Origin: Myxococcota bacterium
Lineage (GTDB): Bacteria; Myxococcota_A; Polyangia; Polyangiales; Polyangiaceae
DNA: 64,000 nt
NCBI GenBank assembly: GCA_963169915.1
Contig: CAUJEM010000075.1
Span: 1 to 64,000, forward strand
Reading direction: 5' to 3'
Numbering within the stretch: the stretch's first letter is position 1; the number at the start of each line of letters is the position of its first letter. The notes below the pieces were generated by a model that saw only the letters and a program-made list of their open reading frames with translations, did not search any database and was not told the DNA's origin. Below, piece after piece: positions 1 through 64,000 of this stretch. Made by a program: the position numbers and the translations under genes.

Positions 1-144
1 GCGAGCGGCAGCGGAGGCGCGAGCGGCAGCGGAGGCGCGAGCGGCAGCGGAGGCGCGAGCGGCAGCGGAGGCGCGAGCGGCAGCGGAGGCGCGAGCGGCA
101 GCGGAGGCGCGAGCGGCAGCGGAGGCGCGAGCGGCAGCGGAGGC
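1..144 (+). repeat. 18-bp in-frame tandem repeat, eight perfect copies, cut by window edge
   Basis: Eight identical 18-bp units (GCGAGCGGCAGCGGAGGC) run from base 1 to 144 and encode ASGSGG. The array probably continues to the left. Identity at DNA level, not only protein level, implies recent slippage or homogenisation. Copy-number change would lengthen or shorten the linker without shifting the frame. Confidence 0.95.
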
Positions 145-1362
145 GCGACGGCCGAGGCCTGTCCCGCCCTGCCGGCGCCGCCGGCGGGGGCGGTGTCGGT
201 GAGCACCGTGGCGGAGCTGCGGAGCGCGCTCCGCAGCGCTGCGCCGAACAGCACCATCCTGGTGGAGGATGGCACCTACGCCTTCACCGGGGACGACTAC
301 GTCTACGTGGACACGGAGGGCCTCACGCTGCGCGGCAAGAGCGGGGACGCGACGCGCGTGGTGTTCGACGGCAACTACTCCACCGGCTTCAGCCAGTCCA
401 TCGTCACCTTGTCCGCCAGCCGGGTCACCTTGGCGGATCTCACGATCCAGCGCGCCTACGATCACCCCATCCACGTACAGCCCGCGTTCTCCAACCCCAA
501 GCCCATCCAGGGCGTGCGCATCTACCGCGTGCGGCTCGTGGATCCGGGGCAGCAGGGCATCAAGGTGAACCCGGACGCACAGAGCTACGTCCACCTCATC
601 GACGATGGGCTCATCGCGTGCAGCACCATCGAGCTGACCACCGCCGGGCGCGCGCACGTCCGCGACAACTGCTACACCGGCGGCATCGACATCCACGCCT
701 CACGCGGCTGGACCATCCGGGACAACCGCATCGAGGGCTTCTGGTGCCCGAGCGGGCTCAGCGAGCACGCGGTACACTGCTGGAAGGGCTGCCGCGACAT
801 CACCGTGGAGCGCAACCTGCTCGTGAACAACGCGCGCGGCGTGGGCTTCGGGCTGGGCGCGGCGACGCCAGGGCGCAGCTACGGTGACGTCCCCTGCCCG
901 GGCGTGTCCAACCCGGGCGCCGTCGGTGGGGTCATCCGAAACAACGTCATCGTGGTGGACGACGCCGCGCTCGAGAGCTCGAGCGCCGGCTTCGACACCG
1001 GCATTGGGCTCGAGCAGGTGTGCGGCGGTCCTCAGATCCTCCACAACACCGTGTGGTCCAGCTTTGCACCAGGGTCGTCGTCCATCGAGTGGCGCTTCTC
1101 CGGCACCGATGCCACCGTGCTCAACAACCTCAGCTCCCACCAGCAGCGCAGCCGTGACGGCGCCACCGCGGCCACGGGCGGGAACCTGGACAGCGCCCGC
1201 AGCAGCGACTTCGTGAGCGTCGCCGGGCGCGACCTGCACCTCGCCGCCGGCTCGTCCGCCCTGGGGCGAGGCGTCAGCGTTCCAGCGGGGGCGTGCGATG
1301 ACGACTGGGATGGAGAGCCGCGCACGGAGCCACGCGACGTAGGCGCCGATCAGCGACGATAG
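1..1362 (+). CDS. Beta-helix repeat surface protein with Gly/Ser linker (5'-truncated by window edge)
   Basis: The reading frame is open from base 1, so the true start and any signal peptide lie outside the window. The visible part starts with eight perfect ASGSGG units, then a short Pro/Ala hinge with one Cys. About 390 residues follow with the short alternating beta-strand/turn pattern of right-handed parallel beta-helix (pectate-lyase-like) proteins, including TIRDNRIEG, TVERNLLVNN and VIRNNVIVV. Two Cys-containing segments (around CYTGG and CWKGC) may form disulfides. The end (GACDDDWDGEPR) is typical of this class. Such proteins often bind or cleave polysaccharide, but I see no certain catalytic residues. 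It is probably a lipoprotein like its relative at 5202-7286 (inference). Ends with TAG. Confidence 0.85.
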   Translation, partial: ASGSGGASGSGGASGSGGASGSGGASGSGGASGSGGASGSGGASGSGGATAEACPALPAPPAGAVSVSTVAELRSALRSAAPNSTILVEDGTYAFTGDDYVYVDTEGLTLRGKSGDATRVVFDGNYSTGFSQSIVTLSASRVTLADLTIQRAYDHPIHVQPAFSNPKPIQGVRIYRVRLVDPGQQGIKVNPDAQSYVHLIDDGLIACSTIELTTAGRAHVRDNCYTGGIDIHASRGWTIRDNRIEGFWCPSGLSEHAVHCWKGCRDITVERNLLVNNARGVGFGLGAATPGRSYGDVPCPGVSNPGAVGGVIRNNVIVVDDAALESSSAGFDTGIGLEQVCGGPQILHNTVWSSFAPGSSSIEWRFSGTDATVLNNLSSHQQRSRDGATAATGGNLDSARSSDFVSVAGRDLHLAAGSSALGRGVSVPAGACDDDWDGEPRTEPRDVGADQRR

Positions 1363-1493
1363 CGCGAACTCTTGGTCGTCTTTGTCGACTCCCGCTTTGA
1401 AGCGCCGCGCTTTGTGACAGACTCCCGATGCCCAGCTGGGCGTCCCCTCGTCCACCTCGCCCCTCAGCCTCAGCACTCACAGGGAATCCAGCG

Positions 1494-2789
1494 ATGAAGT
1501 ACCGCAGCACCTCGAGCCAGGCGCTGGCGCTCTCCATTGCCGCAGGGCTCCTCTTGGCCGCCTGCGCCACCGCCGTCGACGACATCGACCAGGACGACGG
1601 CACCGGCGGCAGCGCGGGACAAAACACCGGAGCAACCGGCGGCGTGGCTGCGAGCGGCGGAACGGGCGGCTTCGGCGCCAGCGGCGGAACGGGCGGCTCC
1701 GCGGGCTCCAGCGGAACGGGTGGCTTCGGCGCCAGCGGCGGAACGGGCGGCTCCGCGGGCTCCAGCGGAACGGGAGGCGGGACCGCGGGCACGGCGGGGG
1801 CCGCTGGCGAGGCCGGTGGTGCCGGGGAGGCAGGCGCCAGCGGCGCTGCGGGCAGCGGTGGAGCCGCTGGCACGGGCGGGACCGCTGGAAGCAGCGGAAC
1901 GGGAGCCACCGCAGGCACGGCCGGGACGGGCGGCTCCGCAGGCACGGCCGGGACGGGCGGCTCCGCAGGCTCGGCCGGGACGGGCGGCTCCGCGGGCTCG
2001 GCCGGGACGGGCGGCTCCGCGGGCTCGGGCGGAACGGGCGGCTCGGGCGGCTCCGCAGGCTCAGGCGGAACGGGCGGCTCGGGCGGCTCGGGCGGCTCCG
2101 CAGGCTCAGGCGGAACGGGCGGCTCCGCAGGCTCAGGCGGCTCCGCAGGCTCAGGCGGCTCCGCAGGCTCAGGCGGCTCCGCGGGCTCGGGCGGCTCCGC
2201 AGGCTCAGGCGGCTCCGCTGGCTCAGGCGGCTCCGGCGGAACGGGCGGCTCCGGCGGAACGGGCGGCTCCGCGGGCTCGGGCGGCTCGGGCGGCGTGACG
2301 GGCGGTGACTGCGCGAGCTGCGGCGTGCCCACGGCGGCCTGCACCTCCGGCTCCGCCAGCCGCAAGGGCTGCGCGGAGGCGCAGATCATCGGGCGCGGCG
2401 CCTTCGTGGGCGGCGCCAGCTACACCGCCACCAACGTGAACCTCACCGGCGGCCAGTACGTCAACGGCTGCGGCAACGGCGGGAGCGACCACGCGTATCG
2501 ACTCTACCTGCTGGCGGGAGAGAGCGTGGACGTCACCATGACCCCCACCGCGGGTGGCTTCACCCCGCGGCTCCGCTGGATGTTCATCGGCAAGAGCTGG
2601 AACGTGCAGCCTGGCACCTGCGGCACCGAGCGAGCCTGCGAGGACGCCGGCAGCTCGAGCGCCTACACCCAGCGCTTCCAGGCCACTGGGGAGGGCTGGT
2701 ACGTGCTGGTGGTGGCCTCCAGCAGCTACCTCAAGAACGACGGCAAGTACGACCTCAGCGTAGCGCTCGACTGCAGCTGCGGCTGCTGA
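1494..2789 (+). CDS. Gly-rich repeat lipoprotein with C-terminal beta-sandwich-like domain
   Basis: 431 residues from the ATG at 1494, chosen because the signal peptide begins there (MKYRSTSSQALALSIAAG) and a lipobox LLAAC puts the lipidated Cys at residue 24; an upstream in-frame ATG at 1428 would spoil this. Residues ~40-270 are a low-complexity GGSAGSGG/GTGG tract, probably a flexible stalk. Residues ~280-431 are a Cys-rich globular domain (CASCG near its start, CSCGC at its end) containing YRLYLLAGESVDVTM and GWYVLVVAS, which resembles pre-peptidase C-terminal (PPC) beta-sandwich domains; that match is tentative. Likely a surface lipoprotein. It lies 18 bp upstream of the VWA lipoprotein and may be cotranscribed with it. 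Confidence 0.85.
   Translation: MKYRSTSSQALALSIAAGLLLAACATAVDDIDQDDGTGGSAGQNTGATGGVAASGGTGGFGASGGTGGSAGSSGTGGFGASGGTGGSAGSSGTGGGTAGTAGAAGEAGGAGEAGASGAAGSGGAAGTGGTAGSSGTGATAGTAGTGGSAGTAGTGGSAGSAGTGGSAGSAGTGGSAGSGGTGGSGGSAGSGGTGGSGGSGGSAGSGGTGGSAGSGGSAGSGGSAGSGGSAGSGGSAGSGGSAGSGGSGGTGGSGGTGGSAGSGGSGGVTGGDCASCGVPTAACTSGSASRKGCAEAQIIGRGAFVGGASYTATNVNLTGGQYVNGCGNGGSDHAYRLYLLAGESVDVTMTPTAGGFTPRLRWMFIGKSWNVQPGTCGTERACEDAGSSSAYTQRFQATGEGWYVLVVASSSYLKNDGKYDLSVALDCSCGC
1660..2290 (+). repeat. Imperfect 18-bp Gly/Ser-coding tandem repeat region
   Basis: Within the Gly-rich lipoprotein, units such as GGCTCCGCAGGCTCAGGC recur many times, most regularly at 2090-2230, with interspersed ACGGGCGGC units. All changes stay in multiples of three, so the frame is preserved. 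Candidate variable-number tandem repeat. Confidence 0.85.
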
Positions 2790-2807
2790 CCCACGGAGAT
2801 CCATCTC

Positions 2808-4073
2808 ATGGCACGTTCACCCTTCTTCACCTTCGCTTCGCCCCTCGCCGCCTTCGCTCTCATCGCCGCCTGCAGCGCCTCCGGAACCGGCTCGGAGGAC
2901 GACGGCCTCGGGGGGAGCGGGGGAGCCGCCGCCTCGGGCGGCGCGGCCGGCAACGGCGCCACCGCGGGCAGCGGAGGCAGCTCCGGCAACGGCGGCAGCG
3001 GCGCTGGCACCAGCCAAGACTCGGGCCTCCTCATCGACGTGGCCTCCCCGGACGACAGCGGCCAGCTCCAAGACGGTGACGTGTGCGCTGGCTCCTTCAG
3101 CCAGGCCAAGCCCACGCCGCTCAACGTGATGGTGATGTTCGATCAATCGTCGTCCATGAAGGGGTCCCGCTGGACCACCGTGGTCCAGGCGCTCAAGGAC
3201 TTCACCGTGGCGCCCGAGGCCGCTGGGATCTTCATGGCGCTCAACTACTTCGCGCTCACCCGGCCCTGCCAGACCAACGGCGACTGCCAGAGCAACTGGG
3301 GCAAGTGCGGCGACACCAAGTTTTGCACCTTCGACGACTACTGCAGCCCCGCGGACTACGAGACGCCGGAGATCGAATTTGCGGAGCTGCCCGGCGCCGC
3401 GGCGAGCATCGCCGCCTCGCTCGACGCGCACGGTCCGGAGTTCAACACGCCCACCCCGCCTGCGCTCCAAGGCGCCATCAACCACGCCAAGGCCTGGGCC
3501 AGCAGCCACCCGGACGAGAAGGTGGTCGTGCTGCTGATGACCGACGGCCAGCCGGACAGCATCACCTGCAACATCGGCAACGGCGCCATGCCCAACGTCG
3601 TGAGCATCGCGCGAGCCGGCGCGCAGGGCAGCCCCGCCATCCCCACCTATGTCATCGGGGTAGGCAACAAGGTGGGCGATCTGAACAGCGTGGCGGCGGC
3701 CGGCGGCACCACCAAGGCCTACATGGTGGACGGCGCCGGGGGCAGCGCCACGCGCCAGCAGCTCCTTCAGGCGCTCAACGGCATCCGTGGCTCCGCGCTG
3801 CCGTGCAGCTACGGCATCCCCCAGCCGCAGAGCGGTACGCTGGACTACGGCAAGGTGAACGTCGTGTTCACCCCTGGCGGAGGGCAGCCGACCACCATCG
3901 GCCAGGTGCGCAGCGCCGGGGACTGCGGCGCGTCCGGCGGCTGGTACTACGACGACCCCACGCGGCCGACCACCATCCAGATCTGCCCCACCACCTGCCA
4001 GAGCTTCCGGGGCAGCGCGGGAGGTAGCGTGGAGCTCCAGCTCGGCTGCGACACCGTGATCCAAATCCAGTGA
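2808..4073 (+). CDS. VWA-domain lipoprotein
   Basis: 421 residues. Signal peptide with lipobox LIAAC (lipidated Cys22), then an acidic/Gly-Ser linker to about residue 70. The VWA domain spans ~103-330, with the MIDAS motif DQSSS at residues 112-116 and the strand VVVLLMTDGQPD. Cys-rich insertions (CQTNGDCQSNWGKCG, CTFDDYC) suggest disulfides and an extracytoplasmic location. The C-terminal part (to residue 421) carries further Cys pairs (CPTTCQSF). VWA domains bind protein partners through a metal ion; no partner is evident. It directly follows the Gly-rich lipoprotein, with GGAG ahead of the ATG. Confidence 0.9.
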   Translation: MARSPFFTFASPLAAFALIAACSASGTGSEDDGLGGSGGAAASGGAAGNGATAGSGGSSGNGGSGAGTSQDSGLLIDVASPDDSGQLQDGDVCAGSFSQAKPTPLNVMVMFDQSSSMKGSRWTTVVQALKDFTVAPEAAGIFMALNYFALTRPCQTNGDCQSNWGKCGDTKFCTFDDYCSPADYETPEIEFAELPGAAASIAASLDAHGPEFNTPTPPALQGAINHAKAWASSHPDEKVVVLLMTDGQPDSITCNIGNGAMPNVVSIARAGAQGSPAIPTYVIGVGNKVGDLNSVAAAGGTTKAYMVDGAGGSATRQQLLQALNGIRGSALPCSYGIPQPQSGTLDYGKVNVVFTPGGGQPTTIGQVRSAGDCGASGGWYYDDPTRPTTIQICPTTCQSFRGSAGGSVELQLGCDTVIQIQ

Positions 4074-4074
4074 C

Positions 4075-4091
4075 GCGCTGGCGCGCAGCGC
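4075..4091 (+). terminator. Possible weak hairpin after VWA lipoprotein gene
   Basis: GCGCTG and CAGCGC form a 6-bp stem around a 5-nt loop just after the stop codon. No T-run follows, so termination is only a suggestion. Confidence 0.25.
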
Positions 4092-4158
4092 TCGGGTCGC
4101 GGCGAGGCCGCCGCGCTCCAAGCTCACCACCCGCGCGACCTCGTCGCTCCCTCGCCTC

Positions 4159-5232
4159 GTGATCAAGTATCTGGGCTCCAAGCGACTGCTCGTGCCCGCC
4201 ATCTCGCGGCTGGTGGCGGCCCTCCCCGAGGTGCGTGAGGTGTTGGATCTCTTCTCCGGCACCTCGCGCGTGGGGCACGCCCTCAAGGCCCAGGGCTACC
4301 GGGTGACGGCCAACGACCACAACGCTTATGCCGCCACGCTCGCGCGCTGCTACGTCCAGGCGGACCGCGAGCGCTGGTACACTCCTGCCGAGCGGCTGGT
4401 GCGGGAGCTGAACGCGCTGCCGGGGCGCGCGGGCTACTTCACCGAGACCTTCTGCGTGCAGAGCCGCTTCTTCCAGCCCAGCAACGGCGAGCGCGTCGAC
4501 GCCATCCGCGACGCGATCGCCGACAAGGCGCTGCCGCCAGAGCTGGAGGCCGTGCTGCTCGTCTCGCTGATGGAGGCGGCCGACCGCGTGGACTCCACCA
4601 CGGGCGTCCAAATGGCCTTCCTGAAGGACTGGGCGCCGCGCGCCCACCGCCCGCTCGAGCTGCGCATGCCAGAGCTGCTCCCACGCTCCACCTACGGCCA
4701 GGGGCGCGCGCTCGAGCTCGACGCGGTGGAGGCGGCGCGCACCGTTCGGGCGGATCTCGCGTACCTTGACCCGCCCTACAACCAGCACAAGTACCTGGGC
4801 AACTACCACATCTGGGAGACGCTGGTGCGCTGGGACGCGCCCGAGGCCTACGGCGCGGCGCGCAAGCGCCTCGACTGCCGGCAGCGCGTGAGCCGGTTCA
4901 ACTCCAAGCCGCAGTTCAGCGCGGCCTTCACCGAGGTGCTCGAGGCCGTCCAGACGACGTGGCTCATCCTCTCCTTCAGTGACGAGGGCTACCTCTCCCG
5001 CGCCGAGGCCGAGCGGCTGCTCTCACGGCGCGGCGTCGTGCACACCGTGGAGTACGACTACAAGCGCTACGTGGGCGCGCAGATCGGCATCCACAACCCG
5101 CGCGGGGAGAAGGTGGGTCGGGTGAGCCACCTGAGAAACAAGGAGTACCTGTACGTGGTGGGGCCGAGGGAGCTGCCCAGCCTGGCCGCGCTGGGGCTCG
5201 CTCAGTCGTCCACCCAGCGCAGCGCGCCGTGA
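4159..5232 (+). CDS. D12-class adenine-specific DNA methyltransferase (Dam family), orphan
   Basis: 357 residues from GTG 4159. The family order is intact: the N-terminal motif IKYLGSKR (motif X), the AdoMet-binding motif I DLFSGTSRVG at residues 30-39, and catalytic motif IV DPPYNQHKY at ~204. This is the gamma-type arrangement of MethyltransfD12 (Dam, M.EcoRV) enzymes, which transfer methyl from S-adenosylmethionine to N6 of adenine. The central region would contact DNA; target sequence cannot be predicted. No restriction endonuclease gene is adjacent (neighbours are secreted proteins), so it looks like an orphan methylase for regulation or defence. Its last 31 bp overlap the 3' end of the convergent beta-helix gene. 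Confidence 0.9.
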   Translation: MIKYLGSKRLLVPAISRLVAALPEVREVLDLFSGTSRVGHALKAQGYRVTANDHNAYAATLARCYVQADRERWYTPAERLVRELNALPGRAGYFTETFCVQSRFFQPSNGERVDAIRDAIADKALPPELEAVLLVSLMEAADRVDSTTGVQMAFLKDWAPRAHRPLELRMPELLPRSTYGQGRALELDAVEAARTVRADLAYLDPPYNQHKYLGNYHIWETLVRWDAPEAYGAARKRLDCRQRVSRFNSKPQFSAAFTEVLEAVQTTWLILSFSDEGYLSRAEAERLLSRRGVVHTVEYDYKRYVGAQIGIHNPRGEKVGRVSHLRNKEYLYVVGPRELPSLAALGLAQSSTQRSAP

Positions 5233-7286
5233 TCCAGCGCCGCCCCCGCTGGGACACCCAAGCGCGCCGCGACGTCCGCGGGGAGGGGCACCGCAGAACC
5301 GGAGGCGCTGCTGCCCGCGCGGACCCGGTAGTCACCCCGAGCCGCGTCCTCGAAGAACGGATCCACCGCGCCGATGAGATCCACCCCGTGCGCCTCGAGC
5401 CCCTGCTCCGCCTGAAACAGCGTGAAATCCTTGTAGTAGGTGGTTGCCGCGTCCGTCCAGTTGAACAAGATCATGCCCCGCGTGGGGCGATGGTACTGGT
5501 TGTGGTCGAGCGCGCTGAAGAACTGCGCGGGGCCGGTGTTGGGAGGCGCGCTGGAGCTGCGCGTCACCAGCATCATGGAGCGCGCCTCACCGGAGCAGAG
5601 GTTGTTCATCACGGACAGGGCCGTGGTGTCCGGGCCCACGTCCGTCCAGCCTCCCTCGCCGAAGGTGCGGCTGTCATCGTAGAGCCACATGCAGGTGGTG
5701 GCGTTGTCCACCAGCGTGTTGTTGAGCACGCGGGTGTGGGCGGCGGCGATGCGGAGCCCATGCCCGCCGTTGTCCACCACGAGGTTGGAGGCGAACAGCC
5801 CCGTGTCCGACACCTCGTAGAAGAGCCCGTCCTTGCCGTTGGCGCGCGCCGTGTTCTCCACCACCACGCCGTCCGAGCAGGCTAGGTCACACCAGAAGCC
5901 ATGCGCCTTCACGTTGCCCTCGAACAAGTTGCGCCGCACGGTGAAGCCCACCATGTGCGCCAGCTTCACCCCGGCCTGCGCGCAGGACTCCGTGCAGCCC
6001 TCGCCGTACTCTTCCTGGTTGTTGGCGTAAAAGACGTTCTCCTCCAGGAGCAGGCCATCACGCTGCCCGGTGCTGTGCTGGTGGCCGTTGGAGCCCAGGC
6101 CATTGAAGCCGTTGAACGCGAAGACGGAGCGGCGCACCACCGCGCGCACCGGGGCCAGGTGCATCCCCTGCGCGGCCTGCTCGGTGAACACGCAGTGCTC
6201 CACCAGGGTGTCCGCCCCGCCCAGGTAGAGCGCGCCCGAGGTGGTGGTGTTGTACTCGTTGGTGGCGTAGCGCCTAAAGCCGATGCCGAGCACCTTCGAG
6301 CCGTCGCCCGTGAGCACCAGCGCCATGGGCCGCGCGGCGAGCTCCAGCGTGTGCCCGCTGGGATCCTCCGCGAGGTAGAGCTTGCGCGCCGCTTGATCGT
6401 GATAGAAGCGCCCGGGCGCTAGCTCCGCGAGGCGATGCACCTGCCGCAGCGCCACACCGTCCTGGAACACCATCTGCGGATCTCCCGCGGCGGGGTTGCC
6501 CAGGGCCATGTCATGGTGGGTGCAGGGTCCGGAGTTGGGGCTGACGGACTGCGCGTCGTAAGGGAGCTCGTAGTACTTCCCATTGCAGAAGCTCGGCGTC
6601 TGCCAGCCGTCCAGGACGAAGCGGCCCGGGGCCTCGCTCCGCCACGCGCTCGAGGGCACCACGTCCGTGCCGTCGAACCACACCTGCTCGTGGGGGTAGG
6701 CCTGCACGCTGAGCGTCCTGGTGCTCACCTTCTGGCTCCCGTTGCTGCTGTACCAGTCTCGGTAGGTGCCGCCGCGCACCACGACGGCGCCTCCGCTCGG
6801 CGCCAGCGCGATGGCCCGATTGAGCGTGGCCACGGGCGCCGCCTCGGTCCCAGGGTTGCGGTCGTCCCCGGTGGTGGCGAGGAAAATGGCGCCTGCGGGG
6901 ATGGGGTAGCTGGTGTCAGGGAGGGTCTTACCCGTCCGATCGAGCCCCAGCCGGAGCACCCGCTCTGCCCCGCCCGCCCCCGCGTAGCCTGCGTCTCCGC
7001 CGCTCCCGCTCGCCCCCGCGTGGCCTGCGTCTCCGCCGCTCCCGCTCGCCCCCGCGTGGCCTGCGTCTCCGCCGCTCCCGCTCGCTCCCCCGCTCCCGCT
7101 CACTCCCCCGCTCCCGCTCACTCCCCCGCTCCCGCTCGCCCCCGCACGGCCTGCGCTCCCGCTGCCTCCCCCGCTCCCGCTCGCTCCCGCTCCCTCCTGC
7201 TCGCCCGCGCTCTCACCACACCCCAGCGCGACGCCGAGCGCCACGCACGCCACCCCCACCCCACGCCTCCAGCCGGTCCCGCTCAT
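5202..7286 (-). CDS. Large right-handed beta-helix lipoprotein with Gly/Ser linker
   Basis: 694 residues from ATG 7286, with GGGAGG 9 nt upstream; a GTG one codon earlier is also possible. Signal peptide with lipobox ALGC (Cys23), then a Gly/Ser/Ala repeat stalk to about residue 110, including the 12-residue repeat AGHAGASGSGGD. The body has the hallmark of beta-helix proteins with a DUF1565-type start (IFLATTGDDRNPGT, then a repeated-strand core with GGTYRDW, VVENTARANG and TRVLNNTLVDNATTC). It could be a polysaccharide-binding or -degrading surface protein; catalytic residues are not assignable. It shares architecture with the gene at 1-1362. The gene lies 24 bp downstream of the acyl-CoA dehydrogenase homologue on the same strand, so they may share a transcript. 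Confidence 0.88.
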   Translation of the reverse strand: MSGTGWRRGVGVACVALGVALGCGESAGEQEGAGASGSGGGSGSAGRAGASGSGGVSGSGGVSGSGGASGSGGDAGHAGASGSGGDAGHAGASGSGGDAGYAGAGGAERVLRLGLDRTGKTLPDTSYPIPAGAIFLATTGDDRNPGTEAAPVATLNRAIALAPSGGAVVVRGGTYRDWYSSNGSQKVSTRTLSVQAYPHEQVWFDGTDVVPSSAWRSEAPGRFVLDGWQTPSFCNGKYYELPYDAQSVSPNSGPCTHHDMALGNPAAGDPQMVFQDGVALRQVHRLAELAPGRFYHDQAARKLYLAEDPSGHTLELAARPMALVLTGDGSKVLGIGFRRYATNEYNTTTSGALYLGGADTLVEHCVFTEQAAQGMHLAPVRAVVRRSVFAFNGFNGLGSNGHQHSTGQRDGLLLEENVFYANNQEEYGEGCTESCAQAGVKLAHMVGFTVRRNLFEGNVKAHGFWCDLACSDGVVVENTARANGKDGLFYEVSDTGLFASNLVVDNGGHGLRIAAAHTRVLNNTLVDNATTCMWLYDDSRTFGEGGWTDVGPDTTALSVMNNLCSGEARSMMLVTRSSSAPPNTGPAQFFSALDHNQYHRPTRGMILFNWTDAATTYYKDFTLFQAEQGLEAHGVDLIGAVDPFFEDAARGDYRVRAGSSASGSAVPLPADVAARLGVPAGAALDHGALRWVDD
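6987..7094 (-). repeat. 36-bp tandem repeat (about three copies) coding a 12-residue unit
   Basis: A 36-bp unit starting GCCTGCGTCTCCGCCGCTCC on the plus strand recurs at 6987, 7023 and 7059. It encodes AGHAGASGSGGD-type repeats on the minus strand. A region of shorter 18-bp Gly/Ser units follows to about 7190. Confidence 0.85.
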
Positions 7287-7313
7287 CACGCGCCGCCTCC
7301 CGTCGTCTCAGCG

Positions 7314-8432
7314 TTACGCTAGCCACGCCTTGCGCAGCGTGTCCATGAACACGCCGTTGTTGCCCCAGTGCAGGGTGAACGCGCGCACGTCGCGGAGGCG
7401 GCGCTCGATGGGCAGCGCGGAGGTGTACCCGGCCGCGCCGTAGAGCGGCAAGCAGCCGTCCACCACCCGCACGGCGGCCTCCGTCACCGCCACTTTGGCC
7501 TGGAACAAGGGCAGCGGCGGCCCCTTCTTGACGCTGTCGAGCTCAGCGAGACACTGCGCCAGGCGCGCGCGCGCGCCGCTCAGCTCCAGGTTCAGCTCGC
7601 CGAGCGTGGTCTGCACGCCGACCAGGCTGGCGAGCGGGTGCCCTCCGACGACGCGCTCCTTCACGTAGGCAGTGGTCTCCTCCAGCGCCTTGGCGGCGAC
7701 GCCGAGCGCCGCACAAGCCGCGCCGTACATGCCCCAGCTCCCCGTGGCGCCCATCACCCGCAGCCCGCCGTCCTCCGCGCCGAGCAGCCGCTCCGCGGAG
7801 AGCTGGCAGCCGTCGAAGCTCAAGGGGCCGATGGGCACCCCGCGCAGACCGAGCGTGGACTCTCGCGCGCCCACCCCGACGCCGGCGTCCGTCGCCTCCA
7901 CCAGGTAGCAGCCGAGCGCGGTGTGCCCCTCGCCCGTGCGCGCCAAGACCAGGTACAGATCCGCCCGGCCGGCGAGGGAGATGAACTCCTTGGCGCCGTC
8001 CACCGTCCAGCCGCGCTCCGTCTTGGTGGCCCGCGTGCGGATGCCCGGCACGTTCGAGCCGCCGCCCGCCTCGGTGGCCACCATCGCGGCGCCCAGCCAG
8101 CGCCCCGAGGCCAGCTCGGGCAGGAGCCGCTCCTTCTGCGCGTCCGTCCCCGCCGACACGATGGCGCGCACCGCCGCGGTGTGCGCGAGCAGGAGCCACG
8201 CCGTCGACGCGCAGGCGCCGCCCAAGAGCTCCAAGCACACCCCGAAGGTCTCGAGATCCACCTCCACCCCGCCCCAGCGCTCCGGCACCGCCAGCGCCGT
8301 CAGCCCTTGCTCGCCGAGCTTGCCCCACAGCGCCGCGGGCAGCTCCCCGCTCCGGTCCACCGCCGCGGCCTGCGGCGACAACTCACGCTCGACGAACTGC
8401 CTGACTCCAGCGACCAGCTCTTGCATCACCAT
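7314..8432 (-). CDS. Acyl-CoA dehydrogenase family protein lacking the usual catalytic Glu
   Basis: 372 residues from ATG 8432, chosen because GGAGG sits 7 nt upstream; a GTG at 8459 would add nine residues. The fold is that of acyl-CoA dehydrogenases: an alpha N-domain, FAD/substrate loop ATEAGGGSNVPG, FAD strand DGAKEFISLAGRADLYLVLA, and a C-terminal alpha domain with YGAAGYTSALPIERRLRDVRAF. The segment that normally reads (I)YEGTSEI, carrying the catalytic base, here reads LHWGNNGV, so the Glu is replaced by Trp. I see no Glu at the alternative isovaleryl-CoA-type position either. It may be inactive as a dehydrogenase or act as a flavin-dependent oxygenase/nitroalkane-oxidase-like relative. 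Located between speA and a beta-helix gene. Confidence 0.85.
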   Translation of the reverse strand: MVMQELVAGVRQFVERELSPQAAAVDRSGELPAALWGKLGEQGLTALAVPERWGGVEVDLETFGVCLELLGGACASTAWLLLAHTAAVRAIVSAGTDAQKERLLPELASGRWLGAAMVATEAGGGSNVPGIRTRATKTERGWTVDGAKEFISLAGRADLYLVLARTGEGHTALGCYLVEATDAGVGVGARESTLGLRGVPIGPLSFDGCQLSAERLLGAEDGGLRVMGATGSWGMYGAACAALGVAAKALEETTAYVKERVVGGHPLASLVGVQTTLGELNLELSGARARLAQCLAELDSVKKGPPLPLFQAKVAVTEAAVRVVDGCLPLYGAAGYTSALPIERRLRDVRAFTLHWGNNGVFMDTLRKAWLA

Positions 8433-8587
8433 GGGGAGGACCTCCAGCGCCGAGGACACCCCCGATGCCTGGGCCCGTCAAGCGCGGAAGCGCGCGCCCA
8501 CGGCGGCCGCGCCCCCTCGCCGGAGCCGAGCGGCGCCCTCTGAAGACCCCGGCGCGGCCTACGGCCCCACGCCCGACGCGCGCCCCC

Positions 8588-10507
8588 TCACTCCTCCGTG
8601 AGGTAGGTGTACGAGCGCAGCGCCTCTTCGTAGTGCTGCATGAGCAGCCGCATCTGCTGGTTGGTGAGCCCACCGGCGCTGACGGCGCGCTCGGCCTGGC
8701 GCCGCACGGCCTCCACCATCTGCTCGGGATCGTACTGCACGTAGCGCAGCACCTCGTCGATGCTGTCGCCCTTGATCACGTGCTGGATCTTGTAGCGCTC
8801 CTCCTGCGAGAGCGCGACGTGCACGGCGTTCGTGTCGCCGAAGAGGTTGTGCAGGTCCCCCAAGATCTCCTGGTAGGCGCCGTTCAGGAACATCCCCAGG
8901 TAGTAGCTCTCGTCGGACTTGAGGGGATGCACGTCGAGCGTGCGCCGCTCGTCCTCCACGTCGATGAAATGATCGATGATGCCGTCGCTGTCGCAGGTGA
9001 GGTCCGCCAGCCGCGCCGAGACGGTGGGCTCCTCCGCCAGGCGGTGGATGGGCATGATGGGGAAGAGCTGATCGATGGCCCAGATGTCCGGCGCGCTCTG
9101 GAACAGGCTGAAGTTGCAGTAGTAGATGGAGCTGAGCGCCTGCTCCAGATCGTGCAGCTCCTCGGGGACGAAGCGCACGCGCCGCAAGGTGGCCGCGATC
9201 TTCTCCGAGCAGTTCCAGTAGAGGCGCTCCACCTGCGCGCGCTCGCGGAGGCTGAGGTAGCCGTACTTGAACAGGGACTGCGCCTCCTCCTTCGCCTGGC
9301 TGGCGTCGTGCCAGCTCTCCTGCACGTTCTTGGGCAGGATGCCCTGGTACGTCTCATACAGCTCTTGCAAGAGGCGGTGCGCCTGCGGGCTCGGCTCCTT
9401 CGGCTTGCCGAAGCGCACCGTGTTCTCCCCCACCACCTCGAACACCAAGACGGAGTGGTGCGCGGCGATGGCGCGCCCGCTCTCGGTCACCAGCGTGGGG
9501 TGCGGTACCCCCGCCTTGCTGCACGCCTCGCCGATGTGGCTGACCACGTCCATGGCGTACTCCAAGATGGTGTAGTTCTTGGAGGCGTGGAAATCCGTCT
9601 TGCTGCCGTCGTAGTCGATGGCGAGGCCACCGCCCACGTCCAGATAGCCCATCTTGCAGCCCATCTTCGCCAGCTCCACGTAGATGTTGCTGGCCTCCTG
9701 CATGGCATTTTTGATGGGGATGATGCTGGAGATCTGGCTGCCGATGTGAAAGTGAAGGAGCTGGAGGCAGTCCAGCATCTCACACTGCGCCAGCCGATCG
9801 GCCACCTCCACGATCTCCGCGCTGGTGAGCCCGAACTTCGCCCGGTCCCCGGCGCTGGCCTTCCACCGCCCCACGCCCTTGGCGCTGAGCTTGGAGCGCA
9901 CGCCCAAGATGGGGCGGATGCCCGTCTTCTCGGAGGCCTTGAGCACCAGATCCAGCTCCTCCAGGCGCTCCAGCACCACGATGACCGTCTTGCCGAAGCG
10001 CTGGGCGAGCAGCGCCGTCTCGATGTACTTGAGGTCCTTGTAGCCGTTGCAGATGACGAGGCCGCCCACGTCCTGCATGGTGGCGAGCGCGATCAACAGC
10101 TCCGGCTTGCTGCCCGCCTCCAGCCCGAAGGCGAACGGGCGGCCCGCCTCCACGATCTCCTCCACCAGCCGGCGCTGCTGGTTCACCTTCACCGGGAACA
10201 CGCCGCGGTAGATGCCGGTGTACTCATACTCTGCGATGGCCTTCTGGAAGGCCTCGTTGAGGCGCTTGATGCGGTGACGCACGATGTCCGAAAACCGGAT
10301 GAGCAGCGGCAGCGCGAGGCCACGCGCCTTGAGGTGCTCCACCAGCTCGCACAAGTCCAGGCTGACGCCTTGCTCCGGATCCGGGCACACCGCCACGTTG
10401 CCGTTGTCCGCGATGGAAAAATACGGAGCGCCCCAGCCGTCCACTTGGTAGCGGGCGGTGCTCTGCTGGAGGGACCACGCAGGCTCTTTGTCGGTGTCGT
10501 CGTGCAC
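8588..10507 (-). CDS. speA: Biosynthetic arginine decarboxylase
   Basis: 639 residues from GTG 10507, preferred because AGGAG precedes it and the protein then starts close to the conserved WSLQQSTARYQVDGWG; a TTG at 10588 would add 27 residues. It decarboxylates L-arginine to agmatine, the first step of one putrescine/polyamine route, using pyridoxal phosphate. Family marks: VKVNQQRRLVEEI with the PLP lysine at ~107, GLEAGSKPELLIAL, HFHIGSQIS and LDVGGGLAIDYDG, plus the Asp/Cys-containing second-subunit motif near CNFSLFQSAPD. Length agrees with E. coli SpeA (about 630-660). No agmatine-processing gene (speB, aguA) is in the window. It probably forms a single-gene unit. Confidence 0.96.
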   Translation of the reverse strand: MHDDTDKEPAWSLQQSTARYQVDGWGAPYFSIADNGNVAVCPDPEQGVSLDLCELVEHLKARGLALPLLIRFSDIVRHRIKRLNEAFQKAIAEYEYTGIYRGVFPVKVNQQRRLVEEIVEAGRPFAFGLEAGSKPELLIALATMQDVGGLVICNGYKDLKYIETALLAQRFGKTVIVVLERLEELDLVLKASEKTGIRPILGVRSKLSAKGVGRWKASAGDRAKFGLTSAEIVEVADRLAQCEMLDCLQLLHFHIGSQISSIIPIKNAMQEASNIYVELAKMGCKMGYLDVGGGLAIDYDGSKTDFHASKNYTILEYAMDVVSHIGEACSKAGVPHPTLVTESGRAIAAHHSVLVFEVVGENTVRFGKPKEPSPQAHRLLQELYETYQGILPKNVQESWHDASQAKEEAQSLFKYGYLSLRERAQVERLYWNCSEKIAATLRRVRFVPEELHDLEQALSSIYYCNFSLFQSAPDIWAIDQLFPIMPIHRLAEEPTVSARLADLTCDSDGIIDHFIDVEDERRTLDVHPLKSDESYYLGMFLNGAYQEILGDLHNLFGDTNAVHVALSQEERYKIQHVIKGDSIDEVLRYVQYDPEQMVEAVRRQAERAVSAGGLTNQQMRLLMQHYEEALRSYTYLTEE

Positions 10508-10605
10508 GTTCGCTGGGCTCCTCACCGTCGCGCGTGGGGTCTCGGCGCCGGGCGGCGGAAGCAGAGAACAGACGCCGCGGTTTCGCAATCCTTAACTGCG
10601 GGCGG

Positions 10606-11580
10606 CTAGCCAGGTGCCCAGAAGTGGGTAGGTAGCCCACCTCGCTTCCACAGCGACAAGAAGTCCATGGCGAAGGCCACCGTGATGTGGACGAGGAAGC
10701 CGGCGTAGATGCTGCGCGTGCGCATGGCGAGCGAGCCCAGCACCACGCCGGCCACGATGGCCCCGTGCGCCTCCAGGTACGGCTTGCCGTAGTGGATCAT
10801 GCAGTACGGCACCACCATGGCGAAGATGGCGCCGGAGCCGAAGCTGCGCCGGAGCGCGCCCACCATCCAGCCGCGAAAGAAGGCCTCGAGCGCGAAGAAC
10901 TGCAAGAAATAGAGCGCCTCCCAGCTCAGAAAGTCGAACCAGCTCCGGGAGCTGCGCTTGTAAAAGGGGTAGTAGGTGCCGAAATCCGGCTGGTGGGACA
11001 CCAGCAGCATGACGGGCACCACCACCGCCAAGCACAGCCCGTAGATCCACAGGTGGGAGAAGAAGCCGCGCCCCCTGAAGCCTAGATCGAGCAGGCTGTC
11101 CTTGGGGAAGAGCAGCTTCCACAGCGGCAGCGGGACGAGCATGTACCCGCCCACGCGGGCCGTGACCCACCACACGTAGCCGTACAGCTCCCGGTACTTG
11201 TCGACCTTGAGCCACGGCATCGACCCGGCGCTCGCCTTGGCCAGCCACGGCCCCAACACCTGATCGAAGAACTGCCGACCGCCGTAGTACTCCTGCAGCG
11301 TGAGCACCACGGCGGTGATGCACAGCACGGCCGCGGGCCGGTAGTCCACCGTGCCCAGGGCCGCCTGCTCGGCGCGCCCCTGCGCCGCCTCCTCGTCGAG
11401 CTTGCGCCACGTGGGCCGGAAAAACCAGACGATGGGCCAGGCCACGAGCGCCAGGAGCGGCACGGGCAGCAGCGCCTTGAGGGGCGGCCACTCCAGCCAG
11501 CGGCTCACGCTGGCCAGCCAGCCTTCGGGGGCGGGGGGCGCGCCCTTGGCAAGCCCGTGGACCAGCTCCGTCGGCGTCAT
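10606..11580 (-). CDS. CPBP-family intramembrane metalloprotease (CAAX protease-like)
   Basis: 324 residues with about eight hydrophobic segments. The C-terminal third has the three CPBP/Abi motifs: LEAFFRGWMVG (motif 1, usually EExxxR; here the second Glu is Ala), the HYGKP histidine (motif 2) and HITVAFAMD (motif 3). Members are glutamate/histidine intramembrane proteases that process prenylated proteins, bacteriocins or anti-sigma factors; the substrate here is unknown. Start: ATG 11580 overlaps the TGA of gltX by one base (TGATG); a GTG one codon earlier gives a 4-bp overlap. The coupling implies it is translated from the gltX transcript. Confidence 0.88.
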   Translation of the reverse strand: MTPTELVHGLAKGAPPAPEGWLASVSRWLEWPPLKALLPVPLLALVAWPIVWFFRPTWRKLDEEAAQGRAEQAALGTVDYRPAAVLCITAVVLTLQEYYGGRQFFDQVLGPWLAKASAGSMPWLKVDKYRELYGYVWWVTARVGGYMLVPLPLWKLLFPKDSLLDLGFRGRGFFSHLWIYGLCLAVVVPVMLLVSHQPDFGTYYPFYKRSSRSWFDFLSWEALYFLQFFALEAFFRGWMVGALRRSFGSGAIFAMVVPYCMIHYGKPYLEAHGAIVAGVVLGSLAMRTRSIYAGFLVHITVAFAMDFLSLWKRGGLPTHFWAPG

Positions 11581-13016
11581 CACCCGGCCGCGAGCTCAGC
11601 GCCACGCCCGAGCCGCGCGAGCGTGCGCTCCCGCCCCAGCACCGCCATCACGTCGAAGATGGGCGGGGTGGCGGTGCGCCCGGTGAGCGCCACGCGCAGG
11701 GGCTGCGCCGCCAGCTTGACCTCGAGGCCCTGCTCGGCGAGCCGCGCCTCGAGGGCCTCGGCCGTCCAGCGAGGCGCGCCCTCGTACACCTGCCGGAGCT
11801 GCGCGAGCAGCGGCGCGTGCGCGGGGGTGAGGAACTTGGAGCGAGCCTTCTCCTCCACCACGGGGGGCTCCCGGAAGTAGTAGTCGAGGGCCACCGCGGC
11901 CTCCACCAGCGTCCGGGCCCGCTCCCGGATGGTGGGCAACGCCGCGCGGAGGGTGCCCTCCGGCACCTGCTCGTCCGTCAGCCCGTTCTCCGCGAGGAAG
12001 GGCCGTACCCAGGCGGCGTAGTCCTCGTCGCTGGTGAGGCGGGGCTCCTTCAGGTGCTCGAAGGCGACGTCCGAGAACTTCTTCTCGTCGAACTTCCCGT
12101 CGCTGCGGCCACAGCTCTTCCAGTCGAAGGCCTCGATCAGCTCACCCCGCGAGAAAATCTCCTGGTCTCCGTGGGACCAGCCGAAGCGGGCCAGGTAGTT
12201 GAGCACCCCCATGGGCGTCATGCCCCGGGCTGCGTAGTCCATCACGCCCACCGCGGCGTGGCGCTTGCTCAGCTTCTCCCCCTTGGGGCTCAGCATCATG
12301 GGTAGGTGGGCGAAGCGAGGGGGCTCCCAGCCGAGGGCCTCGTAGAGCAGCACCTGCTGGGCGGTGTTGCCGAGGTGATCGCGCCCTCGGCCGACCAGGC
12401 TGATGCGCATGTCGTGGTCATCGGCCACGCACGAAAAATTATAGAGAGGGAAGCCATCCGAGCGCATGAGGACGAAGTCCTGCTGGGCGCTGTTGGGCGT
12501 CTCCACCACCCCGAACACCTCATCCTCGAAGCGCGCGCTGCCCTCCGCCGGGGTGCGGAAGCGGTAGACGAAGGGGCGCCCCTCCAGCCAGTCTGCCGGC
12601 CCCTTGTCCCGCCACCAGCCGGGGTACACGAACTGCGCCTTCGGATCCTGCGCCTTGAGGGCTGCCCTCGCGGCGTCCAGCTCCTCTTTGGTGGCGTAGC
12701 AGCGGTAGGCCTTGCCGGCCTCCACGAGCTCGTCCGCCAGCTGGCGGTAGCGCCCCCGCCGCTCGCTCTGGAAATAGGGGCCGCAGTCCCCCCCCACCTC
12801 GGGCCCCTCGTCCCAGTCTAGCCCGAGCCAGCGCAGGCTCTCCAAGATGGCGCGGACGCTCTCCAGGCTGGAGCGGTCCTGGTCGGTGTCCTCGATCCGT
12901 AAGACGAAGCGCCCCCCCTGCTTTTTTGCCCAGAGCCAGTTGAAGAGGGCCGTTCTTGCCCCGCCAATGTGGAGGTAGCCACTGGGTGAGGGGGCGAAGC
13001 GCAGGCGGGGCGGCAT
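11580..13016 (-). CDS. gltX: Glutamyl-tRNA synthetase
   Basis: 478 residues from ATG 13016, where the class I start MPPRLRFAPSPSGYLHIGG lies; an upstream in-frame extension to 13055 lacks conservation. It charges tRNA-Glu with glutamate in the cytoplasm. The HIGH-type signature is HIGG (residues ~15-18) and the KMSKS-type signature is KLSKRH at ~248. The catalytic Rossmann domain and the C-terminal helical anticodon domain have normal length for bacterial GluRS (465-500). Whether it is discriminating or also charges tRNA-Gln cannot be read from the sequence here. It is followed with a one-base overlap by a CPBP protease gene. Confidence 0.97.
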   Translation of the reverse strand: MPPRLRFAPSPSGYLHIGGARTALFNWLWAKKQGGRFVLRIEDTDQDRSSLESVRAILESLRWLGLDWDEGPEVGGDCGPYFQSERRGRYRQLADELVEAGKAYRCYATKEELDAARAALKAQDPKAQFVYPGWWRDKGPADWLEGRPFVYRFRTPAEGSARFEDEVFGVVETPNSAQQDFVLMRSDGFPLYNFSCVADDHDMRISLVGRGRDHLGNTAQQVLLYEALGWEPPRFAHLPMMLSPKGEKLSKRHAAVGVMDYAARGMTPMGVLNYLARFGWSHGDQEIFSRGELIEAFDWKSCGRSDGKFDEKKFSDVAFEHLKEPRLTSDEDYAAWVRPFLAENGLTDEQVPEGTLRAALPTIRERARTLVEAAVALDYYFREPPVVEEKARSKFLTPAHAPLLAQLRQVYEGAPRWTAEALEARLAEQGLEVKLAAQPLRVALTGRTATPPIFDVMAVLGRERTLARLGRGAELAAG

Positions 13017-13137
13017 GGGGCAGCCCGCGTTACCATGCGTCGCCGCCCGAGTCACCCCGCCGGCAGTGGTTGCATGGCGACGGCAAGGTTGCTAATGACG
13101 CGCTCCCTCGCGCAGCAGGCGAGCCGTGGAGACCCCA

Positions 13138-13581
13138 ATGAAAAAGACCCCGCTAGCTTTGGTGAAAGAGCGCTTCGAGAGCAAGGCGAAGCTGGTTGAG
13201 GCCGTCAGCGCCCTGGCCACGGAGGAGCTGTGGCTCGACCGGGTCAACTCGGTCAAGGGGCTCGCGCGGATCTCGAACGAGAAGCTGCTCAGGCTGCACG
13301 AGCTACTCACCGCCCTCAAGAAGGACTTCGGCTCGCGCGCCAAGCTCATCGCCGCCTCGCTGGAGCTGGAGAAGCGCACCAAGGACACGGGCTACAAGGC
13401 CCGCCTGGAGAGCTACCCCACCCCGCGCCTGTGGGACCACTACTCGAGCGTCAGCCGCGCCGCCAAGCGCGCCGCCAAGAAGGCCGCCGCTCAGCCCACT
13501 GCGGCCAAGCCTGCCGCCAAGGCGAAGACCAGCCGCTCGAAGAAGGCGCAAGCGAAGGTCAAGGCCACCAAGGCCGCCTGA
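13138..13581 (+). CDS. Small protein with Lys/Ala-rich histone-like C-terminal tail
   Basis: 147 residues from ATG 13138, preferred because GGAG sits 6 nt upstream; a GTG at 13126 is in frame. Residues 1-~95 are helical and charged (VKERFESKAKLVEAVSALA, then LLRLHELLTALKKDFGSRAKL). Residues ~108-147 are almost only Lys, Ala, Arg, Pro, Ser and Thr (AAKPAAKAKTSRSKKAQAK), like histone H1/Hc1 or bacterial nucleoid-protein tails that bind DNA or other polyanions. I do not recognise the N-terminal domain. DNA-binding is inferred only from the tail. It reads convergently toward the DUF2505 gene. Confidence 0.8.
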   Translation: MKKTPLALVKERFESKAKLVEAVSALATEELWLDRVNSVKGLARISNEKLLRLHELLTALKKDFGSRAKLIAASLELEKRTKDTGYKARLESYPTPRLWDHYSSVSRAAKRAAKKAAAQPTAAKPAAKAKTSRSKKAQAKVKATKAA

Positions 13582-13663
13582 GCCCCGCTCGCGGCGGCTC
13601 GCGCCGAGGCTGCCTCACACCTCCCGGTGGTGGCACCCTCGGCGCGCTCGCGCCTGGGCTCAG
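13578..13663. terminator. Extended inverted repeat between convergent genes (possible bidirectional terminator)
   Basis: Outer arms CTGAGCCC (13578) and GGGCTCAG (13656-13663) and inner arms CGCGCCGAGG (13600) and CCTCGGCGCG (13637-13646) are perfect complements. They lie between the converging 13138 and 13660 genes and include both stop regions. No T-tract. Confidence 0.4.
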
Positions 13664-14169
13664 CCGCGCTTCTCGGCGAGGAACTGGTTGGTGAAGCGCG
13701 CCGCGGCGCCGTAGCTGGCCTCCAGATCCGCCGCCACGCGCTTCTCCACCAGGCCGCCCACGCCGAAGACGCTGCACTGGATGGTGCACACGAACAGGCG
13801 CTTGCACTGGCCCTCGCCGACGGGTGACGTGCTCATCACGCCCTCAATCTTGGTTTTGTCCGCCATCTTGTTGGGGATGATGCGGATGACGTAGCGGCGC
13901 TGGCCTTTGTAGTAGACGCCCTCCTCTCGGTAGGAGAGCCCCTCCCCCAGCAGCTTCTTCAGCGGGCCTGGCAGATCTCCGAGCTTGGGCGTCACCTCCA
14001 CGGTGCGGCGCACCTCCGTGTCCGTCTCCTCGCTCTTCTTCAGCTCGTGCTTGGGGAAGCCCAGCTCTCCCAAGAACAGGCGGCGGTTGTACTCCGGGTC
14101 AAAGACGACCTCGTTCCAGAACGTGTCCTCGCTGCAGTCGTAGGTGTGCTCGATGCGTACTTCAGCCAT
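13660..14169 (-). CDS. DUF2505 / START-like (SRPBCC fold) protein
   Basis: 169 residues. The N-terminal segment IEHTYDCSEDTFWNEVVFDPEYNRRLF, the central strands (RRTVEVTPKLGDLPGPLKKLL; YVIRIIPNKMADKTKIEG) and the C-terminal helix ending FTNQFLAEKRG fit the DUF2505 group of START/polyketide-cyclase-like domains. This fold makes a hydrophobic cavity that binds lipids or other small ligands; the ligand is unknown. There is no signal peptide, so it is probably cytoplasmic. No Shine-Dalgarno is seen; a TAGCGT hexamer ends 6 nt before the ATG, suggesting a leaderless transcript. It is divergent from ccmB, whose start lies 96 bp away. Confidence 0.8.
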   Translation of the reverse strand: MAEVRIEHTYDCSEDTFWNEVVFDPEYNRRLFLGELGFPKHELKKSEETDTEVRRTVEVTPKLGDLPGPLKKLLGEGLSYREEGVYYKGQRRYVIRIIPNKMADKTKIEGVMSTSPVGEGQCKRLFVCTIQCSVFGVGGLVEKRVAADLEASYGAAARFTNQFLAEKRG

Positions 14170-14175
14170 GCGCCG

Positions 14176-14181
14176 ACGCTA
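14176..14181 (-). promoter_or_regulatory. -10-like hexamer TAGCGT, 6 nt before the start of the DUF2505 gene
   Basis: On the minus strand TAGCGT ends exactly 6 nt before ATG 14169, a spacing that would put the transcription start at or next to the start codon. No clear -35 box. Confidence 0.4.
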
Positions 14182-14265
14182 CCACGGATGCCGGACCTCC
14201 CGAGGCCTCCCCGCGAAACCGCGCCCCGCGTTGCAGCGCCGTGCGTCACCGGGCAGCATGCGCGC

Positions 14266-14988
14266 GTGAGCTCGCCGCCCACCCGCCACCCAGCCCCGCC
14301 GCGCCGGCTCCCCGGCGTGCTCGGGCAGGCCTGGCTCGTGGCGGAGAAAGATCTGAAGATTGAGCTGCGCACCGGGGAGGTGGTCACCACCGCGGGCTTC
14401 TTCGCGCTGCTCGTCGTCGTGCTCGCGTCGCTCAGCTTCTACGGCGGCCCCGCCACGGGGCGCTCGGTGGCGGCGGGCGTCATCTGGCTCAGCGTCGCCT
14501 TCGCGGCGGTGCTCGCCCTCGGGCGGAGCTGGCAGCGCGAGCGCGAAGAGGGCGCGCTCACCGGGCTCATCACCTCGCCGCTGTCGGCGAGCGCCATCTT
14601 CCTGGGCAAGACGCTCGGCATCGGCGCCTTCTTGCTCGTGGTGCAGGCCATCGTGCTGCCGGTGGCCGGGCTGCTCTACGCGCTCGAGCCCGCGGAGGTG
14701 GCGCCCGGGCTCCTGCTCCTCTCGCTGGCGGCCACGCCCGGCATCGCCGCCAGCGGCGCGCTGTTCGGCGCCATGACGGTGCGCACCAGCGCGCGTGATC
14801 TGCTGCTCGCCGTCGTGCTGTTCCCGCTGCTCAGCCCCACCTTACTGTCCGCCGTCGCCGCCACGCGCGCCTTGTTCGACGGCGCGCCACTGGCGGAGCT
14901 CCGCGACTACCTGCAGTTCTTACTCGTCTTCGACGTGCTCTTCGTCACGGGTGGGCTCACCATGTTCGGCGCCTTGGTGGACGGCTGA
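14266..14988 (+). CDS. ccmB: Heme exporter permease CcmB (cytochrome c maturation)
   Basis: 240 residues from GTG 14266; the reading frame extends further upstream but that part lies over the opposite-strand DUF2505 gene. About six membrane segments. The CcmB signature is clear: VAEKDLKIELRTGE near the N-terminus, then ALGRSWQREREEGALTGL, and the C-terminal VLFPLLSPTLLSAVAAT. CcmB is the permease of the CcmAB complex used with CcmC to deliver heme to CcmE for c-type cytochrome assembly. Usual length is about 220. The ATPase CcmA and the other ccm genes are not adjacent, so the gene is detached from its usual cluster. It converges on the oxidoreductase gene with a 9-bp gap. Confidence 0.88.
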   Translation: MSSPPTRHPAPPRRLPGVLGQAWLVAEKDLKIELRTGEVVTTAGFFALLVVVLASLSFYGGPATGRSVAAGVIWLSVAFAAVLALGRSWQREREEGALTGLITSPLSASAIFLGKTLGIGAFLLVVQAIVLPVAGLLYALEPAEVAPGLLLLSLAATPGIAASGALFGAMTVRTSARDLLLAVVLFPLLSPTLLSAVAATRALFDGAPLAELRDYLQFLLVFDVLFVTGGLTMFGALVDG

Positions 14989-15008
14989 GCGGGCGCCTCA
15001 GGCGTCCA
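14978..15008. terminator. Hairpin spanning both stop codons of a convergent pair
   Basis: TGGACGGCTGAG and CTCAGGCGTCCA form a 12-bp stem with one mismatch around the 7-nt loop CGGGCGC. The stem includes the stop codons of ccmB and the facing oxidoreductase gene. Possible bidirectional terminator. Confidence 0.4.
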
Positions 15009-16248
15009 TGAGCAGCGCCCGGGCGACCTCCTCGCCGGACAGCTTGGCGCCTCCGCGCAGGGAGACGCTGCCGGCCAGGTAGACCCCGGGCGCCGCCAAG
15101 CCCCGCGCGTCACGCTCCAGCGTGTAGCCGTGCGCCGGCTCGAAGGACGCGCGCGCGCCGAGCTGCACCGCGAGCTCCAGCGCCGGTGAGGGCGGCGCGT
15201 CCACGGCCACCACCGCGAGCCGGCGTCGCACCCGCCGCTCACCCTCGCGCGCTACCAGCGCCCGCACGCGGCCGAGCCCCCGCGCCTCCACCACCGCGTC
15301 GAGCGCCACGCGCCAGCGCTGGGGCTCCGGCACGAGTGCCGCGAGCTGCTCGGCGTAAGGCCCCTCCCCCACGAGGGCGAGCTTGCCCTCGAGCCGCACC
15401 CCCGCGCGGAGCAGGCCGAGCAGCGCGCGCGCCGACAGCACCCCGGGCAGATCATTGTTGCCGAAGGGCGGCGGCGCGTCGTGCGCACCCGTGGCGAGCA
15501 GCACCCGCCGCGCGCGCAGCTCGAGCGTCCGCTCCTCCCCGACCACGAGGGCGAGCACCCCCGACGTGCCCTCCAAGGGATAGAGCCCCGCCACGGTGTG
15601 ATGCTCGAGCAGCCGAACGCCCAGGCGCCGCAGCGCGTCCACGGTCTCGGCCGCACGCGCCGGCTGCAGCGCGGCGAGCGAGCCTCCGAGCCGCACGCCG
15701 TCGTCCACCAACGCCACCCGGCGCCCCTCGAGCTGGCGCGCGGCGCCGAGGCCTGCGCGCCCACCCCCGACGATGAGCACGTCCACCTCCAGGTGCTCCA
15801 CCGGCAGCGCCGCCGCGGCCTCCTCCGGGAGCCGCCCGAGGCCCGCCACGCGCCGCGCGAACGCCTGCGTCACGGCGCCGAGCCCGCGCACCCCCGCCAT
15901 CAGCCGGTGATGATCCACGCCGTGCGGGAAGAGGAAGTCCGCCGCGCGCAGCAGATCCGCGCCGCGGCTGCCCAGCACGTTCTGGGTCTCCACCTGCTCG
16001 CCACCGCGCGCCGGGCGCAGGCAAGTCATCACGTTGGGGACGCCGTCCACCCGCGCCAGGCAGCCGTCACAGGCCCCGCGCAGGCAGCTCGGGCCGCGCG
16101 GCCGGTGCAGCTTCGGGCTGCGCGCCAACAGCAGTCGATCCGCCGCGAGCAGCGCCACGGCCAAGGGCTCCCCCCGCTCGGCCAGCACCGTCTCCCCGTC
16201 GTGCTCGAAGGCGACGGGGTGCGTCAGGTTCCCACGCGCGAACGCCAC
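14998..16248 (-). CDS. 2Fe-2S / FAD-NAD(P) oxidoreductase (sarcosine-oxidase alpha / opine-HCN dehydrogenase-like)
   Basis: 416 residues from GTG 16248; the frame runs on upstream but there it is antisense to other genes. An N-terminal ferredoxin-like domain has RSPKLHRPRG and a plant-type iron-sulfur pattern CX4CX2CX12C (CLRGACDGC to MTC). A pyridine-nucleotide/FAD domain follows: VDVLIVGGGRAGLGAARQL (FAD dinucleotide site), VLLATGAHDAPPP, and a C-terminal GVYLAGSV. The order matches the first half of sarcosine oxidase alpha and the A/B subunits of opine dehydrogenases and HcnB. The SoxA C-terminal aminomethyltransferase half is absent. No beta-type oxidase partner is nearby, so substrate is unknown. 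Divergent from the phosphoesterase-like gene, 60 bp away. Confidence 0.82.
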   Translation of the reverse strand: MAFARGNLTHPVAFEHDGETVLAERGEPLAVALLAADRLLLARSPKLHRPRGPSCLRGACDGCLARVDGVPNVMTCLRPARGGEQVETQNVLGSRGADLLRAADFLFPHGVDHHRLMAGVRGLGAVTQAFARRVAGLGRLPEEAAAALPVEHLEVDVLIVGGGRAGLGAARQLEGRRVALVDDGVRLGGSLAALQPARAAETVDALRRLGVRLLEHHTVAGLYPLEGTSGVLALVVGEERTLELRARRVLLATGAHDAPPPFGNNDLPGVLSARALLGLLRAGVRLEGKLALVGEGPYAEQLAALVPEPQRWRVALDAVVEARGLGRVRALVAREGERRVRRRLAVVAVDAPPSPALELAVQLGARASFEPAHGYTLERDARGLAAPGVYLAGSVSLRGGAKLSGEEVARALLMDA

Positions 16249-16257
16249 GGTAGACCG

Positions 16258-16292
16258 CAACCTATCACACCTTGTCGGCGGCGCTCCCAATT
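16258..16292 (-). promoter_or_regulatory. Possible sigma-70-like promoter for the oxidoreductase
   Basis: On the minus strand TTGGGA, a 17-nt spacer and TGATAG precede GTG 16248. The overlapping TAGGTT is an alternative -10. This lies in the 60-bp divergent intergenic region. Confidence 0.3.
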
Positions 16293-16296
16293 GCCC

Positions 16297-16302
16297 TATG
16301 CT
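16297..16302 (+). promoter_or_regulatory. -10-like TATGCT placed 6 nt before a start codon
   Basis: TATGCT ends 6 nt before ATG 16309; TTGTCG lies 19 nt upstream of it as a poor -35. No Shine-Dalgarno is present between hexamer and start. Candidate leaderless promoter. Confidence 0.45.
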
Positions 16303-16308
16303 AGCGGG

Positions 16309-16920
16309 ATGCGCCTCGGCCTGCTCGGACCCGCTCACGACCGCGTGGACGCGCTCGAGCGGGGGGCGCGCTTCCTGCTGGAAGAGGTGGGCGTGGAGCG
16401 CGCCGTGTACCTCGGCGTCGATCACGCCCTCGACGCCGTGGTGACGCGCTGGGCCGCGGAGCTGGTGGAGGGGGATCCGGACGAGCGCGCGGTGTGGGCG
16501 CGCGCGGCCGAGCGCTGCGCGCGCGCCAGCGCCCCGGAGATCGATGACTTCCTGGAGCGCGAGCGCCGCCGCCGCGCGCTGGCAGCGCTGGAGTCCCTGG
16601 CGGACGACGCGACGCGCCTCATCGAGCTGCTGGACTCCAAGCTGGTGGTCCTGCTCTTCGACAAAGCCACGCTGGACGAGGAGGACATCTTGCCGGCCAG
16701 CCTGCTCGTGTTCGGCAAGAGCCGGCAGCCGCTCGTCAAGCAGGTGGGCTCGCGCTGGTTCCTGTCGCCCGGCAGCTTCGAGGACTTCGGGCTCATGACG
16801 CTGGAGGACGGCGAGCATGGCATCCACCTGATGCAGTACGACCGCTACTGCCACGAGATCCGCAGCGAGCGCCTGCTGGCGCCGCGGGTCGCTCACCTGA
16901 AGGTCTCGGGCTCCAGCTGA
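16309..16920 (+). CDS. Degenerate YfcE/MJ0936-like phosphoesterase, metal ligands lost
   Basis: 203 residues from ATG 16309. The C-terminal half (ASLLVFGKSRQPLVKQVGSR then WFLSPGSFEDFGLMTLED) follows the YfcE-type calcineurin-like phosphodiesterase pattern GHTHRP..VGG..xxNPGS. The N-terminus (MRLGLLGPAHDRVDALERG) matches GVISDTHGNLEAL. Metal ligands are replaced: SDTH reads GPAH, the GD motif reads GVDH and GHTH reads GKSR. It is therefore probably catalytically inactive and may have a binding or regulatory role. Its stop overlaps the nadD start (TGATG), so the two are translationally coupled, suggesting a link to NAD synthesis. The family assignment is by eye and needs a profile search. Confidence 0.75.
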   Translation: MRLGLLGPAHDRVDALERGARFLLEEVGVERAVYLGVDHALDAVVTRWAAELVEGDPDERAVWARAAERCARASAPEIDDFLERERRRRALAALESLADDATRLIELLDSKLVVLLFDKATLDEEDILPASLLVFGKSRQPLVKQVGSRWFLSPGSFEDFGLMTLEDGEHGIHLMQYDRYCHEIRSERLLAPRVAHLKVSGSS

Positions 16921-17468
16921 TGCAGGTCGCGCTCTACGGCGGCAGCTTCGACCCTCCGCACGTCGCGCACGTGCTGGCGGCCAGCTACGCGCTGTCCGTC
17001 GGTGGCTTCGACGAGCTGTGGGCGCTGCCCGTCGGCGCGCACGCCTTCCACAAGCCGCTGAGCGCCTTCGAGCACCGCGCGGCCATGGCGGAGCTGGCCT
17101 TCGCGCCGCTCTGCCGCGCGCGGCTCTGCACCATCGAGGCGGCGCTGCCGCTGCCCAGCCGCAGCCTGCAGACCGTGCAGGCGCTGCGCGCGCGCCACCC
17201 AGAGCACGCCTTCTCACTCGTGGTCGGCTCCGACGTGCTCTACGAGACCTCGAAGTGGCACGCGTGGGAGCAGCTCTGCGCGCTGGCGCCGCCGTTCATC
17301 CTCGGGCGCGCGGGCTACCCCCACCCCCAGGCGCCCGGCCTCAGCCTGCCGGAGCTGTCCTCCAGCGCGGTGCGCCGGCTGTTCACCGAGGGGCAGCACG
17401 AGCGGCTGGCCGAGCTCGTGCCGAGCGCCGTGCTGGGCTACGCGCTCGAGCACGCGCTCTACGGCTAG
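16920..17468 (+). CDS. nadD: Nicotinate-nucleotide adenylyltransferase
   Basis: 182 residues. It transfers AMP from ATP to nicotinate mononucleotide in NAD biosynthesis. The nucleotidyltransferase site GGSFDPPHVAH (residues ~8-18, a T/HxGH variant) and the C-terminal ELSSSAVRRLFTEG (ISSTxIR-type) are both present. Length is slightly short for NadD (190-215). ATG overlaps the upstream stop by one base. A related adenylyltransferase (e.g. NMN-specific) is possible but less likely given the motifs. Confidence 0.85.
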   Translation: MQVALYGGSFDPPHVAHVLAASYALSVGGFDELWALPVGAHAFHKPLSAFEHRAAMAELAFAPLCRARLCTIEAALPLPSRSLQTVQALRARHPEHAFSLVVGSDVLYETSKWHAWEQLCALAPPFILGRAGYPHPQAPGLSLPELSSSAVRRLFTEGQHERLAELVPSAVLGYALEHALYG

Positions 17469-17577
17469 GCGCGCCTCGCGGCGTCATCGCGCGTGCCGGG
17501 CGCGCGGCGCGCGCTCCGCGTCCCCGCTGGAGCGCGCTAGCCTTGAGCTCCACGCCGCCTCCGCGCATGCTCGGCGC

Positions 17578-18060
17578 ATGCACCGGGTCGCGACCCTCCC
17601 CGCGCTCGACGCGCCGACGCTCGCGCGCGCGCTCGCGCAGCTCCACGCTGCGGTGCGAGCGCGGGGGCTCAAGCGCTCGGCGGTGCGGGACGCCATCGCG
17701 CGCGCCGCGCTCCAGTACCCAGGGCACTTCACCGCCGAAGATCTGCTCACGGCGCTGCGGAGCCACGGCGCTCCGGAGGTCCACCCAGCCACCGTGTACC
17801 GGGTGCTGCCCTTGCTGGTGGAGGCGGGGCTCATCCAAGAGGCGCTGCGCGCCAGCGGCCAAGGGCAGCGCTACGAGCGCGCCTTCGAGCGCGCCCACCA
17901 CGATCACGTCATCTGCACCGGCTGCGGCAGCGTCATCGAGTTCGAGCTGGAGGAGTTCGAGCGGCTCCAGCGCGAGGTCGCGGCACATTTCGGCTTCGTC
18001 CTCACCGGCCACGTGCACGAGCTGTACGGCCTGTGCGCCCGCTGCCAAGCGGCGCGCTGA
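17578..18060 (+). CDS. Fur-family metal-responsive repressor
   Basis: 160 residues. The N-terminal winged helix includes VRDAIARAALQYPGHFTAED and VHPATVYRVLPLLVEAGLI. The dimerisation domain has the metal-binding HHDHVICTGCGSVIEFE and the second Cys pair LCARC (two CxxC motifs, structural zinc). Family members (Fur, Zur, PerR, Nur, Mur) repress metal uptake or peroxide genes when metal is bound; which one cannot be decided, and no regulated operator is obvious nearby. A TAGCCT -10-like hexamer lies at 17538. It converges on metG with a 19-bp gap. Confidence 0.92.
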   Translation: MHRVATLPALDAPTLARALAQLHAAVRARGLKRSAVRDAIARAALQYPGHFTAEDLLTALRSHGAPEVHPATVYRVLPLLVEAGLIQEALRASGQGQRYERAFERAHHDHVICTGCGSVIEFELEEFERLQREVAAHFGFVLTGHVHELYGLCARCQAAR

Positions 18061-18083
18061 GCCGGCCCGGCCCAGCGGCTCAG
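18057..18083. terminator. Hairpin over both stops of the fur-like and metG genes
   Basis: CTGAGCCG and CGGCTCAG form an 8-bp perfect stem with an 11-nt loop. Both stop codons lie in the arms. No T-run; possible bidirectional terminator. Confidence 0.4.
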
Positions 18084-20125
18084 TGGACGCGCTCGCCGGG
18101 CTGGGCGCCGCTGTCCGGCGCCAGCAGGTACACCTGCTTGACGGCCTTGCCCGGCGGCCCCGCCGCGACCACCATGCCCTCGCTCAGCCCGAACTTCATC
18201 GGGCGCGGCGCGAGGTTGGCCACCACCACCACCAGCCGCCCCACGAGCTGCTCCGGCGTGTAGCTGGCCTTCAACCCCGCGAACACTTGGCGCGTCACGT
18301 CCCCGCCGAGGCCGAGCGTCAGCTGGAGCAGCTTGTCCGCCTTGGGCACCGCCTCGGCGGCGAGCACGCGCGCCACGCGCAGGTCGATCTTCTGGAAATC
18401 TTCCAGGCTGCACTCGGGCGCCAGCGGCTCGACCTCGAGCGGCGACGCTGTGGCCTGCGCCGCCGGCGGCGTGGGCTCCGGCGCGCTCGCTGCCGCCGGG
18501 CGGCTGGCCTCGAGCATCGCGGCGATGCGCCGCTCGTCCACGCGCGTCATCAGCGGCTGGAACTCGCCGAGCGTCACGCCGAGCAGCGGGCGCTGCGCGT
18601 CGCTGAAGCGCTCGATGGGGGCGCCGAGCAGCGCGCCCGTCTGCTCCGCGAGCTTCGGGAGCACCGGCGCCAGGTACACCACGAGCTGTCGGTAGAGGTT
18701 GAGCGCCACCGTGCAGACCTCCCGCAGGCGCTCGAGCTTGGCCGGCTCCTTCTTCAGCGCCCACGGCTCCTCTCGCGCCACGTACTCGTTGGCGCGGTCG
18801 GCCAGCGCCATGATGAGCCGCATGGCGCGGCCGCTCTCGAAGCCGGCGTAGGCGGCGCCGATCTCCTCGGCCTGCGCGGCGGCGGCGGCGAACAGGCCGC
18901 CGTCCTCGGGGTACTGCTCGCACAGCCGCGGCACGAAGCGCGCGGTGCGGCTGGCGAGGTTGACCACCTTGCCGATGAGATCCGCGTTCACCTTGGTGAC
19001 CAGCTCCTCCAGGTTCAGGTCCAGATCATGCACCTCCGGTCCGAGCTTGCTGGCGAAGTAGTAGCGCAGGTACGCGGGGTCGAGCCCAGCGTCCAGGTAG
19101 GTCCGCGCCAGCACGAAGGTGCCGCGGCTCTTGCTCATCTTCTCGCCGTTCACGGTGAGAAAGCCGTGCACCTGCACCCGCCGCGGCAGGCCGTAGCCCG
19201 CCACCTTCAGCATGGCGGGCCAGAACAGGGTGTGAAAATAGACGATGTCTTTGCCGATCACGTGCGTGATGCGCGTGTCCTCCGAGCACCACCAGTCCTC
19301 GAAGCGCTCGCCGTGGGCCTCGCACCACTCCTCGGTGGCCGAGAGGTAGCCGATGGGCGCGTCGAACCACACGTACCAGTAGTGTCCCGGGGCGTCCGGG
19401 ATCTCGAAGCCGAAGTAGGGGGCCGGGCGCGAGACGTCCCAGTCCCGCAGCGGCGCCGACAGGAAGTTGTTGGCGAGAAACAGCGCGATCTCCGGCTGGA
19501 GCGTGCCCGGCGCCTGGCTGAACTCGGTGAGGAACCCGCGCAGGGGCTCGAGCGCCACGAACAGGTGGGGCGCGGTGCGGTACTCCGGCGTGGCGCCGCT
19601 CAGGGTGCTGTAAGGGCGCTCGAGGTCGGCCGGGGTGTAGGTGCTGCCACAGCGCTCACAGCTATCCCCGTACTGATCGGGCGCGCCGCAGCTCGGGCAG
19701 GTGCCCTTGACGAAGCGGTCCGCGAGGAAGGTGCCGACCTCCGGATCGAAGAGCTGCCGCACCTCCCGCTGCTGCACGAGCCCCGCGTGACGCAGCGCCG
19801 CCCACACGACCTCACATCGCCGCCGGGTGGCGGGGGAGTGGGTGCTGCCATAGGCGTCGTAGTGAACGCCAAAGTCGGCCAGATCACGCCGGTGGGCGGC
19901 GTCCATCTCCGCGATGAGCTGCTCCTCGCTCCGCCCCTCCGCCCGCGCGCGGATCATGATGGAGGTGCCGTGGGTGTCCTCCCCGCAGACGGACAGCACC
20001 CGGCGGCCCGCCAGGCGCTGGTAGCGCGCCCAGAGGTCGGTCATCACGTGCTCGAGCAGGTGCCCGAAATGGAGGGGGCCGTTGGCGTAGGGCAGGCCGG
20101 AGGTGATGAGGAGGCGCTCGGTCAT
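18080..20125 (-). CDS. metG: Methionyl-tRNA synthetase with C-terminal tRNA-binding domain
   Basis: 681 residues, the length of the long (E. coli-type) MetRS. It charges tRNA-Met with methionine. [21 protein letters not shown] is the class I HIGH region; KMSKSRGTF (residue ~331) is the KMSKS loop. A zinc-knuckle insertion [17 protein letters not shown] is present. The last ~110 residues ([20 protein letters not shown] onward) are the Trbp111-like OB-fold that helps bind tRNA and dimerise; a Pro/Ala-rich linker precedes it. A promoter-like TTGAGC-N16-TACCCT lies upstream. Confidence 0.97.
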
Positions 20126-20135
20126 GACGTGCGGC

Positions 20136-20163
20136 AGGGTAGTCCGCCAGGGCGCCGGCTCAA
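20136..20163 (-). promoter_or_regulatory. Promoter-like TTGAGC-N16-TACCCT before metG
   Basis: On the minus strand the -10-like TACCCT ends 10 nt before ATG 20125, with TTGAGC 16 nt further upstream. This would give a leader of only a few nucleotides. Confidence 0.4.
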
Positions 20164-20292
20164 CCCAGGGGCTCTACGGGCTTGATCCGGCCCTGAGCGG
20201 TCGACTCGGCGCCCGCCCTCGAGCGCCCGGGGCCGGCCGCCGAGCCAAGCTGGGCGCCCAGCGTCACCCTGAAAAATTGTCCGCCTCACGCC

Positions 20293-20322
20293 TTCCCTGC
20301 CCGAAGCCACTGCGGGTATCCT
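20293..20322 (+). promoter_or_regulatory. Possible promoter of the giant VWA/MopE operon
   Basis: TTCCCT, an 18-nt spacer and TATCCT precede ATG 20381 by about 58 nt. The rest of the 255-bp intergenic region holds no gene I can support. Confidence 0.35.
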
Positions 20323-20380
20323 TTGCGAATCTGTGCCCAACGGCTTTGGGCGCAGCGCTTCATCCTCCGAAGGGTCTCCC

Positions 20381-28779
<8,399 letters not shown>

Positions 28780-28796
28780 CGCCGGGCCTTCGCGAC

Positions 28797-28826
28797 GGCG
28801 CTACGTGGTGAAGGCCACGTAGCGCC
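28797..28826 (+). terminator. Strong 12-bp hairpin after the MopE operon
   Basis: GGCGCTACGTGG and CCACGTAGCGCC are perfect complements around the 6-nt loop TGAAGG, 18 nt after the stop at 28779. There is no T-run after it, so it resembles an L-shaped/GC hairpin terminator. Confidence 0.65.
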
Positions 28827-28912
28827 CCCGGGAGGCGGCTTCCCCTGCGAGATGCGTCGCCAGCGAGGGCGCGCTGACGCGCGCGGAAGCGCCACGGCGT
28901 CACGACCTGGGC

Positions 28913-28918
28913 TAGGCT
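28913..28918 (+). promoter_or_regulatory. -10-like TAGGCT placed 6 nt before a start codon
   Basis: TAGGCT ends 6 nt before ATG 28925, with no Shine-Dalgarno; no good -35. Candidate leaderless promoter of the short-chain dehydrogenase gene. Confidence 0.4.
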
Positions 28919-28924
28919 CCGCCC

Positions 28925-29770
28925 ATGACCACGGCGAGCGGCAAGGTAGTGATCGTCACCGGCGCAGGCAACGGCATCGGGCGCGCGACGGCGCTGCTCT
29001 TTGCGCGCGAGGGGGCCAAGGTGCTCGTCAATGACACCGGGGTCGCGCGGGACGGCACGGGCGGAGACGCCAGCATCGCCGAACGGGTGGTGGAGGAGAT
29101 CCGCGCGGCAGGCGGGACGGCCACCGCCAACCACGACTCGGTCGCCACCGCCGACGGCGCCAGGGCCATCGTCGCGGCCGCCGTCCAGGCTTACGGGCGG
29201 CTCGACACGCTCATCAACAACGCGGGGATCTTGCGCGACAAGACGCTCGCCAACCTGTCCGAGGCCATGTGGGACGCCGTCATCGACGTCCCTCTGAAGG
29301 GGAGCTTTCTGTGCACTCAGGCCGCCGCCGCCAGGATGCGCGCTCAGGGCGAGGGCGGGCGGATCGTCAACACCACGAGCGTCTCCGGCTTGCTCGGCAG
29401 CTTTGGCCAAAGCAACACCTCCGCCGCCGAGGCGGGGATTTACGGGCTGACCCGGACCTGCTCCATCGAGCTGCAGCGGTATGCCATCACCGTCAACGCC
29501 GTCGCCCCCCTCGCCAAGACGCGCATGACCGAAGATCTGCCCATGTTTCAGAAGCTGGGCAGCATGACGCCGGAGCACGTGGCGCCGGCACACCTCTTCT
29601 TCGGGACGGACCTCTGTGGCGACCGCAGCGGCTTCGTGCTGGCCGTCGCCGGCGCAAAGCTGAGCCTTTACAAGGTGGTGGAGACCCTCGGCCGCTACAA
29701 GGAGGCGGGGGACGGCGTCTGGGCGGCCGAGGAGATCGCGCAACACTGGGACTCCATCGCGCGCGGCTGA
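28925..29770 (+). CDS. Short-chain dehydrogenase/reductase homologue lacking catalytic Tyr and Lys
   Basis: 281 residues. The NAD(P) site TGAGNGIG, the NNAG strand and the following sequence (VLVNDTGVARDGTGG) place it in the HSD17B4/multifunctional-enzyme-2 type SDR group. In that group the catalytic segment reads GQxNYSAAKxGL; here it reads FGQSNTSAAEAGI, so Tyr is Thr and Lys is Glu. The Ser (TTSVSG) remains. Loss of both residues predicts no ordinary oxidoreductase activity, although NAD(P) binding may persist. It could serve as a structural or regulatory subunit. The neighbours (MopE operon and a TonB-like gene) give no clue. Start ATG 28925 has no Shine-Dalgarno. Confidence 0.92.
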   Translation: MTTASGKVVIVTGAGNGIGRATALLFAREGAKVLVNDTGVARDGTGGDASIAERVVEEIRAAGGTATANHDSVATADGARAIVAAAVQAYGRLDTLINNAGILRDKTLANLSEAMWDAVIDVPLKGSFLCTQAAAARMRAQGEGGRIVNTTSVSGLLGSFGQSNTSAAEAGIYGLTRTCSIELQRYAITVNAVAPLAKTRMTEDLPMFQKLGSMTPEHVAPAHLFFGTDLCGDRSGFVLAVAGAKLSLYKVVETLGRYKEAGDGVWAAEEIAQHWDSIARG

Positions 29771-29849
29771 GGCCCCAGCGCGGCGGTTTGTCCGCCCCCG
29801 CCCGGGGTGGTAGGTACTGCTCGAGGTCGGGCGCGGCCCGAGCCCGTGC

Positions 29850-31613
29850 ATGCGTCGCGACACCTCCATCCCCCTCTTTCTCTGGATCGCGACGGCGATC
29901 GTCGCGCACCTCTTGGGGGGTGGTGGGGTGGACCGCGCGTCGCAGGCCATGGAAGAGCGCATCGACGTCCGGCGCTTCGCGCTCGCCGTGCGGCAGCAAG
30001 TCCGTGGCGAGGGCGAGGGCTTCGAGGTCTCCCTGGTCGAGCAAGACGCGCCGCTCTCACCGAGCCCCACACCTCCCGCCACCGCGACGCCAAGCCCTAC
30101 GGAGAGCCAAGAGCCCACCGAGCCCACTGAGCCCGAGGCTGCCCCCGAGCCCAAAGCGCCACGGACCATACCAGAGCCACCAGCGCCAGCGCCGCCCCCC
30201 CCTCCGCCGCCTCCGCCAGCGGCGACGCAGCCTCCACCGGCTCCTCCCGCGGCACCCACACCAACCGTAGAGCTGCCCCCGGCCAAGCCTCAGGGGCGCA
30301 TCGCGGTCAAGCAGCACGTCGAAGACGAGCAGCAGCCGGACAACCCCAACGCGACGCACATCGCCGATCAAGCCAACCACGTCAAGGAGGAGACCCGCGC
30401 TCGGATCACGGCCAATGACGCCAACGACCCCAAGCCCACCCCGGGCAGCGCGCCCACCGGTCCCCAGGAGGCCCCCGGCAACGCGGAGGACTCTCGCGTA
30501 GCCTCCGCGGAGGAGCGCCGCGGCGCCGAAGAGGCCACCGCGAGCCAGGGAGAGTCCCCGCGAGCCCCAGCGCCGCCGCGTGCCGCTGCACGCTCCGAGA
30601 GCCAGCGCCCGAGCGAGCCAGGCGCTCACGGCGCCCAAGACGGCAGCGAAACCGCACCGCGCCCCGGCTCCACCGGGGCCGAGCAGAGCGTCAGCGCGCG
30701 CGCCAGGCGTGAGGCCCTGGACAAGACCGCCGAGACGGTCAACACCGAGCAAGGCACCAGCGTGGTGGCGGCGGCCCGCGAAGGGCAGCAGGGCCAGCGG
30801 GCGCGGCGTGCCCGCAAGAAGCGACTGCCTCCCCCGAAGGGCCGCCCTGACGCGCTCGGGCTGCTCGGGCTCGGAGCCTCGGGGACCAGCCTGGGAGGCA
30901 TGAACCTCAACCTCTCCCCGCGCGCGGCCCTCTCCAGCATCGGGCGCGATCAGCTCGAGCGCGAGCGCCGCTCGGACACCGAGCGCCGCAAGAGCGCGCA
31001 CCGTGGGTCGTGGAAGCCGGTGGGCCTCGAGAAGTGGCGCGCCGCCATCGAGAACTACGTCGCCAGCGTCAAGCCGGGCAATCAGACGGCGCTCAACACC
31101 GCGAGGGTGCCGTTCGCCAGCTACCTCAACGACATCCACCAGCGGCTCCACCCCCTCTTCGCGGACTCGTTCCTCGACTCCCTCGACGCGCTGCCTGCCT
31201 CACACCCACTCAATCAGCCCGAGCTTCGCACCAACGTGGAGATCGTGGTGTCGCGGGAGGACGGCAGGCTCGTCAAGCTGGGCGTCACCCGCGCCAGCGG
31301 CGTCACGGCCTTCGACGTCGCGGCGCTCGAAGCGGTCTCACGGGCGGCGCCCTTCGGCGCTCCCCCGGCGGCCATCGTCTCCCCGGACGGCAACGTCTAC
31401 CTGCACTGGGAGTTCTACCGAGACCGCAACTACGCTTGCTCCACGTATTTCGCGCGTCCCTTCCTGCTCAAGCTGCCGCCGCGCAGCGTCCCCCCCAAGG
31501 TCTCTCCCCCCGCTGATACACCGCGGGACTCGGAGACCACCACCACGGGAGCTCGCGAGCGCCCCCGCTCGCCGCGGACCGGGGTACGCTCGGGCACGCC
31601 GCCACGCGGCTGA
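29850..31613 (+). CDS. TonB-like energy-transducer protein with Pro/Ala-rich linker
   Basis: 587 residues. A single N-terminal membrane anchor (SIPLFLWIATAIVAHLLGG), then a ~350-residue linker rich in Pro, Glu and Ala including a run of ten prolines, and a C-terminal globular domain (~residue 440-560) with the TonB-family pattern LRTNVEIVVSREDGRLVKLG, then FDVAALEAVSRAAPFGAPP. TonB proteins carry inner-membrane motive-force energy across the periplasm to outer-membrane receptors. No exbB/exbD or receptor gene is adjacent, and the linker is unusually long. Other TonB-family uses (e.g. gliding-motility-associated) are possible. Confidence 0.82.
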   Translation: MRRDTSIPLFLWIATAIVAHLLGGGGVDRASQAMEERIDVRRFALAVRQQVRGEGEGFEVSLVEQDAPLSPSPTPPATATPSPTESQEPTEPTEPEAAPEPKAPRTIPEPPAPAPPPPPPPPPAATQPPPAPPAAPTPTVELPPAKPQGRIAVKQHVEDEQQPDNPNATHIADQANHVKEETRARITANDANDPKPTPGSAPTGPQEAPGNAEDSRVASAEERRGAEEATASQGESPRAPAPPRAAARSESQRPSEPGAHGAQDGSETAPRPGSTGAEQSVSARARREALDKTAETVNTEQGTSVVAAAREGQQGQRARRARKKRLPPPKGRPDALGLLGLGASGTSLGGMNLNLSPRAALSSIGRDQLERERRSDTERRKSAHRGSWKPVGLEKWRAAIENYVASVKPGNQTALNTARVPFASYLNDIHQRLHPLFADSFLDSLDALPASHPLNQPELRTNVEIVVSREDGRLVKLGVTRASGVTAFDVAALEAVSRAAPFGAPPAAIVSPDGNVYLHWEFYRDRNYACSTYFARPFLLKLPPRSVPPKVSPPADTPRDSETTTTGARERPRSPRTGVRSGTPPRG

Positions 31614-31660
31614 GGTACGTACGCCGAGGCGCTTGGTGTAGCGTTGGCCCTGGAGCCGCC

Positions 31661-32707
31661 TTGAACGTCACGCCCTCCACCGCCTCGCCCCCGCTCGGCG
31701 CCCCTGGCCTGCGTGAGCCCGCTGGGGCGCTGCTTGGCCTCGGCCTCGGCTTGGCGCTGCTCGCTACCCTGCTCAGCCGGGCGCTCATCCCCGCGCTGCG
31801 CGGCCTCCGGACGGGGTTGACCCCCATCATCGACGCCATCACGACGCTGTCGAGCTTCACCTCCGCGCTCGGCTTGGTGCTGCTCGGCGCCTACTGCGTC
31901 AAGACGTTGCTGCAGCTCTTGTCGAGCGCGCAGCTCCCCGCGGGCTTTCGCTTGGCCTTGGTGCCCCTCGGCACGGGTGCTTGCACGCTGGTCTTCTTGT
32001 CTCCCTTCACCCAGCTCGACACCCTGGTGATCGCCGCCTTGGCCCTCACCACGGCGCTGCTGCTGCTCGCCACCGCTCCTCCGCTGCTCGCGCGCGCGGC
32101 GACGCGCGGGGTGGGCTTGGCGCTCGCGCTCACGGCCCTGAGCGGCGTCGTCGCGCTGACCTCCCGGGGGCTCGCGCTGCGCGCCAGTGAGGCGGCGCTG
32201 CCGGGGCTCTTCGAGCGAGCGCGGCTCCTCGCGACCGCCGCCTTCGCGCTCGACGTCGTCGCCGTCGTCGTGGCTGCCGCCTGGCTGGCGGCGCCGCGGT
32301 GGCGGCTGCTCGCGCTCGCCGCACCCCTGACGCTCCTGACGGCGCTCGGGCTCACGCGAGCGGTCACGGCGGGCGGCCTCGACAGCGCCTCCCTGGGCGC
32401 GGTCTTGGTCCGCCGCGCCGTCCTCGGCCTGGCGCGGCACCCGGCGCCGCTCACGGGCCTCCCGCTCCGCATCACCCTGGAGGTGGCCACCGTCCTCCTC
32501 TGCGGCGCGCTCGTGGGCCTGCCGGGCGCGCGCCGTGAGCAGCGCGCCGCGCGCGGCGCCCTCGCCTTCGCGCTGCTCAGCCACGGCGCCCTGGACATCC
32601 CGTTCATGGCCCTGTGCGGCGTCGTCGCGATGACCCTCGCCACCGTGGCGGCGCTCCAGGCGCCCCGTTCCAACCCTCGGCGCCTCACCCCCACGGCCTC
32701 CGCCTGA
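31661..32707 (+). CDS. Multi-pass membrane protein of unknown function
   Basis: 348 residues from TTG 31661, supported by GGAG 6 nt upstream. Around eight or nine hydrophobic segments, e.g. ALLGLGLGLALLATLLS and TSALGLVLLGAYCVKTLL, with few charged residues. No family motif I recognise. Found 47 bp after the TonB-like gene on the same strand, and before a cytochrome c gene with its own promoter-like hexamer. The Leu/Ala-rich composition makes function prediction unsafe. Confidence 0.72.
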   Translation: MNVTPSTASPPLGAPGLREPAGALLGLGLGLALLATLLSRALIPALRGLRTGLTPIIDAITTLSSFTSALGLVLLGAYCVKTLLQLLSSAQLPAGFRLALVPLGTGACTLVFLSPFTQLDTLVIAALALTTALLLLATAPPLLARAATRGVGLALALTALSGVVALTSRGLALRASEAALPGLFERARLLATAAFALDVVAVVVAAAWLAAPRWRLLALAAPLTLLTALGLTRAVTAGGLDSASLGAVLVRRAVLGLARHPAPLTGLPLRITLEVATVLLCGALVGLPGARREQRAARGALAFALLSHGALDIPFMALCGVVAMTLATVAALQAPRSNPRRLTPTASA

Positions 32708-32764
32708 GCCGCGCGGCTCGCCCCTGGGCGCGCCCGAGGGCTTCCCACCGCGCGCGCTCTTGCC

Positions 32765-32770
32765 TATGCG
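32765..32770 (+). promoter_or_regulatory. -10-like TATGCG placed 7 nt before a start codon
   Basis: TATGCG ends 7 nt before GTG 32778. No Shine-Dalgarno; no convincing -35. Candidate leaderless promoter. Confidence 0.35.
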
Positions 32771-32777
32771 CTGACCC

Positions 32778-33113
32778 GTGCGCGCATCGTCTCTGCTGCT
32801 CCCCACCCTCGCGCTGCTCGCCGGCTGCAACGCACCACCTCGCACCCAGCTGCAGCGCGCCGAGAGCGCCTACCTCCGCGCCTGCTCCGGCTGCCATGGA
32901 CCACGGGGCGACACGGGGGCGGCCGCGGCCGCGCGCCTGGCGCGCACCCCCGCGGACCTCTCCGACCGCGCCCTGCAGGCGCGCCTGAGCGACGAGGAGC
33001 TGAAGCACGTCATCCGTCACGGCCGAGGCGCCATGCCGCCGCACGGCGCCAACCTCTCCGAGCAGGACGTGGAGCTGATCGTGCTCTGGGTGCGCACCCT
33101 ACCGCTGCGCTAG
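32778..33113 (+). CDS. Lipoprotein c-type cytochrome, single heme
   Basis: 111 residues from GTG 32778. Signal peptide with lipobox LLAGC (Cys17), then CSGCH at residues 36-40, the heme c attachment motif (CxxCH), and AMPPHG supplying the axial Met at ~89. A class I mono-heme cytochrome anchored to a membrane by lipid; it would pass electrons to a terminal oxidase or other acceptor. It converges on a small membrane-protein gene and heme o synthase, consistent with a respiratory role. Its maturation needs the Ccm system, of which only ccmB is in this window. Confidence 0.9.
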   Translation: MRASSLLLPTLALLAGCNAPPRTQLQRAESAYLRACSGCHGPRGDTGAAAAARLARTPADLSDRALQARLSDEELKHVIRHGRGAMPPHGANLSEQDVELIVLWVRTLPLR

Positions 33114-33140
33114 GCGCGCCCTCCGCGGCGCCCCCCACGC

Positions 33141-33242
33141 TCAGCCCTGGCTCAAGGCGCGCGCGAGCAGCGGGATCCCAAAGCACACGATCACGAACAC
33201 CCCCCAAGCCCACCAGCGCATGCTCACGAGCGGCGCCTGCAT
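33141..33242 (-). CDS. 33-residue single-membrane-segment protein behind heme o synthase
   Basis: ATG 33242 to TGA 33141 encodes MQAPLVSMRWWAWGVFVIVC followed by FGIPLLARALSQG. The central ~18 residues are hydrophobic with Trp/Phe, flanked by Arg on both sides, typical of a small membrane protein. It begins 3 nt after the ctaB stop, so translation could be coupled. Size and position suggest an accessory of the heme o synthase or cytochrome oxidase, but I know no named homologue. The main argument is intact start, stop, topology and spacing; it could still be chance. Confidence 0.55.
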   Translation of the reverse strand: MQAPLVSMRWWAWGVFVIVCFGIPLLARALSQG

Positions 33243-33245
33243 GGC

Positions 33246-34166
33246 TCAGCTCGCCACCCACACGAGCGCGCCCATGACCAGCACCAGGTGAGGCATGGAG
33301 GCGAAGAAGAGCGAGCGCGCCCAGCGGTCCCCCGCGCTCCCCTCGAGCCCGAACAGGCTGAAGGCGAAGAAGCCGGCGCCGCTGGCGAGCGCGAGGGACA
33401 GGTAGGCGTCGTGCCCGATGCCGGCCGCGAGCGGCGCGAGGCTGGCCGCGACGAGCAGCAGCGAATAAACAATGATCTCCGCCTTGGTCTGCGCGACCCC
33501 GCGCACCGCCGGCAGGACGCGAATCCCCGCCTTTTCGTACTCTCGCTGCCGGAAGAGCGTGATGGCCAAAAAATGCGGGAGCTGCCACACGAACATCAGC
33601 ACGAAGAGCGCCACCGCGCCGGCGCCGATGCTGCCCGTCATGGCGACCCAGCCGATGACGGGGGGCAGCGCGCCCGGCACGGCGCCCACCTGCAGCGCCA
33701 GCGGCGTCACCCGCTTGAGCGGTGTGTACGCCAGCACGTAGCTGGTGAGCGCCACGGCGGCGACCAGCCCCGTGAGCCAGTCCAGCAGGAAAGACTCGAT
33801 GAGCAGCCCCACGACGCCCGTGAGCACCCCGAACACCCAAGCCGCGCGCGGGCTGATGCGCCCCGAAGGAATGGGGCGCCCCCGGGTGCGCTCCATCACG
33901 GCGTCCCCGTTGCGCTCGATGTACATGTTCAGGCTGTTGGCGGAGGCCACCACCAGCGTGGTCCCCAGCATGACCCACCCGAAGCGGCGCCAATCGACCG
34001 CGCCCGGGGCCGCGATGGCGCCAGCGGCGGTGGTGATCATCACCAGCCGCGTCACCCCCGGCTTCGTGAGCTCCGCGTAGGCGCGCAAGACCCCGCCCTT
34101 GGCCGGTGGGCTGCCGCTGGGGCTCGGGGGTGTCGAGGGAGCTGAGGCGAGGGCTTCGTCGGACAT
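33246..34166 (-). CDS. ctaB: Protoheme IX farnesyltransferase (heme o synthase)
   Basis: 306 residues from ATG 34166 (MSDEALAS); an in-frame ATG at 34223 would add 19 residues that are not conserved. It attaches a farnesyl group to heme b to give heme o, for aa3/bo-type oxidases. UbiA-superfamily motifs: ASANSLNMYIERNGDAVMERT followed by RGRPIPSG, and YTPLKR with a second conserved loop. About eight membrane helices. A 33-residue membrane protein follows after 3 nt; cytochrome oxidase subunits are not in the window. Confidence 0.94.
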   Translation of the reverse strand: MSDEALASAPSTPPSPSGSPPAKGGVLRAYAELTKPGVTRLVMITTAAGAIAAPGAVDWRRFGWVMLGTTLVVASANSLNMYIERNGDAVMERTRGRPIPSGRISPRAAWVFGVLTGVVGLLIESFLLDWLTGLVAAVALTSYVLAYTPLKRVTPLALQVGAVPGALPPVIGWVAMTGSIGAGAVALFVLMFVWQLPHFLAITLFRQREYEKAGIRVLPAVRGVAQTKAEIIVYSLLLVAASLAPLAAGIGHDAYLSLALASGAGFFAFSLFGLEGSAGDRWARSLFFASMPHLVLVMGALVWVAS

Positions 34167-34279
34167 GGCTGCCGGATGGCTGCGCAGGCCCGAGCTCCCC
34201 GAGGGGTGCCCAGCCAGCGCCATGTCCTCCCCCTAGCGCACGGCGGGCCCTTCGACCAGGGGGCGCGACCGCGCTGGCG

Positions 34280-35482
34280 TCAAGCCCGCTCGGCGTCGAG
34301 CACGGCGGCGCGCAGCGCCGTCAGCGCCTCGTCGATTTGCGACTCCGACGCCGCATAGCTGTAGCGGATGTGACCGGGGGCACCGAAGGGCTCCCCCGCC
34401 ACGGCGGCGATCCCACAGACGTCGAGCTGCCACAGGCTGACGTCCGCCGCGCTGGCGAGCAGCTTGTCCCCGTGGCGGATACCGTAGAGCCCCTCCACGT
34501 TGGGCAGCGCGTAGAAGGCGCCGCGGGGCATGTCGCAGCTCACCCCTGGGATGGCGTTCAGGCCCTCCACCATGCGCCGTCGCCGCGCGGCGAACAGCTC
34601 CCGCATCCGGTGCACCTCGTCGCGCGGACCGACGAGCGCGGCCGCCGCCGCCGCCTGCGCCACGGCCGTGGGGTTGGTGGTGGATTGCCCTTGCACCTTG
34701 GCGATCTGCTTGGCGAGCGCCGCAGAGCTGATGGACCAGCCGATGCGCCAGCCCGTCATGGCATAGGTCTTACTGACGCCGTCCACGATGACGAGCCGCT
34801 CCCCCAGCTCCGGCGCCACCTTGGCGAGCGAGTGGTGCTCGAAGCCGTCGTAGCAGAGCTCGCCGTAGATCTCGTCGGCGATGACGAAGCAGTCGTGCCC
34901 CAGCAGCACCTCCGCCAGCGCGCGCAGCTCCTCCGCCGAGTACGCGGCCCCCGAGGGGTTGGACGGCGTGCACAGGATGATGGCCTTCGTTCGCGGCGTG
35001 AGCGCCGCCCGCAGCGCCTCGGCGGACAGGCGCCAGCCGTCTTGCGCGCGCGTCTCCACGATCTTCGGGGTGGCTCCGAACAGGCGCACCTGCTCGGGGT
35101 AGCTCACCCAGTAGGGCGCTGGGATGATGACCTCGTCACCCGCCTCGAACAAAGCCAGCGCCAGGTTGAAGAGGACGTGCTTGGCCCCGACCCCGACGCA
35201 CACCCTGTCCGGGCTGGGCGTCCACCCTCGGTCCCTCGCCGTGGCCTCGCACACCGCGGCGCGCAGCTCCGGCGTGCCCACCACGTTGGTGTAGTGGGAG
35301 CTCTTGGCGACCGCCTCCCGCGCGGCCTGCTGCACGTACTCTGGGGTAGGAAAATCTGGCTCGCCCACCCCAAAGCCATAGATTTTCCGGCCGGCCGCTC
35401 GCAGCTCGGCCGCCTTGGCGGTCATGGCGAGGGTGGCGCTGGGGGCGACGGCGTCGAGGCGCTGGGCAAAGGCGTGGGACAT
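34280..35482 (-). CDS. aspC: Pyridoxal-phosphate aminotransferase, aspartate aminotransferase class I-beta
   Basis: 400 residues. VGEPDFPTPEYVQQAA near the N-terminus, YWVSYPEQVRLFGA, CTPSNPSGAAYS (PLP phosphate/Asn), DEIYGELCYDG (Asp for the pyridine N), and the PLP lysine within VDGVSKTYAMTGWRIGW. This is the Thermus/Bacillus-type aspartate (or aspartate/prephenate) aminotransferase. It interconverts aspartate/oxaloacetate with glutamate/2-oxoglutarate; substrate range is not certain. GGGAG lies about 13 nt before the ATG. It faces the divergent 35769 gene across 286 bp. Confidence 0.93.
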   Translation of the reverse strand: MSHAFAQRLDAVAPSATLAMTAKAAELRAAGRKIYGFGVGEPDFPTPEYVQQAAREAVAKSSHYTNVVGTPELRAAVCEATARDRGWTPSPDRVCVGVGAKHVLFNLALALFEAGDEVIIPAPYWVSYPEQVRLFGATPKIVETRAQDGWRLSAEALRAALTPRTKAIILCTPSNPSGAAYSAEELRALAEVLLGHDCFVIADEIYGELCYDGFEHHSLAKVAPELGERLVIVDGVSKTYAMTGWRIGWSISSAALAKQIAKVQGQSTTNPTAVAQAAAAAALVGPRDEVHRMRELFAARRRRMVEGLNAIPGVSCDMPRGAFYALPNVEGLYGIRHGDKLLASAADVSLWQLDVCGIAAVAGEPFGAPGHIRYSYAASESQIDEALTALRAAVLDAERA

Positions 35483-35768
35483 GGGGCGGGCTTTCTCCCT
35501 CTCGGGGCCTGGCCCCGCGGGCGAGGGCGCCTGTTATCACCCGTGGAACGCGCGGGCAACGCGCGCCTCGCGCCCAAGGCGCCGAGCGCCGGGGGCCGGG
35601 GGCCCGCCTCGCCTGGAGACAAAGAATTTTTCAGCCACGCTTCGAGAAGGGGGATGGCGCACCGAGGAACGAAGCGGTAAAGTGGGCCTCCTTCCAAGCT
35701 GGGGCTTGGGGTGCGTTCGGCACGCCCTTCCACCGTGCTTGGCGGTACCCTCCCGCTCGAAGCTCACC

Positions 35769-36416
35769 ATGGTCGCTCCCAGCTACAGGTCCCTGCTCGT
35801 CGCCACCCTCCTCGGCGCCTGTGTCCTTGCGCCGCGCTCGGCCCTCGCCGAAGAGACCACCTCCACGGGGAAAGGGATCGTCGGCGGCGCGCTGCTCGGC
35901 GCCGAGGCCGTCACCCTGGTGGAGGGTGCGTTCGGCGTGAAGCCCGGGTGGGCCTATGCGGTGGGCGGCGTGGTGGGCGCAGCGGGCGGAGGCGTCGGGG
36001 GCTACTTCGTCGAAGGCGCCGTGGACCCCAAGATCTCGCTCTACATGCTAGCCGGGGGCATGGCGCTCATCATCCCGACCACGGTCGTGGTGCTGGGAGC
36101 CACCCAGTATGATCCGGCCGCGGACGTCACTGAAGATGGCCCCGTGCCGGAGGAGCCCGTCGCCGAGCCTGCCACCACGGACGCGGAGCCGGCGGCAGAG
36201 CCTGCACCCGTCAGCCAGCGTCGCCCCACGCGCCGGGCGCCCGTCGCTCCCTTGGCGGCACTCCCGCCAGCGCTCGTCGGTGTAGGCGAGGGTGCGCTGA
36301 GCCTCAGTGTCCCCTCTGTCGAAGTGCGTCAGCGCTACTCCCCGCGGGAGGTCGCAGAGTTTGGGGTGGAGCAGGCCACGGAGTACCGCCTCTCGGTGCT
36401 CAGCGTCGTCTTCTAA
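35769..36416 (+). CDS. Exported Gly/Ala-rich membrane protein, unknown
   Basis: 215 residues from ATG 35769. A signal peptide (SLLVATLLGACVLAPRSALA, cleavage after ALA) is followed by two Gly-rich membrane segments (GWAYAVGGVVGAAGGGVGGY; LYMLAGGMALIIPTTVVVLG), an acidic Pro/Glu linker, and a C-terminal segment with LSVPSVEVRQRYSPREVAEFG. I recognise no domain. The Gly-zipper-like segments could oligomerise in a membrane. The 286-bp upstream region contains AAAGAATTTTTC at about 35622 but no gene I can support. Confidence 0.75.
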   Translation: MVAPSYRSLLVATLLGACVLAPRSALAEETTSTGKGIVGGALLGAEAVTLVEGAFGVKPGWAYAVGGVVGAAGGGVGGYFVEGAVDPKISLYMLAGGMALIIPTTVVVLGATQYDPAADVTEDGPVPEEPVAEPATTDAEPAAEPAPVSQRRPTRRAPVAPLAALPPALVGVGEGALSLSVPSVEVRQRYSPREVAEFGVEQATEYRLSVLSVVF

Positions 36417-36506
36417 TCCGCGGTGGTCAGCCCTCTACCCTAGCTGCGGGAGCGCGGTTGCAGGTATGCTGAAGGCGCTGCCCGTCATCGCGGGCGCCCG
36501 CCGATC

Positions 36507-38243
36507 ATGACTCAAGCCGCGCCCCCCAAGCCCCCCACACGGTCAAAAGGCGAAGACGCAGCCCTCGGGAAGGTCATCGCTGGACGCTACCGGCTCGAAG
36601 CGCGCGTCGGCGAGGGCGGGATGGGGATCGTCTACCGCGCGCGCCACGTGCTCATCGACCGCGAGGTGGCCGTGAAGCTCATCCGCCCGGACCTTCGTGG
36701 CGAGACGCACCTGCGCGCCTGGATGCTCCGCGAGGCGCGCGCCGCCAACCGTGTGGACCACGCGCACATCATCGACATCCACGACATCGGGGAGACGGAC
36801 GACGGGGAGCTCTACCTCGTCATGGAGTACCTCAACGGCATCCCGCTCTCCTCGGAGATCGCGCGGGGGCCGCTGCCCATCCAGCGCGCCGTCGACATCT
36901 TGGAGCAGATGGGCGCCGCCCTGGCGCGCGCGCACGACCTCGGCGTCGTGCACCGTGACCTCAAGAGCGACAACATCCTGCTGACGAGCCGCGGCGGCCG
37001 GAAAGATTTCGTAAAAATCCTAGACTTTGGCCTCGCCGCGCTGGCGCACGACCCGCGCCTGGCGCCCAAGGGCGCGGTGTTCGGCACCCCCGAGTACATG
37101 TCTCCCGAGCAAGCGCGCGGCGAGCAGGCGCAGCCCCAGTCCGATCTCTACGCGCTCGGCGTGTTGTTGTTCGAGATGCTCACGGGGCAGCTCCCCTTCC
37201 GCGCCGCGGATCGCGAGACCTTGCTCGAGATGCAGCGCACCGCCCCGGCGCCGCGCCCCAGCGCCGTGCGCAAGGACTGTCACCCCGTGGCGGAGCGTAT
37301 CACCCTGCGCCTGCTGGAGAAGGACCCACGCAAGCGCTACCGTGACGGTCACCATCTGCTCGAAGAGCTCAAGGCGCTCCAGCGCTCCCTGCCCAGCCAG
37401 TCCTGGGACAAGGAAGAGGGGCCCCCCGCCGGCGCCGCCTTGCCGCCCCCGCCGCCGCCGCTCCCCAAGGCCCTCGGCGTGTCGGAGTGGGCGGCGCGCG
37501 CCGGCCTCTTCGCTCGCATGGCGACGCGCGCCTACCCCTCGGGGAACACGCCGCCCGAGCTGACGCAAGCCCTGGCGTCGCTCTGGGAGGTAGCGGCCAA
37601 GGCCAATGGGCTCGAGGGCGAGATCGCCAGCCACACGCGCAAGCTGGAGGCGCTCGAGCGGCGCGGGCGCGCGCTCCGCGCGGAGATTGGCCGCAAGGTG
37701 GAGGAGCTGGCGCAAGAAGAGTCCCGCGCCATGCGCGACGCCGCCGCCTACGCCGAAGAGGAAGAGACGGCGCGCAGTGAGCTGCTGCGCGCCCAGCAGG
37801 TCGCGCAAGAGAAGCTCGCGCTCGCGGATCAAGCCGAGCGCAGCGGAGGCGGCACGCGCGCCATCTACGAGACGGCCGGCGCCGCCAGCGCCATGGTCGA
37901 GGCCAAGCGCCAGTGGATGCAGACCCGCGAAGCACGGCGCACGGGGCGTGAGGCGACGGCGCGTGATCTCCGGCGGCAGATCGAGGAGCTCCGCGGGCAG
38001 CTCGCCCGCTACGCCGAGGCGCTCGAAGACGACCTCGGGCAAGGCCGGGAGCGCGTGGCCATGCGCGCGAAGGAAGGGCTCCGTTACGAGCGCACCTTCC
38101 ATGAAGCCTCGGCGGTGCTCCTCGCCCACCTCAAGACCAAGCCAGAGTGCCGTGATCTGATGGCTGAGCTCCAGACGCCCTCCACGGAGGCTCGCGCTGG
38201 CGCTGGCAACACGCCCACGGCGGCACGCGCCGCGGCGACCTGA
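36507..38243 (+). CDS. Eukaryote-like Ser/Thr protein kinase with C-terminal coiled coil
   Basis: 578 residues. An intact Hanks kinase domain, ~27-295: Gly-loop VGEGGMGIVY, VAVKLI (Lys57), HRDLKSDN (catalytic Asp ~151), DFGLA and GTPEYMSPEQA. All catalytic residues are present, so it should be active. A Pro-rich hinge leads to a ~200-residue region with high Glu/Arg/Ala content and heptads (EALERRGRALRAEIGRKVEE; LRRQIEELRGQLARYAEALE), a predicted coiled coil for dimerisation or partner binding. There is no membrane segment, so it is cytoplasmic, unlike many PknB-type kinases. It lies only 12 bp before mutS2 and is probably cotranscribed. TATGCT lies upstream in the 90-bp gap. Confidence 0.94.
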   Translation: MTQAAPPKPPTRSKGEDAALGKVIAGRYRLEARVGEGGMGIVYRARHVLIDREVAVKLIRPDLRGETHLRAWMLREARAANRVDHAHIIDIHDIGETDDGELYLVMEYLNGIPLSSEIARGPLPIQRAVDILEQMGAALARAHDLGVVHRDLKSDNILLTSRGGRKDFVKILDFGLAALAHDPRLAPKGAVFGTPEYMSPEQARGEQAQPQSDLYALGVLLFEMLTGQLPFRAADRETLLEMQRTAPAPRPSAVRKDCHPVAERITLRLLEKDPRKRYRDGHHLLEELKALQRSLPSQSWDKEEGPPAGAALPPPPPPLPKALGVSEWAARAGLFARMATRAYPSGNTPPELTQALASLWEVAAKANGLEGEIASHTRKLEALERRGRALRAEIGRKVEELAQEESRAMRDAAAYAEEEETARSELLRAQQVAQEKLALADQAERSGGGTRAIYETAGAASAMVEAKRQWMQTREARRTGREATARDLRRQIEELRGQLARYAEALEDDLGQGRERVAMRAKEGLRYERTFHEASAVLLAHLKTKPECRDLMAELQTPSTEARAGAGNTPTAARAAAT

Positions 38244-38255
38244 GAGGCTCCCTCC

Positions 38256-40649
38256 ATGAGCACCGAGGGCGAGCTGCTCGCCAAGAGCCTGGCCGCGCTC
38301 GACTGGGCGGCGCTCCTCGAGCACTACGCGAGCCGCACGCGCTCGCCCGAGGCTTGCGCGCTGCTCCTGGCGCGCCAGCCCCTGACGTCCCGCGAGGCCG
38401 CCCAGGCCGAGCTGACGCTGGTGGGCGAGGCGCTCGAGCAGCGCTACGCCGGGACGCCGCTGCCGGTCCGCCGCGTGGAGCCCATCGCCGAGACCCTCGC
38501 GCGGCTCGCGCGCGCCGGCACGGCCGGCGGCCTGGAGCTCCGGCACCTGGCGCGCAGCGTGGAGGCCGCCGCCGCGCTGCGCGACCACGCGCGCGTCCGG
38601 AGGGCCAAGGCGCCGGGGCTCGCGGCGCTCCTCGACGCCGACCCACGGCTCGATCCGCTCGCGGCGAGCATCGCGCGCGCCATCGACGACGAGGGGCTGC
38701 TGCTCGACGCTGCCTCCCCTGGCCTCGCCGCGGCTCGCCAAGAGCTCCGAGGGGCCGAGCGTGAGCTCGCCAAGCAGCTCGCCGGGCTCGTGGCTCGCTA
38801 CGGCAGCGTGCTCTCCGGAGAGTACTCCACTCAGCGCGATGGCCGCTGGGTGCTCCCGGTGCGCGCCGACGCGCACCTGCGCGTCGAGGGGACGGTGCTG
38901 GGGTCGAGCAGCAGCGGCAACACCCTGTACGTCGAGCCCCGAGAGCTGAGCGCCTCGAGCCACCGGCTGCGCACCCTCGAAGCCGCCGTGGCGAGGGAAG
39001 AGGCCGCCGTGCTCAGCGCCCTGTCGGCGCGCTGCCACGCGCTGCTCTCGGCGCTGGAGGCCGCGCACGCCATGGTGCTGCGCGCCGACGTCCTTGCCGC
39101 CGTGGCAGAGCTGAGCGAGCAGCTCGACGCCCACGTCATCCTCCCCTCGGAGGACACCACCGTTCGACTGCTGGGGATGCGCCACCCCTTGCTCGCGCTG
39201 CAACGTCCGGACGTGGTCCCGAGCGACCTCCAGCTCGCGCCCGGTCAGGCGCTCATCGTGTCTGGCCCGAACGCCGGGGGCAAGACGGTCGTCCTCAAGG
39301 CGCTCGGGCTCCTGAGCTGCATGCAGCGCGCGGGGCTCCCCTTGCCCGTGCGCGCGGCCTCGACGCTCGGCTGGTTCTCCAGCGTGCTCGCCGTCATCGG
39401 CGATGAGCAGTCGCTCGCGCGGAGCCTCTCCACCTTCAGCGCGCACCTGTCCGCGCTGGCTCAGGTGCTGCGGCTCTGCTCCAGCGCGACGCTGGTGCTG
39501 CTCGATGAGCTGGCGGCCGGGACGGACCCCGAGCAAGGCGCCGCCCTGGCCCGCGCCGTCCTCGAGGCGCTCGTGGGGCGCGGCGCCAGCGTGATCTGCA
39601 CCACGCACTACGAGCGCCTCAAGGAGCTTGCGCCGCTGGACCCGAGGTTCGTCAACGCCAGCGTCAGCTTTGATTTTTCGAGCTTCGAGCCCAAGTTCAG
39701 GTTGGCCCTCGGGGTGCCTGGCCCCTCCAGCGCGCTCGCGGTCGCCGAGCGCTTTGGGCTCCCCGCCGCGGTGGTGGAGCGGGCGCGCCAGCTCGTCCCG
39801 GAGCTGGCCGCCGAGCGTGAGCGCGTGGTCCTCGCGCTGCGAGCCCAAGAGCAGCAGCTCGCGGAGGCGCGCGCCGCGGTCGACGCCGCCGCGCGCGAGC
39901 AGCACCAGCTCATCGAGCAGATCCGTGACGCCGAAGCGGCGCTGGAGCGTGGCCTCGAGACCGAGCTGCAGCGCGAGGCCAAGGAGCTGACAGCGCGTGT
40001 CCGCGCCGCGCGCGCGCGGCTCGCCGCCGCCGAGCGCGGGCTGGCCGGCGGAGTGCACGAGCGCGCGGAGCTGCGGCGGCTCGAGCGAGAGGTCTCGACC
40101 GCGGCGGCCGAGATCGCCTGGGGCAGCACCCTCCAGCAGCGCACGGCCGAGCGTCGCGGCGGCGACTCGGCCGCGCCTGCTCAGGTCAGCGTCGGGCAGC
40201 GGGTGCTCTTGCTCGATCTCGGCACCCAGGGGGAGGTCCTGGAGCTCCTCCCCAAGGGCAAGCTGCGCGTGCAAACTGGAGCGCTGAAGCTGAGCGTCCC
40301 ACTCGCGAAGGTGCGCCAGGTGGAGCGGCAGAAGGCGGCGGCTCCGCCCCGCGCCAGCGCCCCTCGACGGCCCACGCCGCGGCAGGAGAGCCCCCTGCGC
40401 CACCAAGGCAACACCCTCGACCTCCGCGGTGAGCGGGCCCAAGACGTCCAAGCCAAGCTGGACGACTTCGTCGCACAGCTCCTCCGCCAGGCCGAAGACC
40501 ATGGCTGGGTGCTGCATGGGCACGGCACCGGCGCCCTCAAGCAGGCCGTGCGCGAGCACCTCGCGAGCTCCCCTTGGGTCGCGTGGAGCCGAGCCGGGGA
40601 GCGCGACGAAGGCGGCGACGCCTTCACCGCCTTCGAGCTCCGGGGCTGA
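38256..40649 (+). CDS. mutS2: Endonuclease MutS2
   Basis: 797 residues. N-terminal lever/clamp region with LSGEYSTQRDGRWVLPVRAD and SSSGNTLYVEP. ATPase domain: Walker A GPNAGGKT at ~336, Walker B LVLLDELAAGTDPEQG, and CTTHYERLKELA. A long coiled coil follows (HQLIEQIRDAEAALERGLET) and a C-terminal Smr nuclease domain with LDLRGERAQDV and HGHGTGALK. MutS2 acts on recombination intermediates and stalled or collided ribosomes rather than mismatches. All catalytic motifs are intact and length is normal (780-800). Downstream hairpin at 40662. Confidence 0.95.
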   Translation: MSTEGELLAKSLAALDWAALLEHYASRTRSPEACALLLARQPLTSREAAQAELTLVGEALEQRYAGTPLPVRRVEPIAETLARLARAGTAGGLELRHLARSVEAAAALRDHARVRRAKAPGLAALLDADPRLDPLAASIARAIDDEGLLLDAASPGLAAARQELRGAERELAKQLAGLVARYGSVLSGEYSTQRDGRWVLPVRADAHLRVEGTVLGSSSSGNTLYVEPRELSASSHRLRTLEAAVAREEAAVLSALSARCHALLSALEAAHAMVLRADVLAAVAELSEQLDAHVILPSEDTTVRLLGMRHPLLALQRPDVVPSDLQLAPGQALIVSGPNAGGKTVVLKALGLLSCMQRAGLPLPVRAASTLGWFSSVLAVIGDEQSLARSLSTFSAHLSALAQVLRLCSSATLVLLDELAAGTDPEQGAALARAVLEALVGRGASVICTTHYERLKELAPLDPRFVNASVSFDFSSFEPKFRLALGVPGPSSALAVAERFGLPAAVVERARQLVPELAAERERVVLALRAQEQQLAEARAAVDAAAREQHQLIEQIRDAEAALERGLETELQREAKELTARVRAARARLAAAERGLAGGVHERAELRRLEREVSTAAAEIAWGSTLQQRTAERRGGDSAAPAQVSVGQRVLLLDLGTQGEVLELLPKGKLRVQTGALKLSVPLAKVRQVERQKAAAPPRASAPRRPTPRQESPLRHQGNTLDLRGERAQDVQAKLDDFVAQLLRQAEDHGWVLHGHGTGALKQAVREHLASSPWVAWSRAGERDEGGDAFTAFELRG

Positions 40650-40661
40650 GCGCCGGCCGCA

Positions 40662-40690
40662 CCCGCGGGGGTGTCGCTTGCCCCTGCGGG
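40662..40690 (+). terminator. Hairpin after mutS2
   Basis: CCCGCGGGGG and CCCCTGCGGG pair over 10 bp with one G-T pair, around the 9-nt loop TGTCGCTTG. It begins 13 nt after the mutS2 stop. No T-run. Confidence 0.5.
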
Positions 40691-40772
40691 CGCGCGTGAA
40701 TAGATACGCCCGCGGTCCGTCCAACGCCTTGGGCGGCGCTATCGGCACCCGCCCGGAGTGAGAACCTGCCTC

Positions 40773-41327
40773 ATGCTGCACCGTCCCCTCGCCGTCGCCC
40801 TGGCCCTCGGAGTGCTCGCCGTCAGCGGTGTGGGGAGCGGCACGGAGCCACCCAGCTCGCTCGAGCCCGTCGTCGGGCAAGCTGACGTGACCATCAGCCA
40901 CCTGCATCGCCAGACGACCGGCTGCTACCTGCACGTGGAGCCCTCCGAGACCAAGAAGGACAAGCGCGTCTGTCGGGCCAAGCGCGCCGACGCCGACGGT
41001 GGCGCCAGCGTCGTGCTCACCCCTATCCCCAGCTCGGGCCAGGTGCTCACCGGGAGTGACGGGCGGTCGCGGGTGGAGGTGGCGCTGGACGACGCCAAGG
41101 GCACCCAGCGCAAGACGGTGACGCTGACCGAGGGCCGCTGGGAGCTGCGCTGGAGTGGCCACCCCAAGCTGGAGCGCCTGGAGGTGGTCAAGGGCGAGAA
41201 CTTCACCGTCGCGCTCCGCACCATCAGCGGAGACTGTGAGAAGACGAAGAAGGGCACCTGCCGCCTCGCCAGCGCTGCCGTCAGCCGCAGCGTCACCCTC
41301 CCAGAGCGGTACCGCGCGGCGCGCTGA
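40773..41327 (+). CDS. Exported protein of unknown function
   Basis: 184 residues from ATG 40773; GTG at 40758 is in frame and would add five residues. A clear signal peptide (LAVALALGVLAVSGVGS). The mature part is charged and has four Cys (CYLHVEP, RVCRAK, DCEKTKKGTCRL), likely two disulfides. No known domain recognised. It precedes another exported lipoprotein gene by 110 bp, with no proof of cotranscription. Confidence 0.72.
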   Translation: MLHRPLAVALALGVLAVSGVGSGTEPPSSLEPVVGQADVTISHLHRQTTGCYLHVEPSETKKDKRVCRAKRADADGGASVVLTPIPSSGQVLTGSDGRSRVEVALDDAKGTQRKTVTLTEGRWELRWSGHPKLERLEVVKGENFTVALRTISGDCEKTKKGTCRLASAAVSRSVTLPERYRAAR

Positions 41328-41437
41328 AGGCCGGGGCGCGCGCCGAGGCGCGCCGGCCAGGCGTGCGCCAGCGCCCACCACTGGCCGATTGAAGCCGGTC
41401 GCCAAGAGGGTTACGGCGGCTAGCCTGGAGGTCAGCC

Positions 41438-42727
41438 ATGCACCTGCGTTCTCACCACCTCGGGCTCATCCTTGGCACCCTGCTCGGCGTATCGCTCACG
41501 GCGTGCGTGAAGTCCGAGCGCACCGAGCCCGAGCCCAGCCCGTCCGCCTCCGCCAGCGCGGCAGAGCCGAGCCCCGTGGAGGCCTTCTTTCAAGACGACC
41601 GCGCCGCGCTGACCGAGGGCGTCTACGAGCAGCTCATCGTGGCGCTGTCCACCTGCAAGGTGACCGAGAGCGGTGTCGAGCCACGTTGCCCTGCCCTGGA
41701 GCAGCTCCGCAGGGCACGGAGCCGTAACACCGTGCTCAAGGACCTGGCGGGGATGAACGCACGCCTCGGCAAGAAGTACCTGACCCACGAGAGCGCCGCC
41801 GTCCGCTACCAGGCCGCCAGCATGATGCAGAGCATCTTCGGCTCCGACGAGGCGTCGCAGAAGCTCATCCTCGAGCGCGCCCGGAGCGAGCAGGAGCCCG
41901 CCGTCATCCTCGCGCTCGTCCGCGTGGTCGGCTCGCGCGTGAAGTCGGACGCCGAGGTCAAGCAGCTCCTCCTGGAGATGGGCGATCACGCCGCGGAGTC
42001 CGTCCGCCGCGAAGCGCTCGGGTGGCTCGTCACCAGCTTCGCCGAGGGGGTGACGGAGGGCTTCGACAAGGTCGCGGCCAAGCTCGAGCAGGATCCCTCG
42101 GAGGCCGTCCGCGCGTACCTCTGCGATCGGCTGTACGGCAGCTCGGAGCCGCGCGCGCTCCCGCTCCTGAAGCGGCTGCTCACGGACCCCAAGACCCCGA
42201 AGAAGGTCTACGACGGCTGCTGGAGCGGCCTCATCAAGACCTGGACCGGCTTCCCCCAGCCGAAGCACCCGTTGAAGGAAGGCTATGAGCTGACGGTGAA
42301 GCTGCTGGAAGCCACGCCGCGCGACAGCGAGCACCCCCCCTGGTCGGGGCTCTCCCTGTTACGCGCGGCCAAGACCGAGTTTCAGCCTACCGATCGCTTT
42401 GGCACGGACTGGTACGCGGCGGTCAAGCCTTGGTACAAGAAGGAGCGCCTGCTCAAGGCCCTCGAGGCGGTCGCCACGGACTCCAAGGCTCACTGGATGG
42501 CGCGCACCAGCGCGCTCAGCGTGATGCAAGAGCTGGGCACCCCGAAGGCCACCTTCGAGAAGCTCCACAAGCGGTACGAAGGCGCCACGGCGGGTGACGA
42601 CTTCCAGGTCAAGCGCCGGCTCGGCGACGTGTTGGCGCGCCTGGGCGCGAGGTCCGGCCCGAGCGGCGCTGGGTCCGCGCCTCCCCCAGGGACGCCGAAG
42701 CCGCCCCCGCGCCCCGCGGCGCCGTGA
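41438..42727 (+). CDS. HEAT-repeat-like lipoprotein
   Basis: 429 residues. Lipobox SLTAC (Cys23), then a Pro/Ser/Ala linker and an alpha-helical solenoid of two-helix repeats: SAAVRYQAASMMQSIF, then EPAVILALVRVVGSRVKSDAE and ESVRREALGWLVTSF, with a conserved hydrophobic spacing as in HEAT repeats. Such solenoids bind partner proteins. GGAGG lies 9 nt before the ATG with TAGCCT just upstream of it. It precedes the Bat operon by 88 bp; because the spacing exceeds operon spacing and a possible promoter lies between, membership in the Bat operon is uncertain. Confidence 0.82.
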   Translation: MHLRSHHLGLILGTLLGVSLTACVKSERTEPEPSPSASASAAEPSPVEAFFQDDRAALTEGVYEQLIVALSTCKVTESGVEPRCPALEQLRRARSRNTVLKDLAGMNARLGKKYLTHESAAVRYQAASMMQSIFGSDEASQKLILERARSEQEPAVILALVRVVGSRVKSDAEVKQLLLEMGDHAAESVRREALGWLVTSFAEGVTEGFDKVAAKLEQDPSEAVRAYLCDRLYGSSEPRALPLLKRLLTDPKTPKKVYDGCWSGLIKTWTGFPQPKHPLKEGYELTVKLLEATPRDSEHPPWSGLSLLRAAKTEFQPTDRFGTDWYAAVKPWYKKERLLKALEAVATDSKAHWMARTSALSVMQELGTPKATFEKLHKRYEGATAGDDFQVKRRLGDVLARLGARSGPSGAGSAPPPGTPKPPPRPAAP

Positions 42728-42815
42728 GCGCGGCTCTCCCAGGAATAAGCCGTAGGGCTCGATTGCTGCGCAGCGTCCCATTTGGCTATGACCCGTCCTC
42801 GAAGAGTCACCTCCC

Positions 42816-43802
42816 ATGCAAGATGTCCGAGCGCTCAATGAGCTAGTCGCGCAGGAAAGCGCCTTCGTGGACGACCTGACCGCCGAGATCGGGAAGGTCG
42901 TCGTCGGGCAGAGCCGCATGATCGAGCGCATCATGATCGGCCTGCTGACGGGCGGGCACGTGCTGCTCGAGGGCGTCCCGGGCCTGGCCAAGACCCTGAC
43001 GGTCCGCACGCTGTGCGACGCCATCGAGGCCAAGTTCTCCCGCGTGCAGTTCACCCCGGATCTGCTCCCCGCGGACCTGGTGGGCACCGTCATCTACAAC
43101 CACCAAAAGGGCGAATTTACCAGCAAGCTTGGCCCTATTTTTGCCAACCTCGTGCTCGCGGACGAGATCAACCGCGCCCCCGCCAAGGTGCAGAGCGCGC
43201 TGCTGGAGGCCATGCAAGAGGGGCAGGTCACGATCGCGGACACCACCTATCCGCTGCCCACCCCCTTCGTGGTGCTCGCTACGCAGAACCCCATCGAGCA
43301 AGAGGGCACCTACCCGCTCCCAGAGGCCCAGGTGGATCGCTTCATGCTGATGGTGAAGGTGGGCTACCCCACCCGGGAGGAGGAGCGGCTGCTCATGGAT
43401 CGAATGACCGCGCCACGGCAGTACGCCGTCAAGCCGGTCACCACGCTCGCCCAGCTCAGCCAGGCCCGCCAGGTCATCCGTGACGTGTACGTGGACGACC
43501 GCGTGAAGGACTACATCGTCGACGTCGTCTTCGCGACGCGCGAGCCCGCGCAGCGCGGGCTGTCGGAGCTGGCGCCGCTCATCGAGTTCGGCGCCAGCCC
43601 GCGCGCCAGCATCGCGCTCAACATGGCGGCGCGCGCCCACGCCTTCCTACAACACCGCGGCTACGTCACCCCGGAGGACGTCAAGGCCATCGGCCCCGAT
43701 GTCCTGCGGCACCGCGTGGTCCTCAGCTACGAGGCGGAGGCCGAGGAGGTGCGCGCGGACGACGTCGTCAAGCGGGTGTTCGAGGTGGTCGAGGTCCCGT
43801 GA
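42816..43802 (+). CDS. moxR: MoxR-family AAA ATPase (first gene of Bat operon)
   Basis: 328 residues. Walker A GVPGLAKT at 53-60, Walker B VLADEINRAPAK, sensor-1 VLATQNPIEQEGTYPLPEAQ and arginine-finger region. MoxR ATPases act as chaperones for VWA-containing complexes, typically together with DUF58 and Bat proteins. The C-terminal helical lid is normal for the family (about 320 residues). It is followed at 28 bp by DUF58. ATG 42816 has weak Shine-Dalgarno. Confidence 0.95.
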   Translation: MQDVRALNELVAQESAFVDDLTAEIGKVVVGQSRMIERIMIGLLTGGHVLLEGVPGLAKTLTVRTLCDAIEAKFSRVQFTPDLLPADLVGTVIYNHQKGEFTSKLGPIFANLVLADEINRAPAKVQSALLEAMQEGQVTIADTTYPLPTPFVVLATQNPIEQEGTYPLPEAQVDRFMLMVKVGYPTREEERLLMDRMTAPRQYAVKPVTTLAQLSQARQVIRDVYVDDRVKDYIVDVVFATREPAQRGLSELAPLIEFGASPRASIALNMAARAHAFLQHRGYVTPEDVKAIGPDVLRHRVVLSYEAEAEEVRADDVVKRVFEVVEVP

Positions 43803-43830
43803 CCCTCGCCCCACCCCGGGAGGCCAGCGG

Positions 43831-44712
43831 ATGATCCCGAAGGAGCTCCTGAAGACCCTCCGCAAGATCGAGATCACGACCTCGCGGCTCGCGACGGATC
43901 AGCTCGTCGGCAGCTACAGCTCCGTCTTCCGCGGTCAAGGGCTCTCGTTCACCGAGGTGCGCCAGTACCAGCCCGGCGACGACGTCCGCAGCATCGACTG
44001 GAACGTCAGCGCCCGCATGAACGAGGCCTACGTCAAGCTCTTCACCGAGGAGCGGGAGCTGACGGTGATGCTCGTGGTGGACGTCTCCGGGAGCCAGGAG
44101 TTCGGCACCCGCACCAGCAGCAAGGCGCGGCTCGCCGCCGAGGTCGGCGCGCTCTGCGCCTTCAGCGCCATCAAGAACAACGACCGGGTCGGGCTCATCT
44201 TGGCCAGCGATCAGGTGGAGCGCATCGTGCCGCCCAAGAAGGGACAGAAGCACGTCATGCGCGTCGTGCGGGAGATCCTCGGCGCGAGCCCCGAGCGCCG
44301 CGGGACGGATCTCGCGGTGGCGCTGGAGACGCTCTACGGGGTCGCCAAGCGCCGCAGCGTGGCCTTCGTCTTGAGCGACTTCTTCACGGACGGCTGGGAG
44401 CGGTCGCTAGCGCTCGCTTCGGCCCGCCACGACGTCATCCCGGTCGTGCTGTGCGACGCACGGGACGCCGAGCTGCCCGCGCTCGGCCTCACCAGCTTCG
44501 AAGACCTGGAGACGGGCGAGACCATCACCGTCGACACGAGCGATCCGCGCGTCCGCCGCGCCTACGCGGACCACTACCGCGAGCGGCGGCAGCGCCAGGC
44601 GCGCGCCTTCCGCAAGCTTGGCCTGGATTTTCTCTCGGTGGAGACGGGCAAGCCCTACGTCCCGGCCCTCAAGGAGCTGCTCACCCGCCGCGCCAGGAGG
44701 CAGCACCGGTGA
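43831..44712 (+). CDS. DUF58 (VWA-like) protein of Bat operon
   Basis: 293 residues from ATG 43831 with GGGAGG 7-8 nt upstream. Conserved DUF58 segment EVRQYQPGDDVRSIDWNVSA, followed by a VWA-like core: MLVVDVSGSQEFG (DxSxS-type), NNDRVGLILASDQVERIVPP, and SVAFVLSDFFTDGWE. There is no membrane segment, so it is probably cytoplasmic or membrane-peripheral. It is the usual partner of MoxR. Its TGA overlaps the next GTG (GTGA). Confidence 0.93.
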   Translation: MIPKELLKTLRKIEITTSRLATDQLVGSYSSVFRGQGLSFTEVRQYQPGDDVRSIDWNVSARMNEAYVKLFTEERELTVMLVVDVSGSQEFGTRTSSKARLAAEVGALCAFSAIKNNDRVGLILASDQVERIVPPKKGQKHVMRVVREILGASPERRGTDLAVALETLYGVAKRRSVAFVLSDFFTDGWERSLALASARHDVIPVVLCDARDAELPALGLTSFEDLETGETITVDTSDPRVRRAYADHYRERRQRQARAFRKLGLDFLSVETGKPYVPALKELLTRRARRQHR

Positions 44713-45902
44713 GGGGTCTCCCTGCCCTGCTCCTCACGGCGCTGGCGGCGAGCTTCGTCCACGCCCCACTGGCGCGCGCGGACGCGGGCACCGCGGGCGC
44801 GGCGACGGGGCCGCTGGGCGACGCGGGGCCCCCCTCCCCCAGCGCTGCCGCCGCGGTCGCCGCCGGCGCTGGGGGGGCTCCGTCGCTGGACGCCGGCGCT
44901 GCTCCCGCGGCTGCGGAGGCGCCGCGCGACGTGACCTGTCAGGAGCTGCTCGGAGATGGAGCTCGCCCCCGCCTCAGTGAGCGTCTGCCCGAGCGTGGCA
45001 TCGCCGGGCACACCATCGTCCTCGAGCTGGGCGTCGACCACGGCGCCGGTGAGCGCGTCCTGCCGGGAGGCTTGCACGTGGACACCACCTCGGAGGGCAG
45101 CAAGGCGCTCGAGGCCGCCGGCTTCGTCTTGCCCCACCCGGACGGCGGCGCGGGCCCCACGCTGGTCCGCCAAGCCCACGCGGACGGCGTCCGCACCACG
45201 CTCGAGATCCCGCTGCTCCTCTTGCCCTCCAAGCCCGGGAGGCAGGAGCTGCGCCTCCCTCCTCTCCCCATCAGCATCGCGCGCGCCAGCGGCGCGGTGG
45301 TGACGCTCTGCACGCAGCCGCACCGCGTCGTCGTCGACGATCCCATCGCCAATGAGCCGAACGCCGCGCCGCACGACAACCCCTCGCCGGAGCGCCAGCT
45401 CGAGAGCTGGACCTTGGCGCGGCGCGTGGCGGAGGGGGTCGTCGCCGCGCTGCTCGCGCTGGCGCTCGGCGCCCTGCTCCTGCGGCTGTGGCAGCGGCGC
45501 CCTCGCCAGCCACCGCCGCCGCAGCCCTCCCGTCCACCCTGGGAGAGCGCCCTCGAGGCCCTCGAGCGGCTGCGCTTGGAGCGGCTCCCTGAGCTCGGTC
45601 GTCACGCCGAGCACTACGAGCGCGTCGCGCACGTCATGCGCGCCTACCTCGGTGAGCGCTACGGCTACGATGGCCTGGAGAGCACCACGCGCGAGAGCCT
45701 CGGCTACCTGCGGCGGATCAGCCCCAGCATCAGCGTCCTGCCGGAGCTCGAGGGCTTCCTGAACGACGCGGACCTCGTGAAATTCGCGCGGCTGACGCCC
45801 ACGGACGGCGAGTGCCAGCTCGCCATGAGCCGGGCCGAGGCCCTGGTGCGACGCACGATCCCCGGGGCGGCGCCGGGCACCACCCCGGAGGTCCAGCCAT
45901 GA
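44709..45902 (+). CDS. DUF4381/BatD-like membrane protein of Bat operon
   Basis: 397 residues from GTG 44709, which overlaps the DUF58 stop (GTGA). A signal peptide (LLLTALAASFVHAPLARA), then an Ala/Gly/Pro linker, a beta-rich periplasmic domain with IVLELGVDHGAGERVLPGG and IPLLLLPSKPGRQELRLPPL, one membrane segment (GVVAALLALALGALLLRLW), and a cytoplasmic C-terminal helical part with HYERVAHVMRAYLGERYGYD. Position and shape match the DUF4381 gene of other Bat operons or a second BatD-like protein. Function probably assembly or sensing for the VWA proteins. Confidence 0.82.
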   Translation: MRGLPALLLTALAASFVHAPLARADAGTAGAATGPLGDAGPPSPSAAAAVAAGAGGAPSLDAGAAPAAAEAPRDVTCQELLGDGARPRLSERLPERGIAGHTIVLELGVDHGAGERVLPGGLHVDTTSEGSKALEAAGFVLPHPDGGAGPTLVRQAHADGVRTTLEIPLLLLPSKPGRQELRLPPLPISIARASGAVVTLCTQPHRVVVDDPIANEPNAAPHDNPSPERQLESWTLARRVAEGVVAALLALALGALLLRLWQRRPRQPPPPQPSRPPWESALEALERLRLERLPELGRHAEHYERVAHVMRAYLGERYGYDGLESTTRESLGYLRRISPSISVLPELEGFLNDADLVKFARLTPTDGECQLAMSRAEALVRRTIPGAAPGTTPEVQP

Positions 45903-47053
45903 GCCGCTGGCGCGCGTCACGCTGGCTCGCCGTGCTGGGCGCGCTCGCCCTGGTCGCGGGCTCGGTGAGCCTATACGCGCTCGGTAGCGAGGACGGCGCG
46001 CTCCTCGCGGCGCAGTGGCAGCACCCCTGGGCGCTGCTCCTCTTGGGGCTCGTCCCGGCGCTGCTGTGGCGCGGCACCTTCGGCGAAGACGCCCGCACCC
46101 CCCACCTGCGGCTCGGCGCGCTCGGCGGCCTGCGGCTCGGGCCGCGCGGCCTGCGCACCTGGCTGCGCGACGTGCCCGGGGTGCTGCGCGCCAGCGCCGT
46201 CGCGCTCTTCATCCTGGCGCTCGCGCGGCCGGTGAGCTTGCTGCGGCCCGAGAGCACCTCCGAGCGCGGCATCGACATCATCTTGGTGCTGGATCTGAGC
46301 GGGTCCATGGAGGCCGTCATCGACAACCTCCCCGTGGACCTCCAGCACCTCGTGGAGCCCAAGCCCCGTGGGGAGCGGCTCACCCGCCTGGACGGCGCCA
46401 AGGCGGTCATTCGGGACTTCATCGCGCGCCGCAAGACCGACCGCATCGGCGTCGTGGTGTTCGGCAAGGACGCCTACGTCGTCTCGCCGCCCACGCTGGA
46501 CTACCACCTGCTCGACACGCTCGTCTCGCGCATGGAGCTCCGGCTCATCGAGGGCTCCGCCACGGCCATCGGGGACGCCATCGGGGTGGCGGTGGCGCGG
46601 CTCCGCAGGAGCGACGCGCGCAGCAAGGCCATCCTGCTGCTCACCGACGGAGACAACAACGCAGGCCAGCTCGATCCTAGCTACGCCGCGCACCTCGCCA
46701 ACGTGGTCGGCGCCAAGCTCTACACCATCCAGATCGGCGAGGGCGACATCGCGGTCACCCAGGAGGGGGTCGACCTCCTCGGCAACCCTCGCTTCGTGCA
46801 GCGCCGCATGCCGACCAACCCCGCGCTGCTCCAGCGCCTCGCCAACGCGACCGGGGGCGCCGCCTACGTCGCGACGGACGCGACGGCGCTCCGCGCCAGC
46901 TTCCACGACGTGCTGGACCGCCTCGAGAAGACGCAGTTTGCTGCGAGCGTGGCAAGCTACCGGGAGCTATTTTTCTTGCTCCTCCTCCCAGGGGTGCTGC
47001 TCTTGGCCTTGGAGGCGCTGCTGCGCAGCTGGCTCCTGCAGAGGTTTCCATGA
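45899..47053 (+). CDS. batA: BatA: membrane VWA protein
   Basis: 384 residues from ATG 45899 (ATGA overlap with the previous gene). Two or three N-terminal membrane segments (residues ~8-28, 43-57, 98-110) and one at the C-terminus (ELFFLLLLPGVLLLALEALL), with a VWA domain between. MIDAS: LDLSGSM with Asp at 132, then a Thr and LLLTDGDNNAGQ. It matches the BatA group (aerotolerance operon). An ATGA overlap joins it to the next gene. Confidence 0.92.
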   Translation: MSRWRASRWLAVLGALALVAGSVSLYALGSEDGALLAAQWQHPWALLLLGLVPALLWRGTFGEDARTPHLRLGALGGLRLGPRGLRTWLRDVPGVLRASAVALFILALARPVSLLRPESTSERGIDIILVLDLSGSMEAVIDNLPVDLQHLVEPKPRGERLTRLDGAKAVIRDFIARRKTDRIGVVVFGKDAYVVSPPTLDYHLLDTLVSRMELRLIEGSATAIGDAIGVAVARLRRSDARSKAILLLTDGDNNAGQLDPSYAAHLANVVGAKLYTIQIGEGDIAVTQEGVDLLGNPRFVQRRMPTNPALLQRLANATGGAAYVATDATALRASFHDVLDRLEKTQFAASVASYRELFFLLLLPGVLLLALEALLRSWLLQRFP

Positions 47054-49101
47054 GGTTCGCGGCACAGCCCTGGCTCTGGGGAGTGAGCTTCGCGCTCTTG
47101 GTCGGTGGCCTGCTGCTCTGGGGCGGCCTTCGGCTCCGTCGCTCGCGCCAGCAATTCGGTGACGAGCCGCTCGTCTCGGCGCTGAGCACCGCCGGGGACA
47201 TCCGCGCGCGCCGCGTGGTGAAGGCTTCGCTGCTCGTGGTCGGCCTCGCGCTGGCCTTCATCGCCCTCGCACGACCCCAGTACGGGCGCGGCACGCGGCT
47301 CATCCCCGCGACGGATCTCGACGTCGTCATCGTACTGGATTTCTCCAAGAGCATGTACGCCCGGGACGTCACCCCGTCCCGGATCGAGCGCGCCAAGGCC
47401 GAGGTGGGGCAGCTCATCAAGGAGCTCCCGGGCGCCCGCTTCGGCGCGGTGGCCTTCGCAGGCGAGCCCCTGAGCTTTCCGCTGACGAGCGACGGCTCGG
47501 CCATCGCGCAGTTTTTCCGGCAGCTCTCGCCGAACGACATGCCCGTGGGCGGCACCGCCATCGCGCGCGCCCTCGAGGCTGGGCGCGCCCTGCTGGCGCG
47601 CGATCCGCTCTCGCGCCGTCACCACCGCGTGCTCCTGCTCATCACCGACGGGGAGGACCTCGAGGGAGATCCGGTGCGGGTGGCGGAGGCCGCAGCGCAG
47701 GACGAGACGCAGGTGTGGGTGTCGCAGATCGGAGGGCGCACGCCCGAGCCCATCCCCGCGGTCAACGAGGCGGGCGAGGTGACGGGCCTGCGAACGGACG
47801 AGGAAGGCAAGCCGCTCACCACCGAGCTGAGCGCCGAGGGCGAGGCCCAGCTCGCGAAGATCGCGGAGCTCGGGCGAGGGCGCATCGTGCGGGCGGTGCA
47901 CGGAGACACCGGGCTGCGGGACATCAGCGCCGCGCTCCAGCGCATGATGACGCAAGAGCTGAGTGAGACGGTCGAGACGGTGTACTCGGACGTGTACGCC
48001 TACCCGCTCGGGCTCGCGCTGGGACTCGCCATCCTCGAGCTGCTCATCCCGCTCGCGCCACGGCGCCGCCCCTCACCGCCCGCGCCACCGCCGCCGAGGC
48101 GGGCGCGCTCGCCTCGGCGGCGAGGCGCGGCGACGGCGCTCGGCGCCTCGCTCCTGCCGCTGCTCGCCCTGGCGTTGGTCACCCCCTCCGGCTGCAGCAC
48201 GCCCTCGAGAGATCCTTTCGAGCGCTACTCTCCCGTCGTCGACGACGCCATCGCCAAGCTAAGCGCCGGAGATCCAACGGCGGCGGCTGAGCTCTTGCAG
48301 CGGTATTTGAGCACCGGCGCGTGCAGCGCAGGGCAGATCGGCGCGCCGGAGACCCTCCACGACAAGCCCTTCGCCAGCTTGGATCTCGGGCTGGCGCTGT
48401 TCAAGCTGGCGGAGCAGTACGGGAGGCGCTTCGGCGACGAGGAGGCGGGCGGCGACGCGGGCACCACGCCGGAGCAGGCCGCTCAAGAAGATCAGCGCCG
48501 GGCGGAGGTCGACTGCGCGCTGCGCATCACCCAGACCATCGCGGACGACGCGAGCGTGCCCATCGCGCTGCGCGCCCGCGCTCATTACTTGAGCGGCAAC
48601 CTCGAGTTTCTCCGGCGGGACTACCGCGCGGCCGTGCGCCACTACGACGCCGCCCTCCGCCTCGTCCCAGGGACGGACAGCGACGCCGGCGACCGGATCG
48701 GCGCCGACGGCGCTTGGAACCGAGCGATCGCGCTGCGGCGTCAAGAGGAGCGCGAGCGCGAGCGACCGGACGCCGGGCAAGACGCCGGGCAAGACGCCGG
48801 GCAAGACGCTGGGCAAGACGCTGGGCAAGACGCCGGGCAAGACGCTGGGCAAGACGCCGGGCAAGACGCCGGGCAAGACGCCGGGCAAGACGCCGGCGCC
48901 CAGCAGAACGATCCGGGACGCGATGGGGGCCAGCCACCGAAGCAGGACGGGGGTGGCTCCCCGCCTCCACCGTCGCCCCAGCGTCCCCCGGACACCACCG
49001 CCGATCAGGATCAGAGCCAGCTCGATCGGCTCGAGCGGGCGCCCATGCTGCAACAGCACGGACCCCGACGGCGAGGACGGGTGTTCATGGAGGACAAGTG
49101 A
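47050..49101 (+). CDS. batB: BatB-BatC fusion: membrane VWA domain plus TPR-like and DAGQ repeat region
   Basis: 683 residues. N-terminal half is BatB: membrane segments at ~10-28 and 60-74, VWA with LDFSKSM (Asp97) and LLLITDGEDLEGD, then a membrane segment YPLGLALGLAILELLIPLA. A basic Pro/Arg linker leads to another hydrophobic stretch ending in a lipobox-like TPSGC, like a fused lipoprotein leader, and then a TPR-type helical region (TAAAELLQRYLS; ALRARAHYLSGNLEFLRRDY) as in BatC. Ten perfect DAGQ units follow near 575. No in-frame ATG/GTG near the internal leader, so it appears to be one continuous protein. Its TGA overlaps the next GTG. Confidence 0.88.
   Translation: MRFAAQPWLWGVSFALLVGGLLLWGGLRLRRSRQQFGDEPLVSALSTAGDIRARRVVKASLLVVGLALAFIALARPQYGRGTRLIPATDLDVVIVLDFSKSMYARDVTPSRIERAKAEVGQLIKELPGARFGAVAFAGEPLSFPLTSDGSAIAQFFRQLSPNDMPVGGTAIARALEAGRALLARDPLSRRHHRVLLLITDGEDLEGDPVRVAEAAAQDETQVWVSQIGGRTPEPIPAVNEAGEVTGLRTDEEGKPLTTELSAEGEAQLAKIAELGRGRIVRAVHGDTGLRDISAALQRMMTQELSETVETVYSDVYAYPLGLALGLAILELLIPLAPRRRPSPPAPPPPRRARSPRRRGAATALGASLLPLLALALVTPSGCSTPSRDPFERYSPVVDDAIAKLSAGDPTAAAELLQRYLSTGACSAGQIGAPETLHDKPFASLDLGLALFKLAEQYGRRFGDEEAGGDAGTTPEQAAQEDQRRAEVDCALRITQTIADDASVPIALRARAHYLSGNLEFLRRDYRAAVRHYDAALRLVPGTDSDAGDRIGADGAWNRAIALRRQEERERERPDAGQDAGQDAGQDAGQDAGQDAGQDAGQDAGQDAGQDAGQDAGAQQNDPGRDGGQPPKQDGGGSPPPPSPQRPPDTTADQDQSQLDRLERAPMLQQHGPRRRGRVFMEDK
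48769..48888 (+). repeat. 12-bp tandem repeat, ten in-frame copies (DAGQ)
   Basis: Ten units of GACGCYGGGCAA, differing only at one silent position (GCC or GCT), encode DAGQ ten times; an eleventh diverges into DAGA. Likely slippage-prone with no frame consequence. Confidence 0.95.
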
Positions 49102-50966
49102 CGGCGCCGTGGCTGAGCGCTGGGCTCGCCGTGGCGGCGCTCGTCGCCGCGGCGCCGGCGAGGGCGGAGGTCAGCGCGCGCCTCTCGGCCTCCGTCGTCG
49201 AGGCTGGGCAGCCCGTGGAGCTCGTGCTCACGGCCTCCTCCCCAGCCGGGGCTGCGGCGCCCTCCGCGCCGCGGCTCACCCTCCCGCCGAGCTTGAAGGT
49301 CGAGGGCCCGCGGGTGATGCTCCAGCAGGAGGTGCGGATCTCCGGGGGCCAGATCGAGCGCAGCGTCGGTGTCACCGTGCGCTGGACGCTCATGAGCCAA
49401 GTCGTCGGCGAGCACCGGGTCGGCCCCGCCAGCGTGATGCTCGGCGCCCGGCGCGTCGGCGCCCCACCCCTGACGCTCAAGGTGGTGGCCGCGGGCACGC
49501 TCCCGCGCGTCCCGCAGCGGCGCACCTGGCCCTTGGATCTGTTCGATCCCTTCGCGGGTGGCGGCGCCGCGCCTCGGCTCTTCAACGACGAGCCCGAGCG
49601 CCTCCCGGAGACCCCTCCGGAGCTCAGGGTGGACACCGCGCCGGATCCCACCGCCTTCTTGCGCCTCACGCGGGACCCCAGCGGGCCGCTCGTCGTGGGC
49701 GAGCCGCTGCGCGTCCGCGTCTACGCCTATGGTCGGCGCGGTGTCTTCCGGATCCTCAACATCAGCGCCTCGGCGCGCCCCGACTTCCTCTCCATCCCCT
49801 TGGACGACGATCCGACGGACGACTCGCTCCAGCGCGTCAGCATCGACGGCGAGCCCTGGCTGGCGGTCGCGCTCAGCGACACCGCGCTCGTCCCCCTCAA
49901 GAGCGGGCGGCTCGGCCTGGGGCAGGTGACCGCCGCCTTCGACGGCCGCGGCTACCCCGCACGCGATCCGCTGCAAGGGCTGCTGCGCTCGACCCCGCCG
50001 CTCGAGGTCGACGTCCGTGAGCCCCCGCTCGAGGGGCGCCCGCCCGGCTACGTCCTCGGGGACGTCGGGAGCTTCCAGCTCACGGCGCAGGTGTCCCCGC
50101 GGCGACTTCGGCGAGGGGAGTCCTTGTCGGTGGTGGCCAAGCTGGAGGGGACCGGCAACCTCCCGAGCCACCTCCCGCTCCCCCAGCAGAACGGCGTCGT
50201 GTGGCTTCAGCCCACCGTGGCGGAGAAGCTCGAACCGCAAGACGGACGGCTCGGTGGCTTCCGCGCCTTCACGTACATCGTGCGAGTCGATCGTGAGGGA
50301 GAGCTCGAGCTGGGAGCTCTCTCCCTGCCGTACTGGGATCCCGCGCAACGGGCTTACCGCGTCGCCACGGCGCCGCTCGGGCGCGTCACGGTCACCCCCG
50401 CCGCCAACCCCAGCGAGCCTCCGTCCGGCACCGCGGCGCCCACGGGCGCGCCGGAGCATCCCCAGCTCCGGCTGAGCCCGCGCGCGCTGCTCGGCCCGGA
50501 GAGCCCCCCCAGGCGCTACGCGGACGCGCCGTGGGCCTGGCTGGGGCTCGTGGCGCCGCCGCTGCTCGTCCTCGGCGCGGACGGGCTACGCCTGCTCCGC
50601 GGGCGGCTGGCGCAGCGGCGGCGACGGCGCCGTGAGGACCCCTGGTCGCGCGCCCTCGCCAGCCTGGAGGAGCTCAGCGCCGCGAGCCTCGGCCCCGAGG
50701 TCGCCAGCGCCATCGAGCGCGCCCTGTTCTTGGGCCTCGAGGCGCGGCTCGGCCTCGCTGCGCGTGGGATCCTGCGCCGCGATCTGCACGCTGCGCTCGT
50801 GGAGCGAGGCGCGCCCACGGCGCTGGCCAAAGCCATCCTGACCCTGCTCGACGCCTGTGAAGAGCGGAGGCTGCTCGCTCCCGAGCCAGCGCCCGAGCTC
50901 GTCCGCGAGGCACACCGGCTGCTCAGCGAGCTCCGTCAGCTCCGCCCCGCAGCGAGGTCCGTGTGA
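49098..50966 (+). CDS. batD: BatD: oxygen-tolerance-type membrane protein
   Basis: 622 residues from GTG 49098 (GTGA overlap). Signal peptide (LAVAALVAAAPARA), several Ig-like/beta domains typical of BatD (VEAGQPVELVLTASSPAG; PLVVGEPLRVRVYAYGRRG; RRGESLSVVAKLEGTGNLPS), a membrane segment (WLGLVAPPLLVLGADGLRLL), and a helical cytoplasmic C-terminus. BatD is predicted to be periplasmic with one membrane anchor in the Bat complex. The long reading frame upstream of 49098 is out of frame with batB and was not used. It ends with a GTGA overlap into BatE. Confidence 0.88.
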   Translation: MTAPWLSAGLAVAALVAAAPARAEVSARLSASVVEAGQPVELVLTASSPAGAAAPSAPRLTLPPSLKVEGPRVMLQQEVRISGGQIERSVGVTVRWTLMSQVVGEHRVGPASVMLGARRVGAPPLTLKVVAAGTLPRVPQRRTWPLDLFDPFAGGGAAPRLFNDEPERLPETPPELRVDTAPDPTAFLRLTRDPSGPLVVGEPLRVRVYAYGRRGVFRILNISASARPDFLSIPLDDDPTDDSLQRVSIDGEPWLAVALSDTALVPLKSGRLGLGQVTAAFDGRGYPARDPLQGLLRSTPPLEVDVREPPLEGRPPGYVLGDVGSFQLTAQVSPRRLRRGESLSVVAKLEGTGNLPSHLPLPQQNGVVWLQPTVAEKLEPQDGRLGGFRAFTYIVRVDREGELELGALSLPYWDPAQRAYRVATAPLGRVTVTPAANPSEPPSGTAAPTGAPEHPQLRLSPRALLGPESPPRRYADAPWAWLGLVAPPLLVLGADGLRLLRGRLAQRRRRRREDPWSRALASLEELSAASLGPEVASAIERALFLGLEARLGLAARGILRRDLHAALVERGAPTALAKAILTLLDACEERRLLAPEPAPELVREAHRLLSELRQLRPAARSV

Positions 50967-51790
50967 GATCCCACCCGCGGCTCGCTGGCCTGCTCTTGGG
51001 GCTCGTGGGGCTCCTGACGAGCGCTTGGTCGCGCGCCGCGCCCCTCCCGGTGGAGGAGCTCGAGCGCGGGCGCCAACAGCTCGAGCAGGGGCAGTTCGAG
51101 CAAGCCATCGCGGAGTACGAGCGCCTGGCGGATCGCGGGCTCGTCCACCCCGACGTCAGCTTCAACCGCGCGGCCGCCTACCTCCAGCGCGCGAGCTCAC
51201 CCCAGGCTCAGCCGGGAGACCTCGGGCGCGCCGCGGCGGCGCTCGAAGAGACGCTCCTGCTCCGGCCGAACGACACCGAGGCCGGCGCCGCCCTCGACGG
51301 CGTCCGCCGCCAGATCGCGCGGCGCCTCGCCAGGAGCGAGCTGGAGGCGCAGTTCGTCCGCCCTCGCCTGGGGCGCGCTCTCGTCGGAGCGCTCTCGGAG
51401 AACACCTGGCTCTTGCTCGCCGCGCTGGGCTCGCTCCTCGCCACGCTCGGGCTGGTGCTGTGGCGCTGGTCGCGCCGGTCCACCCACCGCTTCGCCGGCG
51501 GCGTCCTGGCGCTCTTCGGCGGGCTGGCGCTCGGCCTCTTTGGGCTCGCCACGGCCTTCGCTCGCCATCAGCGGGAGCACACTCAGCCGGCCGTCGTCGT
51601 CGCGCCACAAGCACAGTGGCTGGACGCCGCGGGGGCGCCGCTGCCAGAGGGCGCTGGCGCCCTCGGAGCCCTCCCCGAGGGCGCCGCCGTCCTCGTGCTC
51701 GAGACCCAGGGCTCACGCGCCAAGGTCGAGTGGGGTGACGCTACGGCATGGGTGGCGCTGACCCAGCTCCGGCGGATCGGCCTGCCATGA
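50963..51790 (+). CDS. batE: BatE: TPR membrane protein, last gene of Bat operon
   Basis: 275 residues from GTG 50963 (GTGA overlap with BatD). Signal peptide, TPR-like helices (EQGQFEQAIAEYERLADRG; SFNRAAAYLQRA; EETLLLRPNDTEAG), then two membrane segments (ENTWLLLAALGSLLATLGLV; GGVLALFGGLALGLFGLATA), and a C-terminal SH3-like part with AVLVLETQGSRAKVEWGDAT. The order TPR-TM-TM-SH3 is as in BatE. The operon ends here; 80 bp later a separate promoter-like element precedes the next gene. Confidence 0.87.
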   Translation: MRSHPRLAGLLLGLVGLLTSAWSRAAPLPVEELERGRQQLEQGQFEQAIAEYERLADRGLVHPDVSFNRAAAYLQRASSPQAQPGDLGRAAAALEETLLLRPNDTEAGAALDGVRRQIARRLARSELEAQFVRPRLGRALVGALSENTWLLLAALGSLLATLGLVLWRWSRRSTHRFAGGVLALFGGLALGLFGLATAFARHQREHTQPAVVVAPQAQWLDAAGAPLPEGAGALGALPEGAAVLVLETQGSRAKVEWGDATAWVALTQLRRIGLP

Positions 51791-51834
51791 CCCGTAGCGA
51801 CCGCTGAGAGCCCTGCGTCCCCTGAAATCCCCCC

Positions 51835-51864
51835 TAGACAGGGCTACTGCGGCCTCGGTAAGCT
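51835..51864 (+). promoter_or_regulatory. Sigma-70-like promoter TAGACA-N18-TAAGCT, 6 nt before a start codon
   Basis: TAGACA at 51835, an 18-nt spacer and TAAGCT ending at 51864. ATG 51871 begins 6 nt later with no Shine-Dalgarno except TAAGG within the spacing, so the transcript may be leaderless. This is the best -35/-10 pair in the window. Confidence 0.55.
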
Positions 51865-51870
51865 GTAAGG

Positions 51871-52758
51871 ATGATCAATGCTCACCGTCTCGTCTCTCGT
51901 TCGCTCTGCGGACTCGCCGCAGCGGTGTACTGCACCGGGTGCGTCCAGGCCGAGCTCAACGCTGGTTACTACTATCCCACGGGCTCCAAGGGCGATGACG
52001 CGCCCGCCACCCTGGCGGAGCCGGAGCTGGAGGGGCACTGGGGGGCCGGGATCGGGATCGGCACGTACTATGATTTCATGGGTGGAAAGCTACACACCGC
52101 GGTGAGCGGGGCCGGAGACTACCTGTTCATCTCCGACCCGGAGTCGAAGGATGGACACGTCAGCCTCGCGGGTGGGCAGCTACGGGTGGACTACGCGCTC
52201 ACCGGGGACGTCGTCGCGTCCCTGATGGGGCACTATGGCAACGGCACCCTCGCCCACGGGTCCGAGGAGGGGCGCAAGGCCACCAGCTTCGGCGGCTTCG
52301 CTGGCGTCGGGCTCCGCCAGGGTGACGCCGACGGCTTCGGGATGGCCGCCGTTGGGCTCCGCTACGTGGCGGTCGCCGCCGACGACCAGGCGAGCGGGCG
52401 GCTGGGGAAGTTCTCGGCCTGGGGTCCCGAGGTGAGGCTCACCCTGGGCAGCAACTGGGGGAGCGGGAGCAGTGGGAGCGACAGCGGCGGCGGTGGCGGC
52501 GGTGGCGGCAACGCGGGGCTCAGCTTCGACCTCCCGAGCAGCAACGACATCCTCCCCGCCCTCGCACACGCCGCACGACGGAAGGGCTGTCAGGTCCAGG
52601 TCGAGGACGCAGGCATCATCGCGAAGTGCTCGGAGGGGAACATCGGCTACATCCAGGACGGCAGCCGGCTCGTGGCCATCTGCTCGAACAACCTCGACAA
52701 CGACGGCTGCCGCACGCTCCACCGCAGCGTGCTCGACAACGCCGAGGTCAGCCAGTAG
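51871..52758 (+). CDS. Lipoprotein with outer-membrane beta-barrel-like region and Cys-containing C-terminal domain
   Basis: 295 residues. Lipobox-like YCTGC (Cys24). Residues ~30-195 alternate polar and hydrophobic residues with many Gly/Tyr (NAGYYYPTGSKGD; HWGAGIGIGTYYDFMGGKL; GMAAVGLRYVAVAADDQ), typical of beta-barrel strands. A Gly/Ser linker (GGGGGGGG) leads to a C-terminal domain with two Cys pairs (GCQVQVEDAGIIAKC; CSNNLDNDGC). I do not recognise the last domain. It is not a part of the Bat operon by spacing. Confidence 0.75.
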   Translation: MINAHRLVSRSLCGLAAAVYCTGCVQAELNAGYYYPTGSKGDDAPATLAEPELEGHWGAGIGIGTYYDFMGGKLHTAVSGAGDYLFISDPESKDGHVSLAGGQLRVDYALTGDVVASLMGHYGNGTLAHGSEEGRKATSFGGFAGVGLRQGDADGFGMAAVGLRYVAVAADDQASGRLGKFSAWGPEVRLTLGSNWGSGSSGSDSGGGGGGGGNAGLSFDLPSSNDILPALAHAARRKGCQVQVEDAGIIAKCSEGNIGYIQDGSRLVAICSNNLDNDGCRTLHRSVLDNAEVSQ

Positions 52759-52788
52759 CGCGTCGGCCGCGCCCTACCGTAACGCCGC

Positions 52789-54618
52789 CTAGCGCTCCTC
52801 GGCGTCGGGCGGCTTGGGACAGCGCTCCCCGGTGTAGTCCGGCTCCCCTTTGGGGATCTTGCAGGGGTGGACCTCGACCCGCCGGGGGCGCATCTTGTAG
52901 ATGACCCAGCGCTGATCGCTACGCTCGGCGCCGCCCGCGAAGCGAACGCTCCGGCTGACGAGGATGCTCCAGCCCATGCCGCCGCCTTCCCTGACCTTCT
53001 CCTCTTCCGGATCGCGATCCGGGTTGGGGATGTACTCCAGCTTCGGCATCACGATGTCTTTGCGGTCCGAGCGCGTCCAGCTCACCTTACGACCGCCTGC
53101 GTCGCCGTAGAGCTGCACCGTGATCTCGGTGCCACTGTACTTGGTCCAGATCAGCAGCCCCGCGTCGCTGTCGTTGCGAAAGACCAGATCCGGCTTGGGC
53201 CAGGACAGCGTCGCCTCGATGCCCTCCGGGTAGCGCGGGAACCAGTAGCTGTGCGGCTGTCGCTCGATGACGTCGTAGCCTCCGCGGAACACGGCGTTGA
53301 AGAGCGTCGTGGTGAACTGGCTGACGCCGCCGCCGAGGCTGTCCACCATCTCCCCCTCCTCGATGGTCGGCGCCGGGACGAAGCCGTTCTTGGCCGTGCG
53401 CATCCCGATGGCTTGGTTGAGGCTGAAGGTCTCCCCTGGCCTGAGGAGCTTGCCGTGCACGAGCGCCGCGGCTCGATGGATGTTGTCCACGCGCGGCTCG
53501 CAGCACGCGTGGCGAGTGGTGAAGCTCCCGGTGAGCTTCACGATCCCCAGCGCCTCCGCCGCCTCCGTGGTGAACGCAGGCGGCGCGCCTTGCTCCAAAG
53601 GCAAGGGAGCCTGGCGCCCGGGGGTGAGGGCCGCGGCCGCAGCGGCCTCGGCGACGCTGCGGGTGGCGAGACGCTGCTCCGCGCGACCGGGGACGACGCG
53701 CGGGCGCTCCTCCTCGACGGTGAAGCTGGCGTCCTGAGCAGGCTGCTCGAACCGAGGGCGCGCCGCCTCCACCGCCTGCTCGAGTCGCTCCGGCGAGAAG
53801 CCGACCTTCAGCTCGCTGCCCTCCACGCGGGTGTCGAGCGCGTGCGACAGCGTCTCAGCGCTCAGCTCGAGCGGCTCCGTGCCTTCGGGGCCCAAGAGGC
53901 GCACCGCGCCCCCGAGCAAGGTGCGCGCGACGCCGACGGCGCGCTCGACCTCCGCGCGAGTGAGCGCGGCCCGGCGCTCCACGCGCGGCAGCTCGACGCG
54001 CGGACGCAGCTCGCTGCCGAGGGCTCGCGCGAGCTGCGGCAGGGCGGCGTCCTCGTCGAGCTCCCAGCCGTCCGCAGGCCAGACCGCGCGGAGCTGCCCG
54101 CCCTGCACCACCACCGCGCCGTCCTGCACGTGACCCTCGAGCGGCTGGCTCTGCCACTCACGGAGCTTGCTCCGGAGGCTGGGCCCCCGGAGTGACACTT
54201 GCGCGCTGACGACGTGTGGCCGAAAAAACCCACGGAGCCAGGCCCCCACCTGCTGGTAGAGCCGCCCCTCCCGCGCGGCCATGAGCACCCGCGCGCGGGT
54301 CTGCGCGACGTCGAGCGACGGGGCCAGCTCCTCCCCGCTCAACGTGAGCCGCGCGGCGCCTACGCGGACCTCGACCGCGCGCCCCTGGAGCTCGACCTCG
54401 AGCGCCTGCAAGGCCTCGTCGAGTTCGGCCGGCGTGAGCCTGGAGACGTCTCGTCCCAGGAGCTCGACGTGTCGCGCCACCCGATCGCCCGTCGCGTAAC
54501 GGTCCACCGCAAAGCCGACCACCGGCGCCGCGCCGGCGCCGAGCGCGAGGCCCACCGCGACCCACGCGCGGCGCCGACCGCGGGAGCGGCTCTGTGGCGG
54601 GTCGGCCTTTGCTTCCAT
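52789..54618 (-). CDS. VanW-family protein with peptidoglycan-binding-like N-terminal domain
   Basis: 609 residues from ATG 54618 (MEAKADPPQ); an upstream in-frame ATG (54711) lies within the neighbouring promoter region. One N-terminal membrane segment (WVAVGLALGAGAAPVVGFAV), two repeated peptidoglycan-binding-4-type modules (~70-150 and ~210-300), and the VanW domain with PGETFSLNQAIGMRTAKNGF, then GGGVSQFTTTLFNAVFRGGYD and HSYWFPRYPEGIEATL. VanW proteins are widespread and only loosely tied to vancomycin resistance; the true role is unknown, with cell-wall association likely. A TATACG hexamer lies 19 nt before the ATG. Confidence 0.9.
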   Translation of the reverse strand: MEAKADPPQSRSRGRRRAWVAVGLALGAGAAPVVGFAVDRYATGDRVARHVELLGRDVSRLTPAELDEALQALEVELQGRAVEVRVGAARLTLSGEELAPSLDVAQTRARVLMAAREGRLYQQVGAWLRGFFRPHVVSAQVSLRGPSLRSKLREWQSQPLEGHVQDGAVVVQGGQLRAVWPADGWELDEDAALPQLARALGSELRPRVELPRVERRAALTRAEVERAVGVARTLLGGAVRLLGPEGTEPLELSAETLSHALDTRVEGSELKVGFSPERLEQAVEAARPRFEQPAQDASFTVEEERPRVVPGRAEQRLATRSVAEAAAAAALTPGRQAPLPLEQGAPPAFTTEAAEALGIVKLTGSFTTRHACCEPRVDNIHRAAALVHGKLLRPGETFSLNQAIGMRTAKNGFVPAPTIEEGEMVDSLGGGVSQFTTTLFNAVFRGGYDVIERQPHSYWFPRYPEGIEATLSWPKPDLVFRNDSDAGLLIWTKYSGTEITVQLYGDAGGRKVSWTRSDRKDIVMPKLEYIPNPDRDPEEEKVREGGGMGWSILVSRSVRFAGGAERSDQRWVIYKMRPRRVEVHPCKIPKGEPDYTGERCPKPPDAEER

Positions 54619-54702
54619 CGTTGATGCGCCGAGCGGACGTATAGCGCAGCGGACGCCCGTCTCAAGCTGCCATTGTGCGGTGTGCGGCGCCCACGCTCGG
54701 GC

Positions 54703-54708
54703 TATGCT
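54703..54708 (+). promoter_or_regulatory. -10-like TATGCT placed 8 nt before a start codon
   Basis: TATGCT ends 8 nt before GTG 54717; no Shine-Dalgarno. No good -35 at standard distance. Confidence 0.3.
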
Positions 54709-54716
54709 CACGCGTC

Positions 54717-55283
54717 GTGTGGCAGCATCGTTACGCGCTCCACCCCGTGTCTCCGCAAGCGCGCGTCGCGGAGCGCTACGTGCAGCGGCTGCGGGACTCC
54801 CTCGAGCGCAATGACTTCGCTCCCGGCGAGCTCGAGCAAGCCGCCACGCGCTTCACACGGCTCCAACCGTGGCTCACCGCGCACCTGCGCTCTCGCCTGC
54901 ACGGCACGGCGTCGGACGACGTCTTGGCGCTCGGGCAGCTGCTCTGTCTCATCGTCTTTCTGGCGTTCGAGGCCGCGCACGGAGACGCGGTGCCCGTGGC
55001 CTCCCCAGCGCTCATCACCGACACGCTGACGCTCATGGCGGCCGACCACGGCCTGCGGGAGCAGCGGGCAGACGAGCTCTGCGACAGCGACGAGGCCGTG
55101 GCTCGTGAGCAGCCTGCGCTCGTCCCGCTGCTCGACGACTACGTCGCCGCGACGCTCGAGCAGGCCGAGGAGCCGCTCGACATCGACGCGCTCGATGAGG
55201 TGTACCGGCTAGCGCTGCTCTGCGTGCTGGTGCTCTCCTACGCCCTCGACGAAGGGCGTCAAGGGGCGCGGCTGCTGTCCTAG
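54717..55283 (+). CDS. Helical protein of unknown function
   Basis: 188 residues from GTG 54717. Entirely helical prediction: HPVSPQARVAERYVQRLRDS, then a weakly hydrophobic stretch LGQLLCLIVFLAFEAA, and an acidic C-terminal part (CDSDEAVAREQPALVPLLDD). No motif I recognise. Divergent from the VanW gene, 98 bp away. Start site depends on the GTG with no visible Shine-Dalgarno. Confidence 0.6.
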   Translation: MWQHRYALHPVSPQARVAERYVQRLRDSLERNDFAPGELEQAATRFTRLQPWLTAHLRSRLHGTASDDVLALGQLLCLIVFLAFEAAHGDAVPVASPALITDTLTLMAADHGLREQRADELCDSDEAVAREQPALVPLLDDYVAATLEQAEEPLDIDALDEVYRLALLCVLVLSYALDEGRQGARLLS

Positions 55284-55503
55284 CCAGCAGGGTGGGCGTC
55301 CCTTCCGTCCTGGGGTAGAGCGCCGTCATTCCAATGATGCGCGCAATTTCTTGTGTTGCCGCCCAGTGGTAGGGTGAGCCGACCTCCCAGCACGTATCTT
55401 TTCCGCGTCACCGCCCGCCAGCGGGACCGCTGCATCTTGTCCCAGCGCGGCGGTCCCGGGTGCGCTAGATTGCGTCGTCTCTCCCCTCCTAGGAGCTCAG
55501 CGA

Positions 55504-56628
<1,125 letters not shown>

Positions 56629-56642
56629 GCGCCTGACTCTCC

Positions 56643-56678
56643 CGCCGAGGCGTAGCGCCCCCGCGCTACGCCTCGGCG
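56643..56678. terminator. 16-bp perfect hairpin between convergent genes (bidirectional terminator)
   Basis: CGCCGAGGCGTAGCGC and GCGCTACGCCTCGGCG are perfect complements around a CCCC loop. A short TTT follows on the plus strand. It lies between the + strand 55504 gene and the - strand TerB-like gene; the strongest stem I noticed in the window. Confidence 0.75.
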
Positions 56679-56712
56679 CATTTCCGCCCCTCGCCGGGTG
56701 GACGTGGAGCGC

Positions 56713-57219
56713 TCAGCTCTCGGGCTCCGCGGGAGGCTCGGCGGCGGCCTGCTCGGCGCGCGCCGCTCGAGCCGCCTGGAGGCGCTCTCCGATGACCTCC
56801 CGGAGCTTGGCGAGGTCGTACCGCATCGGCCGGTCGCTCTCCGACAGCTCCGCGATCTCCTGGGCGATCTGGTCGGCGTAGTAGCGCGGGCGCTCCGGGA
56901 CCTTCAGCGCCTCGCCCAGCTTGCCGAGCGCCTCGGTCTCCTTGTCCGTCACCACGCCGTCGAGGCGCGTCATCCACGACGCCACCGCGTAGACGAAGAG
57001 GCGGTCCTCCTTCGACAACCCGCGGCGGTCGATGACGCCGATGTCCACCGGGGACCGCGTGGCCGCCTCGATCTCCGCGATTTCGTCGAGGTCGAGCCCC
57101 TCTTCGGTGGCGGTGCGCACGATGGCGTCGGCTTCATCCGCGTCGAGCTGGCCATCGGCCCAGCCCACGGCGGCCAGGGCAATGTAGACGTCGGTTCCGA
57201 GGCGGGGTTGGTCGGTCAT
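56713..57219 (-). CDS. TerB-like tellurite-resistance family protein
   Basis: 168 residues with GGAGG 8 nt upstream of ATG 57219 (SD clear, minus strand). The TerB fold: two acidic metal-binding repeats, AVGWADGQLDADEADAI near residue 20 and ASWMTRLDGVVTDKETEALG near residue 85. TerB-type domains bind divalent metal and occur in stress and membrane-associated proteins; the actual link to tellurite is uncertain. The C-terminus is Ala/Glu-rich (AARAARAEQAAAEPPAEPES). Confidence 0.86.
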   Translation of the reverse strand: MTDQPRLGTDVYIALAAVGWADGQLDADEADAIVRTATEEGLDLDEIAEIEAATRSPVDIGVIDRRGLSKEDRLFVYAVASWMTRLDGVVTDKETEALGKLGEALKVPERPRYYADQIAQEIAELSESDRPMRYDLAKLREVIGERLQAARAARAEQAAAEPPAEPES

Positions 57220-57357
57220 CTGGGTGTCCTCCGAGCGAGGCTTCTAACATAATCTCCCGTCGTTTCGCACCGGTCCGCGGACCCTGGCGCGCGCTCTTCC
57301 GGCGGCGCACACGCCCCCCCGCGGGAGACTCCTGAGGCAAACCGCGCGAAGTGCGGC

Positions 57358-57363
57358 TATCCT
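57358..57363 (+). promoter_or_regulatory. -10-like TATCCT placed 9 nt before a start codon
   Basis: TATCCT ends 9 nt before ATG 57373. No Shine-Dalgarno in between; no convincing -35. Confidence 0.3.
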
Positions 57364-57372
57364 GCGAGCCTC

Positions 57373-58938
57373 ATGGCCTTCCGCCCTCAGCTGCTCCTCC
57401 GCTCCCTCCCCCTCACGGTGCTCGCGCTCACGCTCGGCTACAGCCCCCCGAGCCTCGCCGCCGGCGAGGAGGCCCGCGCGCGCAACCTCGAGCGCGACGC
57501 GATGGACAATGACTACCTCGGAACGGATTTCAAGGCGGCCGTCGCCAAGCTGGAGAACGCGCGCCGGCTCTGCTCCAACGACCAGTGCCCCAAGGACCTG
57601 CAGGCGCGGATCTTCCGTAGCCTCGGCACGGTGTACTCCGCGGGGCTCAACCAGCACGAGGCCGCGGTGGAGGCCTTCAAGGAGATGCTGCGCTTGGAGC
57701 CGACCCTCACCCCCGACGCCAACTACCTCACCGGCGCGGTCCAGCGCGCCTTCGACGAGGCCAAGGCGGCCGCCGGTCCCGGCGCCGTCGTCGTAGAAAA
57801 GACGGTGGCCGTCCTGACGGAGACGCCCTGGACGGAGCAAGCGACCTTCCGCCCGCTGCCCATCTACGTCGAGCTCCCAGAGGGCGCCGAGGCCACGCGC
57901 CTCCTCGTGCGCTACAAGGGCCCGAAGATGGCAGACTGGGCGGAGCTCCAGCTCCCCGCGCTCGGCAAGGGCTTCGGCGGGCTCGTCCCCTGCAGCGCGG
58001 TGGAGAGCGAGGGCACGCTCGAGTACTTCGTCACCGCCTTCGACGCGAACCTCGACCGCGTCGCGAGCGCCGGGTCGGCGACCGAGCCCCGCAAGGTCAC
58101 GCTCAAGAAGGCGATCACGGGACGCCAGCCCGCGCTCCCCGGCGCGGAGCCCCCGGAGGAGTGCACGCGCCCGGTGGAGCGCCTCTCGTGTGAGACGGAC
58201 GACGACTGCCCGGGAGACCAGCTCTGCGACAACCTCCAGTGCGTGGACAAGGCCAGCGTCCAGCGGCCCACCGAGGACACGTCCAAGCTCCCACGCGCCA
58301 ACCACCTCACGCTCAGCTTCTCGCCGGATCTCATGCTGATGGGCAACAGCAAGGGCGTGTGCACCTCGAGCGTGCAGGCCGATGGCCAGTACTCGTGCTT
58401 CTACTCTGGGCCTACCCAAGTGGACGGAGCCGACGTGGTCGGCACCGGGGGCTCCGTCAACGGTGGACTCGGCATGGGCTCCATGCGCGTGATGCTCGGC
58501 TATGATCGTGTCTTTCTCGGCCGCTTCAGCGCGGGCGCCCGCTTGGGCTTCGCCTTCCTCGGCACCCCGAAGCGAAGCGACGACGTCAGCGCGTTCCTCC
58601 CCTTCCACGCGGAGGCTCGCTTCGCCGCCCACCTCTTCTCGGACTCCTACGCGCGCACCGGGCTCCGTCCTTACGCCCTCTTGAGCGGCGGCTTCGCGAA
58701 CTTCGCGGGTAAGGTCAGCTCCAAGCTCAACACCCAAGGGGAGAGCGGCGCCACGAACACCTCCACGGTGGACGTGTACCAGCAGGGCGGCGACTACTTC
58801 GGCGGCGTGGGGCTCGGTGTGGAGTACGCCGTCAGCTTGCAGCTCGCCATGCGCCTCGAGTTGGCGGTGCGGCAGACCTTCGGCGACGCCAGCGCTACCC
58901 TGCTCGCGCCCTCGCTCGGCTTCGCCTACGGGCTCTGA
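57373..58938 (+). CDS. Exported TPR plus beta-barrel-like protein
   Basis: 521 residues. Signal peptide (LTVLALTLGYSPPSLAA). Residues ~35-130 are helical repeats (RIFRSLGTVYSAGLNQHEAA; VEAFKEMLRLEPTLTPDANY), TPR-like. A middle beta region precedes a Cys-rich stretch (CTRPVERLSCETDDDCPGDQ to LQCVDK). From ~310 to the end, alternating strands (LTLSFSPDLMLMGN; VMLGYDRVFLGRFSAGARLG; LQLAMRLELAVRQTFGD) suggest a beta-barrel, ending in Phe-Ala-Tyr-Gly-Leu, close to the C-terminal aromatic signature of outer-membrane proteins. Function unknown. Possible leaderless promoter upstream. Confidence 0.8.
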   Translation: MAFRPQLLLRSLPLTVLALTLGYSPPSLAAGEEARARNLERDAMDNDYLGTDFKAAVAKLENARRLCSNDQCPKDLQARIFRSLGTVYSAGLNQHEAAVEAFKEMLRLEPTLTPDANYLTGAVQRAFDEAKAAAGPGAVVVEKTVAVLTETPWTEQATFRPLPIYVELPEGAEATRLLVRYKGPKMADWAELQLPALGKGFGGLVPCSAVESEGTLEYFVTAFDANLDRVASAGSATEPRKVTLKKAITGRQPALPGAEPPEECTRPVERLSCETDDDCPGDQLCDNLQCVDKASVQRPTEDTSKLPRANHLTLSFSPDLMLMGNSKGVCTSSVQADGQYSCFYSGPTQVDGADVVGTGGSVNGGLGMGSMRVMLGYDRVFLGRFSAGARLGFAFLGTPKRSDDVSAFLPFHAEARFAAHLFSDSYARTGLRPYALLSGGFANFAGKVSSKLNTQGESGATNTSTVDVYQQGGDYFGGVGLGVEYAVSLQLAMRLELAVRQTFGDASATLLAPSLGFAYGL

Positions 58939-59076
58939 GCCCGCGCGCGCGGGCTGGCGGCTCACCGCGGCGTGGCGCCGTGGCGCGCGGAAATTGCGCT
59001 GGACAGCGCGGCGCGTTGCGCCATCGTGGGCCCCGGCGCCCCGGCGCTCCCCCCTTCAGCTACGAAAGTCACAGTC

Positions 59077-61446
59077 ATGACCTCTCCCATTCGTCGCGTC
59101 GGCGTCATCGGAGCCGGGGTGATGGGCAGCGGCATCGCCGCCCACCTCGCCAACGCGGGCATCCCCGTCCTGCTGCTGGACATCGTCCCCCCGAACCTCA
59201 CGGAGGCGGAGAAGACGCAGAAGAGCGCGCGAGATCGCTTCGCGTCCCGCGGGCTGGAGGGCGCCCTGAAGGCCAAGCCGGCGGCCTTCTTCCACAAGAG
59301 CCGCGCCGCGCTGGTGCAGACGGGCAACCTCGAGGACGACCTCCCGCGGCTCGCGGAGTGCGACCTCATCATCGAGGCCATCGTGGAGAAGCTCGAGATC
59401 AAGCGCGCGCTCTTCGAGCGGCTGGAGCCCGTGGTCAAGCCGGACTGCGTGGTGGCCTCCAACACCTCCGGGCTGCGCATCGTGGACCTGGTGGCGGGCC
59501 GCAGCGCGCGGTTTGCCGCCAATTTCCTGGTCATGCATTTCTTCAACCCCGTCCGCTACATGAAGCTCTTGGAGCTGGTGGCGGGGCCCGCCACCTCGGC
59601 CGAGCAGCTACGGCGCGTCAAGGTGTTCGGCGAGCAGCGCCTCGGCAAGGGCATCGTCCTCGCCAAGGACACCCCCAACTTCGTCGGGAACCGCATCGGC
59701 ACCCACGCCATGCTCACCGGCATCCACCTCATGCTGGCCGAAGGGCTGGCGCCGGAAGATCTGGACGCCATCACGGGGCTGCCCATGGGCCACCCGAAGA
59801 GCGCCAGCTTCCGCACGGCGGACATGGTCGGCCTCGACACCCTCAAGCACGTCGCGGACAACTGCTACGCCGCCCTCGGCGCCGACCCGGAGCGGGAGAC
59901 CTTCAAGCTGCCCGGCTTCGTGAGCACCATGGTGGAGCGTCAGCTCCTCGGCAACAAGACGCGCGCCGGCTTCTACAAGAAGCAGGGCTCGGACATCCTC
60001 ACCTTCGATCCCGTGGCCCTCGACTACCGCGCCAAGGCGGGGAACGCGGAGATCAAGAGCGCCTGCAAGCGCCTCAGCGGCATCGAAGACCCGCGTGCGC
60101 GCGTCAGGGCGCTGTTCGAGGACGACGGACCCGCCGGGCGCTTCGCCTGGAAGCTCACGGCGCGCGTCCTGGTGTACGCGGCCTCCCTCGTCGGGGAGAT
60201 CTGCGACAGCATCACCGCCATCGATGACGCCATGCGCTGGGGCTACAACTGGGAGCTCGGACCCTTCGAGACCTGGGACGCCATCGGCTTCCAGGCGGTC
60301 GTGGAGCGGCTCGCCCGGGACGGCGTCGCGCTGCCGGAGAGCGTCCAGCGCATGCAGGCCGCGGGCGCCAGGGGCTTCTACTCCGAGGGCCGCGTGTTCG
60401 AGCTGGCGCAGGGGCGGTACGTCGAGGCCCCGGCGGAGGGGCGCGGCGTCACGCTCCAAGCCCTCCGACGCGGTCACCAGCCGCTCCTCGTCAATGGCGG
60501 CGCGGAGGTGTGGGAGCTCGGGGACGGAGTGCTGGGGCTCACCTTCACCAGCAAGGCCAACAGCATCGATCAAGACGTCATCGCCATGCTCCACCAAGCC
60601 ACGGAGCTCGCCGAGCGCCAGTACCTGGGCATGGTCATCGCCAACCAGGGCGAGCACTTCAGCGTGGGGGCCAACCTGTTCGGGGTGGTGGTGGCCGCAC
60701 AGAGCGGTCAGTGGGAGCAGCTCGGGCAGATGGTCCACGAGCTTCAGCAGGCAGGCCAGCGCATGCGCTACGCGCAGGTGCCCATCGTCGCGGCGCCGTA
60801 TGGGGTCACGGTGGGCGGAGGGCTGGAGGTGTGCCTCGGCGCCGGTCACGTCCAGGCCGCCGCGGAGACCTACGCCGGGCTGGTCGAGGTCGGCGTCGGT
60901 CTCGTCCCGGCCGGCGGCGGCTGCCTGCGGCTGCTCTGGCGTGCGCTGGAGGGCATCCCCGAGGGCACGGAGGCCATCGTGGACGCGCACGTCGCCCAGG
61001 TGTTCAAGAACATCGCGCTCGCTCGCGTCGCCACCAGCGCGGAAGAGGCAAAATTCTTGGGCTATTTCCACCACTCGGACGGCGTGTCCTTCGACCGCTC
61101 ACGGCAGCTCACGGACGCCAAGGCGCGGGTGCTGGGCCTCGCCCAGAGCGGCTATCATCCGCCGGCCCCGCGCGCCTTCAAGCTGACGGGCGAGAGCGGC
61201 ATCGCCACCCTGAGCATGATGGTCGACACCCTCGTCGCCGGGGGCTACGCCACGCCCTACGACGCGGTGGTGGCGCGACGGCTCGCGAAGGTGCTGTGCG
61301 GCGGCGCGAGCGGCGCCAGCCGGCCCGTCACCGAGCAAGAGGTGCTGGATCTCGAGCGCGAAGCCTTCCTATCGCTCTGCGGCGAGGCGAAGAGCCAAGA
61401 GCGCATGCAGCACATGCTGATGACCAACAAGCCCCTGCGTAACTAG
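59077..61446 (+). CDS. fadN: Bifunctional 3-hydroxyacyl-CoA dehydrogenase / enoyl-CoA hydratase (FadN type)
   Basis: 789 residues from ATG 59077, the length of Bacillus FadN; an upstream in-frame ATG at 58972 lacks conservation. The dehydrogenase half comes first: Rossmann GAGVMGSGIAAHLANAG, and MHFFNPVRYMKLLELV with the catalytic His. The C-terminal half is an enoyl-CoA hydratase/isomerase: GGLEVCLGAGHV and GLVEVGVGLVPAGGG keep both catalytic Glu residues. This is the reverse domain order of E. coli FadB. It carries out the hydration and oxidation steps of fatty acid beta-oxidation. fadA starts 9 bp after the stop. Confidence 0.93.
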   Translation: MTSPIRRVGVIGAGVMGSGIAAHLANAGIPVLLLDIVPPNLTEAEKTQKSARDRFASRGLEGALKAKPAAFFHKSRAALVQTGNLEDDLPRLAECDLIIEAIVEKLEIKRALFERLEPVVKPDCVVASNTSGLRIVDLVAGRSARFAANFLVMHFFNPVRYMKLLELVAGPATSAEQLRRVKVFGEQRLGKGIVLAKDTPNFVGNRIGTHAMLTGIHLMLAEGLAPEDLDAITGLPMGHPKSASFRTADMVGLDTLKHVADNCYAALGADPERETFKLPGFVSTMVERQLLGNKTRAGFYKKQGSDILTFDPVALDYRAKAGNAEIKSACKRLSGIEDPRARVRALFEDDGPAGRFAWKLTARVLVYAASLVGEICDSITAIDDAMRWGYNWELGPFETWDAIGFQAVVERLARDGVALPESVQRMQAAGARGFYSEGRVFELAQGRYVEAPAEGRGVTLQALRRGHQPLLVNGGAEVWELGDGVLGLTFTSKANSIDQDVIAMLHQATELAERQYLGMVIANQGEHFSVGANLFGVVVAAQSGQWEQLGQMVHELQQAGQRMRYAQVPIVAAPYGVTVGGGLEVCLGAGHVQAAAETYAGLVEVGVGLVPAGGGCLRLLWRALEGIPEGTEAIVDAHVAQVFKNIALARVATSAEEAKFLGYFHHSDGVSFDRSRQLTDAKARVLGLAQSGYHPPAPRAFKLTGESGIATLSMMVDTLVAGGYATPYDAVVARRLAKVLCGGASGASRPVTEQEVLDLEREAFLSLCGEAKSQERMQHMLMTNKPLRN

Positions 61447-61455
61447 GAGAATGCC

Positions 61456-62619
<1,164 letters not shown>

Positions 62620-62790
62620 GTCCTACCCAGCCAGAGGGCCCCTCATCGGGGGAGCACGCCCTCGACGTCCCGAGCGCGCGCGAGGCGCTCCCTCACGGAG
62701 CGGGCGCGATCACGCCCAAAGAGCCGTGAGTTGCGCTATGCTGGGCCATGGTCGCGACGTGGCTCTCGCGCGACGGAGGTTGCATGACGC

Positions 62791-64000
62791 ATGGCTTCTG
62801 ATCGTTCTCGCTCCTACAGGCTTGGCACCGCCTCACGCCTCTTGGCGCTGACCCTCGCCGCCAGCGCGCTCGGCTTTGGCGCCTGCTCGGCCGCCGATGA
62901 GCCCCACCAGCGCCTCCTCGGCGACGTGGACGCGGGGAGCCTCGGCGCCACGGCAGATCCGCTCGCCGTCATCACCACGCTCCAGAGCGTCACGGCACGC
63001 CACGCCGAGCTCCAGCGGCTGTTCAAGCAACGCGCGACGGTGAGCCTGCGCCCGACCGGCTCGGCGCTCGCCGCCTCCACGCCGAGCAACGGCCCGCTCG
63101 CCCTCGACATCGACGTGCGCGCGCCGCTCACCGCCAGCGGCGGCCTCATCATCCAGCCGCTGGGCTCCACCTCGGGACTGAAGCTCGAGCCGCTGGGCGC
63201 CGGTGGGGGCCGCGCCACGCTCACGGACGACGGCCGCGCCGTCTACGCGGGAGCCTTCGGCAGCGCCGCCTCGCTGGTGCGGACGGTCGAGAAGAACCGC
63301 GTCCATGAGAGCTTGGTGCTGCTCGACGAGCGCGCGCCCGACACCTTCGTCTGGAAGGTGGCCGTCAGCGAGCCGGGGCTCCGCCTGGTTCGGCAAGAGG
63401 ACGACCGGGTGGCCCTCGTGGACGCGCAGGGTCACCTGCGCGTGATGGTGGGGATGGCGCGGGTGGTGAGCGCGGACGGCTCTTCCCGGGACACCCTGTT
63501 CGAGCTCTCGGAGGATGGGCACGCCGTCGTGCGGGTCGACCCCCGCCAGCTCGTCTACCCCGCGGTGATCGACGTCGGCTTCGAGGTCCCGCCGCTCGGC
63601 GTGCTCGCCGGGCCGCCTCCCCCCACGGTCATCAAGGGCCGGCTCATGGTCATGCTGGACACCTCGGGCTCCATGACCTGGCGCTTCGCCAACAACACTG
63701 CGCTCAACTGCGACAGCGACAACACGGCGGTCTTCTGCGACAACAACCTGGGCACTGGCTTCGGCTACGCCTGCAACGCCAACAGCGCCTGCACCACCGG
63801 CAACGGCGGGCGCCCCATCTGGCGCTGCGCGGACAACGCCCCCAGCCGCATGACGGCGGCCAAGCTGGCGCTCACCAACGTCATCAACGCCCACAACGCA
63901 CTCCTGGACTTCGGCCTCAGCCGCTTTCGGGAGGACTCGGACTGCTCCACGGGCAACAACCGGGCCGCGTGGTGCTGCGCCACCGGCACGGGCGCTGGCG
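62791..64000 (+). CDS. Paralogue of giant VWA/MopE protein (3'-truncated by window edge)
   Basis: 403 codons visible, with no stop before the window ends. ATG 62791 has GGAGG 11 nt upstream. Signal peptide with lipobox FGAC (Cys32). The next ~230 residues match the same region of the 20381 protein: shared stretches include LDIDVxAPL, LTDDGRAxYxxAFGSA, VPPLGVLAGPPPPTVIKGR, and the VWA MIDAS DTSGS. Cys-rich insert CNANSACTTGNGGRPIWRC also corresponds. The downstream part (MopE repeats?) is outside the window. A TATGCT at about 62740 could be its -10. Confidence 0.93.
   Translation, partial: MASDRSRSYRLGTASRLLALTLAASALGFGACSAADEPHQRLLGDVDAGSLGATADPLAVITTLQSVTARHAELQRLFKQRATVSLRPTGSALAASTPSNGPLALDIDVRAPLTASGGLIIQPLGSTSGLKLEPLGAGGGRATLTDDGRAVYAGAFGSAASLVRTVEKNRVHESLVLLDERAPDTFVWKVAVSEPGLRLVRQEDDRVALVDAQGHLRVMVGMARVVSADGSSRDTLFELSEDGHAVVRVDPRQLVYPAVIDVGFEVPPLGVLAGPPPPTVIKGRLMVMLDTSGSMTWRFANNTALNCDSDNTAVFCDNNLGTGFGYACNANSACTTGNGGRPIWRCADNAPSRMTAAKLALTNVINAHNALLDFGLSRFREDSDCSTGNNRAAWCCATGTGAG

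Follow-up and report, generated by a model that had tools for sequence, protein, structure and literature searches.

A conserved MFE-2-type SDR with a replaced catalytic dyad as a probable, recurrently arising pseudoenzyme

What keeps the gene of an SDR oxidoreductase intact when the residues that should carry out its chemistry have been replaced? The window analysed here, a stretch of 64,000 nucleotides from a Myxococcota bacterium, raises this question with a single open reading frame, in which Thr and Glu occupy the places of the catalytic Tyr and Lys. The explanation we consider best, with a probability of roughly 0.6, is that the gene encodes a catalytically dead NAD-type SDR, a predicted nucleotide-binding dimer that is kept for a non-catalytic role and that represents one case of a recurrently arising pseudoenzyme. 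What makes this case interesting lies beyond the window protein itself, in a conserved SDR that appears to have become catalytically dead repeatedly.

Fold and active site of the window protein

The reading frame begins with an ATG at 28925, ends with a TGA at 29768-29770 and encodes 281 aa, with a GC content of 65/52/92% at codon positions 1/2/3, as expected of genuine coding sequence where genomic GC is high. The PF00106 (adh_short) profile scores 145.3 bits on the product, against a cut-off of 26.6, and together with the T12GxxxGIG19 motif this places the protein within the SDR fold. An AlphaFold2 model (mean pLDDT 95.1) finds its closest fold match in 1gz6, with a TM of 0.93 and 40% identity over 279 columns, C-terminal subdomain included, and thereby supports the HSD17B4-type assignment made in an earlier, sequence-only reading of this DNA. 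Both the fold and the C-terminal dimerisation subdomain are those of an MFE-2-type protein; the window SDR stands alone, neither fused to nor close to a hydratase 2 or SCP2 domain. Its best NCBIfam match is PRK07791/NF005861, ‘SDR family oxidoreductase’, over nearly the full length (E 8e-81). Since the window SDR (271.7 bits) and a Tyr/Lys orthologue, L007 (267.9 bits), both score under the model cut-off of 373, NF005861 describes a related group of which the window SDR is not a member. The features of the gene are as follows.

28925..29770, + strand: predicted SDR pseudoenzyme, 281 aa, with the MFE-2/HSD17B4-type (3R)-hydroxyacyl-CoA dehydrogenase fold (profile, alignment, model)
28958..28981, + strand: dinucleotide-binding motif T12-G-x3-G-I-G19, intact
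29033..29035, + strand: Asp37 after strand 2, intact, with an implied preference for NAD over NADP
29216..29227, + strand: N98-N-A-G101 motif, intact
29291..29293, + strand: Pro (CCT) at the His123 position, where all 81 of 81 Tyr/Lys orthologues have His
29378..29380, + strand: Ser152, the catalytic Ser position, intact
29417..29419, + strand: catalytic Tyr position, here Thr165 (ACC)
29429..29431, + strand: catalytic Lys position, here Glu169 (GAG)
29468..29470, + strand: Glu182, kept in 81/81 Tyr/Lys and 25/25 other dyad-less proteins

The active-site motif, GQSNTSAAEAG, starts at residue 161. Alignment with phmmer to the PDB sequences 2et6, 3oml, 3qlj and 1gz6 pairs T165 and E169 with their Tyr and Lys without a gap, and in the model both residues lie at the start of helix 163-182, which together rule out a Tyr/Lys pair relocated elsewhere in the protein. 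The two replacements that the sequence-only reading had described are therefore real, the homologue alignment offering no alternative site, and the TGxxxGIG and NNAG motifs that it had called conserved are both intact. A third change had been overlooked: His123, invariant in the 81 Tyr/Lys orthologues compared, has become Pro. An active classical SDR combines Tyr-x3-Lys with Ser, of which only Ser152 is retained here, and a loss of catalytic residues within a conserved fold, as seen here, is what characterizes an SDR pseudoenzyme. Asp37 presumably directs the protein towards NAD rather than NADP, and the C-terminal tail is kept. In a study of human MFE-2, H123 is given as ‘above the catalytic triad’ and E181 appears among the bonds between the two monomers (PMC3538638); by our alignment, E181 corresponds to Glu182 of the window protein.

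An assembly or sequencing error could in principle produce such a picture, as the source is a draft of 4.19 Mb in 166 contigs and a second genome of the species was not found. We consider this very improbable. At least 95% of the Tyr/Lys set agree at 101 positions. The window protein differs at 8 of them, and 3 of these 8 fall among H123, S152, Y165 and K169 (hypergeometric P = 0.0013, the four sites having been chosen after H123 was seen). The codons for T165, E169 and P123 require at least four base changes within a frame that is intact, which makes a random error unlikely, and the same kind of loss is found in other genomes.

Recurrence of the loss among orthologues

We surveyed 108 genomes of the same family, with an orthologue threshold of E <= 1e-75 and the residues read in the best match per genome. 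An orthologue is present in 96 of the 108 genomes and in 59 of the 61 of good quality, with one match at this threshold in 95 of the 96 and two in G007. Tyr and Lys are both present in 77 genomes, while 19 have lost at least one of them and 16 have lost both; among the 59 good-quality genomes the losses number 10 and 7, respectively. Several of the losing genomes show a contamination of 6-9%. The replacements comprise 16 kinds of pair in 19 genomes (TE, SN, FD, FN, AQ, QL, VC, LC in two genomes, AE, HD, GA, LQ and FS in three for double losses; EK, FK and YS for single ones), so that no substitute dyad has been conserved. The idea that Thr/Glu marks a clade is likewise rejected: among the sampled orthologues this pair is confined to the window genome, and the only other sampled genome of the genus, G001, carries Tyr/Lys. 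This genus is one of three in which both states occur, the others containing G144 (lost) beside G143 and G047 (not lost), and G109 (lost) beside G045 and G108 (not lost). Six order-level genomes also have losses (G064, G065, G078, G083, G088 and G096). Most of the named relatives that sequence searches turned up are Polyangiaceae MAGs, Sorangium and Polyangium; the search for related loci took AAEAGIYG as one pattern, a possible source of bias, and the per-genome counts rest on a separate genome search.

The variety of replacements bears on the idea that the protein has acquired a changed chemistry, in which the cofactor or Ser152 would support a reaction free of Tyr and Lys, such as a hydration, an isomerisation or a lyase reaction. 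The window protein keeps Ser152 and its C-terminal tail, which speaks for this idea. Against it, almost every lineage has its own replacements, and of the 25 other dyad-less proteins just 17 have Ser152 and 8 have H123. This pattern shows no new active site that the proteins would have in common, and we regard a changed chemistry as improbable.

The surroundings of the gene are partly shared between relatives. At the window locus, the SDR is followed by these genes.

29850..31613, + strand: TonB_2-type protein, conserved downstream neighbour of the SDR
31661..32707, + strand: 348-aa protein without a Pfam match, conserved third gene of the cluster
32778..33113, + strand: small cytochrome of the c type (Cytochrome_CBB3) that some relatives have conserved
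33246..34223, - strand: prenyltransferase of the UbiA family, which is conserved and anchors the locus downstream

A further gene, at about 34280-35482, is an aminotransferase by Pfam. The TonB_2 neighbour follows the SDR at 40 of 80 loci, 12 of them dyad-less (the window included) and 28 Tyr/Lys, a count in which some Tyr/Lys genes were retrieved twice and appear as two loci. It was not seen at 13 dyad-less loci, three of which have little downstream sequence. The neighbouring genes point to no pathway. Upstream of the SDR, at 20333-28779 on the + strand, lie two long MopE-repeat proteins of 1626 and 1189 aa with a 4-base overlap, the second with an FGE-sulfatase domain at its end. The genus-mate (L184), like several relatives, has in this place a divergent gene that reads, on inspection of the sequence, as a methionyl-tRNA synthetase.

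Whether the dyad was lost once or many times was addressed with two trees. The SDR gene tree was built from 128 of 144 distinct coding sequences, with the columns of S152, Y165 and K169 omitted; the exclusions were L096, L164, L075 (truncated), L120, L121 (distant) and a remainder below 43% identity. It needs 7 changes, 3 of them forced by well-supported branches, and the AU test does not reject a single dyad-less clade (p = 0.448). The genome tree was built from two genes, alaS and IF-2, in 30 hand-chosen genomes (17 losing, 13 not). It needs 9 changes, 5 of them forced by well-supported branches, and here a single clade of losing genomes is rejected (AU test, p = 0.000343). Two further markers were left out of the trees: rpoB, with no match in the window's genome, and ileS, with two classes of match. 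Against TIGR00392, the isoleucyl-tRNA synthetase scores either ~930-950 bits over its full length or ~580-650 bits over the first 630 positions, with a patchy distribution.

Taken together, the genome tree, the mixed genera and the shared locus favour several losses in place. An ancient dead paralogue followed by differential loss is compatible with the SDR gene tree, but the shared locus and the genome tree argue against it. For some lineages, notably those at order level, where the neighbours differ, ancient paralogy or transfer is possible.

Constraint after loss and the role that may remain

The earlier reading had also suggested that selection on the fold persists in the absence of the dyad, and the dyad-less relatives support this. 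Four pairs of dyad-less orthologues gave dN/dS values of 0.063 (L190/L191), 0.050 (L174/L175), 0.063 (L170/L174) and 0.055 (L170/L175); they are the measurable share of eight such pairs, come from two clades, and three of the four share members. These values, 0.05-0.06, fall within the range of the Tyr/Lys pairs, 0.006-0.082 in the 9 of 19 with a silent divergence below 5. Saturated pairs are omitted from both sets, 4 of 8 dyad-less and 10 of 19 Tyr/Lys (t over 5), and so are all four pairs that involve the window gene, whose silent sites are saturated even against its nearest relatives.

Constraint has nevertheless become weaker, or has changed, after the loss. At 99 conserved positions (dyad excluded), Tyr/Lys proteins show 0-12 departures, whereas the dyad-less proteins other than those of the window, L022, L149 and L162 show 15-34. 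The window protein departs at 6 of these positions and its Tyr/Lys genus-mate L007 at 4, and their terminal branches in the gene tree measure 0.43 and 0.42. Set against the numbers of most dyad-less proteins, those of the window gene suggest an early case, whereas the older ones appear remodelled yet still constrained. T12, G13, G17, G19, D37, A100, G101, E182, P195, T199 and T202 are each kept in 23-25 of the 25 other dyad-less proteins; residues kept less often are H123 (8), N99 (8), N98 (14), S152 (17), V153 (3) and S154 (8). In a post hoc reading, this would mean that the cofactor site survives on its adenosine/pyrophosphate side, as does the dimer contact, while the nicotinamide/substrate side decays. 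H123 is changed in 18 of 26 dyad-less rows against 0 of 102 Tyr/Lys rows, a link that comes down to 3 independent pairs on well-supported branches and is not significant.

The window genome also carries a second MFE-2-type SDR, a Tyr/Lys paralogue (G000:C124, 47%). Its reading frame measures ~300-380 aa in the window genome and its nearest kin, and ~800-1200 aa in most carrier genomes; near it lies a long Cys-rich MopE-like repeat protein (L185, G000:C124, 4003-6855, - strand). Across the survey this second SDR is rarer in dyad-lost genomes (6/19 vs 50/77, Fisher p = 0.010, kinship uncorrected), rather than commoner, and backup by a paralogue is therefore rejected as a general reason for the loss. 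Loss of the oxidation pathway is rejected as well, as thiolase (thiolase C) and MaoC domains are present in all 30 genomes tested, of which 17 are losing.

These distributions also bear on a recent inactivation, in which the enzyme would be unneeded in a small genome (4.19 Mb) and the gene would be drifting. Consistent with this, the change is private to the window genome, on a branch that cannot be dated, and dyad-lost genomes carry the second SDR less often. Nonetheless, the frame is intact with a GC3 of 92%, conserved positions beyond the active site have changed about as often as they have in the genus-mate with Tyr/Lys, other dyad-less lineages have diverged while keeping the gene at the low dN/dS given above, and the thiolase and MaoC domains persist in all 30 genomes tested. 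We consider a drifting gene rather unlikely.

A narrower version of our preferred explanation, and on its own an unlikely one, is that the window protein serves as the non-catalytic subunit of a heteromer beside an active SDR. The inter-monomer Glu182, a contact described in PMC3538638, is kept in every one of the 25 other dyad-less proteins, and the paralogue of the window genome could supply the active subunit. Against this, no second SDR was found among the six neighbouring proteins scanned at the window locus (MopE-repeat, TonB_2, unnamed, cytochrome c and UbiA proteins), and 13 of the 19 dyad-less genomes have no match to the second SDR at E <= 1e-90. That SDR cannot be the general partner, and an obligate heteromer with it is unlikely in general.

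The preferred explanation, a dead SDR kept for a non-catalytic role, can be set out as a model. The window SDR is the positional orthologue of a family-wide SDR of the NAD-dependent (3R)-hydroxyacyl-CoA dehydrogenase type. Its sequence shows that the Tyr/Lys proton relay and the adjacent His123 have been lost while its fold and nucleotide-binding half stayed intact. Comparison shows that other lineages lack these residues too, in many cases at the corresponding locus, with purifying selection persisting on the protein there. We infer that NAD(H) would still be bound and the dimer formed, and that hydride transfer would be impossible. What remains would be a non-catalytic role, for example that of a nucleotide-bound scaffold or a partner subunit, which is probably common to the Tyr/Lys orthologues and may have become the sole role in the losing lineages. 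Given the residues retained, it is likewise plausible, as the earlier reading had it, that the window protein may act as an NAD(P)-binding sensor or structural partner. More tentatively, and with the odds somewhat against it, the non-catalytic function could be the truly conserved one, with catalysis an option dropped at least five times in place and without duplication, leaving scaffolds or redox sensors.

The usual explanation of a pseudoenzyme is a duplication, after which the chemistry stays with one copy and the second is free to change. In the present family, catalytic death appears to have struck orthologues of a single gene several times, frequently at a single locus, and the gene is almost never deleted. 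This amounts to a natural experiment with matched live and dead versions, and knock-outs and swaps between them could uncover a hidden non-catalytic function. In the open-licence (PMC) literature we found no report of this SDR family as a pseudoenzyme.

Comparison with known systems

SDR relatives of the NmrA/HSCARG type are Rossmann proteins that sense NAD(P), binding the dinucleotide without dehydrogenase activity. They may offer a parallel to the window SDR from a different SDR branch. Another parallel is BbsC, the pseudoenzyme SDR subunit of the BbsCD heterotetramer of anaerobic toluene degradation (von Horsten et al. 2021, as cited in PMC10818641). Common to both is an SDR subunit without activity, which for the window SDR is a prediction from sequence. 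By gene order, the active partner of BbsC is encoded next to it, whereas the window SDR has no adjacent SDR and its loss recurs in orthologues of one gene.

The closest structural counterpart is MFE-2/HSD17B4 (1gz6 from rat, and 1zbq), with which the window SDR has in common the fold over its full length, the NAD motif, the Ser and the dimer Glu. It differs in that Tyr, Lys and His123 are replaced and in that it stands alone, with no hydratase or SCP2 domain. Two outgroup proteins, L081 and L093, carry a Tyr/Lys SDR inside long chains. A domain scan of L093 (236-3139, Planctomycetota, 968 aa) finds an SDR together with three repeats of SCP2 and a hydratase of the MaoC type. L093 is thus the bacterial equivalent of peroxisomal MFE-2, with its domains in a different order, and this chain ties the ancestral enzyme to MFE-2 chemistry.
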